From: Clostridia bacterium | GTDB taxonomy: Bacteria; Bacillota; Clostridia; UBA1212 | Length of the DNA: 64,000 nt | Direction: 5' to 3' | Assembly (NCBI GenBank): GCA_017444825.1 | Contig: JAFSVU010000050.1 | Span: 1 to 64,000 of the forward strand | Shown: positions 1 through 64,000 of the stretch, piece after piece | Numbering within the stretch: position 1 is the stretch's first letter | How the letters are laid out: the number at the start of each line of letters is the position of its first letter | Notes under the pieces: generated by a model | Told to the model about the DNA's origin: nothing | Seen by the model: only the letters and a program-made list of their open reading frames with translations | The model's database searches: none | Translations under genes and position numbers: made by a program

Positions 1-40
1 ACGCCTCGACCCTCTCGGGTTCGAGTCCCCGTTTACATCA

Positions 41-84
41 AACAAATCACGGGATGATCCATTCAGACCATCCCGTGATTTGTT
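41..84 (-). terminator. Long hairpin next to a tRNA-tail copy
   Basis: Two arms of 16 bases (41-56 and 69-84) pair perfectly across a 12-base loop. On the minus strand the hairpin is followed by a T-rich stretch, which fits an intrinsic terminator. The tRNA-tail copy at 84-102 abuts it on its upstream side. Confidence 0.5.
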
Positions 85-102
85 GGTGGAGCATAGGGGA
101 TT
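84..102 (-). repeat. Copy 1 of the tRNA-Ala 3' end
   Basis: Nineteen bases match the acceptor arm plus CCA of the tRNA-Ala at 481-499, then identity stops. No tRNA body follows, so this is a remnant or a target-site copy and not a gene. Confidence 0.7.
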
Positions 103-237
103 GCGTCGCCGCAAGAGATGCCGACTGCGTATTCCAAGTACTATTAAACCGTTTAATTACTTGGAACACTTCGTTTGCGTCTCTGCGGCTCCTTTTCCCC
201 AAAAGTGCAAGCACTTCCGGGGGCCCCTTTCTTTGCT

Positions 238-295
238 TGCTCCACCACGGATAAGGGGACGCCATCTCTGGTGTCCCCTTATCTGTGGTGGAGCA
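238..295. repeat. 58-base near-perfect palindrome containing tRNA acceptor sequence
   Basis: Arms of about 23-24 bases (238-261 and 272-295) pair with one or two mismatches. The outer 11 bases of each arm are the acceptor/CCA sequence of the neighbouring tRNA, in opposite orientations. The inner part is unrelated to the other two hairpins of this block. Confidence 0.65.
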
Positions 296-306
296 TAGGG
301 GATTCG
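286..306 (-). repeat. Copy 2 of the tRNA-Ala 3' end
   Basis: Twenty-one bases match 481-501 of the true tRNA and then diverge into GC-rich, hairpin-forming DNA. No anticodon arm is present. Confidence 0.7.
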
Positions 307-439
307 CCGACCGCGTCGCTTTGCTAACGGTCGCGCTGTTTGAGCATAGCTCAAACGATCTCGGCTGAAAACGATTCACCGAATCGTTTTCTTAACGCCG
401 CGACCCTCTCGGGTTCGAATCCCCGTTTTTGTTCATTAA

Positions 440-480
440 CAGAATCGGGAAGTAACCACAATGGGTACTTCCCGATTCTG
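440..480 (-). terminator. Hairpin terminator after tRNA-Ala
   Basis: Perfect 15-base arms (440-454 and 466-480) lie immediately after the CCA end of the tRNA. The position fits termination or 3' processing of the tRNA transcript. The T-run is weak. Confidence 0.55.
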
Positions 481-556
481 TGGTGGAGCATAGGGGATTC
501 GAACCCCTGACCCCAACACTGCCAGTGTTGTGCGCTCCCAACTGCGCTAATGCCCC
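481..556 (-). tRNA. tRNA-Ala (anticodon GGC)
   Basis: A full cloverleaf folds, with CCA encoded. The seven-pair acceptor stem carries the G3:U70 wobble that is the alanine identity element. The anticodon stem CAACA/TGTTG encloses loop CTGGCAG, giving anticodon GGC, which reads GCC. The T-loop is TTCGAAT. A consensus promoter lies just upstream (590-619), so it is probably transcribed alone. Its 3' end is copied twice in the block that follows. Confidence 0.95.
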
Positions 557-589
557 AAAGTCGCCCAAAACGATTTTGACGACTGTTAG

Positions 590-619
590 AGTATAAAATA
601 TTAAGAGAGTGGTTGTCAA
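590..619 (-). promoter_or_regulatory. Sigma-A promoter of tRNA-Ala
   Basis: TTGACA (614-619) and TATACT (590-595) are separated by 18 bases on the minus strand. The start would be near 583, about 27 bases before the mature tRNA. Confidence 0.75.
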
Positions 620-644
620 GAGAAATTCATCGCTGCCGCCCTCT

Positions 645-1331
645 TCACTTCAGCGTTTTCAGGTAGGCCTTTTGCTCATTGTTTATGCGGAAGCTCTCGC
701 AGGCCTTCTGTATGGTCTTCCGGTGGGCCTCAGGGTCAAGGCGTCTTTCCTCAATGTAGGGGATCGTGGCATCGTACTGCTTGGCGAGGGCCGTTGCAAA
801 ATACCAGGCGACCATCATCATGACGTAATAGTCATCTATTTTTACTTTTGAGACCTTTTCAAGAAAAGCGGGGTCAAAATCTGTGTCAAGGAACTCGGAC
901 ATGGCCATTTTGATACCGAACCTCTTTGTGTACACGTGGTCGGAAGCAATCCACTTGTCTATGCGGCGGGAAAGCTCGGCCTTGGTTTTTTTGAAAGCCT
1001 TTGGCGTCATCTGGTCGCAGGTGGCCCAATTGTTGACGTAAGGGAGGAACACTTCGAGGGCCTCGAAGCATGCGGCAGGGTCCTTCAGCTCTGAAATTAT
1101 GAACGCATGGAGCTGGTTTTCCTCAAAGTAGAGGTGTGGCAGGTCCTTCATGAACTCCTCCGCGTCGCCTCTTTTCAAAACGTCCTTTGCAAGGGCACGT
1201 AGGGCCGGGGTCCTGACGCCGATCATGTGATTGTCACGGTCACCGGGTATGAGGGATCCCTGAAACGCCAGATATTCGGCATCCGTAAGGCTTAAAAGTT
1301 CTTTTCTTATGGATTCTGTTATGGTATTCAT
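645..1331 (-). CDS. AlkD-family DNA alkylation repair protein
   Basis: The 228-residue product matches the AlkD-like family of HEAT-repeat DNA glycosylases, which remove 3- and 7-alkylated purines without flipping the base. It has the usual length and all-helical makeup. The NNWATCD segment near residue 102 corresponds to the family's Trp and catalytic Asp region, and a later Tyr/Trp-rich helix (YYVMMMVAWYF) corresponds to the second aromatic patch. It lies four bases downstream of the SGNH gene and is probably the last gene of that operon, but has no functional link to it. Some family members are not catalytic, so the activity is an inference. Confidence 0.85.
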   Translation of the reverse strand: MNTITESIRKELLSLTDAEYLAFQGSLIPGDRDNHMIGVRTPALRALAKDVLKRGDAEEFMKDLPHLYFEENQLHAFIISELKDPAACFEALEVFLPYVNNWATCDQMTPKAFKKTKAELSRRIDKWIASDHVYTKRFGIKMAMSEFLDTDFDPAFLEKVSKVKIDDYYVMMMVAWYFATALAKQYDATIPYIEERRLDPEAHRKTIQKACESFRINNEQKAYLKTLK

Positions 1332-1335
1332 AGCT

Positions 1336-2289
1336 TTACTTGTTGCGGTAATTTAGCCAGGCTTTGAGGTCACTTGCGAGAAGATCGGTCCTCACGGCGG
1401 CGCCCTCCTCAGTCAAATGAAGCTGGGTGTTGTAAAAATAACTGTAAGGGAAGAAATAGTCGCTGTATTTTGAGATAACGTCGCACTCGGCATATTTTCT
1501 CAGCTTCTGCTCGAAATCGTCGAAATCCTCCGCTGTAAAATCCGAATACTCACCGTAAGCAATGGGATAGCCTGCGATGACCACGGAAGCGCCCTTGTCG
1601 TTGACTTCACGGACAAACTCATTGAACCTGTTCATGCAGTCCTCCGTGATCTCCGGCACCCCTACCGAGGCGGTCTTAAAGTATTCCTCCGTAACTGCCA
1701 TGTCTTCGGGCCTCAGCACTATATCTCCGTACCCGTTAAAAGCGTTCCTCGAGTAGCAGCTTCCGGTGTCTCTATTGGCGCGTCCCGTTGCCCAGAGGAA
1801 AAGAGAGTTGCAAAGGTAGTCGGGGTAAGCCTCCAGCATCCCACGGTAGTCCCTCTTCTCGATCAGGTCCGCGATCCTTTTGTTATTGTCCACAGTGATC
1901 CACGCAAGCGAGTAGTCCCCTATAAGGCCGTCGTCGGAAAAAGATGTGTGGCAGACGACCACTATATCCCCCTCACGGAGGTTTACCTTCGCCAGGTTTT
2001 CATGGAAGCTGTTCCCGAGGCTGCCGTGAAGGCCGAGATTTACAACAGGCATTCCCATTTCCTCCTCAAGCCGCGCGGAATCGAAGCCGAAGGATACGTT
2101 GGAGTGTCCCACAAGGATAATTTTTGGCTCTGTTATGGATTCAAGCCTGTCCAGCTTATCGACAATGGAAGCCTGGTAGTTGTTTTTGAAGGTCCCGCCA
2201 ACGGCGAAAATATCAAACAGCACCGTGCCGGCAAGGATCAGTATAAGCAGGCAGACAAAAACCAATGTTTTCAGCAAAAACTTTTTCAT
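1336..2289 (-). CDS. Membrane-anchored SGNH-like protein, partner of MBOAT acyltransferase
   Basis: A 317-residue protein has one N-terminal membrane segment (about 5-27) followed by an exported domain. A GHSNVSFGFDS stretch near residue 62 resembles the nucleophile-elbow block (G-x-S) of DltD/AlgX-type proteins. It starts nine bases after the MBOAT gene with a good AGGAGG site, the usual arrangement in which the MBOAT protein moves an acyl group across the membrane and the exported partner places it on a polymer. The polymer is unknown. Overall similarity to characterised members is distant, so the enzymatic role is inferred from gene pairing and the motif. Confidence 0.6.
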   Translation of the reverse strand: MKKFLLKTLVFVCLLILILAGTVLFDIFAVGGTFKNNYQASIVDKLDRLESITEPKIILVGHSNVSFGFDSARLEEEMGMPVVNLGLHGSLGNSFHENLAKVNLREGDIVVVCHTSFSDDGLIGDYSLAWITVDNNKRIADLIEKRDYRGMLEAYPDYLCNSLFLWATGRANRDTGSCYSRNAFNGYGDIVLRPEDMAVTEEYFKTASVGVPEITEDCMNRFNEFVREVNDKGASVVIAGYPIAYGEYSDFTAEDFDDFEQKLRKYAECDVISKYSDYFFPYSYFYNTQLHLTEEGAAVRTDLLASDLKAWLNYRNK

Positions 2290-2298
2290 GCCCGCCTC

Positions 2299-3738
2299 CT
2301 AAAACTTAAAATATATGAACTCGGTGCCGCGCGCCGCAGGGATACAAAGGATAAGAAAGACTGCAAACAGAACATAAACGATCCACCGAAGAGCCATTTT
2401 TCTTCCGGATATATACTCGATAACGTCATTTTTGAGGGAGAACGCATCGAATACCGTGAGTATCGCCAATGAAACGCCAATGATCACAATGTTTCTCAGA
2501 TCAAAGCCAAGTCCCTCGAGCCCGGCCGTGACGTACCTTACCGGCGATGATATTCCGTCAAACATGTGGCCAATAATGTAAAAACTGTCTTTAACGCTCC
2601 CTGCGGCAAAGAATATCCACATGAAAGCGCAGAACAGAAATACCAAAATACCCCGCACCGCCTTCAGAACTCTGCTTTTGATCTGCCTCTTTTTAGGGAA
2701 AACCAGCTCCTCAAAGACCCGTCCGATACCGTGCCCGCCTCCCCATACCAGGAAGGACCAGTCCGCACCGTGCCAGAGGCCGCTTAAAAGAAAAGTGATC
2801 AAGATATTCAAAAGCTGTCTGAATTTGCCCTTCCTGTTTCCGCCGAGAGGTATGTAAACGTAGTCTCTGAACCAGGTGGAGAGCGAGATGTGCCACCTTC
2901 CCCAGAAATCCCTGAGGGAGCATGCGAAGTAAGGCGATCTGAAGTTTGTCATGAGCTCAATTCCCATCAGCTTTGCGGTGCCTATGGCTATGTCGGAATA
3001 GCCCGAGAAGTCGCAATAGATCTGCACGGTGAAAAGAGCCGCGGCAAGGAGCAACGAGAAGCCGGTGAAGTTTTCGGGGCCGCTGAACACATTGGTTATG
3101 AACATGGCGATCCTGTCGGCGATGACGAGCTTCTTAAAAAAACCCCAGCACATCTGCTTCAGCCCGTAGCCCGCAGTCTTCTCATCGAACTTTTTTTCCT
3201 GCTTCAACTGGGGAATGAGGCTTTTGGACCTTGCGATAGGCCCGGCAAGAAGCTGTGGAAAGAACGAAACAAAAACTGCATAGACTCCAAAATGCTTCTC
3301 CGCAGGCGCATCGCCCCGGTAAACGTCAATGATATACCCGATGGTTTGGAAGGTGTAAAACGATATGCCAACCGGAAGAACCAGGCTTAAAGTGAGCGCC
3401 CGGGGCCTTTCGGTAAAAAGTCCTATGAGGTCTGAAATGGCGCCGAAAGTGAAATTGAAATACTTGAACAAAAACAGAACGCCGAGAGTTATGACCAGAG
3501 CCACGGCGACTGTGAGCCGTTTTTGGCTGCCTGTCTTGCATCTTTCGAGAAGCAGAGCCGCAAAATATGATACAAGCGTGGTTCCAAGGAGCAGCGGAAC
3601 GTACACCGGATTCAGAGACATGTAAAACACCAGGCTCGCGGCAAGGAGCAACGGCCACCTGAAGCGGTGCGGCAGTAACCAGTATAAAAGGAAGACCGCC
3701 GGTAAAAATATCAAAAATTCGATAGAATTGAATTGCAT
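2299..3738 (-). CDS. MBOAT-family O-acyltransferase (AlgI/DltB type)
   Basis: The 479-residue polytopic protein belongs to the membrane-bound O-acyltransferase family, which passes acetyl or alanyl groups to extracellular polysaccharide or teichoic acid. About ten membrane helices are visible. The family histidine is present in the GLWHGADWSFLVWGG block, and upstream lie the conserved DFSGYSDIAIG and RDFWGRWHISLSTW blocks. Length is normal for AlgI-like members. The genes directly upstream encode cyclic-di-GMP enzymes and the next gene is its exported SGNH partner. DltA and DltC are absent here, so polysaccharide acetylation is more likely than D-alanylation. Confidence 0.88.
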   Translation of the reverse strand: MQFNSIEFLIFLPAVFLLYWLLPHRFRWPLLLAASLVFYMSLNPVYVPLLLGTTLVSYFAALLLERCKTGSQKRLTVAVALVITLGVLFLFKYFNFTFGAISDLIGLFTERPRALTLSLVLPVGISFYTFQTIGYIIDVYRGDAPAEKHFGVYAVFVSFFPQLLAGPIARSKSLIPQLKQEKKFDEKTAGYGLKQMCWGFFKKLVIADRIAMFITNVFSGPENFTGFSLLLAAALFTVQIYCDFSGYSDIAIGTAKLMGIELMTNFRSPYFACSLRDFWGRWHISLSTWFRDYVYIPLGGNRKGKFRQLLNILITFLLSGLWHGADWSFLVWGGGHGIGRVFEELVFPKKRQIKSRVLKAVRGILVFLFCAFMWIFFAAGSVKDSFYIIGHMFDGISSPVRYVTAGLEGLGFDLRNIVIIGVSLAILTVFDAFSLKNDVIEYISGRKMALRWIVYVLFAVFLILCIPAARGTEFIYFKF

Positions 3739-3783
3739 CTGATCTTCCCTGTTACGAAGATTTTCCTTATGTATAGCTCACGG

Positions 3784-5733
3784 TCAGCCCGCCGTAGCAT
3801 TCTGGCTTTCAAACAGCTTCAGTGCCGCGTCATCCGGGAGAGGCTTGGAGAACAGGTAACCCTGAAGGAACTCAACTCCCGCCTTTTCCAGCTTTTTACG
3901 GTGTTCCGGCGTCTCCACTCCCTCAACCACCACTTTCATCTCAAGATCGTGGAACATCATTATTGAATGGTGGAGGAGCTTATTGGTTTTTTCATTGGAG
4001 TCTGCTCCCCAGAGGATGGATTTATCGATCTTTATCAGGTCGAAGGGGAACTCCATCACGTACGCATTGTTCGCGTAGCCCGTGCCGTAGTCATCCAGCG
4101 CAAACGAGAAGCCCCTGCTCTTCAGGTCCTCTATGACCTTTTCCATGGTGAACCTTGACGTCGCCAATGCGGACTCCGTGATCTCAAGGCAGAACTGCTC
4201 GGGTCTCACAGCGTACTTTTTCATGATACGGTCCCAACGGTCCGGCAGCATTCCGTCAACAGCCTGTACGGCGGAAAGGTTTACCTCCACGTACGAAAGG
4301 CCCGTGTCTTTGTGCTCGTCGAGGAATTTGCAGACGTTTTCAAACACGAAGTCCCCGAGATCTCTCATAAGGCCGTGCTTTTCGGCAAGGGGTATAAAGT
4401 ATTCCGGCGACACCATGCCAAGCTCCGGATCGTTCAACCGCACCAATGCCTCCGCCGTGTGGATCCGGTTGAGTGACGTGTCCTGGATGGGCTGGTAGTA
4501 AACCAAAAGCTTTTTATCCTTGATGGCGCCCCGAAGAGCCATCTCCACTTTAGCCTCGTACTGCTGGTTTGCGGGCTCGTCGATGTAGACCACCTGCGCT
4601 CCGGCCTGAAGGGGCTCAAAAGGAGCGTCCATGACCATTGTAAGTTGCTCCACATTGGCGAGTTTTTCAGGCAGCCTGCAGATAAGTATCTCGGAAGAAA
4701 GCTGAATGCTGCCGTTTCCGTACTCCCAGGGCTCTACGAATCTGTTCTTGAGGAGTTTCACGAAGGCATCCGTCTGTCCTTCCCGCGGTCTGTAAGCGAC
4801 TATGGCGTATCGCTCGGGGCCGTACTGATACATGGTCCACCGGGACGGGATCTGTTTCAAGAGATAGTTTCCGATATCGCAATTGATCTGCTCCACAGTC
4901 TCGCCGCCGATAGCTACCGCCAGCGATTGGATGGAGGGGATCTTGATCAGTATCACGTCCGCATCAAGGCCCATGGCAAATATCTGACCCGCGTCATGTA
5001 GGAGCGCATATCGGTTGTAAAACCCGGTCACGGGAGAGCGGACGGCTTCTTCATTGTCGATGGTAAGCGACGCGCCGAGAAGTCCTATCGCCTGGAAGAA
5101 TAGAGCCCATTTGAGCTGAGGATAGAACACCTGCACCGCCACAGGGGCAAGGCTGAGAATCGAAAAAGCGTAATAAGCAAACTTTTCCTTTCTCTTAAGA
5201 GCCTTTCTGTAGTAAAGTACCATCGCCATGCCCAGCACGACGTAATAGGCTGTAAATACGTAAAAAATGTCCACAAGGGGGCCACCCACGTATTCGGTGC
5301 CCTGATAGTAGTAGACAAGGCGTCTTGCAGGCTCGATAAGCATCCAGACAAGCATTACAGCCTCGGGCAGCACCATGACACCAAGCACCCACTTTTTCAC
5401 CCTCAGCCTGAGCTTTAGTATTGAGCCCAGATAACATGCGTAAAGGAAGGGCATCATGTTTCTCAGGATCAGGAACACCATCATCGACAGATCCGCCACC
5501 ACGTAATTAAACCGCTCGGGCGCATTCAACATGTAAATGCCGGGGAGATCCGCCAATGAGGCAAAAATGATCGCCAGGCCGATCAAAAGAAACCACTTGT
5601 TTTTTTCCTGTTTGAGGTCTTTGCGCTTTGCGACTTCAAGAATGATCAGCAACGTTACGCACAGTGCGCAAAGGTTGAATTGCCAATAATATAATGACAT
5701 CATTGCCTCCGAATTAATGATCTTACTATACAT
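3784..5733 (-). CDS. Membrane EAL phosphodiesterase with degenerate GGDEF domain
   Basis: The 649-residue protein has about seven N-terminal membrane helices (residues 10-220), a GGDEF-like domain, and a C-terminal EAL domain that hydrolyses cyclic-di-GMP. The GGDEF motif is replaced by GPERY, so no cyclase activity is expected; such domains often bind GTP as regulators. The EAL domain keeps the catalytic and metal-binding blocks: EALVRL, VNLSAVQ, EITES, DDYGTGYANN, IKIDKS, VEGVET and QGYLFSKPLP. Its start overlaps the stop of the upstream cyclase by one base (TGATG), so translation is coupled. It probably removes the signal made by the two neighbouring cyclases. Confidence 0.9.
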   Translation of the reverse strand: MYSKIINSEAMMSLYYWQFNLCALCVTLLIILEVAKRKDLKQEKNKWFLLIGLAIIFASLADLPGIYMLNAPERFNYVVADLSMMVFLILRNMMPFLYACYLGSILKLRLRVKKWVLGVMVLPEAVMLVWMLIEPARRLVYYYQGTEYVGGPLVDIFYVFTAYYVVLGMAMVLYYRKALKRKEKFAYYAFSILSLAPVAVQVFYPQLKWALFFQAIGLLGASLTIDNEEAVRSPVTGFYNRYALLHDAGQIFAMGLDADVILIKIPSIQSLAVAIGGETVEQINCDIGNYLLKQIPSRWTMYQYGPERYAIVAYRPREGQTDAFVKLLKNRFVEPWEYGNGSIQLSSEILICRLPEKLANVEQLTMVMDAPFEPLQAGAQVVYIDEPANQQYEAKVEMALRGAIKDKKLLVYYQPIQDTSLNRIHTAEALVRLNDPELGMVSPEYFIPLAEKHGLMRDLGDFVFENVCKFLDEHKDTGLSYVEVNLSAVQAVDGMLPDRWDRIMKKYAVRPEQFCLEITESALATSRFTMEKVIEDLKSRGFSFALDDYGTGYANNAYVMEFPFDLIKIDKSILWGADSNEKTNKLLHHSIMMFHDLEMKVVVEGVETPEHRKKLEKAGVEFLQGYLFSKPLPDDAALKLFESQNATAG

Positions 5734-6914
5734 CAGTCTTTAAGAATAACTGTTGTATAACCTTTCTCTTTGCAGCGTTCTTTGTCTTCGTAAAGATTTT
5801 TATCAGCCCGCTGAAGGCATTTCCGGAAGGAATCCGACTCGTTCAGCAGCCTGTCGTAACCCGCACCGATAGAGATCGTGTACGGGGTCTCATTTGTTTT
5901 ACATTCGAGTATGATCTTATCCCGGAGTTCCTCGATAATGTGCGCAAGCTCGGTCTCACTTCCGGATCTGATCACCATAATGAACTCGTCACCGCCGTAG
6001 CGGCCCAGAAACATGGTAACGTTTTTCTCTTTTGCAGTCGCCTTTAATGCCTTTGCTATGATCACCAGAGCCCTGTCGCCCTCTGCATGCCCGAAGGTGT
6101 CATTGATCGCTTTAAAATCGTTGACGTCCATCATGACCACGAACACCGGCTCAGAGTCAAATTTTGAGGCGGCAAGCTGAGCAGTGAAATGGATAAGCTG
6201 TCCCCTGTTGTTCAGGCCCGTAAGCGAATCCACGGAAATGGCCGTCTGCATCGTCTGAATGTGGAAGGTCACCATGATGATGGCGCATCCAAAGCAGAAA
6301 AGCGACGTTTGCGGCAGGAGGACCAGCTGGATGATCCCCGTAACGACCACGAATACCGGGAGAAAACCAACCATGAGATATCTTGTTCTCTCTATGGTGT
6401 TTACCTCCTTTACAGCCTTTCTTACCGAATAGATGACTGTCACACCGATATTTATGCAGGGCACACCAATGAGGAACAGTTTGTGCACCATCGTCGGCAC
6501 CAATTCTTCGTTGAAAAGGACTGAGCTGTCTGCAAAGAAAATGATCACCATCGCCAATGTGGACACCACAAACGGCGCCATAGACGCGAATCTGTTCACT
6601 TTCTTGTTTCTGTTGGGGCTGTGCAGGACCGCTTTGGCGTATTCAAGCCAGAAATACGTTATTCCCACCATCGAAATGTAGTTCGCAAAGCTAGTGGCAG
6701 CCACAGTTATCAGGGTCCGGGTAATAACGCCGTCAATGACCATTGCCCAGAAAATGTCGGTGAAGAAGTAAACCATGAACGCTATCAGCGCATGATCATA
6801 CTTGATCTGCCTCTCCCGGCGGTTCTCGTTTAACAGATCGTAAAAGAGAATGATGCCGAAAATGATAATGCAGACCACATTCGATTCGGTGTAATGAATG
6901 ATGTATTCAGTCAT
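5733..6914 (-). CDS. Membrane diguanylate cyclase (GGDEF)
   Basis: The 393-residue protein has about seven hydrophobic segments in its first 210 residues and a C-terminal GGDEF domain with an intact RYGGDEF signature, so it should make cyclic-di-GMP from GTP. The RxxD inhibitory site normally nine residues before the motif is absent (N..M), so feedback inhibition is unlikely. The membrane part resembles the seven-helix sensor of the EAL neighbour in layout. It sits 19 bases after a second cyclase and overlaps the EAL gene, forming a compact signalling operon. Confidence 0.9.
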   Translation of the reverse strand: MTEYIIHYTESNVVCIIIFGIILFYDLLNENRRERQIKYDHALIAFMVYFFTDIFWAMVIDGVITRTLITVAATSFANYISMVGITYFWLEYAKAVLHSPNRNKKVNRFASMAPFVVSTLAMVIIFFADSSVLFNEELVPTMVHKLFLIGVPCINIGVTVIYSVRKAVKEVNTIERTRYLMVGFLPVFVVVTGIIQLVLLPQTSLFCFGCAIIMVTFHIQTMQTAISVDSLTGLNNRGQLIHFTAQLAASKFDSEPVFVVMMDVNDFKAINDTFGHAEGDRALVIIAKALKATAKEKNVTMFLGRYGGDEFIMVIRSGSETELAHIIEELRDKIILECKTNETPYTISIGAGYDRLLNESDSFRKCLQRADKNLYEDKERCKEKGYTTVILKD

Positions 6915-6933
6915 CAGAATCGCCCCTCACAGC

Positions 6934-8403
6934 TCATCCAAACTGAGCCTTTACCCTCTTTTTATCCTCATACATTTCTACGTCTGCCCTCCGGAACACG
7001 TCGTCCGCGTTTTTGTCGTTGTCCGGATCGAACAGAGAATAACCAATGGCCGCCGAGATCCTCTCGTAGGGCTGAAGGTCCTTGTTTTCGGCAATAGTTC
7101 TGATTCTGTCGTGGAATTCCTTGACCAGTTCATCGACTCTGTCGTAATCGCTGTTCTCAAGGATCACCGCAAACTCGTCGCCTCCGATACGGAAGACCTT
7201 GGACCTGGCAAACACGTTGCAGACGATCTCGCAGGTCTTCTTTATGGCCGCGTCCCCGGCTTCGTGACCGTGCTGGTCGTTGATCCTCTTAAGGTAGTTA
7301 AGGTCTATCATCGCTATGCCGAAAACAGCGTTTCCGCTCTTTATGGCCCCATTCAGTCTCAACACGTTTCTGTCGTAGGACGTTCTGTTCCGCACGCCTG
7401 TCAGAGCGTCCTTATTGGCAAGTTCGCCCATGCGCTCGGCCTTTATCCTCGTTGAGGAAAGCTCCTTGTTTATCTCTATAAGTTTGGAGATGTGGTCGTT
7501 GATGTCGTTTTCCATCTTCTCAATAGAGTCGGCCAGCACTCCTATCTCGTCGTTGTTTCTTATACCCAGATTCGAGAAAAGCTTCTTTCCTTCGGATCCG
7601 TCTCCCGTGGTATACAGAGCGGCAGCTGACGACAGCTTCCTTATAGGTTTAACGACTACGAGATTAACGAACAGGATAGTGATCAAAGCCACAGTCAGTG
7701 TCATGGCCGTCAGGATGATGATCAGTCTGAGGACAAAGTCTCTCTGGGCGTCATGTATTTCCTGCATGGAAATATCCAGCATAGCGTAGCCGACTACCGT
7801 GCCGTCATCGGTCTTGATGGCGGTTCCTGCAGTGACCAGCCAGCCGTATTCCTGGGTGTTGGTTGTGTAAGGAGGGAATCCTCTTTCGGGGTTTTCCAGC
7901 ACTTCCGAATTCACGTCATAGATCGGGTCATAGCTTCCCGTGTCGCAAGCCTCTTCAAGTGCGGCGTCCACCAGGTATATGAACGACCTTGACTCTACAT
8001 CAAGGCAGGCAACATAGATGCATTCCACGTCGTTGACCTCCTGTATTTTCCGTAATGTAGAAAGTATCGACAGGTAATCCTCCGATTCGTCGATTCCGTC
8101 GTACCCGGCTATGTACGCATCATATTTGGCAATGTACTCCTCTCCCGTGAGATCGCCCATCTCGTTTCCGATCCTGTTCTCCGAAGATCTGTAAACAGTC
8201 AGCGCAGCATCAGCCACCCGCTTCACCTCATCGGCGTCCACTGACACCGAGACGGTTTTGGACAGGTCCAAAGCCCTTGTGAAGTAGTCCTCTTTTATGA
8301 CCCTCGTAATGAACATATTGCTCACAATAGCCGTGACCACACTGAATTCGGCGGCTATCAGGATGACTATCAGAATTGCCTTTGTTTTGAGAGACATTTT
8401 CAT
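6934..8403 (-). CDS. Diguanylate cyclase with extracytoplasmic sensor and HAMP
   Basis: The 489-residue protein has a membrane helix (8-30), an extracytoplasmic region of about 190 residues likely to be a Cache/PAS-type sensor, a second helix (about 222-246), a HAMP linker and a GGDEF domain with an intact RIGGDEF motif. The RxxD inhibitory site is missing. It probably makes cyclic-di-GMP in response to an external signal. A GGGGAAGAG site precedes the chosen ATG. It is the first of three adjacent cyclic-di-GMP genes and lies 39 bases after the rRNA methyltransferase gene. Confidence 0.9.
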   Translation of the reverse strand: MKMSLKTKAILIVILIAAEFSVVTAIVSNMFITRVIKEDYFTRALDLSKTVSVSVDADEVKRVADAALTVYRSSENRIGNEMGDLTGEEYIAKYDAYIAGYDGIDESEDYLSILSTLRKIQEVNDVECIYVACLDVESRSFIYLVDAALEEACDTGSYDPIYDVNSEVLENPERGFPPYTTNTQEYGWLVTAGTAIKTDDGTVVGYAMLDISMQEIHDAQRDFVLRLIIILTAMTLTVALITILFVNLVVVKPIRKLSSAAALYTTGDGSEGKKLFSNLGIRNNDEIGVLADSIEKMENDINDHISKLIEINKELSSTRIKAERMGELANKDALTGVRNRTSYDRNVLRLNGAIKSGNAVFGIAMIDLNYLKRINDQHGHEAGDAAIKKTCEIVCNVFARSKVFRIGGDEFAVILENSDYDRVDELVKEFHDRIRTIAENKDLQPYERISAAIGYSLFDPDNDKNADDVFRRADVEMYEDKKRVKAQFG

Positions 8404-8442
8404 TTGCTCTTCCCCGTTTCATTCGGCATAAATGCCTTTATA

Positions 8443-9855
8443 TCACGATGTACGTGCTGTCAGCAAAGCCACGACCTCCACGTGTCCTTCGAAAGGAAAC
8501 ATGTCGCAGGGAGTGACTTTGGTCAATGTATAACCAAGCTCCGAGAATTTTACAATATCCCTTGCCAATGTCGCAGGATTGCAGGAAATATAAACGATTC
8601 TTTTCAGTGAAAGCCCCGCCAGTATTCCCGGTATCCTCTCGTCAAGGCCCTTTCTGGGAGGGTCCACCACCGCGGTGTCAGCCTCCTCTATGACCGACCT
8701 CACCTCGTCAGGCAGCCTGTCTATGGCTGAAAGGACTTCCCCGGCATCTCCGGATAAATAATATGGTTCTGCCTCAGTGTTGTTCTTTGCGGCGCTTGTT
8801 GCTTCCCTTATCGAGGCTTCCGTGTAATCAACACCGAAAATCCTGTCTATCTTAACGCCGGCTCTATCTTTTAAACAAAAATATACACCAATTGTACCAA
8901 TTCCACAGTAAATGTCAAGAATCGCAGACGGTGATATCTTACCCTCACAATCCCTGTCTCCGAAGGCGTACTCAAAGGCCTTGTCGTAAAGCATCGGTGC
9001 GGCATACGGGTTCACCTGGAAGAAGGACTCGGACGCGATCTCGAATTTTGCCTCACCTATCCTGTCAGTCAGCGTTTTAGACCCGAAGACGCAGGTGAAC
9101 GTGCCGGAGAAGACCGTATTGGTCCTCGAGGTGTTCGAATTGACGTAAAACGAGACGACCGACGGTACCTTTTCCGAAAGCCTTGCCGCGATCTCCCCTG
9201 CGCAGGAAAGTGAATCCGCGTTAACGGACAGGCATACCATGGCTTTTTCATCCACCGAGACCCTGACCATGAGGGCTCTTAAGATCCCCTTTCCGGTCTC
9301 CTCGTCGTACACGCTGAGCTTCTTTTCGTTCAGTATCTCCAGCATGGCGGAGCATATCTCACGGCAAAGAGGCTTTTCGCACCAGCACGATTCTGACGGC
9401 ACCACGTCATGGCTCCCCCGCCTGAAAAATCCGCACTTTATGCCATCTTTCGATCCCTTGAAACGGTATATGGCCTTGTTCCTGAATTTCGATATTTCGG
9501 GCGAAGGAATTATCGGCGATATCTCGACGTCCCTCAGTCCCGCTATCCGCTCAAGACTGTCCTTTACGTAGCTGTATTTGATTTCAAGGGTCCTTTCATA
9601 CGGAAAATGAAGCAGAGAGCAGCCTCCGCAGGCGGGATATACCGGGCACTTATCGGAGACCGGCTTTTTGTCGCTTTTCGCCACAAGATAGTTGGAGGCC
9701 TTTTTTATCACAGTCCCCGTCACAGTCTCACCGACGTCCGCGCCGAAGCAGAAAACAGTCATGCCGTTCTCTTCGCAAACGCCAATGCCGTCGCCCTGAA
9801 CAGAAACTGCCCTTGTTTTAAAGGTTATCCGGCTGTTTTTACCGATCTCCGCCAT
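8443..9855 (-). CDS. rlmD: RlmD/RumA-family rRNA (uracil-5)-methyltransferase
   Basis: The 470-residue enzyme belongs to the TrmA/RumA family of SAM-dependent RNA m5U methyltransferases. An N-terminal TRAM-like beta domain (about 10-55) precedes a cluster of cysteines (CPVYPACGGC) with an earlier or later Cys to hold an iron-sulfur cluster. The SAM site is DIYCGIGTIG, and the catalytic cysteine with its Pro lies in SCNPATLARD near the C-terminus. In Gram-positive bacteria such enzymes may modify U747, U1939 or both in 23S rRNA; the site cannot be told here. It starts 14 bases after the ABC permease gene. Confidence 0.87.
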   Translation of the reverse strand: MAEIGKNSRITFKTRAVSVQGDGIGVCEENGMTVFCFGADVGETVTGTVIKKASNYLVAKSDKKPVSDKCPVYPACGGCSLLHFPYERTLEIKYSYVKDSLERIAGLRDVEISPIIPSPEISKFRNKAIYRFKGSKDGIKCGFFRRGSHDVVPSESCWCEKPLCREICSAMLEILNEKKLSVYDEETGKGILRALMVRVSVDEKAMVCLSVNADSLSCAGEIAARLSEKVPSVVSFYVNSNTSRTNTVFSGTFTCVFGSKTLTDRIGEAKFEIASESFFQVNPYAAPMLYDKAFEYAFGDRDCEGKISPSAILDIYCGIGTIGVYFCLKDRAGVKIDRIFGVDYTEASIREATSAAKNNTEAEPYYLSGDAGEVLSAIDRLPDEVRSVIEEADTAVVDPPRKGLDERIPGILAGLSLKRIVYISCNPATLARDIVKFSELGYTLTKVTPCDMFPFEGHVEVVALLTARTS

Positions 9856-9869
9856 GAAATGCCTTCTCT

Positions 9870-11594
9870 TTATTTCACATCCCGTTTAACGTAGGACTGG
9901 TAGCTTATGAATATGAACGTGGCCGCAAGCACAGACATGTAGAGGAATGCGAAGAGCGGGCCATTGGTTTCGCCAAGCATAAACCTCATCGTCAATATGT
10001 CCATCACGCTGTAATCGGTCGATTCCACAACAGACCTGAAAAGGATGGTCTGGAATGAAAGATTCGACGTGGGAAGGAATTTGGTCAGGTGTCTGAAGAA
10101 ATATGTCTTCGAACCTACCAGATTCACTATGAGCGAGACACCGCTGCTGGTGGAGATCATAGATACTGTTCCAAGGGATACCGCAATGGATCCTCCGGTG
10201 TTTCTGATCAGAGTGGAGATCATAAACGCGAAACAGCCGTGGAAGAGTACGGGAACGAACGCCGCCAATGTGTAGAGCAGATAGTAGAGGACGGGGCCCA
10301 GGGAGTAGGCATGCTGTCCTATTACAAATACGTTGTTGCCGAAGTCACTGCCGCTTATCAGAGCCGCCAGCATATACGTGACGAACACCTGTATCGCGCA
10401 GACAAGGGTTACGGTGACAAGAAGCAGAAGCTTTGCCGATACTATGCGGTGCCTTTTCACAGGAGCTATGATGAGCGTTTTTATGGCGCCGGACTGGAAA
10501 TCTTCGGCCACAAGAAGAGCGCCGAGTATGATGACGAGTATCTGCGCAAGGCCTATGCCTATCTGAAGGAGAGCGTCTCCGGTCTGCTTGTCGGAGCTGT
10601 TGTATCTTCCGCCGTAGCCATTGGCGCCTGTGCGAAGGCCTGTTTCGATCTCCTCGACTATCAGCGAATAGTTTTTGACCTCTTCCTCAGTGAGTCTCGG
10701 TCCGCCTTCACTCTTTTCACCTGTTTCCAACATAGTTCTGTAGTTGGCCAGCATTTGGAATTTCGAAGTAACTTCGCGCCAGGATTCATAGTCCATGTCG
10801 TCCCTGTAGAGATCCTTCATGATATCGAGGGACAGAAGCTCGTTTTTCTTTTCCTTCTCGCTGAGGGAGGAGTCATTGTTTATGAGCTCGCGCTTGTACT
10901 CAAATACCGCCGAGGCGTCGTTGTCGGTGCAGAGCTTGTATATCCTGTTGTATACGCTTTCCTCGAGTATGGCGCTCCTGGTGCCGATCCATTCGAAGGT
11001 TTTGAATTCGTCGTCAAATTCTTTAACGACGGTATATTTTTCAAACAGACCGTCTTTGATCTCAAAAAAGATCCTGTTTGCGTCAGAGCTCACGATCTGG
11101 TCCAGAAGGTCCGAGAAGAGATAATCGTAGGCGGTCACACTGAAGTACATGGTATTTTTGACTGATCTGCCTGTCGCCTTTGTAAGATCTGCTCTTGCTT
11201 TTTGAAGACAGCTGTTCTCCAGGTCGTACATGATGTTCGAAACGTTTCCGGTCACGCTGTAAAGGAGCTCCGAATCACTGTAGAATTTCTTCGTGAAGGA
11301 ATGTGTTTCCTCGTCGTAATAGCCGTTCTCTTCCGAGATCAGTTCCGCCTGCATTTTCGCCAATGCCGAATCCAGGGAGAGCTTGAGGCTGTTCACATTT
11401 TCGTCGTAATCGGCGTCTTCCTCCGATGCATAATAGTCATACAGGGGCAATGTGACGTCCACGACCCGCACCAGGCCCATAAAGCCTGCGATGACGAGCA
11501 TTGACGCGGATATCAGTATTATAAAAACGATGATGATAGGCTTCTTTACTGCCTTGATCAGTTCGTTCTGATAAAGGGCTTTTAATTTACGCAA
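9870..11594 (-). CDS. ABC-2 type permease with large extracytoplasmic domain
   Basis: A 574-residue permease has one N-terminal membrane helix, about 270 largely polar residues, then five to six helices ending at the C-terminus, the layout of ABC-2 exporter subunits with a big outer loop. I chose a TTG start at 11594, because GGAGGGGG lies eight bases upstream inside the end of the ATPase gene; the longer open frame to 11636 would need translation through that site. It overlaps the ATPase gene by eight bases. Substrate is unknown; bacteriocins, lipids and antibiotics are typical for the class. Confidence 0.82.
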   Translation of the reverse strand: MRKLKALYQNELIKAVKKPIIIVFIILISASMLVIAGFMGLVRVVDVTLPLYDYYASEEDADYDENVNSLKLSLDSALAKMQAELISEENGYYDEETHSFTKKFYSDSELLYSVTGNVSNIMYDLENSCLQKARADLTKATGRSVKNTMYFSVTAYDYLFSDLLDQIVSSDANRIFFEIKDGLFEKYTVVKEFDDEFKTFEWIGTRSAILEESVYNRIYKLCTDNDASAVFEYKRELINNDSSLSEKEKKNELLSLDIMKDLYRDDMDYESWREVTSKFQMLANYRTMLETGEKSEGGPRLTEEEVKNYSLIVEEIETGLRTGANGYGGRYNSSDKQTGDALLQIGIGLAQILVIILGALLVAEDFQSGAIKTLIIAPVKRHRIVSAKLLLLVTVTLVCAIQVFVTYMLAALISGSDFGNNVFVIGQHAYSLGPVLYYLLYTLAAFVPVLFHGCFAFMISTLIRNTGGSIAVSLGTVSMISTSSGVSLIVNLVGSKTYFFRHLTKFLPTSNLSFQTILFRSVVESTDYSVMDILTMRFMLGETNGPLFAFLYMSVLAATFIFISYQSYVKRDVK

Positions 11595-12540
11595 TTGTAT
11601 TACCCCCTCCCGTGATAGCGATGAAGGCATCCTCAAGAGTACTCTTGCTGGCCTTCACGCCGTAGATATTGACGCCCGCAAAGGCAAGTCTTCTGACGAT
11701 CTCAGGGATCTTTGCGCTGTCAACTGCGGCAATGACGCTGCCTGTGGAAGCATCGCATCTGGCCGAATGTCTGGCCCCCTCTGCCTCCGTTTCGGCAAAG
11801 AAGTCATTGATTATCTTTATCGAAGCCATAGGATCGTCAACGTCGAATGTGTGAGTCGGCTCGCCGTTGACCCTGAAATTCAGAGCGTCAAGGGTGTCCT
11901 CCGCCACGATGTCGCCGTTCACTATTATGGAAGCCCTGTCGCAGAGGTTCTGCATCTCTGCCAGCTGATGGCTTGAAATGAGCACGCCGACGCCCTCGTC
12001 ATGGGCCAGGTGAAGGATGATATCTCTCAATTCCTTGATGCCCGCGGGGTCAAGGCCGTTGGTAGGTTCGTCAAGTATGAGAAGCCTTGGTTTGTGGAGC
12101 ATCGACATGGCAAGACCCAGTCGCTGCTTCATACCGAGGGAATACTTTTTGACCTTATCGTTTATTCTGTTTTCAAGTCCCACCATAGCGGTGACCTCGT
12201 CGATCCTGCCCTCGGGGACATTGTCGTGAGTTCTGGCATACATTTCGAGATTGAGCCTTCCGGAGAACTGCTTGTACATATCCGGATTCTCGACGATGCC
12301 GCCCACAAGGCCCATAGCCTTTTCGTAGTCGGCCTTCACGTTGAGCCCGCAGATGGATATCTCCCCTCCGTCATCGGAAAGGAAGCCGAGGATGACCTTG
12401 ATCGCGGTGGTCTTGCCCGCTCCGTTGGGGCCTATAAATCCCATGACCTCTCCGGGTCTCACCTGGAGGTTGATCCCGTTCAGTATTCGGCGCTTACCGA
12501 AATACTTCGTTACGTTTTTTACATCAAGTACGTATTCCAA
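11587..12540 (-). CDS. ABC transporter ATP-binding protein
   Basis: A 317-residue ABC ATPase of the drug/bacteriocin export class shows Walker A GPNGAGKTT, signature YSLGMKQR, Walker B LLILDEP and the switch His in SSHQ. About 85 residues follow the nucleotide-binding domain, common in this class. A TTG start at 12540 is preferred because GGGAGGG lies six bases before it, while the longer frame (12558) begins inside that site. It pairs with the overlapping downstream permease. Confidence 0.9.
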   Translation of the reverse strand: MEYVLDVKNVTKYFGKRRILNGINLQVRPGEVMGFIGPNGAGKTTAIKVILGFLSDDGGEISICGLNVKADYEKAMGLVGGIVENPDMYKQFSGRLNLEMYARTHDNVPEGRIDEVTAMVGLENRINDKVKKYSLGMKQRLGLAMSMLHKPRLLILDEPTNGLDPAGIKELRDIILHLAHDEGVGVLISSHQLAEMQNLCDRASIIVNGDIVAEDTLDALNFRVNGEPTHTFDVDDPMASIKIINDFFAETEAEGARHSARCDASTGSVIAAVDSAKIPEIVRRLAFAGVNIYGVKASKSTLEDAFIAITGGGNTIA

Positions 12541-12554
12541 AACGGTCCCTCCCT

Positions 12555-13073
12555 TCAAAACAAAGAATCAAACGGGTCATAGCCGCCGTTTCCGTCGTAC
12601 TCCCATCTCTCTATAAGCCATTTGCCGTCGACCTTGACCATTTCCAAGGTCATCTCAATATGAGAGTACCCGCCTTTTCTGAAGGACACGCCCACCTCGG
12701 CTTTTGTGAAGCCGTTAAAGACCACCGAAACCGTCGTGTCTTCAAACTCCACCACGTTCCAGTCTCCCGCACTCAGCGACGAAACCGCCATAGTACCGAA
12801 ATCCTTTACGTAGAATTCCTTCAGATCCTCGTCGTGGGCCTTGATGATCTCCGACTTGTATTTTTTTACGTTATCGCCGTCGCTCAGGAAATAATCCACT
12901 ATAAGATCGTTTTCCGTCTCCATGACCTTCTTCCCGAATGCCACGGCAACGTCTCTGATCCCGGACTCGTCATAATAATTGATAGCCGTAGCTACGATCA
13001 CATAAGTGAGCACGCAAAGAACCAGCGCCAGCGCCGTGATCAATCCGTAGTTCACTTTTTTCATACCTCGCAT
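12555..13073 (-). CDS. Unknown membrane-anchored protein
   Basis: I do not recognise this 172-residue protein. It has one N-terminal membrane helix (about 8-30) followed by an exported alpha/beta-looking domain of 140 residues. The ATG at 13073 has AAGGAGG eight bases upstream; a longer frame starting inside the preceding flippase gene is unlikely. It lies between a flippase and an ABC exporter and is probably co-transcribed with both. The C-terminal half has the size and hydrophobic pattern of an NTF2-like fold, but this is only an impression. Confidence 0.75.
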   Translation of the reverse strand: MRGMKKVNYGLITALALVLCVLTYVIVATAINYYDESGIRDVAVAFGKKVMETENDLIVDYFLSDGDNVKKYKSEIIKAHDEDLKEFYVKDFGTMAVSSLSAGDWNVVEFEDTTVSVVFNGFTKAEVGVSFRKGGYSHIEMTLEMVKVDGKWLIERWEYDGNGGYDPFDSLF

Positions 13074-13101
13074 CGTATCTGCCTCCTTAAAATAGCTGAT
13101 A

Positions 13102-14403
13102 TTACTGTTCTGATACTTTACCATCCTCCGGTCCGTCCTGGGCCTTGTTTTTATCGGTGTGTACGAAACCGGTTATCACAACGGCAATGAACCTGAGCGC
13201 ATTGACTCCGAGGAGTCCCCATGTCATTCCGGCAATGCCGAAATTTGCCACAAGAGGAACCAATGCCGCCACGAACACGACCGCATAGACCGAATTGATT
13301 ATAAGCTGGTACCGCTCGTGCACAAAGCGCAGAACGATCACCATCATAGTGCCCGCCACAAAGTAGAATATCTGGCCCGCATTGGCGAAAATAAAATACT
13401 GTGACGCCTCCGTATATATGTTCGGATACATCCATTTGACGAAAATGTGTGACGCCAATACCCCGCCCGCCGTAAACACCACCGTCACAATGAGCGCTAT
13501 GGCCGTGGCTATTCCGAAGAGCTTCTTCGTAAACCTGCCCTTGTACCTTGCGAGATAACCGATGATGACCCCGTTAAGAGGCGTCGTCAGCATCGCCACC
13601 ACCTTACCCACCAGCGTTGCCACGTAAAATACGGTGACAGCCTCCCCGTTCATAAATATACGGAGAAGTATCTTGTCCGCCTGGAGCGCAAGGGCATTGA
13701 TCAGGTTCGTCGCCAAAAGGAAAATGGTGGTCTTGAGGTTCTCCCGGAGCTCGGGGCTCGCCTTGAGAGCATCCCTGCCCCTGAATATCTTTCCCGTAAG
13801 AGCCACAAAACCGACGGCAAGGGCCTCGCCTAAGATGATGGCCGCCACCCAGCTGATGTCCTCGCCCAGCACACTGTACTTTACGAGGAAAGACCCGCCG
13901 ACGTAGCCGACTGAGATAAGCACGTAATATATGAAAAACCTGAGATAGTTAACGTTAAGGCGAAACTCAACGTCCCCGTAGTAGCGAAGCACACTCAGTA
14001 TGGAAAGAACTATGAAAAGAAGATTGAAGGGGACTCCCCTGCTCCCGAGTATCAGAAGGGACGCGGCCACAGACACCGCCGCCACGGGGATCATCGCTAT
14101 AAGAAGGAAAATGTTAAAGTCGCCGTTTACGCCCCGGCCCTTCGTCTCGGCCACCATTCTGGCGTAATTCGCTCCCGTTCCAATGGCCGTCGCAAGCACC
14201 GAAACCACTGCCAGCATCGAAAGAATATCGCCGTAGCGATCCTCTCCCAGCGCGTTGTTAATGCTCGGATAAAGCAGCAGCTGGATGACTCCGTTCATCG
14301 CCACCAGACCCAGCACGCTCAGCACCAGATCCTTCAGTCCCCGGATCTTCTTCGGAACAGGCCCGTTATTCTGTTCGTTCCCGCTGACAGCTTTTTCTTT
14401 CAT
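13102..14403 (-). CDS. MOP-family polysaccharide/lipid flippase
   Basis: The 433-residue protein has 12 or so membrane helices and resembles Wzx/MurJ-like members of the MOP flippase superfamily, which move lipid-linked sugars across the membrane. A charged, proline-rich cytoplasmic start (1-20) and a short hydrophilic tail flank the membrane core. No glycosyltransferases accompany it, which is unusual for a capsule flippase. It heads an apparent operon with an unknown membrane protein and an ABC exporter. The substrate is unknown. Confidence 0.75.
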   Translation of the reverse strand: MKEKAVSGNEQNNGPVPKKIRGLKDLVLSVLGLVAMNGVIQLLLYPSINNALGEDRYGDILSMLAVVSVLATAIGTGANYARMVAETKGRGVNGDFNIFLLIAMIPVAAVSVAASLLILGSRGVPFNLLFIVLSILSVLRYYGDVEFRLNVNYLRFFIYYVLISVGYVGGSFLVKYSVLGEDISWVAAIILGEALAVGFVALTGKIFRGRDALKASPELRENLKTTIFLLATNLINALALQADKILLRIFMNGEAVTVFYVATLVGKVVAMLTTPLNGVIIGYLARYKGRFTKKLFGIATAIALIVTVVFTAGGVLASHIFVKWMYPNIYTEASQYFIFANAGQIFYFVAGTMMVIVLRFVHERYQLIINSVYAVVFVAALVPLVANFGIAGMTWGLLGVNALRFIAVVITGFVHTDKNKAQDGPEDGKVSEQ

Positions 14404-14548
14404 TTTTATCCCCGTCCCGCTATTTTTAAATAAAAAAGGACGCGGTCATTATACCATACCCCTTCTTTAAAAAGCAATGTTTAAAGGTTGGTTCAATCGG
14501 TCCCGGAACCCATCGCAACGCCAATGTCACCGGCCTTCGCAAAGACTG

Positions 14549-15151
14549 TCAGAGCTTTCCCACAGTCCTTTCAAACTCGTACATGACAAGCTTTTCCAGT
14601 TCCTCCGCGGTCCCTTCATTGTCGATGACCACATCTGCCAGCTCCGCGTATTCCCTGTTGGAAAGCTGGGCTCCGATCCTCGCCTCGGCCTCCTCCTGAG
14701 TCATTCCCGATCTATCCATTATCCTTTCGATCCTAATGTCGTCGTTTGCGCAAACCGCCCAGACCACATCTGAAACGTCAAAGAACCCGTTCTCCACCGG
14801 CACAGGCACGTCGAGAACAACGTAAGGAACGCCTCTTTTTTCAAGCAGCTTGAGACGCCTTTTGATCTCAGCCGCCACGGCAGTATGCACAATGGCATTG
14901 ATCTTAAGCCTTGCCTCATCATCGCCAAAGACGATCTTCGCCAGCTTTTTTCTGTCAAGCTCCCCGCTCTCACCGTCGACCACTCCGTCCCCGAAGCACT
15001 CCACGATCTTATTAAACACGGGGCACCCTTTCCGCTGCAGATCCTTTGTGATAGCGTCGGCGTCAATTACCTCGCAGCCCTTTTTCTTTAATATGGAGGA
15101 AACCATGGACTTACCCGTCCCGGTCCCGCCTGTGATACCCAAAACTCTCAT
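14549..15151 (-). CDS. coaE: Dephospho-CoA kinase
   Basis: The 200-residue product catalyses the last step of coenzyme A synthesis, ATP-dependent phosphorylation of the 3'-hydroxyl of dephospho-CoA. The P-loop GGTGTGKS is at residues 7-14, followed by the D-A-D motif (IDADAIT) and the VVLDVPV core strand. Length is normal for the family. It lies about 100 bases downstream of polA, as in many Gram-positive bacteria, and a dispersed repeat fills the gap. Confidence 0.95.
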   Translation of the reverse strand: MRVLGITGGTGTGKSMVSSILKKKGCEVIDADAITKDLQRKGCPVFNKIVECFGDGVVDGESGELDRKKLAKIVFGDDEARLKINAIVHTAVAAEIKRRLKLLEKRGVPYVVLDVPVPVENGFFDVSDVVWAVCANDDIRIERIMDRSGMTQEEAEARIGAQLSNREYAELADVVIDNEGTAEELEKLVMYEFERTVGKL

Positions 15152-15178
15152 AACCTGTTCCTTCGCGCAGCGACCTTT

Positions 15179-15244
15179 ACCTGTTACTTCTTACTTCTTA
15201 CCTATTACTTTGTCCGGCACCGCTCTAACTTACTGCGGCACCCC
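15179..15244 (-). repeat. Dispersed intergenic repeat, copy A
   Basis: Directly after the polA stop, this stretch matches (on the minus strand) the element at 38948-39047. Both have a GC-rich core with a seven-pair stem (GTGCCGC and GCGGTGC), then GGACAAAGTAATAGGTAA, then short purine-rich repeats built from AGTAACAGGTAAGA-like units. Confidence 0.85.
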
Positions 15245-15252
15245 TTAAACTA

Positions 15253-17964
15253 TTACTTACTCCACTCTCTCCCCGAGCTAACGCTCACCGGGAAACTCAC
15301 CTCAAGATCCACCGCTCCCTCCATCATCTCCCGGAGAAGCTCCTTGACTTCCTCTTCCTCTTCCTTAGGGCAGTCGCACAGGAGCTCGTCGTGGACCTGA
15401 AGCACCAGCCTCGACTTGAGGCCCCTCTTCTCCAGTTCTCTGTCCACCCGGACCATGGCAAGCTTCATAATGTCCGCGGCGGCGCCCTGGATGGGCATGT
15501 TCATCGCAACTCTTTCGCCGAACTGTCTTACAGGGTATTTGGGATTGGTCAGTTCAGGCAGATATCTTCTCCTGCCCCAGGGAGTCACCGCATAGCCGTT
15601 TCTCTTGGCGTCGGCTTTAAGCTTTTCCAGAAAGTCCTTCACACCGGGGAATTTGCGGAAATATCCCGCGATGTACCTTCTCGCCTCCCATACGCTCACG
15701 CCTATTTCTGCCGCAAGACCGTATTCGCTCATACCGTAGATTATGCCGAAATTTACGGCTTTTGCGGCGGACCTCATCTCATAGGTGACCTCGTCAAGCG
15801 CAACGTCGTTTACGTCCGCGGCTGTAAGTGTATGGATGTCCGTGCCGTTTTTGAAAGCATTTACCATGTTCTCATCCCCGGACATGCAGGCCATGAGTCT
15901 GAGCTCGATCTGCGAATAATCCGCATCCACCAGGACCATATCGTCGCCCCCCGCGACAAAGGCCTTTCTGATCACCCTTCCAAGCTCGTGTCTTACGGGT
16001 ATGTTCTGAAGGTTTGGCTCCGAGGAGCTGAGGCGCCCCGTGGCGGTGACTGTCTGGTTGAAAGTGGTGTAGACTTTTCCCGTTTTCTCGTCAATAACTC
16101 CGAGAAGACCGTCGATGTACGTGGATTTCAGCTTCGCGTTCTGCCTGTATTCCAGTATCAGCGGCACCACCTCATGCTTGTCCGCGATCTCCTCCAGCAC
16201 CTCCTGGCCCGTCTTGTAGCCCGTTCTGGTCTTGTTCTTTTTGCCGCCCTCGATCCCCAGCTTTTCAAAGAGCACCTCGCCAAGCTGTTTCGGAGAGTTG
16301 ATGTTAAACTCCGTCCCGCAAAGGGAATATATCTTTTCCTTCAGCTCCGCCAGGTTCTTATCGTACACCTTGCCCTCTTCCCGCAGTACGTCGGCGTTGA
16401 CTTTGACGCCCTGCCGTTCCATCTTGGCGAGTACGGTGATCATGGGTATCTCTATCTCTTCAAGGAGAAGCTTCATCCCGTCCCGTTCGATCTGTCTCGA
16501 GGCGGCCTCAAACACCTCAGGCATGAAGAATATATCTTCCCTGTCCCTGCCGGTAAAGAACCTGACGGCGGAGGGGTATTCGTCGAGACCTCTTGTAGAA
16601 TCCGCAAGGTATGCGCAGATGGCGAGGTCATTGGTTACGGGTTTGATGAGCATATCATGTCTAAGGCATAGAGTTACGAAGGGCTTGCCGTCGAAAAAGT
16701 ACTTTGGGACGTTTTCATCCGTGAGAATGCTTCCGAACACGCCAATGAATTTCCCGGTGAGCTCTTCGCTCTCAAGCTCGATCTCGAACGCCTTTTTCTC
16801 TTCCTCACCCGCAGGTGGGATCCTCGGGTAGAATATCAGCCCCGTAAGTTGTCCTTTGGTCTTTTTTGTGATTATATAAAGCGAGTCAAGGCCTTTTGAA
16901 GCCTCAAAAGCATTGGTGACGTCCTCCTCTGAAGCTATCCTGACAGGAGGAGCGACCCGCATGCCACCTGCCTCGGGCACGGTGCCGCCGGCGGATCCGG
17001 ATTCTGCAAAATCAAAAAGAGTTCCAAAGCCCTCGTCATCTTCTCCTGCGCTTACGGAAGCCTCCCTGGCGAGTTCTTCGAGTTTCATCGACTTAATAAG
17101 CTTGCGTAGCTCCAGCCTCTTCATAAGCTTGAGAAGCGCCGGATAATCTGCGGTCCGGACCTTGAGCTCCGACATTTTGCCGCCGCATATATCTTCAAGA
17201 GACACGTCCCTCTTTATCGCCGCAAGCCTGAGACTGAGGTAGCATAGGTCGCGCCCCGCCTCGAGTTTCTCCCTGGTGCCCTTGGCTGAGACTTTATCTA
17301 TATTTTCGAATATTCCGTCAATGGACCCGAACTCCTGAAGAAGCGTCAGAGCGCCCTTGGGGCCTATGCCCGGGCAGCCCGGAATGTTGTCCGAACTGTC
17401 GCCCATAAGAGCCTTCATGGGCACCACCATAGAGGCGTCCGCCCCGTAAAAAACGTCTTTTACAGAGTCCGGAGTCACCCTGTTTGTGGTAGTCTGGCCG
17501 TTTGCAGTGATGGGGAGAAGCACGGTGACCATATCGTCCACCAGCTGGAGCGAGTCCTTGTCGCCGGTGAGTATCACGCAGGGGACATTGGCGTTTGCGC
17601 TCTCAAGAGAAAGGGTTCCTATTATATCGTCCGCCTCGATCTCCGGTATCTCGCACCTTGACAGACCAAGGCAGTCGAGGACCTCCTTTATCAGCGGCAT
17701 CTGTGTCCTTAACTCATCGGGCATGCCCTTCCGTTTTCCCTTGTAATCGGCGTAAATGTCATGCCTGAAGGTGTGCTTTCCCGCGTCAAATGCCACGCAG
17801 ACCATGGTGGGCTTTTCCTGCTCGAGTATCCTGACGAGTATCTGGATAAAGCCGTGGACCGCCCCCGTATACTCTCCCTCGGAATTTCTGAGCATGCTCG
17901 CTCCCGCGCCGTAAAAGGCCCTGTTTGCTATGCTGTTGCCGTCGACAAGAAGTAGTTTTTCCAT
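15253..17964 (-). CDS. polA: DNA polymerase I
   Basis: A 903-residue family A DNA polymerase for Okazaki-fragment processing and repair. The N-terminal 5'-3' exonuclease domain (1-300) keeps its acidic metal-binding motifs (LLVDGNS, EIEADDIIGTL, GDSSDNIPGCPGIG). The middle domain lacks the DxE motif of a 3'-5' exonuclease, so proofreading is lost, as in Bacillus-type enzymes. The polymerase domain has DADYSQIELR (motif A), the O-helix KAVNFGIIYG and LQVHDELL (motif C). An ATG at 17964 is preferred over the GTG just before it, for spacing to AAGGG. It follows ftsW by 23 bases. Confidence 0.97.
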   Translation of the reverse strand: MEKLLLVDGNSIANRAFYGAGASMLRNSEGEYTGAVHGFIQILVRILEQEKPTMVCVAFDAGKHTFRHDIYADYKGKRKGMPDELRTQMPLIKEVLDCLGLSRCEIPEIEADDIIGTLSLESANANVPCVILTGDKDSLQLVDDMVTVLLPITANGQTTTNRVTPDSVKDVFYGADASMVVPMKALMGDSSDNIPGCPGIGPKGALTLLQEFGSIDGIFENIDKVSAKGTREKLEAGRDLCYLSLRLAAIKRDVSLEDICGGKMSELKVRTADYPALLKLMKRLELRKLIKSMKLEELAREASVSAGEDDEGFGTLFDFAESGSAGGTVPEAGGMRVAPPVRIASEEDVTNAFEASKGLDSLYIITKKTKGQLTGLIFYPRIPPAGEEEKKAFEIELESEELTGKFIGVFGSILTDENVPKYFFDGKPFVTLCLRHDMLIKPVTNDLAICAYLADSTRGLDEYPSAVRFFTGRDREDIFFMPEVFEAASRQIERDGMKLLLEEIEIPMITVLAKMERQGVKVNADVLREEGKVYDKNLAELKEKIYSLCGTEFNINSPKQLGEVLFEKLGIEGGKKNKTRTGYKTGQEVLEEIADKHEVVPLILEYRQNAKLKSTYIDGLLGVIDEKTGKVYTTFNQTVTATGRLSSSEPNLQNIPVRHELGRVIRKAFVAGGDDMVLVDADYSQIELRLMACMSGDENMVNAFKNGTDIHTLTAADVNDVALDEVTYEMRSAAKAVNFGIIYGMSEYGLAAEIGVSVWEARRYIAGYFRKFPGVKDFLEKLKADAKRNGYAVTPWGRRRYLPELTNPKYPVRQFGERVAMNMPIQGAAADIMKLAMVRVDRELEKRGLKSRLVLQVHDELLCDCPKEEEEEVKELLREMMEGAVDLEVSFPVSVSSGREWSK

Positions 17965-17987
17965 CACGTTTTTCCCTTATTTGAGTA

Positions 17988-19139
17988 TTAAAGCTTCGGA
18001 TACCTGCTGTGCCTGGCAACGTTTAGAAGTATGCCGAGCGAGCCCAGCACCACCACGATAGAAGTGCCGCCGTAGCTGAACAGAGGCAGGCTGACGCCGG
18101 TAACCGGTATCAGTGCCGAAACCACCGAAATATTTAAAATGGTCTGAAGGACCATCATTATCATGATACCCGCGGCAATGAGCATGCCGAACTTGTCCTC
18201 CGCATGGATAGCCACCTTAAACCCTCTCATGAAGAAGAACGCGTAAACAAGAAGAATGGCGACGACGCCGGCAAAACCAAGCTCCTCCGCTGTTATGGCA
18301 AATATGAAATCCGTGTAGGCCTCCGGCAGGTATGAATATTTCTGGATACTCTTTCCGAATCCAAGGCCCCACATGCCGCCGCTGCCGATGGCAAGTATGG
18401 AGTTCCTTATCTGGGAGACCGCCTCCTCGCCAATGCCCTCCGGAATCGCACCTGTGTTTCCGAACACAGTCGCCTTGTATACGTCAAGACGTGTCTGAAC
18501 GTGTTCAAAAAGGTCCGGTTTGATCTTTTTTACCAGGAAAAAGGCCCCGGTGCCCCCCGCTATGATGGATGCAAACATGTACCATTTCACTCCGCCGAAG
18601 GCCAAAAGGGCAAAGCAGATGACGAGAATGATTATGGTGGCGCTCATGTGCTTCTGAAGCACCACCGCAAGGAGAGACACTCCAATGGGAAGAAGAAGCG
18701 TCAAAAACCCCGTCCAGCTTTTGGAGCTTTCGCCCCACTTTTCATCCGAAAGCACCGCGGCGATATAGATGATGAGAGCAACCTTTAAAAGCTCCGATGG
18801 CTGGAACGTTATGCCGCCCACCTTAAGCCATCTCTGGGCGTCGTTTCTCACGGTACCTATTATGATAGTCAGATAATTGAACGTGATCGCACCGAGAAGG
18901 ATATACCCGGCCAGACGTTTGTATAATCTGTAATTTACAAATGATATCAGTATCATGGCGACGAAGCCGCCCGCCCCCAGGAGTATCTGGTGACGCATAA
19001 AGAACATGGCGTCGTCGGAGATGTAGCTGCCGCGCACAAAGCTGGAGCTGGAGAGCATCAGGATGCCCGCCCCCAGCAAAACGACAATGAATATGAGCAG
19101 AACGAAATCAAACTGTCTTTCCTTGATTTGTGATTTCAT
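17988..19139 (-). CDS. ftsW: FtsW/RodA/SpoVE-family glycosyltransferase
   Basis: The 383-residue SEDS protein has about ten membrane helices and polymerises lipid II glycan strands with a partner penicillin-binding protein. It keeps the large loop with Asp/Glu-rich stretches and the C-terminal block PLFSYGGTSIVVVLGSLGI typical of the family. Its place next to mraY and murF supports a division or spore-cortex role (FtsW or SpoVE) over RodA. MurD and MurG, which often flank it in this cluster, are not present. Confidence 0.92.
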   Translation of the reverse strand: MKSQIKERQFDFVLLIFIVVLLGAGILMLSSSSFVRGSYISDDAMFFMRHQILLGAGGFVAMILISFVNYRLYKRLAGYILLGAITFNYLTIIIGTVRNDAQRWLKVGGITFQPSELLKVALIIYIAAVLSDEKWGESSKSWTGFLTLLLPIGVSLLAVVLQKHMSATIIILVICFALLAFGGVKWYMFASIIAGGTGAFFLVKKIKPDLFEHVQTRLDVYKATVFGNTGAIPEGIGEEAVSQIRNSILAIGSGGMWGLGFGKSIQKYSYLPEAYTDFIFAITAEELGFAGVVAILLVYAFFFMRGFKVAIHAEDKFGMLIAAGIMIMMVLQTILNISVVSALIPVTGVSLPLFSYGGTSIVVVLGSLGILLNVARHSRYPKL

Positions 19140-19163
19140 ATCGGCTCCCCTCCGGGTCGCGCT

Positions 19164-20183
19164 TTATTTAAATCCTCTCGCCAAGATAAATGTGACCGCG
19201 CAGCACAGGGCGACAAAAGCCCAGAAAACGTATGTTACCGTCAGTTCCTTCCACCCGCATTTTTCAAAATGATGGTGAAGCGGAGCCATCTTAAACAGCC
19301 TCTTTCCGTGGGTGATCTTGAAGAAACCGATCTGGAGAAGCACCGAAAGAGCCTCGAAAACGAACAGCAGACCCGCGAAAAAGAGAAGGAACGGATGGTT
19401 CGTCATAATGGCCGCGGCCCCGAGAACGCCTCCGAGAGCGAGGGAACCGGTGTCCCCCATGAATATCTTCGCCGGGTGGTAGTTGTATATCATATATCCC
19501 GCGAGAGAACCGACGGATATTGCCGAAAACACCGAAACCGACCTGTTGGGGATCAGGTACACCGATACCAGCGCAAAGAATATAAACAGGATGGAGCTGC
19601 ATCCGGCGCAGAGGCCGTCGAGACCGTCCGTGAGATTGACCGCATTGGTTTCGGCAAGGAGCATAAACACCACGAAGGGTATGTAAAGCCATCCCATGGA
19701 GATGCGGTAATCGTTCCCGAGAAACATGAAATCGATGACAGCGCTTTTGTTTGAAAAAAACTGCATATATGCGGCAAATCCTCCGCTCACCACGAGAAGC
19801 GCCAAAAGTTTCTGGTACCAGCGAAGTCCGTCCTTGTTCTTTTTCTTGATCTTCAAAAGATCGTCCACGAAGCCCACCACGCCGAAAAGTATCGCCACCG
19901 CGGGAAGCACCAGAAGATCGACGTTCTCCCCGGTCATCGCAAACCCTTCATCGCTCCAAATAAGCCTTGAAAGAGCATAGCCCCCCGTGACCAGCACCAT
20001 CGGTATCAGGAATATCCAGCCGCCCATAGTTGGGGTCCCGTTCTTCGCCAAATGGGTCTCAACACCGTTGTACCGCTCTGTCTGGCCGAATTTCAGCCTC
20101 TTCATCAAAGGCACGACGCCAAGGCCGGAAGCCGCGGCAATGCCGAAAGCTATTAACAGACAAGTGATCTCCTCAGTCCACAT
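19164..20183 (-). CDS. mraY: Phospho-MurNAc-pentapeptide transferase
   Basis: The 339-residue membrane enzyme makes lipid I by transferring phospho-MurNAc-pentapeptide from UDP to undecaprenyl phosphate. Ten membrane helices are visible. The family aspartates lie in GVVGFVDD, NLTDGLDGL and FMGDTGSLALGG, and the HHH motif near the C-terminus (APLHHHFEKCGW) is intact. It lies 76 bases after murF in a shortened cell-wall cluster and 24 bases ahead of ftsW. Confidence 0.97.
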   Translation of the reverse strand: MWTEEITCLLIAFGIAAASGLGVVPLMKRLKFGQTERYNGVETHLAKNGTPTMGGWIFLIPMVLVTGGYALSRLIWSDEGFAMTGENVDLLVLPAVAILFGVVGFVDDLLKIKKKNKDGLRWYQKLLALLVVSGGFAAYMQFFSNKSAVIDFMFLGNDYRISMGWLYIPFVVFMLLAETNAVNLTDGLDGLCAGCSSILFIFFALVSVYLIPNRSVSVFSAISVGSLAGYMIYNYHPAKIFMGDTGSLALGGVLGAAAIMTNHPFLLFFAGLLFVFEALSVLLQIGFFKITHGKRLFKMAPLHHHFEKCGWKELTVTYVFWAFVALCCAVTFILARGFK

Positions 20184-20259
20184 ATAAAGCCCGATCCTTC
20201 TTTAAATGCCCCGCCCTTTGCGGAGCTTAACAAAGTAAACCAATGAGCGCAAGACTTTT

Positions 20260-21717
20260 TCAGCCTTCAAACAGCTCCCTGATCTTATCCGAAATGATTC
20301 CCATGTTCATCGCGTGGGAGCCTTTAACAAGTACCGTGTCCCCGGCCTTTACGATATCTCCGGCGGCTTCGGCGGCCCCGGAAGAATCTTCAAACCTTAT
20401 AAAAACGGTCTTACCTGAGACTGCGCCTTCAGGTATCGCCGCAGCCCTCCTTCCGACGCATACCACCGTGTCAACGCCGATCTCCTCGCAGAAAGCGCCA
20501 AGGGCCCTGTGCTCCGTCTCCTCGACGGGGCCGAGTTCCAGCATATCCCCGAGGAACGCGACTTTTCTTCCGCCACCGGAAAGCCTTTCCAGTATTTTAA
20601 GCTCGGCCTTTACAGCCTCCGGCGACGCATTATAGCAATCGTCAATGAGGCAGCCTTTCTTCATTTCGAACACCCTCTGTCTTCCCGTGTCGTCGGTGGT
20701 GACAGTCGACAGGGCGGGTATGACCTTCTCCCTGACGTCTTCCGGGGTCGCCCCTGAAAGATAAGCGGCGCCGGTTCCCGCAAGAGCGGAATAAACGAAA
20801 TGCTCTCCCGTCACGGGAAGGGTGACTTTTCCCGCAAACTTTCCGCCTATGTAAAGGTCAAACTCCGTCGAGGAAGGATCCACCTTCACGTTTCCGCCCC
20901 GGAAAAAGGAGTTTTCGCCAAGGCCGAACGTCAATATCCTTGGAATAGCCCTTCTTCCTCCGGATCTCAGCACGGCTTCGGAATCTTTAAGAAGTGTGTC
21001 GTCGCCGTTTACCAAAAGATAATCGTCCGCCGTCATATGGTCTGCGATCTCAAGCTTTGCCAGCCTTGTGTTCTCCATAGTGCCGAGGAGTTCAAGGTGG
21101 GCGGTGCCGATATTGGTTATTATGCCGATATGGGGTCTTGCGATGCCCGAAAGGAAGGAAATCTGGCCCCTGCCGCGCATGCCCATCTCAATGACAGCGT
21201 TTTTTGTATCTGAAGTAAGTCCGAGCACAGTGCGCGGAACCCCTATTTCGTTATTGTGATTTTTGGGCGTTTTCCGAGTCTTACCGAGTGTCTCGACAGC
21301 CTTCGAAACATACTCTTTAGCGGTGGTCTTTCCCACGCTGCCGGTGATGCCTATGACGTTGATATCGAGACTCTCGCGGTGGACAGCGGCAATCATTCCG
21401 TAAGCTTTGAGTGTGTCCTCGCAGCAAACGATGACAGTCTTACCGCCTTTTGAAAGCGCGCAGCGGGCCTTTTCTTCGCAGGGTCCTGCCACAATAAAAG
21501 ATACACCGGCACAGACTGCCGGCTCGATAAAATCATTTCCGTCGAAAAATTCACCCTTTAGCGCCAGAAAAGCGGTATGGGAATAGTCGCCGCCCTCCTT
21601 GAGAAGCCTCGAGTCGGTCACGACGTTATCTATGTAATCAGAGTCCGAATAATCGGGGCTGCCCGGAACGACACGGCCGCCGGTGCACTCTATGATTTTT
21701 GCCAATTTGATCATCAT
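20260..21717 (-). CDS. murF: UDP-MurNAc-tripeptide:D-Ala-D-Ala ligase
   Basis: The 485-residue Mur ligase adds D-Ala-D-Ala to the peptidoglycan precursor. The ATP loop GSVGKTTAKEYV is near residue 110, followed by the KNHNNEIGVP block and the DCYNASPEA block, both diagnostic for MurF. The ATG at 21717 is preferred because AAGGAAGG lies nine bases upstream; the frame could extend to 21756 without a good site. It leads the cluster murF-mraY-ftsW and has its own promoter. Confidence 0.95.
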   Translation of the reverse strand: MMIKLAKIIECTGGRVVPGSPDYSDSDYIDNVVTDSRLLKEGGDYSHTAFLALKGEFFDGNDFIEPAVCAGVSFIVAGPCEEKARCALSKGGKTVIVCCEDTLKAYGMIAAVHRESLDINVIGITGSVGKTTAKEYVSKAVETLGKTRKTPKNHNNEIGVPRTVLGLTSDTKNAVIEMGMRGRGQISFLSGIARPHIGIITNIGTAHLELLGTMENTRLAKLEIADHMTADDYLLVNGDDTLLKDSEAVLRSGGRRAIPRILTFGLGENSFFRGGNVKVDPSSTEFDLYIGGKFAGKVTLPVTGEHFVYSALAGTGAAYLSGATPEDVREKVIPALSTVTTDDTGRQRVFEMKKGCLIDDCYNASPEAVKAELKILERLSGGGRKVAFLGDMLELGPVEETEHRALGAFCEEIGVDTVVCVGRRAAAIPEGAVSGKTVFIRFEDSSGAAEAAGDIVKAGDTVLVKGSHAMNMGIISDKIRELFEG

Positions 21718-21765
21718 TAGTAAAAGCCTTCCTTTGCGCTGCGGATTAACGCACACTGCTGTGTA

Positions 21766-21794
21766 ATTTTAGCATAACCGGAGCATTTTGTAAA
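21766..21794 (-). promoter_or_regulatory. Sigma-A promoter of murF cluster
   Basis: TTTACA (21789-21794) and TAAAAT (21766-21771) are 17 bases apart, with the murF start 49 bases downstream of the -10 box. The rest of the 334-base gap up to 22051 must hold the divergent ribonuclease J promoter, but I see no convincing boxes for it. Confidence 0.6.
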
Positions 21795-22051
21795 CGAACA
21801 GAATCTTTAAACAAATCTTAAAATAAAAATAAACGGAAACAAAGGGGTTTATTCTTTGTGCCTCGATGTGATAAACTAAATCAATTGACGTGGCTTTTAC
21901 GAATGAAACTGATATTTTCGGTTAAATCGGGAAGCGGGCTCCGAAGGTATTACCCGGTATCTTTTGAGGTTGTTTTTTTGGTGCGTGCAAAAAAATTTTT
22001 TCCCGTGAAATCGTCATTACAGCCATTCAGCATAGAACAAAGGAGAAAGAA

Positions 22052-23782
22052 ATGGTATCAAAAGGACAGACACCGCCCAGACTGAGGGTTATACCGCTCG
22101 GCGGGTTGGATGAGATCGGAAAAAACATTACAGTATTTGAAACAGACAGAGACATTATAATAGTTGATTGCGGAATTACATTCCCGGACGAAAACATGCC
22201 CGGCATCGATGCGGTCATACCGGATTTCACTTATCTCGAAGAACATTTTGACAAGATCAGAGGAATATTCATCACACACGGTCACGAGGACCACATTGGC
22301 GCTCTCCCCTATCTTCTTAAGAAGATCAACGTGCCCATCTACAGCATGAAATTCACCATCGCTCTCATCAGGAAAAAGCTTGAGGAGGAAGGAATGGCGG
22401 ATTCCGCACAGCTTGAGGAGGTCCACTACGGAGATATAGTCATTAAAGGCGACTTTGCCGTGGAGTTCATACGGACGAACCACAGTATTTCGGACAGCGC
22501 GGCATTTGCGATCATGACGCCCTGCGGAGTTATAATCCACACGGGAGACTTTAAGGTCGACTACACACCCATCGATAACGCCCCCATAGATCTTATGAGA
22601 CTGGCGGAGCTGGGCGAGGCGGGAGTGCTGCTGCTCATGTCGGACAGCACCAATGCAGAGCGCAAAGGCTTTACAATGTCGGAGAGGACCGTTGGCGCCG
22701 CGTTTGACGATCTTTTCTCGAAGATAACGGGAAGGATCATCATCGCCACCTTCTCTTCCAATATTCACAGGGTGCAGCAGATACTCGATATCGCGCGTAA
22801 ATACGGAAGAAAATGCGCCATATGCGGACGCAGCATGGTGAACGTTGTGGAGGTCGCGAAGGAATACGGATATCTGGATCATATCGATGACACGGTGATA
22901 GACATTGACGATGCCGCGAATTACGACGACAGCGAAATAGTTATCATCACCACCGGTAGCCAGGGCGAGCCCATGTCGGCTCTCACCAGAATGGCCAGCG
23001 CCACTCACAACCAGGTGGAGGTTTCCGGCAACGACACCATCATCATTTCCGCAAGTCCCATTCCGGGCAACGAAAAAGCCATCGCGAGAATGATCGACGA
23101 GCTTTTCAAGCGCGGTGCTAACGTAATATACAAGGCACTTGCTGACGTTCACGTTTCCGGCCACGCCTGCGAGGAGGAGCTTAAGCTCATACTCTCGATC
23201 ACGAGACCCAAGTATTTCATGCCGGTCCACGGAGAGTACAGGCACCTGGTACATCACGCAAATATAGCGAAAAAGCTGGGACATACCGACGATGACATAT
23301 TTATCATGGGTAACGGAAACGTGCTTGAATTCCGCGGCCCCGACATCGTTATCAGAGAGGAACAGGTCGAATCCGGAAACGTTCTCATCGACGGCCTCGG
23401 AGTTGGCGACGTGGGAAGCATCGTTCTTAGAGACAGAAAGCACCTGGCACAGGACGGTCTCATCGTCATCAGCATGCTGGTGTCCGCAAAGACAGGAGAG
23501 CTGCTCCTCGATCCCGAGATCACTTCGAGAGGCTTCGTATATATCCGTGATTCCGAGAATCTGCTGAGCCAGATCGCAGGCATCGCAAAGAGCGCCATGG
23601 CCGAGTCCACCGGAGAATTCTCCGACAGGTACAAGGGCATCGACATTAACGCGAAGCGGGTCACTGTAAGGGACAACGTCCGCACCTTCATTTTCGAAAA
23701 AACCAAGCGCAATCCGATGATACTTCCCGTGATCATAGAGATGGATCCGGACGAGGTGGTCTCCGGCCGCTACGATTTCTGA
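22052..23782 (+). CDS. rnj: Ribonuclease J
   Basis: A 576-residue metallo-beta-lactamase/beta-CASP RNase that acts as endonuclease and 5'-3' exonuclease in mRNA decay and rRNA maturation. The zinc site HGHEDHIGALPY is near residue 76, followed by the HTGDFK block, the STNAERKG block of the beta-CASP insert and the late HASGHA-like block (HVSGHA). Length suits RnjA/RnjB, and only one copy is seen here. AAAGGAGAAAG lies directly before the ATG. A strong terminator follows. Confidence 0.95.
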   Translation: MVSKGQTPPRLRVIPLGGLDEIGKNITVFETDRDIIIVDCGITFPDENMPGIDAVIPDFTYLEEHFDKIRGIFITHGHEDHIGALPYLLKKINVPIYSMKFTIALIRKKLEEEGMADSAQLEEVHYGDIVIKGDFAVEFIRTNHSISDSAAFAIMTPCGVIIHTGDFKVDYTPIDNAPIDLMRLAELGEAGVLLLMSDSTNAERKGFTMSERTVGAAFDDLFSKITGRIIIATFSSNIHRVQQILDIARKYGRKCAICGRSMVNVVEVAKEYGYLDHIDDTVIDIDDAANYDDSEIVIITTGSQGEPMSALTRMASATHNQVEVSGNDTIIISASPIPGNEKAIARMIDELFKRGANVIYKALADVHVSGHACEEELKLILSITRPKYFMPVHGEYRHLVHHANIAKKLGHTDDDIFIMGNGNVLEFRGPDIVIREEQVESGNVLIDGLGVGDVGSIVLRDRKHLAQDGLIVISMLVSAKTGELLLDPEITSRGFVYIRDSENLLSQIAGIAKSAMAESTGEFSDRYKGIDINAKRVTVRDNVRTFIFEKTKRNPMILPVIIEMDPDEVVSGRYDF

Positions 23783-23796
23783 TTTCGTGTTTTTCC

Positions 23797-23827
23797 GGGC
23801 GCGTTTTTGAAGCGCGCCCTTTTTTTA
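23797..23827 (+). terminator. Intrinsic terminator after ribonuclease J
   Basis: A seven-pair all-GC stem (GGGCGCG and CGCGCCC) with a nine-base loop is followed by seven T residues. Confidence 0.92.
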
Positions 23828-23889
23828 TATCCTGACGTGATGTATAATGGTACCCGTCGACACCGGTTTATTTATACGGAGGAACATAT

Positions 23890-25359
23890 ATGATCGATGA
23901 AACAAGAAATGATCCGAACGGATCTGATCCCGGGTGGTATGAGCCGGTCCTTGTGGACGGCCGGCCGGTTTTCAATACAATAAGGCTTTGCAACGCCGAC
24001 GGCACCCCCGTTTACGAAGACGGGAAGCCTGCCTACCGGCTCGTTCAGCGTTTTATAAAGGACGGAAGGCACGTGTACATAGGCCTTGTTGTGCGAAAGG
24101 ACAGCGCCGGAAACGATTGCTATTTTCCGGGCGGCGAGGAGTTTGCGGTGGAGCAGGACTTCCCTTCGCCGGCGAAGGAGACCTTCTCCCCGGCAGCGCA
24201 GGGAAAACTGACCAATGTCCTAGCGCCTAAAACACTTGCAGACCCTTATGTCAGATCCGCGTACAGCAGAGCGGGCCTTAGCATCGTGGCGCTGAGCCAG
24301 GTGATGTCATACGTCAGCACAGCCCTTGTGGTCGTGGGAGCGATAATATGCACGATCCTTGCAAACATCTCCTTTGATGCCGGAAATATCGCGAACATAA
24401 TATCCGGAGGCATCGGCGACATACTTCTCGAGGTGGTCCACTCATCCTACGCCTTCCTTCTCGTGTTGTTTATCGCCCTTTCATCCGCTATCGGTCTCGG
24501 TGGCGGCATTCTCGTGGAGAGGCTCATACTGTCGAACAGACACTGCGAGCCCCTTCCGAAAAAGCGGCTCGGCTTCGGGAATTTTGTTTTCTTTGCGGTG
24601 GTGTCCTTCGGGCTGTGGGCCCTTGGCGTGTATATCGGTAATTTTGCGGATATTTTCTTCCCCATCGGTTCGTCGGGAAGCTACCTCGAGGAGCTCGAGA
24701 CCATGTGGCCCGCCAGCATCCCGCTGCACGTTTATGCGATCATCGGGGCTCCTGTTCTGGAGGAACTTGCCTGCAGAAAGATACTGATAGACAGAATACA
24801 CAAGTACGGCCAGATACCCGCCATGGTGGTCTCGGGGCTTCTGTTTGGACTGCTCCACGGAAACAGCGGCCAGTTTTTCCTGGCATTTTTCCTGGGCATG
24901 GTATTTGCGGCAGTTTATCTTAAGACCGGCAACGTGATATACACAATGCTTCTCCATTTTATGATAAACCTCACCGCCTCGATACCCACTTTCCTGCTTT
25001 GGGCAGGCATTGACGTATCGCCGTTTTTCTATTTCGTGTTCATGCCTCTCATGTTCATAGCCGCAGTCGTGCTTCTCATCGTCAGAAGAAAAGATCAGGC
25101 CCTCTCACTGACTCCTGCCGCATGCGTAGACCCCGCGGGCAACGTTTTCAAAAACCCGGGCATGCTTATTGCGATCATTGCGGGCACGGTTTCACTTGTT
25201 TCCACGGACTTTTTCACCAGGGTGGTGAGTGCCATTAAAAGCACCCCTCTCAACCTCCTCGGTCTGATATCCGCACTTCTTGTTCCCGTGGCGGTGTTTT
25301 TGACAATAGTGATATCGTCGGCGGTGTCCGAACGGATGAACAGGGGCAAGGTACAATAA
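23890..25359 (+). CDS. CPBP-family intramembrane metalloprotease
   Basis: The 489-residue protein is a CPBP/CAAX-protease-like membrane protein. It has a soluble N-terminus of about 110 residues with three repeated short turns (DGRPVF, DGTPVY, DGKPAY), then about ten membrane helices. The family glutamates are in APVLEELACRKIL, followed by FGLLHGNSGQFF and a further His in YTMLLHFMINL. These form the metal-dependent active site in characterised relatives. Roles in this family include prenyl-protein processing and bacteriocin immunity; substrate here is unknown. A TATAAT box lies at 23843-23848 and the gene appears to stand alone. Confidence 0.85.
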   Translation: MIDETRNDPNGSDPGWYEPVLVDGRPVFNTIRLCNADGTPVYEDGKPAYRLVQRFIKDGRHVYIGLVVRKDSAGNDCYFPGGEEFAVEQDFPSPAKETFSPAAQGKLTNVLAPKTLADPYVRSAYSRAGLSIVALSQVMSYVSTALVVVGAIICTILANISFDAGNIANIISGGIGDILLEVVHSSYAFLLVLFIALSSAIGLGGGILVERLILSNRHCEPLPKKRLGFGNFVFFAVVSFGLWALGVYIGNFADIFFPIGSSGSYLEELETMWPASIPLHVYAIIGAPVLEELACRKILIDRIHKYGQIPAMVVSGLLFGLLHGNSGQFFLAFFLGMVFAAVYLKTGNVIYTMLLHFMINLTASIPTFLLWAGIDVSPFFYFVFMPLMFIAAVVLLIVRRKDQALSLTPAACVDPAGNVFKNPGMLIAIIAGTVSLVSTDFFTRVVSAIKSTPLNLLGLISALLVPVAVFLTIVISSAVSERMNRGKVQ

Positions 25360-25416
25360 GCGCCCTTGTCAGGAAGATCAAAGGCTGAAGCCGATAAAAA
25401 CCTGATATAAAGCAAA

Positions 25417-25450
25417 ACCGGAGCAGGTCATACCCGTTCCGGTCTTTTTT
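25417..25450 (+). terminator. Intrinsic terminator after CPBP gene
   Basis: ACCGGA and TCCGGT pair across a 15-base loop and seven T residues follow. It lies between convergent genes and may also act weakly on the minus strand. Confidence 0.8.
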
Positions 25451-25478
25451 TGCGAAATTATCGCTCGCCAGGGCCCGA

Positions 25479-25880
25479 TCACATTCCGTTCTCGGCCTTC
25501 AGTGTGTAAACAGCTCCCTCTTCGATGTTGACCGAAGAAACGCCCACCATGGAGTATTCGCCGTTTACCAGTAATGACCAGTAATAGCCGTCCGCGTTGT
25601 AATCCAGAGTCTCCCCGTCAACGGTCTTTATATAAAGTCCGTATTCGCTGTCGTCGCCTTCTACGAGCTTCTTTTCCAGAAGTGCATCGGCGAGAGTAGT
25701 CTTTGAGCTCTTAAGATCGAGAGTCTTTTCGGTACCGTCTTTATGAACGATAACAAGCTTAAAACCGGTCTCGTTAGTGTCATTCTTGCAGCCTGCCAGG
25801 CCCGCTACTGAAACCGCAGTCAGTATTACGCAAAGCAAAACAGCAAGAAGAGCTTTTTTGTTAAAAGTTGCTTTTCTCAT
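25479..25880 (-). CDS. DUF4430 lipoprotein under B12 riboswitch control
   Basis: The 133-residue product has a lipoprotein signal ending in the lipobox LAGC (Cys about residue 30) and a C-terminal DUF4430 domain of about 85 residues, related to the C-terminal domain of transcobalamin. The GYYWSLLVNGEYSMVGVSS stretch is typical of that domain. I start it at 25880, with AAAGGGG eight bases upstream; the frame open to 26030 runs through the riboswitch. With a cobalamin riboswitch in its leader, it most likely captures corrinoids at the cell surface. No B12 transporter genes are adjacent, so its partner must be elsewhere. Confidence 0.85.
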   Translation of the reverse strand: MRKATFNKKALLAVLLCVILTAVSVAGLAGCKNDTNETGFKLVIVHKDGTEKTLDLKSSKTTLADALLEKKLVEGDDSEYGLYIKTVDGETLDYNADGYYWSLLVNGEYSMVGVSSVNIEEGAVYTLKAENGM

Positions 25881-25894
25881 ATGCATCACCCCTT

Positions 25895-26130
25895 TGCAGA
25901 TTTTTGTAACACGATCCCTTGCCGGCGCCCGCAGCATCGCAGATTTGCGAACGGGATGTTTTTTCATGTATTCGGGTATTTCGACTGCAGCGGACACTCC
26001 TCCGGCCTTCTCAGCTTTGTTACAAACCAATGACCTTCCCCGGATCTGCGGAATCCGGGTCGGAAAAGCGCTTTTTAAAACCGCCTCACGGCGACGGGCT
26101 CGTTCGGGAGTTTCACCCGATTCCCCTCAT
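25895..26130 (-). ncRNA. Cobalamin (AdoCbl) riboswitch
   Basis: On the minus strand, the leader between the promoter and the DUF4430 gene carries the diagnostic cobalamin-aptamer core: a GGGGAATCGGGTGAAACTCC-type block (26108-26127), then a GCCCGTCGCCGTGA block, and later a GCAGTCGAAATACCCG block near 25975-25990. The aptamer spans about 200 bases. The 3' end lies close to the ribosome binding site (AAAGGGG) with no T-run between, so control of translation initiation is more likely than termination. It should lower expression when cobalamin is plentiful. Confidence 0.92.
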
Positions 26131-26139
26131 ACGCGTGGG

Positions 26140-26168
26140 ATTATACTAAAAAAACCTCCAGCTTTCAA
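26140..26168 (-). promoter_or_regulatory. Sigma-A promoter of the riboswitch-lipoprotein unit
   Basis: TTGAAA (26163-26168) and a perfect TATAAT (26140-26145) are 17 bases apart. The -35 box lies in the loop of the trmB terminator. Confidence 0.85.
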
Positions 26169-26185
26169 TTTGAATCGGAGGTTTT
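26148..26185 (-). terminator. Intrinsic terminator of trmB, overlapping the next promoter
   Basis: AAAACCTCC (26177-26185 on the minus strand) pairs with GGAGGTTTT (26151-26159) and a T-run continues. The loop holds the -35 box of the following promoter. Confidence 0.85.
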
Positions 26186-26239
26186 GAAGTATGAAAAAAG
26201 ATATCGAAAAGCGGTGCCGGATGTCTCCTTTCTTGGGCT

Positions 26240-26971
26240 TTATTTCCGGTTTTCCATTGCCTTTCTTTCGTATTCACGCCTTTTTGCGATATTCTCCTCG
26301 CACTCGGCGATCTTTGCGGCCACGGTTTCCCGGGGAGGCATCTCAACGGCGGCGTAGCATATAGGCACGTTCATTGACGTGAAGCGTTCCTCGTACTCGG
26401 TGACCACATTGGCGATTTCCCCGTACCAGGGCTCGGCATGGAGGTCAAAGGATGTCCTTACAAGGACGCAGCCGTAGTTTTTGTATATTTCAAGAGAAAA
26501 CTCAAACAGGTCTCTGTTGTCCGTTTTTTGTATGAGACTGCCGCCGTCCTTCAGTATTTTTACGTAAAGAGGCATGTACGTGTCCGACGTGAGCCTGTAC
26601 TTGTGGTGCCTGTCTCTGGGCCAGGGGTCGCTGAAATTGAGATAAAGCTCGTCGATCTCGCCCTCCTCGAAATAGTCGGAAATGTTCATTGCATTGGCGT
26701 TTACAAAAAGAACGTTGCCAAGGCCCCGCGCCGACGCCTTCTCCGCCGCCGTAACTATAACGCTTCTCACAAGCTCAAGTCCCACGAAAAGCACGTCTGG
26801 ATCTTTTTCCGCCATACCGCAGATAAAGCCGCCTTTTCCGCAGCCGATCTCCAGCCTCACCGCGCGAAAATCACCCTTCCAGGCGCCCTTTCTGCCGGCG
26901 GGGTCGTCCACTATATAAGCTGCACACGCATCCAGCCTTTTCTCAAGATTCTTTTTGTTTCTGGGTCTCAT
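26240..26971 (-). CDS. trmB: tRNA (guanine-N7)-methyltransferase
   Basis: The 243-residue SAM-dependent enzyme methylates G46 of tRNA. The N-terminus MRPRNKKN is typical of the family and sets the start at 26971; an upstream extension to 27028 overlaps the previous gene. The SAM site is RLEIGCGKGGF, the NFSDPWPRDRHHKYRLT block holds the catalytic Asp and Arg, and TEYE lies near the C-terminus. About 30 extra charged residues extend the C-terminus. A terminator follows. Confidence 0.95.
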   Translation of the reverse strand: MRPRNKKNLEKRLDACAAYIVDDPAGRKGAWKGDFRAVRLEIGCGKGGFICGMAEKDPDVLFVGLELVRSVIVTAAEKASARGLGNVLFVNANAMNISDYFEEGEIDELYLNFSDPWPRDRHHKYRLTSDTYMPLYVKILKDGGSLIQKTDNRDLFEFSLEIYKNYGCVLVRTSFDLHAEPWYGEIANVVTEYEERFTSMNVPICYAAVEMPPRETVAAKIAECEENIAKRREYERKAMENRK

Positions 26972-26993
26972 TTTAAAACCGTCTCCAATATTG

Positions 26994-28634
26994 TCAGTTT
27001 GATTTATACGTGACCGTTGTGCCCGCAAGACAGGAGACCTTTACGCTCTCGTCCTTTACACATACGGTCTTGTAGCCTCCATAGGCGTATATCTGTTTGA
27101 GAGCCGGGGCCTGGGAAGCGTCAACATCTATCATCTTATTGTAGCTGACGTCCACGTCCGTCAGCATATACGAACCCGCGAACTGGATCTTGGACAACGC
27201 ACACTCCTTGAGATCCGCGTAGGCAAGGGTCTTGAACAGGGAGAAGTCAATGCTTGTCACCTTGGGATTTTCCGGCGCAATGAGCCTCTTAAGGTATTTC
27301 AGCTCGCTGAGGGACGTTATCACGTTATTGTCAATGCCGGTATTTGTTATGTTGAGCTCTACAAGCCCGGTAAACGAGGCAAAGTCCGGCATCTTTGAGA
27401 ATGTGCTGTTCTTTACGTTGAGCTTTTTAAGGCGGGTCAGGTTTTCCGCCTCCAGTGTGTCAAGGACCGCGTCGTCGGCTATTATCTCCTCGATGGCGTT
27501 GTCTTCCGCGAAGGTAATGGTCTTGATCTCAGTCTCGCCTATGTTCACAGACTTCAGCGCCGTAAGCTTCGTAAGGTCGAGAGTCCTCAGCTTTGTGTTT
27601 CTCACGGAAAGCTTCTCAAGGTTCACCATGTCGTCAATGTCGGTGTGCAGGTCCTGTATGTACTCCCCGTCGATGGAAAACTCCTTTATCAGCGAAAGAT
27701 CGTACAGCGTGGGGATATAGTCATCGGAGTACGTGGTGTATTTGTCGGGATAGGATTTCCTCAGGCATTCCAGCACCTTCGGACGCATGACGGTATTTAC
27801 GAACGAGACCTTTTCGGACTCTCTAAGTATCTCAGCGTAGTTTGTGAAATTGATCTGCTTGAAATATGCCCTCGCACCGGCAGACGCCTTGGCGTAAACA
27901 GCGCCGTAGACGACCGTCGCATCGTATTCCACATTGGCAAGGGGTGCAAGAAGAGTGCCGGTGAGGATGGTCTTGCTGAGTTTTACGACCTTGGCTTCGT
28001 AGCAGTTTATGATAAGCCTGGAGGCCAGGTTTCCGCTGTCGTCATGGACAAGAATGTAATAGTTTGAAAGGTCGACCTCTTCGCCGGGTATGTTTATAAG
28101 GCAGCAGAATCCCGCGTTTACGGAATCCACCCATATGTAGTTGAAATCCTTCAGAGTGTACTTGCCGCATATGGCTGAGGGGTCCAGGTTGTATATCATT
28201 CTTTCGCCCTCGTTGACGGTGGCAATGCACGAAAAGCCTGTCTCGGAGGGGTTTTTATCGATGTTTGTCCATTCGGTATTGGTGGATTTAAGCTTTGAAA
28301 GAGTCAGCGATATTTCCTTGTAATCGCCAAAGTCAACGTCTTCGCTTATTGCTCCCGACTTGCTGGAGCCGCCCAGGACGCTTTTTCCTTTAAGGCCGGC
28401 CATAAGACCGCCGTTTCCGGCAATGGATCTCATTATGGTCAGCTCGCAAAAAACGGCCGCCCCCAGCAAAAGCACAAGAATCAGAGTGAAAAACGGAAAC
28501 AGCCTCCGCGCCTTTTTGGGCTCTTTTTTCTCCTCAGTGGTCTCATTATTCTCCGGGGTCTCTGCATCCCGGTAATACTCCGAATCAAGGCGGACCACCG
28601 GATCAGTGTTCATATTAACGTCTTCCTGAGCCAT
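26994..28634 (-). CDS. Membrane protein with choice-of-anchor A and leucine-rich repeat parts
   Basis: The 546-residue protein has an acidic cytoplasmic N-terminus (1-42), one membrane helix (44-68) and an exported part. Residues about 100-260 resemble a choice-of-anchor A domain (VLINxxG-like block, GTLLAPLANVEYDATVVYGAVYA, then KQINFTNY). Residues about 320-510 form seven or so irregular leucine-rich repeats (L..L.I..T.I). A small cysteine-containing beta tail ends the chain. It is a type II membrane protein and not sortase-anchored. Function unknown; binding of a surface partner is likely from the repeats. Confidence 0.7.
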   Translation of the reverse strand: MAQEDVNMNTDPVVRLDSEYYRDAETPENNETTEEKKEPKKARRLFPFFTLILVLLLGAAVFCELTIMRSIAGNGGLMAGLKGKSVLGGSSKSGAISEDVDFGDYKEISLTLSKLKSTNTEWTNIDKNPSETGFSCIATVNEGERMIYNLDPSAICGKYTLKDFNYIWVDSVNAGFCCLINIPGEEVDLSNYYILVHDDSGNLASRLIINCYEAKVVKLSKTILTGTLLAPLANVEYDATVVYGAVYAKASAGARAYFKQINFTNYAEILRESEKVSFVNTVMRPKVLECLRKSYPDKYTTYSDDYIPTLYDLSLIKEFSIDGEYIQDLHTDIDDMVNLEKLSVRNTKLRTLDLTKLTALKSVNIGETEIKTITFAEDNAIEEIIADDAVLDTLEAENLTRLKKLNVKNSTFSKMPDFASFTGLVELNITNTGIDNNVITSLSELKYLKRLIAPENPKVTSIDFSLFKTLAYADLKECALSKIQFAGSYMLTDVDVSYNKMIDVDASQAPALKQIYAYGGYKTVCVKDESVKVSCLAGTTVTYKSN

Positions 28635-28652
28635 AATTACCTCATCTAAACA

Positions 28653-29537
28653 TTAAAGTCCGTAGTCTTTCCGAAGCTGCCTGCTGCCGAAGAACTCCTC
28701 TATAGCGCTGGCAACGCCGCAGTCGTTATTGGTTTTTGTAATATATTTCGCGGCGGCTTTTACCCTTATATCCGCGTTTTCCATGGCCACGCCGAAGCCC
28801 GAAGCCTCGAGCAGCGAAATGTCGTTTTCAGAGTCCCCGAAGGCCACAGTGTCCCGTGGATCTATCCCGATGATATCACAGAGCTTTTTAAGAGCCGCGC
28901 CCTTGCTCACGTTACGGTCTACAAATTCCATGCATCCGCCTCCCGAGGTGAAGCAGGACAGGGTCTTTGGAATCATTTTCGCAACCTCGTTTGACTTCCA
29001 GCCCGTGCCGTCCTCGTTTGCGGTCCAGTATATCTTATCGATATTGCTCCTGTTATCGCCAATGTCGCGAAGAAAAAACGGGTCCTCCGCGTCAAAATAT
29101 ACAGTTTTCGCAAGAGCCGCTTGAGCGTAGATTTCTCCATTCCTTGTCCGTCTGCTTATGTAGAGGTCCTCGTCGGCCCAAACGCACGCTGTGACCCTGA
29201 GCCTGTTTCCCAGATCCAGAAGAAATTTCGCGTCCTCCATGGAAAGGGGCATCCTGTAAAGCTCTTTTTCCGCCCCAGCTGTAGCTATCCTCGCTCCGTT
29301 ATGGGCGATGATATACCCGTTTTTCCCTTCAACACCGATAAAATCGCCAAGGGATCTGTAGGACCTGCCGCTGGCAATGACAAACGTAACTCCGCTTTCG
29401 TCACAGATCCTTGCCGCCCTCCTGTTCTCCTCCGGGATCCTTGCCCCGGTGGTGATGAAGGTGCCGTCCATGTCGGTGGCGATGAGCTTCACCCTGCCGA
29501 AGTCATATTCGTTTCCGCAAAGCGTTTCATTGTCCAT
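28653..29537 (-). CDS. Cof-type HAD-IIB sugar-phosphate phosphatase
   Basis: The 294-residue HAD hydrolase has motif I LIATDMDGTF with the nucleophile Asp near residue 20, motif II VIASGRSY, and motif III/IV GDSENDISLLEASGFGVAMENA. The C2b cap lies between motifs II and III, as in Cof-type enzymes that act on phosphosugars or flavin/pyridoxal phosphates. It lies 12 bases after the beta-galactosidase gene, so a role in sugar-phosphate clearance is plausible but not shown. Confidence 0.9.
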   Translation of the reverse strand: MDNETLCGNEYDFGRVKLIATDMDGTFITTGARIPEENRRAARICDESGVTFVIASGRSYRSLGDFIGVEGKNGYIIAHNGARIATAGAEKELYRMPLSMEDAKFLLDLGNRLRVTACVWADEDLYISRRTRNGEIYAQAALAKTVYFDAEDPFFLRDIGDNRSNIDKIYWTANEDGTGWKSNEVAKMIPKTLSCFTSGGGCMEFVDRNVSKGAALKKLCDIIGIDPRDTVAFGDSENDISLLEASGFGVAMENADIRVKAAAKYITKTNNDCGVASAIEEFFGSRQLRKDYGL

Positions 29538-29549
29538 AAAGATACAGAT

Positions 29550-32762
<3,213 letters not shown>

Positions 32763-32773
32763 TCAGTCTCCCT

Positions 32774-34090
32774 TCATTTTCTCTCGGCGTTAAATCCGCC
32801 GTCACGCATTATCACACGGAACAAGTCTCCGGCCTTCAAAGAATCCGAATCCGCCACCAAAGCACCGTCTTTTTCGATGAGTGAGTAGCCTCTCCGGAGG
32901 ACGTTCACCGGTCCCAGAGTCTCCAGCTTGCCTTTAAGCAAACCAATGCCTGCTGTTTTCTCATGCATAAATTCACCGGAAGCGTTTTCAAGCCTGCCCC
33001 TGGTCCCTGCGAATTCCATCCTTTTCGCGGCAAGTGCGCTCTTTACGTCGGATGCATGGAACCTGTCCTTAAGATGACCAAGATCCGACCTTCCGCCCGC
33101 ATAAGCTGCGTCGATCAGCGCCTTCAACCGGAGAGCCTTGCCGTCGAGCTGCTGAGCCCTGGCTTCTGCCATCGACATCGGCCTTGTAAACACCGGTCTT
33201 GCCTTAAGCAGCGCCAGCGTCCTCTTTATGTTATCGATCCTCATCTCACCGGTCCTTCTCATTCTGGATCTCATGAGCTCAAGGTCGCTTATGATCTTGG
33301 CTTTTTCCGGAACCGCGATCTCAGCGGCTGCCGAAGGGGTAGGGGCCCTTCTGTCGGAAACAAAGTCACATATGGTAAAATCCGTCTCGTGCCCCACAGC
33401 CGATATAACGGGTATCGGGCAGTTATATATTTCTCTTGCCAATGCCTCGTCGTTGAAGCAGAACAGGTCCTCGAAAGATCCGCCGCCTCTTGCAATGATA
33501 AGAACATCGCACTCATTTTCGGCAATGGCCTGCCTCAAGGCCTTTATGATCTGAGGCGGAGCATCCGTACCCTGCACCGGGCAGGAATAAAGCTTTATGG
33601 GCATACCCGGAAATCTTCTTCCGGATACGTTTCGGATATCCTCGATAACCGCACCGCCCGGAGAGGTTATGGCACCTACTTTTTTCGGTAAAAAAGGAAT
33701 TTTCTTCTTATGGCTGTCGTTAAAGAGGCCCTCTTCGCCAAGCTTCTTTTTCAGAGCCTCAAACTGCTCGAAAAGCTTTCCGGTGCCGTCCTCCGTGAGA
33801 GAATCGCAGATCAGCTGAAATGCGCCGTCCGGCTCATAGAGAGAGCACCGACCCCTGGCGATGACTCTGATACCGTCCCTCGGAACGAACCTAAGAGACA
33901 TTGCCGGTCCTCTGAAAAGCACGCAGCGGAGAAGAGAACTCTCCTCCTTCATGGTGAAGTAGTAGTGACCCGGTCCCGAACGCCTCACGTTTGACAGTTC
34001 TCCCGAAACCGCCACGTCCGAGAGGAGCCCGTCCTCCTGGATCATATTTTTCACGTACTTATTCAGTTCGGTGACCGAGATGGGTTTCAT
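32774..34090 (-). CDS. xseA: Exodeoxyribonuclease VII large subunit
   Basis: The 438-residue protein starts with an OB-fold (residues 1-105), followed by the catalytic core with AITSPGGAVIEDI and the RGGGSFEDL...NDEALAR block, then a helical region of about 150 residues that binds the small subunit. It degrades single-stranded DNA from both ends in complex with XseB. Its start overlaps the nusB stop by four bases (ATGA). The small subunit gene xseB, usually next to it, is not found nearby; a beta-galactosidase gene follows instead. Confidence 0.95.
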   Translation of the reverse strand: MKPISVTELNKYVKNMIQEDGLLSDVAVSGELSNVRRSGPGHYYFTMKEESSLLRCVLFRGPAMSLRFVPRDGIRVIARGRCSLYEPDGAFQLICDSLTEDGTGKLFEQFEALKKKLGEEGLFNDSHKKKIPFLPKKVGAITSPGGAVIEDIRNVSGRRFPGMPIKLYSCPVQGTDAPPQIIKALRQAIAENECDVLIIARGGGSFEDLFCFNDEALAREIYNCPIPVISAVGHETDFTICDFVSDRRAPTPSAAAEIAVPEKAKIISDLELMRSRMRRTGEMRIDNIKRTLALLKARPVFTRPMSMAEARAQQLDGKALRLKALIDAAYAGGRSDLGHLKDRFHASDVKSALAAKRMEFAGTRGRLENASGEFMHEKTAGIGLLKGKLETLGPVNVLRRGYSLIEKDGALVADSDSLKAGDLFRVIMRDGGFNAERK

Positions 34091-34758
34091 TGTTCAAGTT
34101 CCTTGGCGATGCCGGAAAGCACGCCGTTTACGAAGGCGCCTGATTTATCGTCATTGGTTTTTGCAAGCTCAACAGCCTCGTTGATCGCGATCTTAAGCGG
34201 CACCACGTCCGAAAACTTCATCATCTCAAAGGCCGCAACCCTTATGACCGCAAGATCCGCTCTGTTTACACGGTCGATGGTCCACCTGTGGAGATTTCTT
34301 TTGATGGCCTCATCGATCTCGCCAATGTTCTCAACCACGCCGTTTACCACCGGGTAGAGATATTCGTTGTAGTCCGGAAGATCCGCAAATATGACCTCCT
34401 CTTTACCCTCTTCCTCCAGCTTAGAGCTCAGCACGTCCTGGATGAACTCCGCAGTGTCAAAAGGTATCTCCCCGTTTTCCTGTTTTTCCGGTGCCTCTTC
34501 CCTGAGAAGCTCCAATGCGTCCTTGTACTTTTCCTCGTACTCAAAGCGGGTCATGGTGGTGTGCCTTTTAAGGCCCTTTCCCACAGGCTTGCTTATGGAG
34601 ACGGTATCGGTAGACCTTTTGATCTTTTCAGGCTTTTTCGGAGCCTCGCTCTCCGCCGCTTTCTTCTCTCTGTACAAAAAATCGTATGCAAAAACGCAGT
34701 TGACCGCAAAGGATCTCATTTTGCGCCTGTCGTAGGGAATTTTCTTGCTTTTACTCAT
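34087..34758 (-). CDS. nusB: Transcription antitermination protein NusB with internal insertion
   Basis: The 223-residue product is a NusB, an RNA-binding factor for antitermination of rRNA operons. The normal family length is about 130-150. The extra length is a charged insertion at about 35-100 between the first helix (RSFAVNCVFAYDFL) and the rest. The C-terminal core is normal (RVNRADLAVIRVAAFEM, PLKIAINEAVELAK, SGAFVNGVLSGIA). It starts at ATG 34758, overlapping the lon stop by one base, and overlaps xseA by four, so the three are coupled. Confidence 0.9.
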   Translation of the reverse strand: MSKSKKIPYDRRKMRSFAVNCVFAYDFLYREKKAAESEAPKKPEKIKRSTDTVSISKPVGKGLKRHTTMTRFEYEEKYKDALELLREEAPEKQENGEIPFDTAEFIQDVLSSKLEEEGKEEVIFADLPDYNEYLYPVVNGVVENIGEIDEAIKRNLHRWTIDRVNRADLAVIRVAAFEMMKFSDVVPLKIAINEAVELAKTNDDKSGAFVNGVLSGIAKELEQ

Positions 34759-37217
34759 CACTTTTCTCCGAATCCGGGCATAGCCAATGCGTCCGCCCCG
34801 CCATTTCCCCGCACCGGGCTTTTTGCCAGCGCGATCTCAAACACTTCTTCGACGTTTTTCACCGTTGTGATTTTAACGCCCTGTTTTACTTCATCCGGAA
34901 GCTCCCTGATATCCGCCTTGTTCTCTTCGGGAACCAGTATCTCGGATATACCCTCCTTGAGAGCCGCCAGAGATTTCTCCTTCAGGCCTCCTATGGCCAG
35001 CACGTCTCCGCGGATCGTGATCTCGCCCGTCATGGCGATGTGCTGCCTGACCGGAATGCCCGTGATGGCAGAGACCATCGCCGTGGCAATGGTGACGCCT
35101 GCGGAGGGTCCGTCCTTCGGGGTGGCACCTTCGGGAACGTGAACGTGGATGTCCCTGGTCTTGTAGAAGTCAGGGGATATGCCGTATGCCGCAGCTTTTG
35201 ACCTTATGAAGCTGAGAGCGGCGGTGGCGGATTCCTTCATGACGTCTCCGATGAGACCCGTGACCTCCAGCTTTCCCGTGCCGTCAAATACGTTCACCTC
35301 AACGTTTAACAGCACTCCTCCGACAGCGGTCCACGCCATTCCGTTTACCGATCCTACGGCGAGCTTATCCGTCCCCGTTTCGAACCTGTGTATAGCCCTT
35401 CCCGCGCCAAGCATTTCGAATATGAGAGCCGGATTCACCGTTACGGAGCGCTTTCCCTTCGTCTTCATTATGCAAATGGATTTTCTCAGAATCGCCGCGA
35501 TCTGTCTTTCAAGCTGCCTCACGCCCGCCTCCGACGTGTAGTCGTTTATGAGGGTCCTCACGGCGCTCTCGCTGAATTTCACGGCGGATCTTGAAAGACC
35601 GTGCTCCTTGGCCTGCTTCGGAATAAGGTGCCTTGTGGCGATCTCCATCTTCTCGTTTTCCGTGTAGCTTGAGAGCTCGATCACTTCAAGCCTGTCAAGA
35701 AGCGGTGACGGGATGGTGTCAAGGGTGTTCGCCGTTGTAATAAAGAGCACCTTGGAAAGATCAAAGGGCACTTCCGCATAGGAATCCGTAAACTCCTTGT
35801 TCTGCTCCCTGTCCAGCACCTCGAGAAGAGCCGAAGCCGGGTCTCCTCTGAAATCGCCGCAGAGCTTATCTATCTCGTCAAGAAGCACGACAGGAGTATT
35901 GGATTTGGCCTTTTCAAGAGCGGTGAGTATCCTGCCCGGCATTGCGCCGATATACGTCTTTCTGTGGCCTCTTATCTCGGCTTCATCTCTTACGCCGCCA
36001 AGTGATATCCGCACGTATTCTCTTCCGAGAGCCTCGGCAATGGACCTTACCACCGACGTTTTTCCCGTTCCGGGAGGTCCCACCAGGCATATGATGCTTG
36101 AGGCCGTGGCTTTCTTCATGGTTTTTACCGCCATGAATTCCACGATGCGGTCCTTGACCTTGGTCAGTCCGTAGTGGTCCCTGTCGAGCACCCTTCTCAC
36201 CTCTTCGAGGTCAATGTCGGGTCTTTTCTCGGGAGCCCAGGGCAGGTCGAGCAGAAAGTCCACGTGGAGCCTCATCACGGAGTAGTCGGGAGACGCGGAA
36301 GGCATTCTCCTCATGCGGTTTATCTCTTTTCTGATCTTCTCTGCACTGGCCGGAGCCATATATGCTTCAATCTCCTCCAGTTTTTCCTCAAGGATATCGC
36401 TTTCCCCGGCCTCGTCGTCACCCAGTTCCTGTTCGATGACTCTTATCTGTTCACGGAGGAAATTCTCCCTCTGCTGCTCGGAAAGGCTTACGCCTGTCTT
36501 CTGAATGATGTCGTATTCGATCTCCTCATAGGCAAGGAGCTTTTTTGCAAGCTCGTAGGTGAGAAGCATCTTCTTATACGCATCCCGCTCGCAGATGATG
36601 GCTTTTCTGTCCTCGTATTCCGCATCCATGTACGCGGCGGTGTGGTAGCAGAAGGCATTGGTGTCTTTTATCGACTGAAGCTCAATAAGCTCTGTTCTTC
36701 TCCGCTCCGCAGAGCCTGACACCTTTGAGTACTTTTTGACCACCGATCTGATGGCTCTTTTCAGGCTTCCCCGCTTTTCCGCCGATTCAAATTCCTGATC
36801 GTCGGGGATCGGCTCAACCGTGCCAAGTATCACGTTGCCGGAGACAGCATCCACCTCGAATTTTTTGCATATTCCGAAGGATATGCCGTAAAGAGTGGCA
36901 TCGCAGTTCATCATCCGGTCTCTCATTTCGAGGTTCCGTATTTCACAGAATACGCCGGCGACGGAAACCTGTTTTTTCATCAGGTAGCTGTTAACTTCCT
37001 CCTGAGCGGTCTCTTCGCTTTCGGACTTCTCAAGTATGTCCAGAAAAGGCAAAAACACCTTTTTGTGGGTCATATCCGCCATGATAAATGCGGACACGTT
37101 CCTGAAATCGGAGGCCGTAACTATATCTATGCAGGAAGGCAGCACCGTCTGAAACGGCAGCAGCACCACCGGCACAAGGTAATCGTTCTCAGTTTTTACT
37201 GTAGTCTTTTTTTCCAT
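34758..37217 (-). CDS. lon: ATP-dependent protease Lon
   Basis: The 819-residue protease has the LonA layout: N-terminal substrate domain (to about 270), AAA+ module with Walker A GPPGTGKTS and Walker B VVLLDEIDKL, and a C-terminal protease domain with the Ser in KDGPSAGVT and Lys in GGLKEKSLAAL. The ATG at 37217 has GGAG just upstream; a longer frame reaching 37304 lacks a site. A consensus promoter lies at 37333-37362. No CIRCE or CtsR-like operator is apparent, so heat-shock control is not obvious. Confidence 0.96.
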   Translation of the reverse strand: MEKKTTVKTENDYLVPVVLLPFQTVLPSCIDIVTASDFRNVSAFIMADMTHKKVFLPFLDILEKSESEETAQEEVNSYLMKKQVSVAGVFCEIRNLEMRDRMMNCDATLYGISFGICKKFEVDAVSGNVILGTVEPIPDDQEFESAEKRGSLKRAIRSVVKKYSKVSGSAERRRTELIELQSIKDTNAFCYHTAAYMDAEYEDRKAIICERDAYKKMLLTYELAKKLLAYEEIEYDIIQKTGVSLSEQQRENFLREQIRVIEQELGDDEAGESDILEEKLEEIEAYMAPASAEKIRKEINRMRRMPSASPDYSVMRLHVDFLLDLPWAPEKRPDIDLEEVRRVLDRDHYGLTKVKDRIVEFMAVKTMKKATASSIICLVGPPGTGKTSVVRSIAEALGREYVRISLGGVRDEAEIRGHRKTYIGAMPGRILTALEKAKSNTPVVLLDEIDKLCGDFRGDPASALLEVLDREQNKEFTDSYAEVPFDLSKVLFITTANTLDTIPSPLLDRLEVIELSSYTENEKMEIATRHLIPKQAKEHGLSRSAVKFSESAVRTLINDYTSEAGVRQLERQIAAILRKSICIMKTKGKRSVTVNPALIFEMLGAGRAIHRFETGTDKLAVGSVNGMAWTAVGGVLLNVEVNVFDGTGKLEVTGLIGDVMKESATAALSFIRSKAAAYGISPDFYKTRDIHVHVPEGATPKDGPSAGVTIATAMVSAITGIPVRQHIAMTGEITIRGDVLAIGGLKEKSLAALKEGISEILVPEENKADIRELPDEVKQGVKITTVKNVEEVFEIALAKSPVRGNGGADALAMPGFGEK

Positions 37218-37332
37218 TTTTTCTCCGTTATTTCTGCCGTAAAACGGCCTTGGATCCATTGTAGTGAAACCAACTTGAAACAAACCAAAACAGTCCGTTT
37301 TCAAGCCGGATGGGGCACTGACCCAATTTATT

Positions 37333-37362
37333 ATTATACCACTGTACGCACGCGCGTTTCAA
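37333..37362 (-). promoter_or_regulatory. Sigma-A promoter of lon-nusB-xseA
   Basis: TTGAAA (37357-37362) and TATAAT (37333-37338) are separated by 18 bases. It is back to back with the murC promoter. Confidence 0.8.
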
Positions 37363-37384
37363 GGTAGAAGGACTTTAAAAAAAC

Positions 37385-37413
37385 TTGACAATGTGCACGA
37401 TTTAATGGATAAT
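37385..37413 (+). promoter_or_regulatory. Sigma-A promoter of murC
   Basis: A perfect TTGACA (37385-37390) is 17 bases from GATAAT (37408-37413). The leader to murC is about 60 bases and holds a weak GGCGG site. Confidence 0.8.
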
Positions 37414-37478
37414 AAAAAGACCTCTGCAGGGGAAGCCTCTGCGGAAAACAATACTTAAGATAAACTATTGGCGGATGC

Positions 37479-38945
37479 ATGGAACTCAATGATAAAACAG
37501 TCAAAGAATTGTCCCTGAGCCAAGGGGCTTTAATTTATTTTATCGGTATCGGCGGATCGAGTATGAGCGGTCTTGCGGAGATCTCTCTTCACAGAGGTTA
37601 CCGGGTCGCCGGCAGCGATATTTCGGAATCCGCTGCCACCGGGAAGCTCAGATCTCTCGGTGTCTCCGTGCACATAGGGCACGACGCCGCCAATATCGAC
37701 AGCCACGTCAGTCTTGTAGTTTACACTGTCGCCATCTCACATGAAAACCCGGAATATCTTAAAGCTCTGGAGCTTGATCTCCCTATCGTTGAGAGAGGTA
37801 CGTATCTTGGCTGGATCGCCGCTCATTTTGAAAAAACCGTAGCGGTTTCGGGCGTCCACGGAAAGACCACCACCACTTCAATGCTTGCGAGCATCATGAT
37901 GAATGCGGGTATGGACCCCAGCGCTCACATTGGCGGCGTTCTCCCCGGCATCGAAAGCAGTGTCATCACCGGTGGAGCTGAATTTTTCGTCACGGAAGCC
38001 TGCGAATATCACAAAAATTTCCTTCATATACATCCTTTCGTGGGCGTCATTCTGAATCTGGAACCGGAGCACCTTGATTATTTCAAGACCTTCGCCAATA
38101 TGAAAAAAGCCTTCAGAGAGTTTGCGGAAAGCATACCCGAACACGGGTTCCTTGTTGTCTGCGCCGACTCCTGCAGGGCCACGGAATGCGCAAGATACAC
38201 CAGGGCAAACATCATTACCTACAGCGTAAAGTCGGAAAAAGCACCGTCTCTGAAGAACGCCCTCGGGAAGAAGGTTTCATCGCATTTTTACGCAAAAGAC
38301 CCGGTTCTTCAGTCCTCCTCGGGAACAGTCACCGACATCCGTGCAGGTTACTCCTATACGCTGGTCCGTGACGGCAGGGAAACAGGCATAACAAGCCTTC
38401 GCATACCGGGGCTCTACAACGTATCGGACTCCCTTGCCGCTGCTGCGGTAGCTTCAGCTCTGGGCTGTCCCGACGCCGGTATACTTGAAGGCATCTCATC
38501 CTTTACAGGCGCCAAGAGAAGATTTGAGATCGTGGGTTACACCGAAAAAGGCGACGTCATCATAAGCGATTACGCCCACCACCCTTCCGAGGTCAAGGTC
38601 ACCGTCGAGGCTGCAAAGAACAATGCCTCGGGCCGCGTCATCGCAGTCTTTCAGCCTCACACCTACTCAAGGGCCAAAAAGTTTAAGTATAAATTTGCCA
38701 ATGCGTTAAAGCCCGCAGACAGTGTCATCCTCACGGACATCTACGCCGCCAGGGAGCCGGACACCGGCATCATCTCCTCGGCAGATTTGCTCCGGATCTT
38801 CTTAAGAAGGAAGCTCCCCGCTCAGCATATCGGCGACTTTGACAAGATTGCGGAAGAGATCAAGAAGGAGACATCCGGCAATGACATCATTCTGTTGCTG
38901 GGGGCCGGGACTGTGGATAGGATCGCGGATAGAATCAAAAAATAA
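37479..38945 (+). CDS. murC: UDP-N-acetylmuramate:L-alanine ligase
   Basis: The 488-residue Mur ligase joins L-Ala to UDP-MurNAc, the first peptide step of peptidoglycan synthesis. It has the N-terminal UDP-binding loop FIGIGGSSMSGLAEI, the ATP loop VSGVHGKTTTTSM near residue 125, the EACEYHKNFL block, and HHPSEVK with FQPHTYSRAK in the C-terminal domain. The order and length are normal. It is transcribed alone from its own promoter, apart from the mur genes at 19-22 kb. A dispersed repeat and a terminator follow. Confidence 0.96.
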   Translation: MELNDKTVKELSLSQGALIYFIGIGGSSMSGLAEISLHRGYRVAGSDISESAATGKLRSLGVSVHIGHDAANIDSHVSLVVYTVAISHENPEYLKALELDLPIVERGTYLGWIAAHFEKTVAVSGVHGKTTTTSMLASIMMNAGMDPSAHIGGVLPGIESSVITGGAEFFVTEACEYHKNFLHIHPFVGVILNLEPEHLDYFKTFANMKKAFREFAESIPEHGFLVVCADSCRATECARYTRANIITYSVKSEKAPSLKNALGKKVSSHFYAKDPVLQSSSGTVTDIRAGYSYTLVRDGRETGITSLRIPGLYNVSDSLAAAAVASALGCPDAGILEGISSFTGAKRRFEIVGYTEKGDVIISDYAHHPSEVKVTVEAAKNNASGRVIAVFQPHTYSRAKKFKYKFANALKPADSVILTDIYAAREPDTGIISSADLLRIFLRRKLPAQHIGDFDKIAEEIKKETSGNDIILLLGAGTVDRIADRIKK

Positions 38946-38947
38946 GA

Positions 38948-39047
38948 GGGGTGCCGCATTAAGTTAGAGCGGTGCCGGACAAAGTAATAGGTAATAGGTA
39001 AGAAGTAACAGGTAAGAAGTAACAGGTAAAAAGTAAGAAGTTATAGG
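38948..39047 (+). repeat. Dispersed intergenic repeat, copy B
   Basis: It begins three bases after the murC stop and matches the element after polA (15179-15244) over its whole core with one change. The tail has more units here: AGTAACAGGTAAGA-like purine-rich repeats run to about 39047. A seven-pair stem with two wobbles can form in the core. Confidence 0.85.
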
Positions 39048-39054
39048 AAAAAAT

Positions 39055-39087
39055 AAGAGGTGCTGCGCGAGATGTGGCACCTCTTTT
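39055..39087 (+). terminator. Intrinsic terminator after murC
   Basis: AAGAGGTGC and GCACCTCTT pair across about 14 bases and TTT follows, with A residues before the stem. It can act on both strands between the convergent murC and mreB genes. Confidence 0.8.
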
Positions 39088-39122
39088 AATTTGCAGGTCA
39101 TTGGCGTTTATCCGGTGACCTG

Positions 39123-40142
39123 TTAATTGTTCATTATCTCGTTCTTGCGCTCGTTGCTCCAGCTGTTGAGAAGCTTCATGCACCCGTTCACCACGCAATA
39201 TTCGGGCTTTTCGGCGATGACCGTATCGATGCCCGTTCCCTTGGAGATGAATATGTCGAGGCCCGCGAGCTTACTTAGGCCGCCAGTCAGCATAATGCCG
39301 CGCTGATGGATATCGGAGACCAGCTCAGGCGGAGTGTTTTCGAGGACCTTGCTTATACCCTCAATGATGGGCATGGCGACGTCGGAGAGAGGCTTGATCA
39401 TGTCCTCAGGCTGGATCTGTCTGTCGGTGGGGAGACGGCCGCTGAGTTCGAAGGCCGAAACGTCGAAGGGCTGGACCCTGACGTCCCTGTAGACACACAC
39501 GAATTCGTTCTTTATCTTTTCGGCTGTTCTGTCACCGAGTACCATCTTATATTCACGTCTGAAATAAGTCTTGACCGCTTCGTCGAAGGTCCTGCCTCCC
39601 ACATTGACGCTTGTTGCGGAGACAATGTCGTCGTATGAAACCACCGCGATGTCCGTAATCTCGGCGCCAAGGCAGACCACCAGTTTTCCGTTGGGAGCTG
39701 ATACGTCAAGGTTTGAACCGATGGCAGCAGCAAGGGGAGCCTCGATAAGGAATATTCTTCCCGCGCCGGCTTCGCGAAGGGCCCTCTCCGTTGCGCGGCG
39801 GCCGACGTTGGTGGTGTCGCAGTGAACCGCAGTTATGACATCAGGTTTAATGAGTCTTCTGACCGGGTTTTTGATGGCCTCGTCGAGGAAGTAGCCTATC
39901 ATGTTAACGGCCACGGTGTAGTCGGAAATGGTGCCCTTCTTGACAGGCCTGACCATGGTGATGTCGTCCTCATCCGTTTTGCCCTCTATATTCCGGGCCA
40001 TGCTGCCTATGGCGTTTACTTCGCCGCTGCGTTTAACGGCAACAACAGAAGGCTCGTCGATCACAAGCCCCTTCTTCTCTACACATATTCTGATGCCGGA
40101 TGAACCAAGATCAACGGCAATATTCTGCCTCAAAGTGCCCAT
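39123..40142 (-). CDS. mreB: MreB/Mbl-family rod-shape actin
   Basis: The 339-residue protein is a bacterial actin that guides elongation-type wall synthesis. The phosphate-1 loop is AVDLGSSGIRI and the later loops include IEAPLAAAIGS and MLTGGLSKLAGLD. Start is the ATG at 40142, with GGGAGG seven bases upstream. MreC and MreD are not adjacent, so this resembles Mbl or a solo MreB. A promoter with 17-base spacing lies directly upstream. Confidence 0.92.
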   Translation of the reverse strand: MGTLRQNIAVDLGSSGIRICVEKKGLVIDEPSVVAVKRSGEVNAIGSMARNIEGKTDEDDITMVRPVKKGTISDYTVAVNMIGYFLDEAIKNPVRRLIKPDVITAVHCDTTNVGRRATERALREAGAGRIFLIEAPLAAAIGSNLDVSAPNGKLVVCLGAEITDIAVVSYDDIVSATSVNVGGRTFDEAVKTYFRREYKMVLGDRTAEKIKNEFVCVYRDVRVQPFDVSAFELSGRLPTDRQIQPEDMIKPLSDVAMPIIEGISKVLENTPPELVSDIHQRGIMLTGGLSKLAGLDIFISKGTGIDTVIAEKPEYCVVNGCMKLLNSWSNERKNEIMNN

Positions 40143-40175
40143 GGAAAAGCCTCCCGTCGGTTTCTTTACCATGAA

Positions 40176-40204
40176 ATTTTAGCACATCCGCCGCCTTTTA
40201 ACAA
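40176..40204 (-). promoter_or_regulatory. Sigma-A promoter of the mreB homologue
   Basis: TTGTTA (40199-40204) and TAAAAT (40176-40181) are 17 bases apart on the minus strand. Confidence 0.65.
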
Positions 40205-40219
40205 TACAAAAAAGAGGCT

Positions 40220-40248
40220 TTGTTTTTTTGACTTGCCAATGGTACAAT
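40220..40248 (+). promoter_or_regulatory. Sigma-A promoter of the NAD(P)HX repair gene
   Basis: TTGTTT (40220-40225) and TACAAT (40243-40248) are 17 bases apart. The spacer contains one copy of the over-represented word GCCAATG. Confidence 0.6.
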
Positions 40249-40290
40249 ATCCCTGACACAAGGGGCAAAGGTCCCGGGCAGGAGGCAAAA

Positions 40291-41877
40291 ATGTTACTTC
40301 AGACTGCAAAAGCCCAGAAAGCGGCTGACAATAGATTCACCCATGGCGGAGGCGATCTTTTAGCGCTGATCCGCTCTGCGGCAGAGGGGCTTGCTGATGC
40401 CGTTCTTAAAAGAGCCGGTGATATAAGATCTTCGGATCCGGAGTCATCGAGAACAGATGCGGTGTTTCTGATCGGCCCCGGAAACAACGGGAACGATGGT
40501 CTTGCAGCTGCGGAAATCGTCGCAAATAAAGACAAAAATATAACGGTAAGAGTGTTCAGGCCGGAGAGCCTTGTAAGGACAGGCGATAAAAACGCGGATA
40601 CACTTGAGAAGAGGCTTAACGGCATTGGCGTCAAGGTCTTTACCGTTGACAATATTTTCATCCTTCAGGATACGTTTGCATCGCTTATCAGGTCGTCCTG
40701 CTGCGTCGTCGACTGCCTCTTCGGATCTGGCTTTGATCCGGAAAGACCGTTTCCCGAGGACGTATCAAACCTGATTTCCGTAACCAATGCTCACTCCCCC
40801 TTCACCATATCCGCAGACATCGCCTCAGGGGTCTCGTCCGATACCGGAGCCACCGCCGAAGCTGCGATAAGAGCCGACGTCACAGTCACTTTCGGCGCCC
40901 CAAAGCCCGGCCATTTTATACTTCCGGGGAAGCGTCTTACGGGAGAGCTAAGAGTCTCAAAGATTCTTATTACCGAAGGACTTTTCGGAGTTGACGCGCC
41001 GGAATGCTTCGCCAAAGCCGACAGGGGAGCCGTGAGAGCGCTCCTTCCGAAAAGAGACCCCTACGGGAACAAATACACCATGGGGAGGGTTCTTGTCATC
41101 GCCGGATCTTTACGGTATGCCGGGGCTGCGATACTTGCGGTTTCCGCGGCATTGAGAGGCGGCGCAGGGCTTGTCACCGCGGCAGTGCCCTTCTCCATCG
41201 TAGCGGAGGTCACCGCGGCATGTCCCGAAGCAGTCAGACTCCCCCTGGGGAACGAGGACACCCTTTTCATGACCGGTGATCACGTCGATATGCTGGTCGA
41301 CGCGTCAAGCGTTTCATCGGCGGTCGTCATCGGCCCCGGCCTCGGAAGAGAGCCGGAGACAGTGGAGGCGGTACTTTCGTTCCTCAAGAAGACCAGGTGC
41401 AAAAAGATCGTTGTCGACGCGGACGCCCTCTTCGCACTTGCCTCAAATTCAAAGGATGCACGGGCCCTGTTTGAAGGGAAAGAGGCGGTCCTCACTCCCC
41501 ATGCCGGCGAAGCCGCAAGACTTCTTTCCGTAGAGCCTTCCGTTATATCCTCAAAAAGGCTTCTTTCGGCCATGGAAATCTCTTCCGAATACTCAGCCGT
41601 GACACTGCTTAAGGGCAACGACACGATAATCTGCGGGCCTTCGGGCAGATATACAGTCAACAACACCGGAAACACCGCCCTATCAAAGGGAGGGAGCGGC
41701 GACGTATTGGCGGGTCTCATCGGTTCACTGCTTGCATCCGGTACGGGAGCTTATGACGCGGCAAGAGCAGGCGCTTTCATCCACGGCCTTGCGGCAGAGA
41801 CCCTTTCAGAAAAATCAAGCGAATATTCTGTGCTTCCCGGCGATTTACCCCTCGCTTTTTCTGAACTGATGTGCTAA
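40291..41877 (+). CDS. nnr: Bifunctional NAD(P)HX epimerase/dehydratase
   Basis: The 528-residue enzyme repairs hydrated NAD(P)H. The N-terminal YjeF epimerase domain (1-210) has GPGNNGNDGLAAAEI. The C-terminal ADP-dependent dehydratase domain (about 240-528) has the GRVLVIAGSLRYAGAAILA start and the GGSGDVLAGLIGSLL ATP-binding block. The start is the ATG at 40291, preceded by GGAGG at five bases; an in-frame ATG at 40228 lies upstream in the promoter region. AcpS, a common neighbour, is not present. Confidence 0.95.
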   Translation: MLLQTAKAQKAADNRFTHGGGDLLALIRSAAEGLADAVLKRAGDIRSSDPESSRTDAVFLIGPGNNGNDGLAAAEIVANKDKNITVRVFRPESLVRTGDKNADTLEKRLNGIGVKVFTVDNIFILQDTFASLIRSSCCVVDCLFGSGFDPERPFPEDVSNLISVTNAHSPFTISADIASGVSSDTGATAEAAIRADVTVTFGAPKPGHFILPGKRLTGELRVSKILITEGLFGVDAPECFAKADRGAVRALLPKRDPYGNKYTMGRVLVIAGSLRYAGAAILAVSAALRGGAGLVTAAVPFSIVAEVTAACPEAVRLPLGNEDTLFMTGDHVDMLVDASSVSSAVVIGPGLGREPETVEAVLSFLKKTRCKKIVVDADALFALASNSKDARALFEGKEAVLTPHAGEAARLLSVEPSVISSKRLLSAMEISSEYSAVTLLKGNDTIICGPSGRYTVNNTGNTALSKGGSGDVLAGLIGSLLASGTGAYDAARAGAFIHGLAAETLSEKSSEYSVLPGDLPLAFSELMC

Positions 41878-41884
41878 AATGTGT

Positions 41885-41900
41885 TGCCCGGGACCGGGCA
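41885..41900. repeat. Perfect palindrome before tRNA-Arg
   Basis: Seven-base GC-rich arms with a two-base centre lie between the nnr stop and the tRNA. There is no T-run, so it is not a standard terminator. Confidence 0.6.
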
Positions 41901-41901
41901 T

Positions 41902-41976
41902 GCCCCTTTAGTTAAACGGATATAATCTTCGCCTCCGACGCGAACGTTGCCGGTTCGATTCCGGCAGGGGGTGCCA
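41902..41976 (+). tRNA. tRNA-Arg (anticodon CCG)
   Basis: The full cloverleaf folds: acceptor stem GCCCCTT/AGGGGGT with two wobbles, D stem GTTA/TAAT, anticodon stem TTCGC/GCGAA enclosing loop CTCCGAC (anticodon CCG, reads CGG), T arm GCCGG/CCGGC with loop TTCGATT. Discriminator is G and CCA is encoded. It is the last host gene before the prophage and a likely integration site. Confidence 0.94.
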
Positions 41977-41977
41977 A

Positions 41978-42020
41978 CCGCAAAATGTTCGAATTTGTGA
42001 ACGTTTTGCGGTAATTTTTT
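41978..42020 (+). terminator. Intrinsic terminator of tRNA-Arg
   Basis: CCGCAAAA and TTTTGCGG pair with further AT pairs inside, and a T-run follows at 42014-42020. Confidence 0.88.
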
Positions 42021-42093
42021 TAATTTCGACCTCCGTTTTTGCAAAAAATTTACAAAACAAATACACAAATCTTGCAGATATGCTCATATACAG

Positions 42094-42133
42094 AAAAATC
42101 CGCCCGTGGATATCACGAGCGGAATCGCTTTTT
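42094..42133. terminator. Bidirectional terminator at the prophage edge
   Basis: A stem of TCCGC and CGTG parts with one mismatch, and a short loop, is flanked by A-rich and T-rich tracts on both sides. It ends the accessory operon on the minus strand. Confidence 0.75.
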
Positions 42134-42144
42134 AGGCTTTTTTA

Positions 42145-43047
42145 TCAGGCGGCGACTCTCTGCACCGCTTTTATAAATGCGCTCATCCACCGGGGGTCGA
42201 ACGTGATCGTGAGGAATCTGTTTTCCTGGACCGTCTCGGTTGTCCTCACCGGCTGATAGTGCGTAATCACATCGGAATAAGCATTTATGAGTCCCCAGGC
42301 CGTTCCGCCGAAGTTAGCCAGGTCAGGAGCCCTGAGCGCCTCGATAAAGGCTGCACGCCTTGCTATTGCTCTCTCCTGCTGGAGCTCGCTCTCTTTCGGG
42401 TTTACCGGGAACATCTCATCGACGATCGCCTCTGTCTCTTTTCCGCCTACCTTAAGTTTTGCGAAGTATTCAGCTTGGTGCTCCAGGTCGTCCATGAAGT
42501 TTATCGCCTTGTTCATGATGACGTGCGCTTCTTCCATCTTCTCGCCCGCATTCTTCGTGTGCCTTAAGCTGTACGAGTAATTGCTTGTCCGAATTGCCAT
42601 TGAGATCTGATTTTTGCAAACTACTCTAAGCGGAGCCATTGCCATCTGTATCATTGACGCACCGCTGAAGGAATTCCTGAACACCACAAACGGCTTGAAT
42701 TCGTCACCGAGTATCTTCCGTTCCGGGAGCTCACCTATAAGCCACTGCGTTCCGTTCTTTGCCTCACCGTACTTTCGGAGCGTCATGTCCTTGATATATC
42801 CCACAGATCCCAGCGCCTCTCTGTTGGCGATCGGGCAGTAATTGTCGGATACCGGCCCATACGCCTTTCCGGTCGTCTTATTTATAACCGTGCTCTTTCC
42901 GTCCAGCCTCTTGGTATTGCCATCGAGCCCTGTGTAAAGCAGCGGAACCTTCTCCACGTCAAAAACGAATTCTTCCGGAAGCCCGTCTATAAGCTTCTTG
43001 CCCTTTGCGTCCTTACCGATCTTCTCAAACATTGCTTCTCTATTCAT
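42145..43047 (-). CDS. DUF932 phage/plasmid protein
   Basis: The 300-residue protein matches the DUF932 family found in phages, plasmids and conjugative elements, whose role is unknown. Family features include the early YRxD-like replacement region (NKTTGKAYGPVSDNY), the RNSFSGASMI block and RVVCKNQ in the centre, and a C-terminal region rich in aromatic residues. It is the last gene of the accessory operon and carries the CAAGGACAATG start context shared by several neighbours. Confidence 0.8.
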   Translation of the reverse strand: MNREAMFEKIGKDAKGKKLIDGLPEEFVFDVEKVPLLYTGLDGNTKRLDGKSTVINKTTGKAYGPVSDNYCPIANREALGSVGYIKDMTLRKYGEAKNGTQWLIGELPERKILGDEFKPFVVFRNSFSGASMIQMAMAPLRVVCKNQISMAIRTSNYSYSLRHTKNAGEKMEEAHVIMNKAINFMDDLEHQAEYFAKLKVGGKETEAIVDEMFPVNPKESELQQERAIARRAAFIEALRAPDLANFGGTAWGLINAYSDVITHYQPVRTTETVQENRFLTITFDPRWMSAFIKAVQRVAA

Positions 43048-43086
43048 TGTCCTTGCCCCCTTAGATTTATACTTATTTAATTATAA

Positions 43087-43335
43087 TTACTTGTCGTCTA
43101 CCCTCTTGCACATGTCAACGCCGAATGCTACTCCAAGGCCGCTTCCATTGTCCCACTTCACATGTATCGTTCCAATGTCATCTACCCGAATAACCGTCCC
43201 CTTTGTTCCCACCGGCGGCGCTTGCGGATCATCCATGCACACCAGCTCGACCCTGCACCCTTCCGGATATTTTCTCTGTATTCTTTCAATCGTGTGTTTT
43301 CTCAGCCTGGCTAAAGCTGCCTTATCAAGATTCAT
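43087..43335 (-). CDS. DUF4314 small protein
   Basis: The 82-residue product fits DUF4314: a helical start, then GCRVELVCMDDPQAPPVGTKG and a KWDNGSGLGVAFGVD beta segment. These small SH3-like proteins are common in mobile elements of Clostridia. Function is unknown. AAAGGAGC lies before the ATG. Confidence 0.8.
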   Translation of the reverse strand: MNLDKAALARLRKHTIERIQRKYPEGCRVELVCMDDPQAPPVGTKGTVIRVDDIGTIHVKWDNGSGLGVAFGVDMCKRVDDK

Positions 43336-43354
43336 TGTCTTTGCTCCTTTCCTT

Positions 43355-43588
43355 TCAGACTTCGTCGCCTTCGTCTACCAGCTCGAACCCAAGCGCAAGA
43401 AACCTTCTGATCTCTCCGAGGATGCTCCAATGCACGTATGCCGCAATTTCTACTTCCTCGCCCGCTCTGCAAACGCATTTGCACCCCCGGGCGAACTCCC
43501 ATTCGTCCTCGCCGTAGCGCCTGGACCAAAGCTGAAACTCGTCTTTGTCCTTGTTGTAAACGATCTTAATCTTGCCTATCTTCTTCAT
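43355..43588 (-). CDS. Unknown small phage protein
   Basis: Not recognised. The 77-residue product has mixed charge, four aromatic residues near the N-terminus (FQLWSRRYGEDEWEF) and two cysteines in CKCVC. No membrane segment is present. GGGGAAGAGG precedes its ATG, and its start overlaps the stop of the upstream gene by four bases. Confidence 0.65.
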   Translation of the reverse strand: MKKIGKIKIVYNKDKDEFQLWSRRYGEDEWEFARGCKCVCRAGEEVEIAAYVHWSILGEIRRFLALGFELVDEGDEV

Positions 43589-43950
43589 GCCTCTTCCCCT
43601 TCCTTGTCGTCTCTGATATATAGATCGTAAAGCACATCTCTGTATGACTCCGGGTGCTCCATCGGATGAAGATGGAACAGGCCGTCGTTCTCATATTTTT
43701 CCTCATCGGCAGCGAGCCTCATCAGCTCGTATCTCCACTCGCTGACCGCCTTCTTCTCCACGTCCTTTGTCCTGACGTAAAGCTCGTTGATAAGCTTCAT
43801 TGTCATGGGGTCGTTTACAATCTCGTCCATCCTGAGAAGCACTCTGTGAATGACTTCGTCCGTGTAGCAACCAAGCCATACTCTCATCTTGTCCGAAAAC
43901 TGATTGTGCTGTTCACCGTTTGTGTTTTGCCAATACTCGCTAAATGTCAT
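43585..43950 (-). CDS. Unknown phage protein
   Basis: Not recognised. The 121-residue soluble, acidic protein starts MTFSEYWQNT and is helix-rich. The start at 43950 is supported by GAGGCAAGGAC directly upstream; the frame stays open to 44181, but that part overlaps the preceding gene and has no site. It overlaps the next gene by four bases. Confidence 0.65.
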   Translation of the reverse strand: MTFSEYWQNTNGEQHNQFSDKMRVWLGCYTDEVIHRVLLRMDEIVNDPMTMKLINELYVRTKDVEKKAVSEWRYELMRLAADEEKYENDGLFHLHPMEHPESYRDVLYDLYIRDDKEGEEA

Positions 43951-43996
43951 GTCCTTGCCTCTTTCTGCCCGTCTTGCCGTTAGCTCAGCCCCTTGC

Positions 43997-44227
43997 TTAC
44001 TCCTGTGCCGCTTCGAGATTCTCAAGTAATGAATCAAGAGCGTCGCATGCTTCGTCGAGATTGTCCACCGCTTCTTCGCTAAGCTCATACCGTTCCGTGC
44101 CCTGAAGGCTTTCCGGGATATTGTCAAGCGCTTCCTGCTCTTCGTCACGTACTGTCTCAAGATCCTCTTTAAGTTCTTCAAGTTTATCGATTATGGCCTG
44201 TATCTGTTTCCTGCGTGTGTTGTTCAT
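43997..44227 (-). CDS. Small coiled-coil phage protein
   Basis: The 76-residue, very acidic product is helical throughout with heptad spacing of Ile/Leu (about 8-30 and 45-74), so a coiled coil is likely. Function unknown. GGGGAAGGAAC precedes the ATG. Confidence 0.7.
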   Translation of the reverse strand: MNNTRRKQIQAIIDKLEELKEDLETVRDEEQEALDNIPESLQGTERYELSEEAVDNLDEACDALDSLLENLEAAQE

Positions 44228-44248
44228 GTTCCTTCCCCTTTCCTTGCC

Positions 44249-44629
44249 TTAAGCGTATGCGCACTGCATTACCATCGGATAGCCCTTCGGGTACATCCTT
44301 GTGCCCTGGTCCACGATCCGCTCTTTGATATACTTAATATCGTCGTCCGTGAGAGAATCAAGCTCCGGGCCTTTCCGGTTGCAGATCAACAGACTTCCCA
44401 TCAGCATTACATTGCCGAGATTGTCTATTGCCGAGATCTTCGGCTGACGATAAATGCCTTCGTCGTCGCAGACGATCGAGAACGTTTTGCGGCCGATTCG
44501 CCTGGTCACGATGTCGATACAATCGCAGTCAAGCGCTTTGTAATAAGCCTCAAGCTCTGTCTCGATCTCTACCACTTTCGACGTCTCTTTCATAACGTCC
44601 ACCAAAATTGCTTTAATTGTCCTTGCCAT
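44249..44629 (-). CDS. DUF3846 phage protein
   Basis: The 126-residue product matches DUF3846, with the IKAILVDV start, an ELEAYYKALDCDCIDIV block and the LMGSLLICN segment. Such proteins occur in phages and plasmids of Gram-positive bacteria; function unknown. The second ATG (44629) is chosen because AAAGGA is ten bases upstream of it; the first is too close. Confidence 0.75.
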   Translation of the reverse strand: MARTIKAILVDVMKETSKVVEIETELEAYYKALDCDCIDIVTRRIGRKTFSIVCDDEGIYRQPKISAIDNLGNVMLMGSLLICNRKGPELDSLTDDDIKYIKERIVDQGTRMYPKGYPMVMQCAYA

Positions 44630-44686
44630 TGCCATCTGTCCTTTCTGGGCGGTTTAGCCGCCGCCCTTCGGCTTCTTTGTTTTTTG

Positions 44687-44929
44687 TCAGCTTTTCAGCT
44701 CGTCGTATTCGTCCTTTGTCAGATCAATGTATCTGCCATTGCAATCAAGCAGGTCAAGAATGTAGACCAATGCGTCCTCTTTTTTAAATCCGGCTTCTTG
44801 TTTTCCCTCTGCCTTCATCGTCGCCCACTTTGCGTTTACCAGTATTTCTATATCTTTCTTTATCGTCGTGCAGTTTGCGAGTCTTGCTCCTACATCACTT
44901 GGTAATAAATCTGTCCAGTGCCTTGCCAT
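44687..44929 (-). CDS. Unknown small phage protein
   Basis: Not recognised. The 80-residue product starts MARHWTDLLPSDVG, is mostly helical and ends with an acidic stretch. The start at 44929 follows AAGGAATCAAGGAC; a longer frame to 44968 lies in the leader. It is the first gene of the accessory operon, about 50 bases behind a consensus promoter. Confidence 0.6.
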   Translation of the reverse strand: MARHWTDLLPSDVGARLANCTTIKKDIEILVNAKWATMKAEGKQEAGFKKEDALVYILDLLDCNGRYIDLTKDEYDELKS

Positions 44930-44979
44930 TGTCCTTGATTCCTTCCTGCTCCGTGAGCTTTCCCTCACCTCGCATTATA

Positions 44980-45008
44980 ATTATACAGTTTTAAATTCAC
45001 GTTGTCAA
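44980..45008 (-). promoter_or_regulatory. Consensus sigma-A promoter of the prophage accessory operon
   Basis: A perfect TTGACA (45003-45008) and perfect TATAAT (44980-44985) are 17 bases apart on the minus strand. It is divergent from the promoter at 45109-45136; 100 AT-rich bases lie between them. Confidence 0.85.
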
Positions 45009-45108
45009 CACTTTTTTGTAAAATTTTTCAATTTTTCTGAAAATTATTTCACAAATAAACATATTTGCAGTTGAAGTGCTGTCTTTTATGGAATTTCGGC
45101 CTTTGCAC

Positions 45109-45136
45109 TTGACTTTTGACCACGTCATGTTATAAT
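45109..45136 (+). promoter_or_regulatory. Sigma-A promoter pointing to a possible small RNA
   Basis: TTGACT (45109-45114) and TATAAT (45131-45136) are 16 bases apart. The nine-base word CACGTCATG lies just before the -10 box and recurs in the hairpin at 45201-45209. Confidence 0.65.
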
Positions 45137-45142
45137 AAAGAT

Positions 45143-45246
45143 GCTCCTTTTTTGTTAAAGTTGGGTTGGGATTCATAGAAGTTAACCTCTTTTGTGGCGG
45201 CACGTCATGCTCGTAGAACCTCCGGGCGTGGCGTGTTTGCTTTTTG
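45143..45246 (+). ncRNA. Candidate small RNA in the prophage
   Basis: A promoter at 45109-45136 is followed about 70 bases later by a ten-pair hairpin (45201-45210 with 45226-45235, two wobbles) and a T-rich tail (45236-45245). This would give an RNA of about 100 bases with no convincing open frame. The name and role are unknown. It could instead be a terminated leader of a rightward transcript. Confidence 0.4.
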
Positions 45247-45343
45247 TCCGGGGATCTTCCTCCGAAAGCGCTGCCAGGACCGTTTCTATATGCACAGGTT
45301 TATAAGTAGAGATGAGAATTAACATAATTATAAGGAAGCGTTT

Positions 45344-45628
45344 ATGTTCTCTCTTTCTTTAATTCTCTTCTTATCTTTTATTTACTTCTTTTCTCTTTTT
45401 GGTTACTTTTTCTCTTTTCTTCTTTTCTTTTCTGTTCTTCTCTTTTTCTTTCTCTCTTGTAAAAAACATAACCTCATCATATCATTATCATATCTTAATC
45501 ATATCTTATCTAAAATTCCCAAAATTCCCAAATTCTCACACTTATATTTTTCTCCTATATTTACAGAAATTCCCTCGTTTTCAGCACCTCTTAACATTTT
45601 TCGTGCCAAAAAATGGCATAAAAAATAG
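45344..45628 (+). CDS. Questionable hydrophobic 94-residue ORF
   Basis: The frame has AAGGA eight bases before its ATG. Its first 39 residues are almost only Phe, Leu, Ser, Ile and Tyr and would form one or two membrane helices; a basic tail with KKHN and ends KKWHKK. It could be a small membrane toxin or holin-like protein. The C/T-only DNA makes such a peptide by composition alone, a second hydrophobic frame overlaps it, and it opposes the late operon. I give it low weight. Confidence 0.25.
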   Translation: MFSLSLILFLSFIYFFSLFGYFFSFLLFFSVLLFFFLSCKKHNLIISLSYLNHILSKIPKIPKFSHLYFSPIFTEIPSFSAPLNIFRAKKWHKK

Positions 45629-45684
45629 ACGTTGATTCGTCGCCGTACTTTAAGTATCAGATTTAGAATCAACGTCCACTATTT
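45621..45684 (-). terminator. Terminator of the prophage late operon
   Basis: An 11-base perfect stem (GACGTTGATTC and GAATCAACGTC) with outer AAATAG/CTATTT pairing spans a 27-base loop. On the minus strand it ends in a T-run, about 60 bases after the holin stop. Confidence 0.8.
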
Positions 45685-45745
45685 GTAACCTGGCAGTTCA
45701 CAAATCTAAATGAAGTTATTTGTCCTTAGACATAAGCAAAGCGGG

Positions 45746-46036
45746 TCATGCCGCCTTATCTTCTTCCTCTTTTTTATCCTCTTTGGCCTCTATGATAAAC
45801 TCTTCAGATCCGGAGTCTGCAAGCCCCTCGCCTATTATGTACGCCACAATAGACGCCGCCGCCAGGATAATTCCCGCAATCTTCTGAGCGAGCTCCGGAG
45901 TCCCGGCAAATGCCACGACAAAGCCGGACACGGCACCGGCAAGCCCCATCCACCATTTACGGCTCGTGAGCTTCTTCTTCCAGTTAATCTTTCCAAAGAT
46001 CTCGCTGATAATCTTCTTAATATCTTCCCCTGTCAT
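45746..46036 (-). CDS. Phage holin
   Basis: The 96-residue product starts MTGEDIKKIISEIFGKINWKK and has two hydrophobic helices (about 35-52 and 58-78) and a highly charged C-terminus rich in Glu and Lys. Size, layout and place at the end of the lysis cassette fit the phi-LC3/LL-H-like holin class, which opens the membrane for the endolysin. The start at 46036 is supported by AAAGGGGGAA; the longer frame lacks a site. Confidence 0.8.
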   Translation of the reverse strand: MTGEDIKKIISEIFGKINWKKKLTSRKWWMGLAGAVSGFVVAFAGTPELAQKIAGIILAAASIVAYIIGEGLADSGSEEFIIEAKEDKKEEEDKAA

Positions 46037-46049
46037 CTTTATTCCCCCT

Positions 46050-46340
46050 TTAGCTGACAACCTTCCACTTCTTTACTTCCTCGTAGATCTTGTCAATAAA
46101 GCTGTTTCCTTTAAGACCTTTATATGCCTCGTATAGCATTACGAAGTTTTCGTACTCGTACTGCCTTATCGACGCCTGTTCTCTGTTATGGTAATAGATC
46201 CTGAGCATTTCGCTCCGGAGTAAGCATTTCTGCCCCGAAAAAATCTTAGTCAAGCTGACCACGCCGGCAGTTATAATGCCCGCCGCCGAAGCCAGCTCTG
46301 TTACAAGCGCCGCAATTGCTCCTGCTGACAATCCTAACAC
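46050..46340 (-). CDS. Small holin-like membrane protein
   Basis: The 96-residue product has one N-terminal membrane helix (about 3-32) and a soluble helical C-terminus rich in Tyr (IYYHNREQ, YEYENFVMLYEAY). It is placed between endolysin and holin, so a second holin, pinholin or antiholin is plausible. I recall similar proteins in Clostridia prophages but no function. The start may be GTG at 46340 or TTG at 46331; spacing to AGGGGG favours the TTG. Confidence 0.7.
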   Translation of the reverse strand: MLGLSAGAIAALVTELASAAGIITAGVVSLTKIFSGQKCLLRSEMLRIYYHNREQASIRQYEYENFVMLYEAYKGLKGNSFIDKIYEEVKKWKVVS

Positions 46341-46344
46341 CCCC

Positions 46345-47433
46345 TCATTTATTTCGTTTAGTTATAACACGCACGAACATGTGCCACACGTCCACGAGTG
46401 TTTCCTCTCCGGTCTCGGGGTTTTCGGACTCAAGCTTTTCTTTAAGCTCCGAGATCTCTTTCTTTGCTTTGCTTAATTCGCTCTGTGCGTCCTTCAGATC
46501 GTTCTTAAGCTTCTTGTTTGCATTCTCCGCATACGTCAGCGCAACCTTGTACTCTTCCTTGGCAGCTTCCTGGACTGCAACCGCCTCTTCCTTTTCAAGC
46601 TTCGCCTGGTCGGTCTCTTTTTGGAGCTTCTCGCACTTCTCAATCTGCTTTTCCAGTTCTGACTTCAATCTTTCCGCTTCTTTCTCTCCCTGGCTCACGA
46701 GCGTCCCCAAATAACTTATTCTCGTGGTCTGCTCGGATAATTTAACCTTTGACTCAGAAAGTGCGTTCTCGGCCTTTTTGAGCGCATTCTGAGCGGTCGT
46801 TAAATCAGCCTTGGTTTTGTTAAGCTCTTCCTGAAGTACGCCGTTCTTTTCGACCATAGCCTTAAGAGCGGCGAGTGTCGCTGCGTGCTGATCCGTCTCT
46901 GATGTCTCGAACGTCACGTAATTTGAATGCCCATGTTTTGTCCAGGTTCTTGTCGGATAGCCTTTGACTTGACCTATGTTTCCTAAAGCTGAAATCTGCG
47001 CTCCCGAATTCCACGATGGCGTAGCTTCTGCAACGAGTCCGTCTCCGAGGTAGGCTCCGATATGACCCTCCATCCAAACAAATTCTCCTGCGTCTATCTT
47101 TGACCAATCATCTGTAAGGTCGGGGCAAGAATCCAGCATTGCTTGGATGGTAAGGTCGGTTTTTTCGGAATACTTTGCGCCTCCGAACTCTTTAGAGGGG
47201 TCGCCTTGGAATTGCCAAAACAACACGCTCTTGAGGTAGCAAACACAATCGAATCCGAATGTAATCGGGTCGGTGTTGTACTTTTTCTTTAATTCAGCGG
47301 CGTGGTCTTTGTTCCATTGGTAATTTTCGTTGTACCAATCTTTTCCGAGTCGGCACCCAAAACCACCCATAAGGTAGGTGGTCTTGAGCGTTGTGACGTA
47401 TTTTAACTTTTCTACAAATTCTGATGATTTCAT
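46345..47433 (-). CDS. Phage endolysin, NlpC/P60-like, with coiled-coil tail
   Basis: The 362-residue protein has an N-terminal papain-like peptidase domain (about 1-165). The likely catalytic Cys is in FGFDCVCYLKS and the His in MEGHIGAYLGDG, consistent with an NlpC/P60-type amidase or endopeptidase cutting peptidoglycan. Residues 180-335 form a long coiled coil rich in Lys, Glu and Ala. A standard cell-wall binding domain is absent, so the tail may oligomerise or bind the wall itself. No signal peptide, so it relies on the holin. Confidence 0.8.
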   Translation of the reverse strand: MKSSEFVEKLKYVTTLKTTYLMGGFGCRLGKDWYNENYQWNKDHAAELKKKYNTDPITFGFDCVCYLKSVLFWQFQGDPSKEFGGAKYSEKTDLTIQAMLDSCPDLTDDWSKIDAGEFVWMEGHIGAYLGDGLVAEATPSWNSGAQISALGNIGQVKGYPTRTWTKHGHSNYVTFETSETDQHAATLAALKAMVEKNGVLQEELNKTKADLTTAQNALKKAENALSESKVKLSEQTTRISYLGTLVSQGEKEAERLKSELEKQIEKCEKLQKETDQAKLEKEEAVAVQEAAKEEYKVALTYAENANKKLKNDLKDAQSELSKAKKEISELKEKLESENPETGEETLVDVWHMFVRVITKRNK

Positions 47434-47451
47434 TGTTTTGATTCCTTTTAA

Positions 47452-47535
47452 TTAACCTAATTCAGGTGCATAACCTAAATAAATATCATAATCTCCCGTA
47501 AGAGTCACTTCCGCAGCAGTTACGTAATTAGTCAT
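47452..47535 (-). CDS. 27-residue ORF resembling the end of the upstream tail protein
   Basis: The ATG lies within the last codons of the upstream gene (overlap 8 bases). The peptide reads like a second copy of that protein's C-terminus: EVTLTGDYDIYLGY here against EVALTGDYTISLVY there. It could be a truncated exchange product, a separately made peptide, or chance survival of a duplicated end. No strong ribosome site is seen, but translation could be coupled to the upstream gene. Confidence 0.35.
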   Translation of the reverse strand: MTNYVTAAEVTLTGDYDIYLGYAPELG

Positions 47536-48334
47536 TGCTACCGCCTTGAAAATGATACACCAGAGAAATGGTATAATCTCCAGTCAACGCGACTTCTATA
47601 GACGTCGAATAGTCCGACCCTCCGGAAATTACCTCATCATTGTTTATTTTTATTCCATTGGTTGGAATTATTATAGAAGAACCAGGATTATTTAAATCTA
47701 TGAGTGAGTCATATGACCCCCAAACATAAACTTTTGTTTTGTTAGAATAGGCGGTCAATCCAGTCAATATGCCACTGGTATTAACATACGAATCATAATC
47801 ATTGTCGCTTATAGGTTGAGCATCAAATTTTATCTTTGTGTACGTTCCATTACCACTAAGTGTATCATAAGCGCTTATATTCCCACTATACCCACTCGCC
47901 GCCTTTGTAAAGCTCACTCCTGCCGACAAAGCACTATCTCTATAGCCTGCCGCTTTGGCTTTTACCTTTAAGGTATGATTTCCTGCTGATACATCAGACC
48001 AACCAGATAGGGTTGTGAGGTCTACAGAGAGTTGAGAGGATGAGGGGGTTAGTGTCCCATTTGCTTCGAGCCACGAAATAAATGTAACATTATCTATATC
48101 ATCGCCATCTATAAATATAACAGTTTTGTATGCATTATTACTCCAATAATTCATTTCTTCATAAACCTGAGTTGAATTATAGTTAATCTGTGGTTGAACT
48201 CCGTTTAAAGTAAATGAAGAATAATTTGTATTGTTTGAAACAAAGTTAACATTATAAGTAGTGACACCAAACGGAAGATTGAGAAAATCCATTCCCACCC
48301 AAGTATATCCCGTAATATCTGAGATGTTTGGCAT
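47528..48334 (-). CDS. Tail-fibre-like protein with beta-rich repeats
   Basis: The 268-residue protein is rich in Asn, Ser, Thr, Tyr and Gly and looks wholly beta. The first ~75 residues are a unique domain, residues about 75-140 hold a GNHTLKVKAKAAGYRDS module also found in the tail protein at 51930-52739, and the C-terminus ends with an EVALTGDYTISLVY strand pair. It is more AT-rich than the tail genes upstream. AAGGAGG precedes the ATG. Role is likely adsorption or a fibre accessory. Not matched to a named family. Confidence 0.65.
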   Translation of the reverse strand: MPNISDITGYTWVGMDFLNLPFGVTTYNVNFVSNNTNYSSFTLNGVQPQINYNSTQVYEEMNYWSNNAYKTVIFIDGDDIDNVTFISWLEANGTLTPSSSQLSVDLTTLSGWSDVSAGNHTLKVKAKAAGYRDSALSAGVSFTKAASGYSGNISAYDTLSGNGTYTKIKFDAQPISDNDYDSYVNTSGILTGLTAYSNKTKVYVWGSYDSLIDLNNPGSSIIIPTNGIKINNDEVISGGSDYSTSIEVALTGDYTISLVYHFQGGSND

Positions 48335-48336
48335 AG

Positions 48337-49050
48337 TTAAATCGCCTCCTTAAATAGATACCTCTTTTTATATATTTTGTTTTGTTTTATATATTTTCCA
48401 ATAGAAGCAAAGTCAATTCCTATTGTTTTTGAAATATCTTTTCTGCAATCATATAAAGTCTCTGTATTGTCCTTTAGGTCTATTAGAATTGTTGGCTTAG
48501 CGCTGGGGTTTTTACCTCCAATTCTTTGTTCCCTTAATTTCTCCTTACCTTCATCGGTGAGATGTTTTCCTCTATGAGATTCTTTCATTTTCTCGATAGT
48601 TTTAGGCGTATGTTTGACACCTTTGTTCCAAGTATATCCTCGTTTTTTGCCTGTTAAGCCTTCAGAAATGTGTTTACTATGCTCTTTGCTTCTAACCTTG
48701 CCTTTTAAAGCGGAGCTAATTTTTTTCTTAGTGCTTTCACTTAAACCATATGCAACACCGCCACCACTTTCTATATTATAACCAAATTGTCTGTCAGTAG
48801 TATTATAATAATTTATATAATACCTTTCTTTTTCATTGGCTTCTTGCGGTGTTAAATTACTTTCTAATATGAGGTGTTCTATATTTTCCCAACCATATTT
48901 ACAAATTGCTTTATAAACAAGATTTTGTCTTTTATAGTTTTTCCCATTGCGGCCAAATCTAAAACGTGCTGTGTTTTTAGTTTGCCCTATATATCTTTTG
49001 TTGTTTGGGAATAAATGGCAATAAACCAAACAATTATTTGTTACACTCAT
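48337..49050 (-). CDS. GIY-YIG homing-type endonuclease
   Basis: The 237-residue protein starts with a GIY-YIG nuclease domain (VYCHLFPNNKRYIGQT near 10-25, catalytic Arg in ARFRFGRNG, Glu in ANEKERYYI), then two or more NUMOD3-type DNA-binding motifs (LSESTKKKIS, KGKVRSKEHSKHIS, KMKESHRGKH, LTDEGKEKL). The layout is that of freestanding phage homing endonucleases of the SegA/I-TevI kind. It is AT-rich, has a strong AAAAGGAGG site and lies between the DGR reverse transcriptase and a tail gene, as if inserted there. Confidence 0.9.
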   Translation of the reverse strand: MSVTNNCLVYCHLFPNNKRYIGQTKNTARFRFGRNGKNYKRQNLVYKAICKYGWENIEHLILESNLTPQEANEKERYYINYYNTTDRQFGYNIESGGGVAYGLSESTKKKISSALKGKVRSKEHSKHISEGLTGKKRGYTWNKGVKHTPKTIEKMKESHRGKHLTDEGKEKLREQRIGGKNPSAKPTILIDLKDNTETLYDCRKDISKTIGIDFASIGKYIKQNKIYKKRYLFKEAI

Positions 49051-49065
49051 AATCTACACCTCCTT

Positions 49066-49188
49066 TTATTTTTTGTTTTTGGCAGAAAAAAATTCTGCCC
49101 TGCATTGTTTGTTCCATTTCTCGCACGGAGCTGTGCATTTAAACCGTTTCTTGCAGTTTTGGCAGAGCAGTTCTATGCGTTTTCTCAT
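49066..49188 (-). CDS. Candidate 40-residue cysteine-rich protein overlapping the RT gene end
   Basis: An ATG at 49188, inside the last 50 bases of the reverse transcriptase gene in another frame, opens a frame ending at 49066. The peptide MRKRIELLCQNCKKRF continues to give five cysteines with spacing C-x2-C-x5-C-x3-C-x6-C, which could bind zinc, and a basic C-terminus. Only a weak GTGAG site is seen, so coupling to the upstream gene would be needed. No known function. Confidence 0.4.
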   Translation of the reverse strand: MRKRIELLCQNCKKRFKCTAPCEKWNKQCRAEFFSAKNKK

Positions 49189-50194
49189 ATTTACTCACTA
49201 TTCGGCGCAACAGGCCGTTCTTTGCGGTGTTTCGTATCTCGCTGATATAATACGAATACCCTTGTTTTATTTGCGCCAACCATCCCGTGTAGGATAACAA
49301 ACTTCTTGCTTGGCTGACGCAAATGTGTTTCTTTTTCCGGATTTTAGCAACCCGCTTGTTTATCGCTCTGAAAGTCCGTTGCCGAAGCCGCACCTCTTTC
49401 CCGAAGCGAAACCCAAGGAAGTCTATTGGCTTATCTTGCGGCTGATGCACTTGTGCTTTCTCTTTTAATCTCAATCCTTTCTCTTCGAGTTTCCGAGAGA
49501 CGTTATACATTGCGTTTAGAAGCTTTCTTTTGTTATTTCCCATCAGCACCATATCGTCCACATATCGAATATAGAACGGTACTTTAAGTTCTTCCTTGAT
49601 ATAGTGGTCAACATCTTCCAAGAACCAATTTGAGAACCACTGGCTATAATATGACCCGATTGGAAGTTCGTCGCAAGCACCCACTACAAAAGCGCAGAGG
49701 TTGCAAAATCTTTCGTCTTGCACTTTACGGCGTATAAACCCAAGCAGTTTCTCGGCTTTCACGGACGGATAAAACTTGCAGATATCGAGTTTAATGTAAT
49801 ACTTGTACTTCTTGTAATTTCTCGCCGTGACTTTCTTGCCATAGCTTATGCCTCTTTTGTCAACGTTCCCAACGCAGTATTCATACATTGATTTTCGTAT
49901 GTAGGGCTTAAGCGTTTCGGTCACGATATAGTCAAGGATTCTGTTCGGGAAAAACGGGCTTATCGTTAAAAGCCTCTTTTTGCCTCTTTCCTTAATCGTT
50001 CTATGTTTTACGGGGCGTTGTTTAAACTCTCCGCTTCGAAGCATTTCAAGTATTTGGTTTGCACAGTTATCAATATCGTTCAGCGTGTCGATTACTTCTT
50101 TTCTCTTTTTCTTCCCTTTAGCCGCAAGGATTATTATCTCTTTAATGCGTTCTATATCGAGAAGGTTTTGATATACGTTTCTAACGCTTTTCAT
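49139..50194 (-). CDS. DGR reverse transcriptase
   Basis: The 351-residue protein is a reverse transcriptase of the diversity-generating retroelement type. Fingers motifs include LDICKFYPSV (136-145), the DGR-typical PIGSYYSQWFSN with S-Q (178-189), the catalytic YVDD (211-214) and a thumb segment with DFLGFRFG. It lacks the X/En domains of group II intron enzymes and the msr/msd context of retrons. It copies the TR transcript with errors at adenines. GGAGAAC lies before the ATG. TR and VR are directly upstream. Confidence 0.95.
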   Translation of the reverse strand: MKSVRNVYQNLLDIERIKEIIILAAKGKKKRKEVIDTLNDIDNCANQILEMLRSGEFKQRPVKHRTIKERGKKRLLTISPFFPNRILDYIVTETLKPYIRKSMYEYCVGNVDKRGISYGKKVTARNYKKYKYYIKLDICKFYPSVKAEKLLGFIRRKVQDERFCNLCAFVVGACDELPIGSYYSQWFSNWFLEDVDHYIKEELKVPFYIRYVDDMVLMGNNKRKLLNAMYNVSRKLEEKGLRLKEKAQVHQPQDKPIDFLGFRFGKEVRLRQRTFRAINKRVAKIRKKKHICVSQARSLLSYTGWLAQIKQGYSYYISEIRNTAKNGLLRRIVSKYEKTHRTALPKLQETV

Positions 50195-50357
50195 AAAGGT
50201 TCTCCTTTGCTGACACTTCAGGGCTTTCGTTTCCTACTAACCCCGCCTTTGACGTGTCTCTTTTCTCCTGCAGAGCGAGTCTGCTCGGACGGAACGAAAC
50301 GGCTCGATATATCGTGAGCTTACACTCGGATATATAATCTAAACAATTCAGCAAATT
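50195..50357 (-). other. Spacer between TR and reverse transcriptase
   Basis: About 160 bases without a gene. In model DGRs the equivalent stretch of the template RNA helps prime and position cDNA synthesis. It contains short inverted repeats around 50285-50335, where ATATAT arms surround GAGC/GCTC pairing. No Avd-like frame is present. Confidence 0.5.
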
Positions 50358-50451
50358 CGGACGCCGTTCGAAGTCGACCAACTGTTGTTCGTGTTGCAGT
50401 TGAACGCACCGTTGTTCGCATTGGCATTCCCCACGTTCGAGTTGACGGGGC
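50358..50451 (-). repeat. DGR template repeat (TR)
   Basis: The 94-base core has 25 adenines on the sense strand and 11 AAY codons in the VR frame, the design that allows change without stop codons. It differs from the VR in the target gene at 12 positions, all adenines here. Downstream (sense) the initiation-of-homing region reads GTCCGAATTTGC, against GTCCGCCTTTGC in both variable repeats, the usual IMH*/IMH difference. Confidence 0.95.
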
Positions 50452-50541
50452 AGTCCGTTTTCGCACCGTTGATTTTTAAATACTTGAAACGCTTCGGGCG
50501 TGTCTTGCCCGCCCTACGCTGACAAAGGTCGATAGCAAAGG

Positions 50542-50635
50542 CGGACGCCGTACGATGTCGACCAACTGTGGTCCGGGCCGCAGCGGAACGCACCGACGAG
50601 CGCAAGGGCATCCCCCACGTCCGAGCGGAGGGGGC
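50542..50635 (-). repeat. Orphan variable repeat between TR and VR
   Basis: The core differs from the TR at 20 positions, 18 of them TR adenines, so it has received mutagenic homing. Upstream flank is identical to that of the TR; downstream flank, including IMH and the stop-codon region, is identical to that of the expressed VR. It lies after the target stop codon, in a +1 frame, and has no start codon of its own. Confidence 0.9.
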
Positions 50636-50697
50636 AGTCCGTTTTCGCACCGTTGATTTTTAAATACTTGAAACGCTTCGGGCGTGTCTTGCCCGCC

Positions 50698-51933
50698 CTA
50701 CGCTGACAAAGGTCGATAGCAAAGGCGGACGCCGTACGAAGACGACCAACTGTTGTTCGTGCTGCAGTAGAACGCACCGTCGCTCGCATAGGCAGCCCCC
50801 ACGCGCGAGTAGACGGGGCGATTGCCTGAGCCATAATAGTATTGGTCACAATAATAAGTATTGTAGCTGGTATTCGACACCACCGCACTCGGATAATTAA
50901 AGAACGGGTTGTTCGAGTCATAGCCGAGTTTTTGGATTTCGTTGCTTGAAGTTGGTTGTGCGTACCCTGCGGAAATGTAATCTGCAGGAACGGGGTCGGA
51001 TGCTGAACCAAGCGAAGCGTATTTTGTCGGAGCGGTACACAATTTCCAAGTTCCACTTGACCCCATTATGCCATCAATCCAGCCGCCTTGTGTTGTCCAA
51101 TAAATGCCCATCTCGTCATACGTCCAAGCGGTACCTGTGTTGGTGTTTACGGTCATCTTAAAGCAGATTATCAAATCTTGCCATAATTTCTGCATTTGCC
51201 AGTCAAACAATTGATACCCAGTTCCTTTGGCCGTTGCATAGCTTCTGCCCGTTCCAACAGTCATAGTCGCCGCTGATGTCGCCGCAGTAGATACACAGCC
51301 CGAAGAAGAAGTGTTCCAATACTTTCCTATGAGAATGTACTCCATAACCGCACCGTTTTCATCAACAAAACAAGAATACGGCTCATAGCTGTTGTCTCTC
51401 TTGGAATTAGCAATTGTGAACGAGGTAATCTGTCCGCTCGAAGTTGCTTCGACCTTGCGGTACATAGTCGGTATTTTGATAAATACGTCCGTTCCCTTTG
51501 TCACTTCTTCAATACCAAGGTTTGCAGGAGTAAAGCCTGAATCCTTGTTAAACGTTACGGACGAAGGCGAGGACGAACCGAGATTTGAAACGGTACATTT
51601 GCATTCTGCACCAAAGATAGCATAAACGGTTAAATCAGCCGCCGGAGTATAAGGGAATGATATTGCAGTTGTGCCACCGCTTGTTGTTGACCACCCTTTG
51701 AACACATAACCGGTTTTTGTCGCAATTATCGGGTTTGAATTTATTGCTCCGCCTGCTTCTACCGATACAATAGCTATATTGTCCGTGCCATCGTTAAAGG
51801 TTACGTTGTAGCCACCTGTTATTCCACCGCCACCTTCAGTAAATGAAATATACTGGCCAATATTATCAGCGTCCGGTACTTTAATTGTGTCTACATCCGA
51901 ATATATAGTTGAACCAAGTTTAATATTACTCAT
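50698..51933 (-). CDS. DGR target: tail-fibre protein with variable C-terminus
   Basis: The 411-residue protein has a short start, an InlB-type repeat (about 42-110, GYVFKGWSTTSGGT and LTVYAIF), a linker, and a C-terminal domain (about 150-411) that looks like the C-type-lectin fold of DGR targets. VR covers about 372-403 and the fixed end is GVRLCYRPLSA. In tailed phages such proteins bind the host surface, so VR change would alter receptor choice. It starts at 51933, overlapping the previous gene by four bases (ATGA). Confidence 0.92.
   Translation of the reverse strand: MSNIKLGSTIYSDVDTIKVPDADNIGQYISFTEGGGGITGGYNVTFNDGTDNIAIVSVEAGGAINSNPIIATKTGYVFKGWSTTSGGTTAISFPYTPAADLTVYAIFGAECKCTVSNLGSSSPSSVTFNKDSGFTPANLGIEEVTKGTDVFIKIPTMYRKVEATSSGQITSFTIANSKRDNSYEPYSCFVDENGAVMEYILIGKYWNTSSSGCVSTAATSAATMTVGTGRSYATAKGTGYQLFDWQMQKLWQDLIICFKMTVNTNTGTAWTYDEMGIYWTTQGGWIDGIMGSSGTWKLCTAPTKYASLGSASDPVPADYISAGYAQPTSSNEIQKLGYDSNNPFFNYPSAVVSNTSYNTYYCDQYYYGSGNRPVYSRVGAAYASDGAFYCSTNNSWSSSYGVRLCYRPLSA
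50726..50819 (-). repeat. DGR variable repeat (VR) in target gene
   Basis: It encodes about residues 372-403 of the 411-residue target protein. All 12 differences from TR in the 94-base core occur at TR adenines (to T, G or C). It ends with GTCCGCCTTTGC and the conserved protein end CYRPLSA. Confidence 0.95.
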
Positions 51934-52739
51934 TCTATAGTCACCTCATTTCCGCTCTGACTTGCAGGAGCATTTTCTATTGTCAATTCTGTGCCAACTT
52001 GAGAAGCGTCATAAACTGTATATGTCCCAATAGAGACATCATCCACATAGAATTCATAGCTTTCTGCGTTCTCTACTTTATCAAAGCTTGCTGTTGTATC
52101 TGCTACAGATAAGTTAGCCGGTGTATCGAGTTGAGGCAGTGCTTCCTCACCCGAAATCGTGAAGCTGACCGCTCCTGTCGGATTGCTGAGCTGTAGCGTG
52201 CCCTGAGTGTCGCTGACCTTAGTCCATGATCCCGTTGCGCCGGTTACTGTCGGTCCTGTCGCTGGGCATACATAGTTTGTGCCGTCGAAGGTATATGTAA
52301 GCGTCACCGTCTCGTTATCATGAATCACAGTCGCATTGCCCGAAGCCGCCGTTGCATTCACGAGCGTCGGCGTGATCGAATACGTCTGCAAGCACACCGC
52401 AGTTATCGTGACAGCACCCGTAGGATCTTCAATCGAAAAAATACCGGTCGATGAGCTGTAGTTTACGAGCGTCGCATTTGTTACCGATATCGACGCAGGC
52501 AACACGCATCCGGACGAAGGCACCACGGCCCCGGTAAAGGCCTCTTCGTCTGAAAAGATAAATGAATCGTAGAGAGTAATGCTGCCCTTCGTCGCAGAAC
52601 CGGTTACGGCATACGCAGTAAAGGACAACACGTTGCTCGGATCACTGTCCTCATATCCGGCTTTTTTCGCAATGACACTAAGTGTGTGCGAACCCGCCGT
52701 CATATTGGGCAGAGAATGTAAGTTATAAGGTGTGCTCAT
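51930..52739 (-). CDS. Tail-fibre-like protein with immunoglobulin-type modules
   Basis: The 269-residue all-beta protein is rich in Thr, Ser, Ala and Val. Residues about 5-45 hold the AGSHTLSVIAKKAGYEDS module shared with 47528-48334. Later parts look like Ig or fibronectin-like repeats (PQLDTPANLSVADTTASFDKV region near 200-250, a typical FN3 start). It lies between baseplate-side genes and the DGR target and overlaps both by four bases. Structural role is inferred from position. Confidence 0.65.
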   Translation of the reverse strand: MSTPYNLHSLPNMTAGSHTLSVIAKKAGYEDSDPSNVLSFTAYAVTGSATKGSITLYDSFIFSDEEAFTGAVVPSSGCVLPASISVTNATLVNYSSSTGIFSIEDPTGAVTITAVCLQTYSITPTLVNATAASGNATVIHDNETVTLTYTFDGTNYVCPATGPTVTGATGSWTKVSDTQGTLQLSNPTGAVSFTISGEEALPQLDTPANLSVADTTASFDKVENAESYEFYVDDVSIGTYTVYDASQVGTELTIENAPASQSGNEVTIE

Positions 52740-52990
52740 CCCGCTCCTCCTTCTGCGTCTATCGTGTCAACCACTGTGCCGTCGAGCAAAATGTCGCATT
52801 GCTCTGCCGGGATTTCTCCATCCGTTATGATGATCTCAGGCGCAGCGTATTCTATGTGAGGCGGCAACATGATCTTCGTTGACCATATCCCTTCGCCGCC
52901 ATCGTTTATTATGTCGCCATAGGGCGTGTGAAAGGCTATGACAGAAGGGAAGGCTATAACGAGCCCTGCCGCCAATGATTGAATAGTCAT
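52736..52990 (-). CDS. Unknown small tail-region protein
   Basis: Not recognised. The 84-residue product is not charged, rich in Ile, Gly and Pro, and ends with a DILLDGTVVDTIDA beta segment like the end of the DUF2612-type protein at 53336-54418 (EYDIYLDGTLADTII). AGGAGGGCGAC precedes the ATG. Probably a structural adaptor. Confidence 0.6.
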   Translation of the reverse strand: MTIQSLAAGLVIAFPSVIAFHTPYGDIINDGGEGIWSTKIMLPPHIEYAAPEIIITDGEIPAEQCDILLDGTVVDTIDAEGGAG

Positions 52991-53002
52991 GTCGCCCTCC
53001 TG

Positions 53003-53323
53003 TTACATAAGTCGCCCGATTATCGTTACTTTTCCCGAAGTGATCGCAGTTATAACCACCTTTATTTGTTCGACACCGGTTACACCGCCCACGGCAAAGA
53101 GACCAGTCCCTTCAATCTTGTTTGTCACTGTCATGTCCGACAGATTGACAAGACCAAGCGAATACCAGCTATCGCCAAGCTTGCCATATACCGTTGCGTC
53201 AAGGCCTGCCGGTGTGCCCGATACCGCAATCGTCAGATTTGTGCAGAGATTATTGTCGAGTATCTCACCGGTTCCGGCCGCAGTCGCCTCTTCAAAGAAA
53301 TTGTGCTGTAATATATTGAGCAT
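53003..53323 (-). CDS. Unknown tail-region beta protein
   Basis: The 106-residue, beta-rich product (TNLTIAVSGTPAG, VKVVITAITSG-like strands) resembles small phage tail or fibre-collar proteins by position. No family recognised. GGGGGAAAAGAG precedes the ATG. Confidence 0.6.
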   Translation of the reverse strand: MLNILQHNFFEEATAAGTGEILDNNLCTNLTIAVSGTPAGLDATVYGKLGDSWYSLGLVNLSDMTVTNKIEGTGLFAVGGVTGVEQIKVVITAITSGKVTIIGRLM

Positions 53324-53335
53324 CTCTTTTCCCCC

Positions 53336-54418
53336 TTATAATATGATCGTATCTGCTAAAGTCCCATCCAGGTAAATGTCGTATTCATCAGGCATAGGCG
53401 ATGAATCGGTAATCAGAACGGTTCTGCCGCTTCTGAATATCACCGGCGTCGCCAAAGCTTCCATCGTGTAGCTGACCGCCGTGCTCGCCACGCTGTCCTC
53501 GTAGTTTATGCCGTCGGCCAATGTGACACCAACGATCGAAGCCGAAGTGCCTTCCGGGACGTACGTCGAGAGCCAGCTCCGAAGATCTACGGAAGTGTTT
53601 TGCGTCGTCATTGTGTAATTGCCCAAAGACGTTGTGTAAGCAACGATCTTGTACCCGGTCGCATTCGTTACCGCAGACCAAGACAAAGTGTCTCCGCTGA
53701 GCGAAAGCACCGGAGCGGCAAGCCTCTCAAGTGCCTCAAACAAAGCGCTATTGCTGAGCTCCGATTCCGTCCAGGACGCATTCACGGCCGTGACCGCTAT
53801 TGAGTAAGCGCCCCCGGGAAGAAGCAGATCCGAGAGGTCGAATGTCGTTGTCGTACATCCCTGATAGCTTAATGTAGTCCCTACATAAATATTATAAGAC
53901 GTGGCAACACCGCTCATATCAGTGATTGTCAAGATGTCACGAGTGATGGATATAACCGGAGCCGGCAACACCTTGTCTGTAAGCGACACTCCCGCCGGCT
54001 TTACGATCATTTCTTCGTTGATATCACCGGCCACGGTTATCGCCGTGTTCCCGGCTGACAGCAAGCCGTAATTCGGGTTCCAAAGCTTTAAGCTCCTGTC
54101 AACCTCGTCGCACGTTCCTATCGCCCCATTCTTTAGAGCCTGCATTTTGAGGAGCTTTCTGTAGTTTGCGTCAGTTATCGGATATTCAGTCAATATTCCG
54201 CTCGTGATAAGCGCCGCATTTTTCCTTGTGAGGCCTATTGTGCTTCCGAGAAGGTCAAGAGAGCGCCCCGAAGCACTATCAATTGATTTGATACTTTTGA
54301 GTGTGCCGAAGAGCGTCGAGATCTCCGAAATCTGCGTATCGAAGGCGGCCGTAAAGGCCATTGTATTCGGCGTTTGAAATTCCCCCGGAAAGTCTGCCGA
54401 AATCGCTTTTATAGCCAT
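53336..54418 (-). CDS. Tail protein, DUF2612-like N-terminus with fibronectin-type repeats
   Basis: The 360-residue protein begins with a gpI/DUF2612-like domain (about 1-150; GRSLDLLGSTIGLTR and YRKLLKMQALKNG) that joins fibres to the baseplate wedge. It then has two FN3-like repeats (about 155-250 and 235-330; PVLSLSGDTLSWSAVTNATGYK) and a short EYDIYLDGTL end. It follows baseplate J, as gpI follows gpJ in P2-like order. Confidence 0.75.
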   Translation of the reverse strand: MAIKAISADFPGEFQTPNTMAFTAAFDTQISEISTLFGTLKSIKSIDSASGRSLDLLGSTIGLTRKNAALITSGILTEYPITDANYRKLLKMQALKNGAIGTCDEVDRSLKLWNPNYGLLSAGNTAITVAGDINEEMIVKPAGVSLTDKVLPAPVISITRDILTITDMSGVATSYNIYVGTTLSYQGCTTTTFDLSDLLLPGGAYSIAVTAVNASWTESELSNSALFEALERLAAPVLSLSGDTLSWSAVTNATGYKIVAYTTSLGNYTMTTQNTSVDLRSWLSTYVPEGTSASIVGVTLADGINYEDSVASTAVSYTMEALATPVIFRSGRTVLITDSSPMPDEYDIYLDGTLADTIIL

Positions 54419-54432
54419 GTCCTCAGCCCCCT

Positions 54433-55884
54433 TTACGATGCTATGATTATGTCAATACGTGCTTCTGCAAATTCGTACCTGGATGTGATCTTCGGCGCAA
54501 GGTAATACTGATCGTAAGTATCCCCAGCGTCTATGCTGCCGACGATCTCGGTGTACTCTACGTTTGCCACACGAGCAGTAATCTCTGCCGCAATCGCCTG
54601 GAATGAAAGCCCCTGATTTATCGTCAAATGCTCAGCCTTCGCCAAGAAGATATCCCTCACCGTTGTGATGTAGTCCGCAGGGAGCGTACCCGACGTTGTG
54701 AGCGTGATCTTCACGAAGGTATAAATTATGTTCGGCAAGTAATACTTGACGCTCATCGTTCTGTTGTCGGTCTGGACCGTAATAATATGGTCGCCGTCAA
54801 TCGTAATGCCCGCCGGGACGCTGTTGTAGATCGCCCTTCCGAGATCATCGTCAGTCGCATCCTCGACGTCAATATAAGGCGTCACGCTGTGAGCCGGGTA
54901 TGTGTGCCCACCTTCCGTCACAGAGCTGTTTGTGTTGTTTACGTAAACAAAGCATCCATTCACGCCGTCAACCTTCATGATGGATGATCTGATCGCCTCG
55001 TCAGAAGCCGCACCATGCACAAATGTGCCTTGGTTGTATCTTGCCCTGAGCTCTTCGTCTGTTTCTTCGTAATTGCCTTTTTGCGCTGTCTCGCAATAAT
55101 ATGTTGCGTAAGACGGAGGGAATGAAGCGATATCCACATCTGTGCCTGCATACTCGTTCGGCCCGTTCTCGTTGTCAGCAAAGGTCGCAACACCCGTGAA
55201 CGAAACGCCCACCATGTTGTTGTATGCGAAGATGTGGTTCGTGTCTTTCGCCATCACGATCTCAACACCATCGGTGCCATTTACCAAATACTTGATAAGG
55301 CTTCTCGTCGCTGACGGAAGAAGGTGAAGCTGAGAGTATAGAGCGTTGTTATCCGTTGCCGTTGTTCCGGACGCAGTAAACGAAACCGAAATAACATTAT
55401 CAATTGATAGTGAAACTGTTGAAGAAGCCGCCGCACCTTCGCATGAAAGCTTCACGGCCCTGGCGAAGTTTGGCGAGATGATAACAGATTCAGTCGCCGT
55501 CAGGTATCTCACGGAATTATCCTGAGAGATCGCCGCCGCCATGCCCTCGGTGATCTCTGTGCTGAGAGCGGATGCAGGCGTGATATCTATCTTGTAGATT
55601 GAAGGCTTTGCGCTCTTCCGGACCACGCCGCCGACACTGCACGCCGCATCGAGCGAAGCGCCTGTTGCCGTCTCAACATAAGCGGAATAGTACACGCTTT
55701 CGGCAATGTCCCAAAGCCTCGCCATTCTGTCGGCAAACGTAGCGACGATAACATTGAACACGCCCTGCGGATTTGCTGACACGTCCACGTTAAGGTTTGT
55801 GAGGAGCTCAGCTCGTATCTCATCGTATATCTCATCAAAGCGCTTCTTAATGAAGCCGCCGCTTGTTATTCCATAGTCGCTCAT
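54433..55884 (-). CDS. Baseplate J-like protein
   Basis: The 483-residue product matches the baseplate J/gp47 family of contractile tails, which forms the wedge. The N-terminal region (GGFIKKRFDEIYDEI, DRMARLWDIAESVYYSAY) and the central EETDEELRARYNQG block are characteristic. It overlaps the gp25-like gene by four bases, the standard order. Confidence 0.9.
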   Translation of the reverse strand: MSDYGITSGGFIKKRFDEIYDEIRAELLTNLNVDVSANPQGVFNVIVATFADRMARLWDIAESVYYSAYVETATGASLDAACSVGGVVRKSAKPSIYKIDITPASALSTEITEGMAAAISQDNSVRYLTATESVIISPNFARAVKLSCEGAAASSTVSLSIDNVISVSFTASGTTATDNNALYSQLHLLPSATRSLIKYLVNGTDGVEIVMAKDTNHIFAYNNMVGVSFTGVATFADNENGPNEYAGTDVDIASFPPSYATYYCETAQKGNYEETDEELRARYNQGTFVHGAASDEAIRSSIMKVDGVNGCFVYVNNTNSSVTEGGHTYPAHSVTPYIDVEDATDDDLGRAIYNSVPAGITIDGDHIITVQTDNRTMSVKYYLPNIIYTFVKITLTTSGTLPADYITTVRDIFLAKAEHLTINQGLSFQAIAAEITARVANVEYTEIVGSIDAGDTYDQYYLAPKITSRYEFAEARIDIIIAS

Positions 55885-56219
55885 ATAACAATCTCCCCCG
55901 ATTCTCTGCCGTTGTCTCCGGTCACGGAAAACTTGATAAATACCCCTCGTTTAACCTTCTTGATATCCAGGCTGTTCACAGTCCTGAGCCCTACGATCTC
56001 GCTGAACACATCGAAGATATCTTGTGTTATATACGTTTCGTTATATTTCTGTCCGAGAATGTTGTCGAAGTAAGGCACCCCATAATCGGTATTTATCGGC
56101 CATTCGCCTTTGTGCCAGCGAAGCCGCACAAGTATTGCCTGAGCGATATCATCTATGATCTGTGCGTCGCCTGTTGACAGATCTAAATCGCCGTTGGCAT
56201 TAAGCAGTAAGTCTTTCAC
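55881..56219 (-). CDS. Baseplate wedge protein, gp25/DUF2634-like
   Basis: The 112-residue product has the GDLDLSTGDAQIIDDIAQAILVRLRWHKGEWPIN arrangement (shown in parts: D-L-S-T-G, then R-W-x-x-G-E-W) of gp25-like/DUF2634 baseplate proteins. I use a GTG start at 56219 with AAGGAGG eight bases upstream; the frame is open to 56270 but overlaps the previous gene. Confidence 0.8.
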   Translation of the reverse strand: MKDLLLNANGDLDLSTGDAQIIDDIAQAILVRLRWHKGEWPINTDYGVPYFDNILGQKYNETYITQDIFDVFSEIVGLRTVNSLDIKKVKRGVFIKFSVTGDNGRESGEIVI

Positions 56220-56232
56220 CAGCACACCCTCC

Positions 56233-56736
56233 TTAACCGTGAATAAGCGTTCCGTCGATGACCACGTCACCTTTGATATACACCGTTCCGTCTGTGATAC
56301 TTATCTCAAGCTCGCCGTTTTTTATCATTAAGCTCTTGTCCTCGTTTGCCTGCTCAGTAAGTTCCCCCGGGCCGTAGAAGCAGCCGAGAATTGCGATCGC
56401 ATTTCTGAGCGAGAAAGGGCTTGATTGAGGAAATTTGTCCTCATCCATCCACTTTCCGAGATTCCGCTCCGTGAAGAATATAAGCACCTGGTCGTTCTTC
56501 TCCACCGGGGCAGAAAACTCAATCGCACCAAACCGAGGAAACACAACCGGCACTTCGTAAAGCTCCGGATAGTCCACGGCCTTGCCATTGAAGTAAGTCG
56601 TCGCAATCGGCTTTATCGTAGCCGTGCCCTCTTTTGCGTCGTACTTCATGACTTTTCCGGGCATGACCGTGTGAAGGCCGTTGAGAAGCTCGTTTTGGAT
56701 CGCTATCTTTACAGCCTTTGAAAATTCTTGCCTCAT
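56233..56736 (-). CDS. Baseplate spike protein, Gp138-like
   Basis: The 167-residue product has an N-terminal OB-like domain of the Gp138/GpV spike class (LHTVMPGKVMKYD, YPELYEVPVVFPRFG, VEKNDQVLIFF) and a C-terminal beta-helix-like end (VYIKGDVVIDGTLIHG). It would form the membrane-piercing tip. Start at 56736 with GGAGGAC. Confidence 0.8.
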   Translation of the reverse strand: MRQEFSKAVKIAIQNELLNGLHTVMPGKVMKYDAKEGTATIKPIATTYFNGKAVDYPELYEVPVVFPRFGAIEFSAPVEKNDQVLIFFTERNLGKWMDEDKFPQSSPFSLRNAIAILGCFYGPGELTEQANEDKSLMIKNGELEISITDGTVYIKGDVVIDGTLIHG

Positions 56737-56749
56737 GAAGTCCTCCTGT

Positions 56750-57703
56750 CTATGCGGAATATTCCTTAAGCTCTGCCGTACAGATCCAGTCGCCGCCAAG
56801 GTTATCCCCGGTTATCGTCATCTTGTAGACGGTAAATGCGCCTGAGACCTCTCGTGATTCCAAATACACCGCATCGTTAATCTGAATCGCCCCATTCATA
56901 AAGAATTCGACCCGATAGCCGTAAATCGTGTAGAGAGGCGAATCCGTAATGTTGTCGTTCTGCGTGACACTCGATTCGTACAGCCTTTGAGGCATGCCAA
57001 TTAGCCCCGTGAGCGGCGTGAGCGCATAAGCGGCTTTGGCATTCTGTTTGTCGGTTTCCAGCTTGATATATAACGTCCCTGCTTCAAAACGCCAAACATA
57101 AGCGCTGAATAGCGATTCGCTCAGGACCGCAGAAGCCTTGCCATATATCGAAGCGCCCCATTTGAGCCGGTCGCTTGACGCTTTTGAAAGCGCATTTTTC
57201 GACATATTCAGCGGAACACCCATCACATAAGCAATGCTTCTGAATATCTGGTAGTACGTCGTTTTCGCTTTGAATGCGAGCGATATAATGCTCTCCGTCA
57301 GCTCCTGGAAGCCGTCAACGGCCTCAATAGTGCAGATTCTGTCGGCGCCCGAAAGTGTTTCGACCATCTGCACGACCGATCCTGAAAATATAACCGGAAT
57401 GCCGTTTCCGCTACTATAGCCCGCTCTCAGTTTGACCTTTGCACCATGCTGTGAAAGCATTTTTACAGTCTCTCTTGAAAGGTTCCATATCTTTATCCGG
57501 GCGAGATTAAGCGCCGTTCCATCGGTCCGCTCTACGTTAAAACTTATGCGGAGCGGCATTTCTCCCGCCGTAGATCCACCGATCGTTCTGCTACCGCCAT
57601 TTGACGTCACCGTGAAGTAATACTCTCTGTCCCTTAGCGTCCAGGCTTGCAGATCTCTGTCGGAATCAACACCAATTGCGTTTAAAACATAACTCTGCGG
57701 CAT
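56750..57703 (-). CDS. Tail hub protein (gpD/gp27-like)
   Basis: The 317-residue product has the features of phage late-control D/hub proteins: an N-terminal beta domain (about 30-130), IEAVDGFQELTESIISLAF, and a late beta domain. It lies between the baseplate plug gene and the spike gene, the expected order. Hub trimers link tube and spike. Confidence 0.75.
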   Translation of the reverse strand: MPQSYVLNAIGVDSDRDLQAWTLRDREYYFTVTSNGGSRTIGGSTAGEMPLRISFNVERTDGTALNLARIKIWNLSRETVKMLSQHGAKVKLRAGYSSGNGIPVIFSGSVVQMVETLSGADRICTIEAVDGFQELTESIISLAFKAKTTYYQIFRSIAYVMGVPLNMSKNALSKASSDRLKWGASIYGKASAVLSESLFSAYVWRFEAGTLYIKLETDKQNAKAAYALTPLTGLIGMPQRLYESSVTQNDNITDSPLYTIYGYRVEFFMNGAIQINDAVYLESREVSGAFTVYKMTITGDNLGGDWICTAELKEYSA

Positions 57704-57704
57704 A

Positions 57705-58031
57705 TCATTCCTCCGTTAATTCTTCGCCCTCCGGGACGTATGCAAACGTCGCTGCGCCTTCCATGATCGCCCCTTTGTTTATGACATTGGTCACTTCCGA
57801 GAGGCAATAGAACGTTCCCTTTGGCATTCCCTCCGCAGAAAAGGCTCTGTTCAGCGGAATGTTGGGGACAAGCTTTGTCGCAAAGATCAGATTGTCAAAA
57901 TCGGCCCACAGCCCAAACGTCCAAAAGTCGCCCTCAACATTGTAGGTAAACCGGAAATAGTATTGCTCGCCGTCTACAGTCTGCCGGTTAAAGCTGTCGT
58001 TAAGCGTCGGAATATTGTAGTAAGTCGTCAT
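57705..58031 (-). CDS. Baseplate plug family protein (DUF6983-like)
   Basis: The 108-residue product begins with TYYNIPTLNDSFNRQTVDG and has beta segments WTFGLWADFDNLI and KLVPNIPL, as in the phage baseplate plug family. It lies next to the hub, with two-base spacing. The family's job is inferred from structures of related tails. Confidence 0.75.
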   Translation of the reverse strand: MTTYYNIPTLNDSFNRQTVDGEQYYFRFTYNVEGDFWTFGLWADFDNLIFATKLVPNIPLNRAFSAEGMPKGTFYCLSEVTNVINKGAIMEGAATFAYVPEGEELTEE

Positions 58032-58543
58032 TTTGTGTAATGCCCTCCGTTAGATCCTCCGCCAAAGTTACTGCTTGACTGGTTTGCCGTCGCTCCGGAA
58101 TACGGATAGCTCTCAGACGTTGAAAACTTCGCCACAGTTGCAGAAGGGAAAACCATCTGCTTTAGTGTCATATCGACCGAGTAAGCTCTTCCGAACGAAT
58201 TGTCCCGCTTGATTGACAAATCCTGAATGATAAGGCTGCCATACGCCGCAATGCCGGAATAGACCGTGCAAAGCTCTGCGCTTGCATAGAGCGCCTTCAA
58301 ATTATCCTTCAGCGATTCGAGATCCTCTTCGCTGTGTGCCCCGCCTCTGTCAAGGCTCATCGCAGTAATGACGCCCGAAAGAACAAGCCCCGGCAAATGC
58401 TTCAGCACGCTGTCGGACACCTTGTTGCCGGCCTCTGTCGGATATTCAGGCACCGTTGCGGAAAAGTCCTGAGAAACAACCTCGCACGCATCAAAGACGA
58501 CCACACGCCCTGAGCTGTTACCTTTTATTGACGTAAATCTCAT
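58028..58543 (-). CDS. Baseplate/tail adaptor protein
   Basis: The 171-residue product is a beta-rich protein with a Gly/Ser-rich C-terminal tail (NFGGGSNGGHY). Position between tape measure and plug suggests a Dit-like or gp53-like adaptor. Not firmly placed in a family. It overlaps the next gene by four bases. Confidence 0.6.
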   Translation of the reverse strand: MRFTSIKGNSSGRVVVFDACEVVSQDFSATVPEYPTEAGNKVSDSVLKHLPGLVLSGVITAMSLDRGGAHSEEDLESLKDNLKALYASAELCTVYSGIAAYGSLIIQDLSIKRDNSFGRAYSVDMTLKQMVFPSATVAKFSTSESYPYSGATANQSSSNFGGGSNGGHYTK

Positions 58544-58546
58544 AGC

Positions 58547-60409
58547 TTAGCCTCCGTAATACAATGCGATCTTAAGCTGATCCGAAACATCCTCAGCGGA
58601 ATCTTCCATCGCCTGAGCGGCGTTGAGCTGATTCTGCCTGTCTGCGCCGTTGAATGTATAATCGTTGTTCATCGTGATCGTGATCGTGCTCGTAGAGCCG
58701 CCGTTCAAGATCTTGTCATCGTTTTCCGTGATCTTGTCTGCGATATCGTTCACGTCGTCCTTGAGAAGCCCGAAATAACGCAGTATGGCCTCGAAGAAGT
58801 CTCTTATCCTCTCGATCGCCTTGCTGTGCTCGCTGATCGTGTCAAGCCATTTCATAATATTCTCAAGAGCGTCGCCAAGCCTTTCCTTCAGCCATGCACC
58901 AATCGCAGAGAAGCCGGTCTCCAAAATTGTCGCAAATTCGAGCATTGTGTCCGCATACTTCTCCCAAAGCTTCAGATATTTCTCAAGCGCCAGGTTAAAT
59001 ATATGCGACGTCAGCTCCCCGAATTTGTTGAAGAAGTCGAGGAAGGGCTTTCCGATCGTGTTGATTATAGTGTTTATAACCTTTAATGCAAACGTGATGG
59101 ATTTCGCTATTGTTGAGACAAGCGGAACAATTGACTTGAGAAAATCAATCGTTGTGATAGCCGAAGTCTTAAGCACACTACCGAAGATATCTTTGACATT
59201 GTTCCAAAGCTCCAAGAGAGCCTGGCCGAGAGGAGCCAGCTCCTCCTTTATGTCGTTGAGACTACCAAGAAGCGATTGTCTTGCGGCCTCCGGGTCTTGT
59301 CCCCTTTCTCTGTAAGCCTCTTCCGTGAGGCTGTCCTCACCCCTTGCAAACGCCACGATATCAGCGACAGTTTTTATCGCAAGGTATATGACAGCAAGAA
59401 TCCAGCTTATCTTTCCGAGCATTCCGAGAATACTTCCTGACGAAGCGCCCGCCCCGCCTGCGGCACTCGCCGCACCGCCTGAGCCAAACGCCGACGTAAT
59501 CGACGGAAGCACCTGCTTAAGCTTCGAGATGAATTCAACACCCTTGCTGAAAAGCGTAATGCTCGCCGCAATCGCCGCCACCTTTCCAAACAAGGAAGGA
59601 AGGCCACCGAGCGCATTTATCACATCTCGCACCTTGTTAAGCATCGGCCCGAGCTTATCGCCAAACTGCTTGATCTTAAGAGCGATATCGTTGACGATCT
59701 TCTGACCGTCCGTAGATATCCAAAGGAAGAATCTCTCTTTGACGTAGGCAAGAGAATCGGTAATCGTAAGAGAGATTCTTGAGTATCTATCCTCAATGTC
59801 ATCAAGGTTGTTGTAGATAGCCCTGGTGAATTCCTTCAGTGTGATATTGTTTTGCATAGCCATCGCTCTGATGGCCTGATCTGTCGTGTTGAGCGTTTTT
59901 GCGAGATAGTTTACAAGCTCCGGAGCCGCCGCAAGCATTTGCGACAAATTTGTGAGCCGGCCGTTCGCAAAATTCTGCGAGAACTGCTCTACGAGGCCGC
60001 CGGCTTCATCTCTTCCGAGCCCTGCTCCACGGAACACCTTTCCGAGCGTCTCCGCAAGGCTTGTAGCGTCGTCAAGAGAAAGCGTCCATGCGTTTGTGTC
60101 CTGGACCATCTGCTTCACAGCGGAAGCCATAGAATCATACGACGTGTTGCTGTTCTGCGCAGCCGTCATGATCTTCTCTTGCAGAGCGGCCATGTCCTCC
60201 ATATAATCAACCGCATACGCAAGCTGATTATTTATCTGCATGTAATGCTCTACTTGCTTTCTCGCCTGGTTAAACAGCGCACCGACGGCTACTGCCCCAA
60301 GTATCTTTTTTGCGGAGGAGGCAAACTTGTTCACGGACGCCATGGCCTGATCGTACGATTTATTGTCTACGTTGTAGCCGATCGCAATGGCAATGTCTCT
60401 TATCGTCAT
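58547..60409 (-). CDS. Tail tape measure protein
   Basis: The 620-residue protein is helical with two hydrophobic stretches (about 290-325 and 330-350) and a central region of Leu/Ile-rich helices, the pattern of tape measure proteins. The N-terminus MTIRDIAIAIGYNVDN is typical for the class. At about 1.5 angstrom per residue the tail would be near 90 nm, a short myovirus tail. Its ATG overlaps the end of the frameshifted chaperone (stop at 60406). Confidence 0.85.
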   Translation of the reverse strand: MTIRDIAIAIGYNVDNKSYDQAMASVNKFASSAKKILGAVAVGALFNQARKQVEHYMQINNQLAYAVDYMEDMAALQEKIMTAAQNSNTSYDSMASAVKQMVQDTNAWTLSLDDATSLAETLGKVFRGAGLGRDEAGGLVEQFSQNFANGRLTNLSQMLAAAPELVNYLAKTLNTTDQAIRAMAMQNNITLKEFTRAIYNNLDDIEDRYSRISLTITDSLAYVKERFFLWISTDGQKIVNDIALKIKQFGDKLGPMLNKVRDVINALGGLPSLFGKVAAIAASITLFSKGVEFISKLKQVLPSITSAFGSGGAASAAGGAGASSGSILGMLGKISWILAVIYLAIKTVADIVAFARGEDSLTEEAYRERGQDPEAARQSLLGSLNDIKEELAPLGQALLELWNNVKDIFGSVLKTSAITTIDFLKSIVPLVSTIAKSITFALKVINTIINTIGKPFLDFFNKFGELTSHIFNLALEKYLKLWEKYADTMLEFATILETGFSAIGAWLKERLGDALENIMKWLDTISEHSKAIERIRDFFEAILRYFGLLKDDVNDIADKITENDDKILNGGSTSTITITMNNDYTFNGADRQNQLNAAQAMEDSAEDVSDQLKIALYYGG

Positions 60410-61070
60410 CTTCGCTTGTTCACCTCCGCTTTCATTTCTTCAGCACGCATTGTCTGAATATCCATGTCCCTCTCATAAAGGGCATATAATTTAAGCGCCT
60501 CGTCAAGAGTGTATGAATTGTCAAGCTCATACTTCGAGGCGAGGCGGTTTTTTATAAGTACGTACATTCTCAGCTCAAGGCTGTTGAATGCGGTTAAGTC
60601 GAAGTCTCCGTACTTTTTGAGATCTTGCTCAGGAGGTTCTCGTCTGGGCTGCCAAATAGGCCGCCCAAGACGCCGAAAAAATCCCCGTAGTTTACCTTAA
60701 TGACTTCGACGGCAAGGCGATACATAGCGCCTATAGCCCCGCAGAAAATCTTGTCTGCGACATCTCCGGTAAGCCAAACGGGCGACGCACCATCTACTTC
60801 GACGGATATGTTCTTATTCGCCACAAGAAGGCGTCTCAGAAGTCCTTCGACCCTGTCGCCTGTAAGTGATGCGAAGAAGCCTGTAAGCTTATCTGTGTTA
60901 ATTTCTCCATCCTTCGTTGTGACTGCGGCTGAGAGGCCGCCGAGAGCCGGTCCTATAAGTGCGAAGAGCTCGCCGCTTATGTTCGCCGCTTTCATTGCCG
61001 GGAACGGAAATATGTGAAATACGTTGCCGCTTATTTCTACTGTCTTGGGCTCATCCTGTGCTTGCGCCAT
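60406..61070 (-). CDS. Tail assembly chaperone fusion made by -1 frameshift
   Basis: A -1 shift at 60675-60681 continues the 158-residue chaperone in a second frame to a TGA at 60406, giving about 221 residues. The second frame has no stop, is helical and ends with YERDMDIQTMRAEEM then EVNKRR. This is the lambda G/GT arrangement, in which the fusion recruits tail tube proteins to the tape measure. The second part has no start of its own, which supports frameshifting. Confidence 0.75.
60594..61070 (-). CDS. Tail assembly chaperone, unshifted form
   Basis: The 158-residue product is a G-like chaperone that lies between the tail tube and tape measure genes as expected. It contains a beta N-terminus (VEISGNVFHIFPFPAMKAA) and helices after residue 80. 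It ends in frame at 60594. AAAGGAC precedes the ATG. Its gene carries the slippery site. Confidence 0.8.
   Translation of the reverse strand: MAQAQDEPKTVEISGNVFHIFPFPAMKAANISGELFALIGPALGGLSAAVTTKDGEINTDKLTGFFASLTGDRVEGLLRRLLVANKNISVEVDGASPVWLTGDVADKIFCGAIGAMYRLAVEVIKVNYGDFFGVLGGLFGSPDENLLSKISKSTETST
60675..60681 (-). promoter_or_regulatory. -1 ribosomal frameshift site
   Basis: T TTT TTC sits in the zero frame (GAT TTT TTC GGC). A hairpin with a TGGGC/GCCCA stem and inner GCC/GGC pairs starts about 10 bases downstream. The shifted frame is open from here to the tape measure start. Confidence 0.75.
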
Positions 61071-61094
61071 AAATTGTCCTTTCCGCTCTTAAAA

Positions 61095-61541
61095 TCAAAG
61101 AGCTATGTTTGAATCGGAAATTGCTCCGGTCTCGATCATCCATTCGAGGTTGTTTGTGTCCTTGCCACGAACGATCGAAGGCTGTCTCATGACCCAGGCC
61201 TGGTTTGCGAAGAATTCAAGGTTCCCCGCCAGGTCCTTAACCTGGATACTGAAAACGCCGGTTCCCTGCATTCTGTCCTCGTTGTAATAGCTCTGAAGCT
61301 TGGAATTGAACGAGGAAGTCTGAAGTAGAACGAGACGCACCTGATACTGATGGTTCGGGTCTATAGCTCTCGCTACTTCGCCGTCGCACCCGGTCTTGCT
61401 CGAAACGCCGTCGCTCTTGGGCTCGATCGTTACGAAGGAATCATCAGCCACGCCGGACACGATCTGTCCGTTTATCGTGATGATAACGTTGTACGAATTG
61501 TACGTTTTAACGGAAGTGTTCAATACTCTTGTGTTTGCCAT
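61095..61541 (-). CDS. Tail tube protein (DUF3277-like)
   Basis: The 148-residue product matches the DUF3277 group of phage tail tube proteins. Features are VIITINGQIVSGVADDSFV near the start, a VRLVLLQTS strand and the LAGNLEFFANQAWVMRQPSI end block. It follows the sheath gene, as in contractile tails. Confidence 0.8.
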   Translation of the reverse strand: MANTRVLNTSVKTYNSYNVIITINGQIVSGVADDSFVTIEPKSDGVSSKTGCDGEVARAIDPNHQYQVRLVLLQTSSFNSKLQSYYNEDRMQGTGVFSIQVKDLAGNLEFFANQAWVMRQPSIVRGKDTNNLEWMIETGAISDSNIAL

Positions 61542-61558
61542 TTTTGTTCACCCCTCTC

Positions 61559-62605
61559 TTATTCCGAAAGTGTTCCGACGATCTCAACCACATGCACGGC
61601 ACCGGACAGTCTTGCCGAGAAGCTGACGCCGTTAAGTGTACGTGTTGCTCTTGTCGCAGAAGATATCGTTGTGATATCCGGAATCGTTACCGTGAATCCG
61701 GGAACTGATGTGCCGTTCTCAAGGAAGTCGGTTCCGTCTATGCAGCCATCAGACTGTCCCTTTGTAAGCACCTTGCGGATAGCGGATTCAATCGCCGTAA
61801 GGCCTGCCGCATTGTAAGGCACTTTGACGGTCGAAGCGAGAAGGCTGTAAACAGATTCCTGTATAGCACTTGCAAGATAGTCGCAATATCTCATTACGTC
61901 TATCCACTCGCCGGATACTGTAGCTCCATCGTAAGTTACGGTTCTGCCGCCTATGAGAGCATAGCAGTTTACGCCAGCCGCCTTGATGGCGTCAATCTGT
62001 GTTTTTGTGTAAGAGCCTGCCGTTATGTTGGTCAGCGTCTTATATGCCCAGGTCTCTGTTCCGGGCTCATAGGTAAAGCATTTCGCCATGTAAGCTACAT
62101 GGATGAACGCATTCTTTGTGCCGTTCGTGTCATAGGCAATACCGAATGTGTAAAGGTTCGTTGTCCCAACCGGATTGAGTGTCGCAGCATTGTCAGCTAC
62201 CGAGAAACCAAACAGCTTATGGTTTGTCTCGCACCATGTCGATATGGTCGAATAGTTTGACGTTGCAACACCTACGGTCACAAGTCCGTACCAGCCGCCC
62301 TCGTTGAGAGCGTCGTCGAGCAGAGCTGTGAGCGCTGTCGATGTCTCGCTGTTGTAAGGTACTACGTACACGCCGCCAGCACCGTTGCTGAACGCCATAT
62401 CCGCCGCCTTGTAAACGTCCTCTGTTGCCACCCAGCCTGCGTCAAGAATCTGATCGAGGCTCGTATAGTAAGCAAAAGCCGCCGCTGTTGCCGCCTGTGC
62501 CGCCGGTTTTGTTCCGAGAATCAGCATTCTTTCAAAAGTCGTATTCTCTGTTGCTGCCTGACTTATTGATATTTGCACTCTCACAATGTTATCCAATACA
62601 GCCAT
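61559..62605 (-). CDS. Tail sheath protein (DUF3383-like)
   Basis: The 348-residue product matches the DUF3383 sheath family: the start VRVQISISQAATENTTFERMLILG (shown in short, V-x-V-x-I-S), the FGFSVADN segment, and the C-terminal beta strands that tie sheath subunits together (RTLNGVSFSARLSGAVHVVEI). Presence of a sheath makes this a contractile-tailed phage. Confidence 0.82.
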   Translation of the reverse strand: MAVLDNIVRVQISISQAATENTTFERMLILGTKPAAQAATAAAFAYYTSLDQILDAGWVATEDVYKAADMAFSNGAGGVYVVPYNSETSTALTALLDDALNEGGWYGLVTVGVATSNYSTISTWCETNHKLFGFSVADNAATLNPVGTTNLYTFGIAYDTNGTKNAFIHVAYMAKCFTYEPGTETWAYKTLTNITAGSYTKTQIDAIKAAGVNCYALIGGRTVTYDGATVSGEWIDVMRYCDYLASAIQESVYSLLASTVKVPYNAAGLTAIESAIRKVLTKGQSDGCIDGTDFLENGTSVPGFTVTIPDITTISSATRATRTLNGVSFSARLSGAVHVVEIVGTLSE

Positions 62606-62611
62606 CTTGTG

Positions 62612-63193
62612 TTATTCCTCCTCATCTTCAAAAACTACGTTGTCTATCTCATATTCAAGATCCCCGGCAAGCGTTGCACTGCCGCCCCCACTTGAATTCT
62701 GTTGCCAGTTTGCCCTGGTAATGCCTGCATAACCCGCCGATTCTTCGTTATACGACAAGGTCACTTCCTGCATTGCCCGGTATTCAAACTCCTCATCGAG
62801 CACTTGAGTGAGATCTCTCAAGCCAACCTCGATGCTCATGCCTATGTTTTGTGCTTGGAACTTTGCCTGAGCGTAAGGCGACATAATAAAATTTACGAAG
62901 TCGCTCAGATCTTCCGTCGCCGTGTTCTCGTAGTACGTTCCCCCCGTCACCGAGACCGCCTTGCCCTTTGTGTAAAGATTGACGTCGATGGAAATCCGGC
63001 AGGGAATGTATTTAGTAAAGTCGTTTCCCTCAATAATGCCGTCCCTGGCACGAATGATATCGCCGGTCTGAAGCGTCACGAAGGGAAGCGTCGGCCTCAC
63101 CGCCGTGGGAACTGCGCCCCAAACGACCGTTGCCCCGGTGAAGTATTCTTTCACGAGATTATAAAAGAATGTTTTTACTTGCCCGACAGTCAT
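62612..63193 (-). CDS. Neck/tail terminator protein, LIC_12616-like
   Basis: The 193-residue product has a TPLPFVTLQTGDI-like block (RPTLPFVTLQTGDI), an RISIDVNLYTKG segment and an acidic tail, as in the LIC_12616 family of neck or tail-terminator proteins. Its place just before the sheath gene fits. It overlaps the next upstream gene by four bases. Confidence 0.7.
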   Translation of the reverse strand: MTVGQVKTFFYNLVKEYFTGATVVWGAVPTAVRPTLPFVTLQTGDIIRARDGIIEGNDFTKYIPCRISIDVNLYTKGKAVSVTGGTYYENTATEDLSDFVNFIMSPYAQAKFQAQNIGMSIEVGLRDLTQVLDEEFEYRAMQEVTLSYNEESAGYAGITRANWQQNSSGGGSATLAGDLEYEIDNVVFEDEEE

Positions 63194-63534
63194 TTAACCA
63201 CCCCCTCCGGAATTCTTATCCAGGTGCATGTGTAATGCGCTATCGGAGTATGCTCGTACATCATGGATGAATCGCATTCGTACCATGAATCGCCAAAAAA
63301 AAGACGGTCAGCACGCTGTCCTGTTTCCACGTTTTCTGTGAATAAGGCGGCATCGCCATAACTCGTAAGGCGTTGCACCCGGCGCTTTCCGTCTGTGTCT
63401 ATCGTTGCCGCATTCATATCAGGCTGAACGTCAAGCAACACCGTTAATTCTTCGTAGGATGCTACCGGATAACCATTTACGATCGTCTGTCCGCTGAATC
63501 GGCGCAAGGTGTAATTTTTACGCCATATATTCAT
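63190..63534 (-). CDS. Head-tail joining protein
   Basis: The 114-residue product is beta-rich (VLLDVQPDMN, RVQRLTSYGDAALF) and lies between a gp10-like gene and the neck terminator, so a head-completion or adaptor role is likely. No precise family. GGGGGTGCG lies before the ATG. Confidence 0.6.
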   Translation of the reverse strand: MNIWRKNYTLRRFSGQTIVNGYPVASYEELTVLLDVQPDMNAATIDTDGKRRVQRLTSYGDAALFTENVETGQRADRLFFGDSWYECDSSMMYEHTPIAHYTCTWIRIPEGVVK

Positions 63535-63548
63535 TCACGCACCCCCTT

Positions 63549-64000
63549 CTATGTTATTGACTCATTATCAAACTGCTCTGCATTGTCTTTCGTCATAATC
63601 TGGTAATGAACGCTCTGTCTCATCCGTCCGGTGTCAATGAGCGGCTTGTCGCTGCCCTTCATTGCAATCGTGTAAGGCGAATTCGGGACAAACTTGCCGT
63701 CCCTGATCTTCTTTTGAATGAGACCTTTTTGGAAATTTCCGAGCATAGACAGAAGCTGAAAAACATCTATCTTAAGCATGGCGAATTGTTTGAAGAAAGC
63801 CGCCACTCGCTTAGTAATGAGATCCTTGTTTTCATCAACCGACATTCTCAAGAAAGGTCTTGAAGGGCTGTGCACCGTTCCGAGCTCGTTCCACATTGCG
63901 ACATCCAAGAGATCTACTCTTCTGTCACTTCGTGACTCTCCCGGCGCATGCACAGCCCCCGGCCTGGCCTTCTCTCCCTTGGTATCGGGAGCCATCATTG
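63549..64000 (-). CDS. Head-tail morphogenesis protein, probably cut by the window edge
   Basis: The visible 149 residues include an N-terminal charged part and a block with NELGTVHSPSRPFLRM, typical of HK97-gp10-like/virion morphogenesis proteins, then helices. An ATG exists at 63998, but the frame is open to the edge, so the true start is probably outside. Confidence 0.65.
   Translation of the reverse strand, partial: MMAPDTKGEKARPGAVHAPGESRSDRRVDLLDVAMWNELGTVHSPSRPFLRMSVDENKDLITKRVAAFFKQFAMLKIDVFQLLSMLGNFQKGLIQKKIRDGKFVPNSPYTIAMKGSDKPLIDTGRMRQSVHYQIMTKDNAEQFDNESIT

What the first reader, a model, noticed from the sequence alone, without database searches (positions are those of the whole stretch)
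50542..50635. Third, orphan variable repeat outside any gene
Between TR and VR lies another copy changed at 18 TR adenines (plus two non-adenine changes). Thus it received mutagenic homing, yet it is after the target stop codon and in another frame. Its upstream flank is that of TR and its downstream flank, with IMH, is that of VR. That is the product expected from unequal crossing-over between VR and TR, followed by homing into the new copy. Non-coding VRs are not, to my knowledge, a usual DGR part.
Basis: partly seen in the sequence, partly recalled or inferred. Interest (0 to 1): 0.9.

Follow-up and report, generated by a model that had tools for sequence, protein, structure and literature searches.

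The report
Non-coding variable repeat in phage DGR
A prophage's mutation-making retroelement carries, besides its normal template and its target gene, a stray third copy of the repeat that is peppered with the element's signature adenine changes but lies outside any gene; it looks like a by-product of the repeat unit duplicating itself, and it may show what the machinery writes when no protein is under selection.

Summary
On the minus strand the order is target gene (VR 50819-50718), orphan copy (50635-50534), TR (50451-50350), RT (50194-49139). VR, orphan and TR repeat with a period of exactly 184 nt. Over the reported 94 nt the orphan differs from TR at 18 adenines and 2 other sites; over 102 nt, 20 of 22 differences are at TR adenines (P=2e-13). 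It starts 62 nt after the target stop, in another frame, without a start codon. Its 104-nt upstream flank is identical to TR's; its IMH and 82-nt downstream flank are VR's. That fits a tandem duplication by recombination between VR and TR. Homing into the copy afterwards is likely but unproven: an old VR allele captured by the crossover would look the same. One-step duplication by a mutagenic cDNA is disfavoured, because all 26 adenines of the upstream flank are untouched. A survey of 136 distinct related DGRs found extra non-coding copies between target and TR in five: single orphan VRs here, in L006 and in L319, a seven-copy array in L087, and two extra intact TRs in L271. Non-coding VRs are mentioned in passing in the literature. 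Verdict: a real, rare, recurrent variant of a known system, probably a by-product.

The parts
50698..51933 (-). DGR target gene, 411 aa; C-terminal variable region; Flg_new repeat domain at residues 42-105
   Evidence: AlphaFold model (mean pLDDT 59.5) has as best PDB matches the DGR variable protein TaqVP, 5vf4
50718..50819 (-). Coding variable repeat (VR), 102 nt, with VR-type IMH (GTCCGCCTTTGCT)
   Evidence: 14 of 14 differences from TR at adenines
50636..50717 (-). Spacer copy 1 (82 nt) between VR and orphan; contains the target stop and a short GC-rich inverted repeat (CGGGC-N7-GCCCG)
   Evidence: identical to spacer copy 2
50534..50635 (-). Orphan (non-coding) variable repeat, 102 nt: TR-type 5' flank, adenine-mutated body, VR-type IMH and 3' flank
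   Evidence: 20 of 22 differences from TR at adenines; frame +1 relative to VR; no start codon in that frame after the target stop
50452..50533 (-). Spacer copy 2 (82 nt) between orphan and TR
   Evidence: identical to spacer copy 1, all 25 adenines intact
50350..50451 (-). Template repeat (TR), 102 nt, AAC-rich, with TR-type IMH* (GTCCGAATTTGCT)
   Evidence: VR differs from it only at adenines
50195..50349 (-). TR-RT spacer; the segment GGGGTTAGTAGG (about 50231-50245) recurs in similar form before the RT in L004, L006 and L087. The orphan lacks this 3' context.
   Evidence: sequence reading
49139..50194 (-). DGR reverse transcriptase, 351 aa, intact, motifs IGSYYSQW and YVDD
   Evidence: Pfam RVT_1 1.6e-15; PHROG 1423 reverse transcriptase 1.1e-64; profile of related RTs best matches PDB 8ub7-8ube at 1.5e-44

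Best explanation
The third copy is a non-coding variable repeat made by tandem duplication of the DGR's own VR-spacer-TR unit. A crossover or replication slippage between VR and TR, which are homologous, in the same orientation and only about 80 nt apart, inserted one extra 184-nt unit between them. The new unit therefore begins with TR's 5' flank and ends with VR's IMH and 3' flank. Because it carries what the machinery is known to need (homology to TR, IMH, a following inverted repeat), it most likely then served as an extra landing site for mutagenised cDNA. This rewrote its adenines without any coding consequence. It is most likely a neutral, unstable by-product, removable by recombination between the two identical spacers, rather than a working part. 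Shown: duplication structure, adenine-specific change, lack of coding, intact RT and TR. Inferred: order of events, homing after duplication, neutrality.
For: Exact 184-nt register, hybrid flanks and identical 82-nt spacers. Adenine bias P=2e-13. Orphan and VR carry different changes. In BPP-1, IMH plus hairpin plus at least 8 nt of homology suffice to make even a foreign gene a homing target, and sequence upstream of VR is dispensable (PMC3240598). Recurrence: L319 has a non-coding A-mutated copy between target and TR (18/26 A, 8/90 non-A); L006 has another (26/28 A, 8/87 non-A). Both carry VR-type IMH letters. L006's changed-adenine fraction exceeds that of all 127 coding VRs surveyed (binomial P=1e-4), which argues for mutagenesis without coding selection. 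The target-TR gap in this clade is short (median 114 nt), which favours tandem slippage. The L087 array and the extra L271 TRs show that such units multiply.
Against: Homing after duplication is not required for the window copy: a crossover in the 8-nt identical stretch GCCCCGTC would carry over a whole old VR allele. The orphan's changed fraction (20/27) lies within the range of coding VRs (16% are as high). The mutated tract starts where VR's homology starts although the orphan's own homology to TR runs 104 nt further upstream; a defined cDNA end, as reported for BPP-1 (PMC12875486), would also explain this. No read data or second genome with the copy was available. The inverted repeat after VR and orphan is only 5 bp.
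Confidence: 0.6

Rival explanations
1. Capture without homing: the crossover lay in the 5' end of the repeat, so the new unit received an entire older VR allele with its adenine changes. The coding VR was later rewritten from TR; the orphan has been passive ever since, a fossil VR.
For: Mutated tract begins where VR/TR homology begins, and 26 flank adenines with TR-type sequence are untouched. One of the two non-adenine changes lies at the putative 5' junction (50630), and the other (ACT>ACA) is synonymous in the VR frame. Changed fraction is normal for a coding VR.
Against: Needs a crossover in an 8-nt identity, whereas today's VR and TR share longer stretches (up to 19 nt) downstream. The orphan has the cis parts needed to be homed. 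The more heavily mutated L006 orphan does not look like a captured functional allele.
Confidence: 0.3
2. One-step origin: a long mutagenic cDNA copied from TR, spacer and VR end integrated at IMH and created duplication and mutations together.
For: Would give the same order of elements.
Against: None of the 26 adenines in the 104-nt upstream flank is changed; at the orphan's own rate (18/25) the chance for the nearest 17 alone is about 4e-10.
Confidence: 0.02
3. Assembly artefact: VR variants or neighbouring copies mis-joined in a metagenome assembly.
For: The contig comes from a 56-contig draft genome. The maximal exact repeat is about 109 nt, hard for short reads. The sister phage contig G196:C11 (59,187 nt, ends overlap by exactly 55 nt) breaks right after the last variable adenine.
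Against: The orphan's 5' junction (TR flank joined to a body that is neither VR nor TR) shares only about 5 nt with VR's upstream flank and cannot be built from VR and TR k-mers. Independent non-coding copies exist in other assemblies.
Confidence: 0.05
4. Coding role: the orphan is translated by frameshifting from the target (alternative frame open 51056-50514) as a second variable tail.
For: The alternative frame is open over the orphan in the VR-specific reading; L319 shows a similar overlap.
Against: No start codon after the target stop; no lectin scaffold before the orphan. The unit differs by 2 nt in the sister phage (182 versus 184), where the alternative frame closes in the spacer. In L006 the frame opens only after the target stop.
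Confidence: 0.03

Closest known systems
Bordetella phage BPP-1 DGR
   Same: RT, TR, adenine-specific VR changes, IMH/IMH*, VR at the C-terminus of a tail-associated target
   Different: BPP-1 has one coding VR and an avd gene; here there is an extra non-coding VR unit, and no Avd domain was found in the six neighbouring ORFs scanned
Multi-VR DGRs (DiGReF PMC3521204; MetaCSST PMC6642488)
   Same: One TR serving several VRs. DiGReF notes one VR of Pelodictyon phaeoclathratiforme outside any identifiable coding region; in MetaCSST 7.4% of VRs do not overlap an ORF
   Different: Those extra VRs mostly sit in paralogous target genes made by gene duplication; here only a VR-spacer-TR unit was duplicated
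L319 (IMGVR_UViG_3300029906_000187) and L006 (G191:C2) phage-type DGRs
   Same: Non-coding adenine-mutated copy between target stop and TR, VR-type IMH letters
   Different: Spacers diverged, no exact unit; unrelated repeat sequences
L087/L125 phage DGR array
   Same: Extra non-coding repeat units between target and TR/RT
   Different: Seven units; the VR matches the second unit from the RT; the array is identical in two contigs whose VR differs only at three template adenines

Membership tests
Diversity-generating retroelement (whole locus) | Reverse transcriptase of the DGR type | tested here: met
   RVT_1; profile of related RTs matches 8ub7-8ube at 1.5e-44; intact YVDD and SQW motifs
Diversity-generating retroelement (whole locus) | TR/VR pair with changes confined to template adenines | tested here: met
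   14/14 at adenines, P=3e-10
Diversity-generating retroelement (whole locus) | Target VR at the C-terminus, in a C-type-lectin-like fold | tested here: inconclusive
   VR is at the C-terminus (met). Best structural match is TaqVP 5vf4 (E 3e-4), but residues 355-399, including most of the VR, have pLDDT below 50
Diversity-generating retroelement (whole locus) | Accessory Avd protein | tested here: inconclusive
   No Avd family in the six nearby ORFs scanned with Pfam; not all small ORFs were scanned
Variable repeat, strict sense (orphan copy) | Adenine-specific difference from TR | tested here: met
   20/22 differences at adenines, P=2e-13
Variable repeat, strict sense (orphan copy) | VR-type IMH at the 3' end | tested here: met
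   CC as in VR, not AA as in TR; 82-nt downstream flank identical to VR's
Variable repeat, strict sense (orphan copy) | Hairpin/cruciform just downstream of VR | tested here: inconclusive
   Same short inverted repeat after VR and orphan by sequence reading (5-bp arms, below the 6-nt search minimum); fold not stronger than shuffles
Variable repeat, strict sense (orphan copy) | Lies within a target coding sequence | tested here: not met
   62 nt after the target stop, frame +1, no start codon in that frame
Variable repeat, strict sense (orphan copy) | Receives cDNA (changes in a population) | not testable with these tools
   No reads and no second genome with the copy

The most novel reading that the evidence does not exclude
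The space between target and TR is an evolving cassette zone: unit duplication makes non-coding variable repeats and extra templates that are kept and used, either as a reserve of ready-made variants swapped into the target by recombination or as alternative templates. In L087 the coding VR matches a template that is not the RT-proximal one.
Probability: 0.12. Interest if true: 0.75.

Novelty: new variant of a known kind. Interest (0 to 1): 0.47.

Why it matters
If the copy is homed, it is a natural selection-free record of what a phage DGR writes, next to a coding VR written from the same template. Its untouched upstream adenines would then mark where the mutagenic tract ends. It also shows how DGRs may gain extra VRs and templates without gene duplication, by slippage of the short VR-spacer-TR unit, and that VR counts in surveys should not assume every VR is coding. 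None of this changes the basic picture of DGRs.

Tried and rejected
Close relatives carrying the third unit: not found. Only one near relative turned up (97% RT, G196), whose contig breaks inside the repeat. I considered that break as evidence for a collapsed third copy; it fits, but VR heterogeneity explains it equally well, since many DGR contigs in IMG/VR also start a few hundred nt upstream of the RT, so I do not use it. Viral scans with the window RT, the target protein and the spacer found no close viral relative. Purifying-selection signature in the orphan (adenines outside AAY codons): uninformative for the window (1/3), suggestive for L006 (7/7 versus 45% in coding VRs, but 20 of 73 coding VRs also reach 70%). 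Dating the duplication by the spacers: too short and polarity unknown. L312 repeats are a 66-nt tandem repeat and were left out of the DGR count; L112's second VR is coding; L014, L246 and L248 second copies lie near locus ends; L189/L265 copies lie outside the target-TR interval. None was counted.

Full report
Observation. The DGR lies on the minus strand of a contractile-tail prophage (tail sheath 61559-62605, tape measure 58547-60409, baseplate protein 54433-55884). Three copies of a repeat stand in register, 184 nt apart: VR at the 3' end of the 411-aa target, the orphan, and TR. The orphan differs from TR at 22 of 102 positions, 20 of them TR adenines (P=2e-13); VR at 14, all adenines (P=3e-10). 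The orphan starts 62 nt after the stop codon, in frame +1, without a start codon in that frame.

Structure. The 104 nt upstream of the orphan core are identical to TR's upstream flank. Its 3' end has VR's IMH letters (CC against AA in TR), and the following 82 nt are identical to those after VR. A unit made of TR's left side and VR's right side is what recombination or slippage between VR and TR gives. The 26 adenines of the identical upstream flank are all intact, so the duplication was most likely made by copying DNA, not by a mutagenic cDNA.

Coding status. The mechanical ORF 50514-51056 covers the orphan in the VR frame but overlaps the target and has no lectin scaffold before the orphan. 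In the sister phage the VR-TR period is 182 nt, and this alternative frame closes in the spacer. I treat the copy as non-coding.

Homing or capture. In BPP-1 the needs of a recipient are IMH, a following hairpin and at least 8 nt of homology to the cDNA, not a gene (PMC3240598). The orphan has the IMH and the homology, and a weak inverted repeat. Homing into it is therefore expected but not proven. If the crossover lay 5' of the first variable adenine, the orphan would simply be a captured old VR allele. The abrupt start of the mutated tract fits capture, and also fits a cDNA with a defined end, as reported for BPP-1 (PMC12875486).

Sister phage. G196:C11 (59,187 nt, RT 97% identical, ends overlapping by 55 nt) has intact RT, a TR differing at 3 positions, and a VR with 17/17 changes at adenines. 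Its contig breaks exactly after the last variable adenine of VR. This would follow from a third copy collapsed by the assembler or from VR heterogeneity, so it cannot be used either way. The next relative (L004, 60% RT) has only VR and TR.

Survey. I fetched RT relatives from viral contigs, Clostridia-class genomes and named phages. TR/VR pairs were detected by an adenine-wildcard scan. Of 136 distinct DGRs, 127 have VR directly upstream of TR, with a median gap of 114 nt. Five carry further copies between target and TR. The window, L006 and L319 have one A-mutated orphan each. L087 (also L124, L125) has seven units. L271 has two additional TR-like units with adenines intact (2/22 and 1/22 changed). 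The L006 orphan is changed at 26/28 adenines, more than any of the 127 coding VRs. This supports mutagenesis of a non-coding copy free of selection, at least there. In L319 and L006 the orphan's 5' flank resembles TR's only weakly (4/300 and 10/500 shuffles as good), so the shared topology is suggestive, not shown.

L087. The contigs L124 and L125 are identical over the 8.68 kb shared except at three sites, all in the coding VR and all at adenines of the unit at 4568-4674; the seven-unit array itself is identical (0 of 1328). The VR matches that unit, the second from the RT, with no non-adenine mismatch. So a DGR can hold several template-like units and use one that is not nearest to the RT. 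This is outside the given finding but may be the more interesting architecture.

Known or new. DiGReF (PMC3521204) noted one VR outside an identifiable gene; MetaCSST (PMC6642488) found 92.6% of VRs overlapping ORFs. I found no description of a tandem VR-spacer-TR duplication or of unit arrays in the open-access papers searched; subscription papers are largely not covered. I class the finding as a new variant of a known kind: real, rare (about 4% of surveyed DGRs if arrays and extra TRs are counted), recurrent, and probably without function of its own.

Noticed in passing
L087 3566-4855 (also L124, L125): Seven non-coding TR/VR-like units, period about 150-178 nt, between target and RT. The coding VR is templated by the second unit from the RT; the array is static across two contigs while VR changes at three template adenines. 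Units with VR-type IMH letters (at 3805, 4266) have lost more adenines than the others.
   Followed up: partly
L271 2432-2838: Three tandem TR-like units (147-nt period) with adenines nearly intact; the VR matches the RT-proximal one without non-adenine mismatch.
   Followed up: partly
L319 2593-2708; L006 1049-1163: Further non-coding adenine-mutated copies between target stop and TR.
   Followed up: yes
48337-49050: GIY-YIG/NUMOD3 homing-endonuclease-like gene directly downstream of the DGR RT; no matching DNA at this place in the sister phage (L003), so probably a recent insertion.
   Followed up: partly
47528-48334: 268-aa protein whose counterpart in the sister phage (L003, downstream of RT) is 409 aa with a different C-terminus ending in WWLRSPYD...RYGVAPCFCI, like a second tail-surface protein.
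   Followed up: no
L003/L040 (G196:C11): Sister phage contig of 59,187 nt whose ends overlap by 55 nt, so probably a circular phage form; it breaks at the VR.
   Followed up: yes
L189 3101-3365 (same as L265 1101-1365): Degenerate TR-like copies (17-29 of 77 non-adenine mismatches) in short open frames upstream of TR, possibly remnants of a lost target.
   Followed up: no
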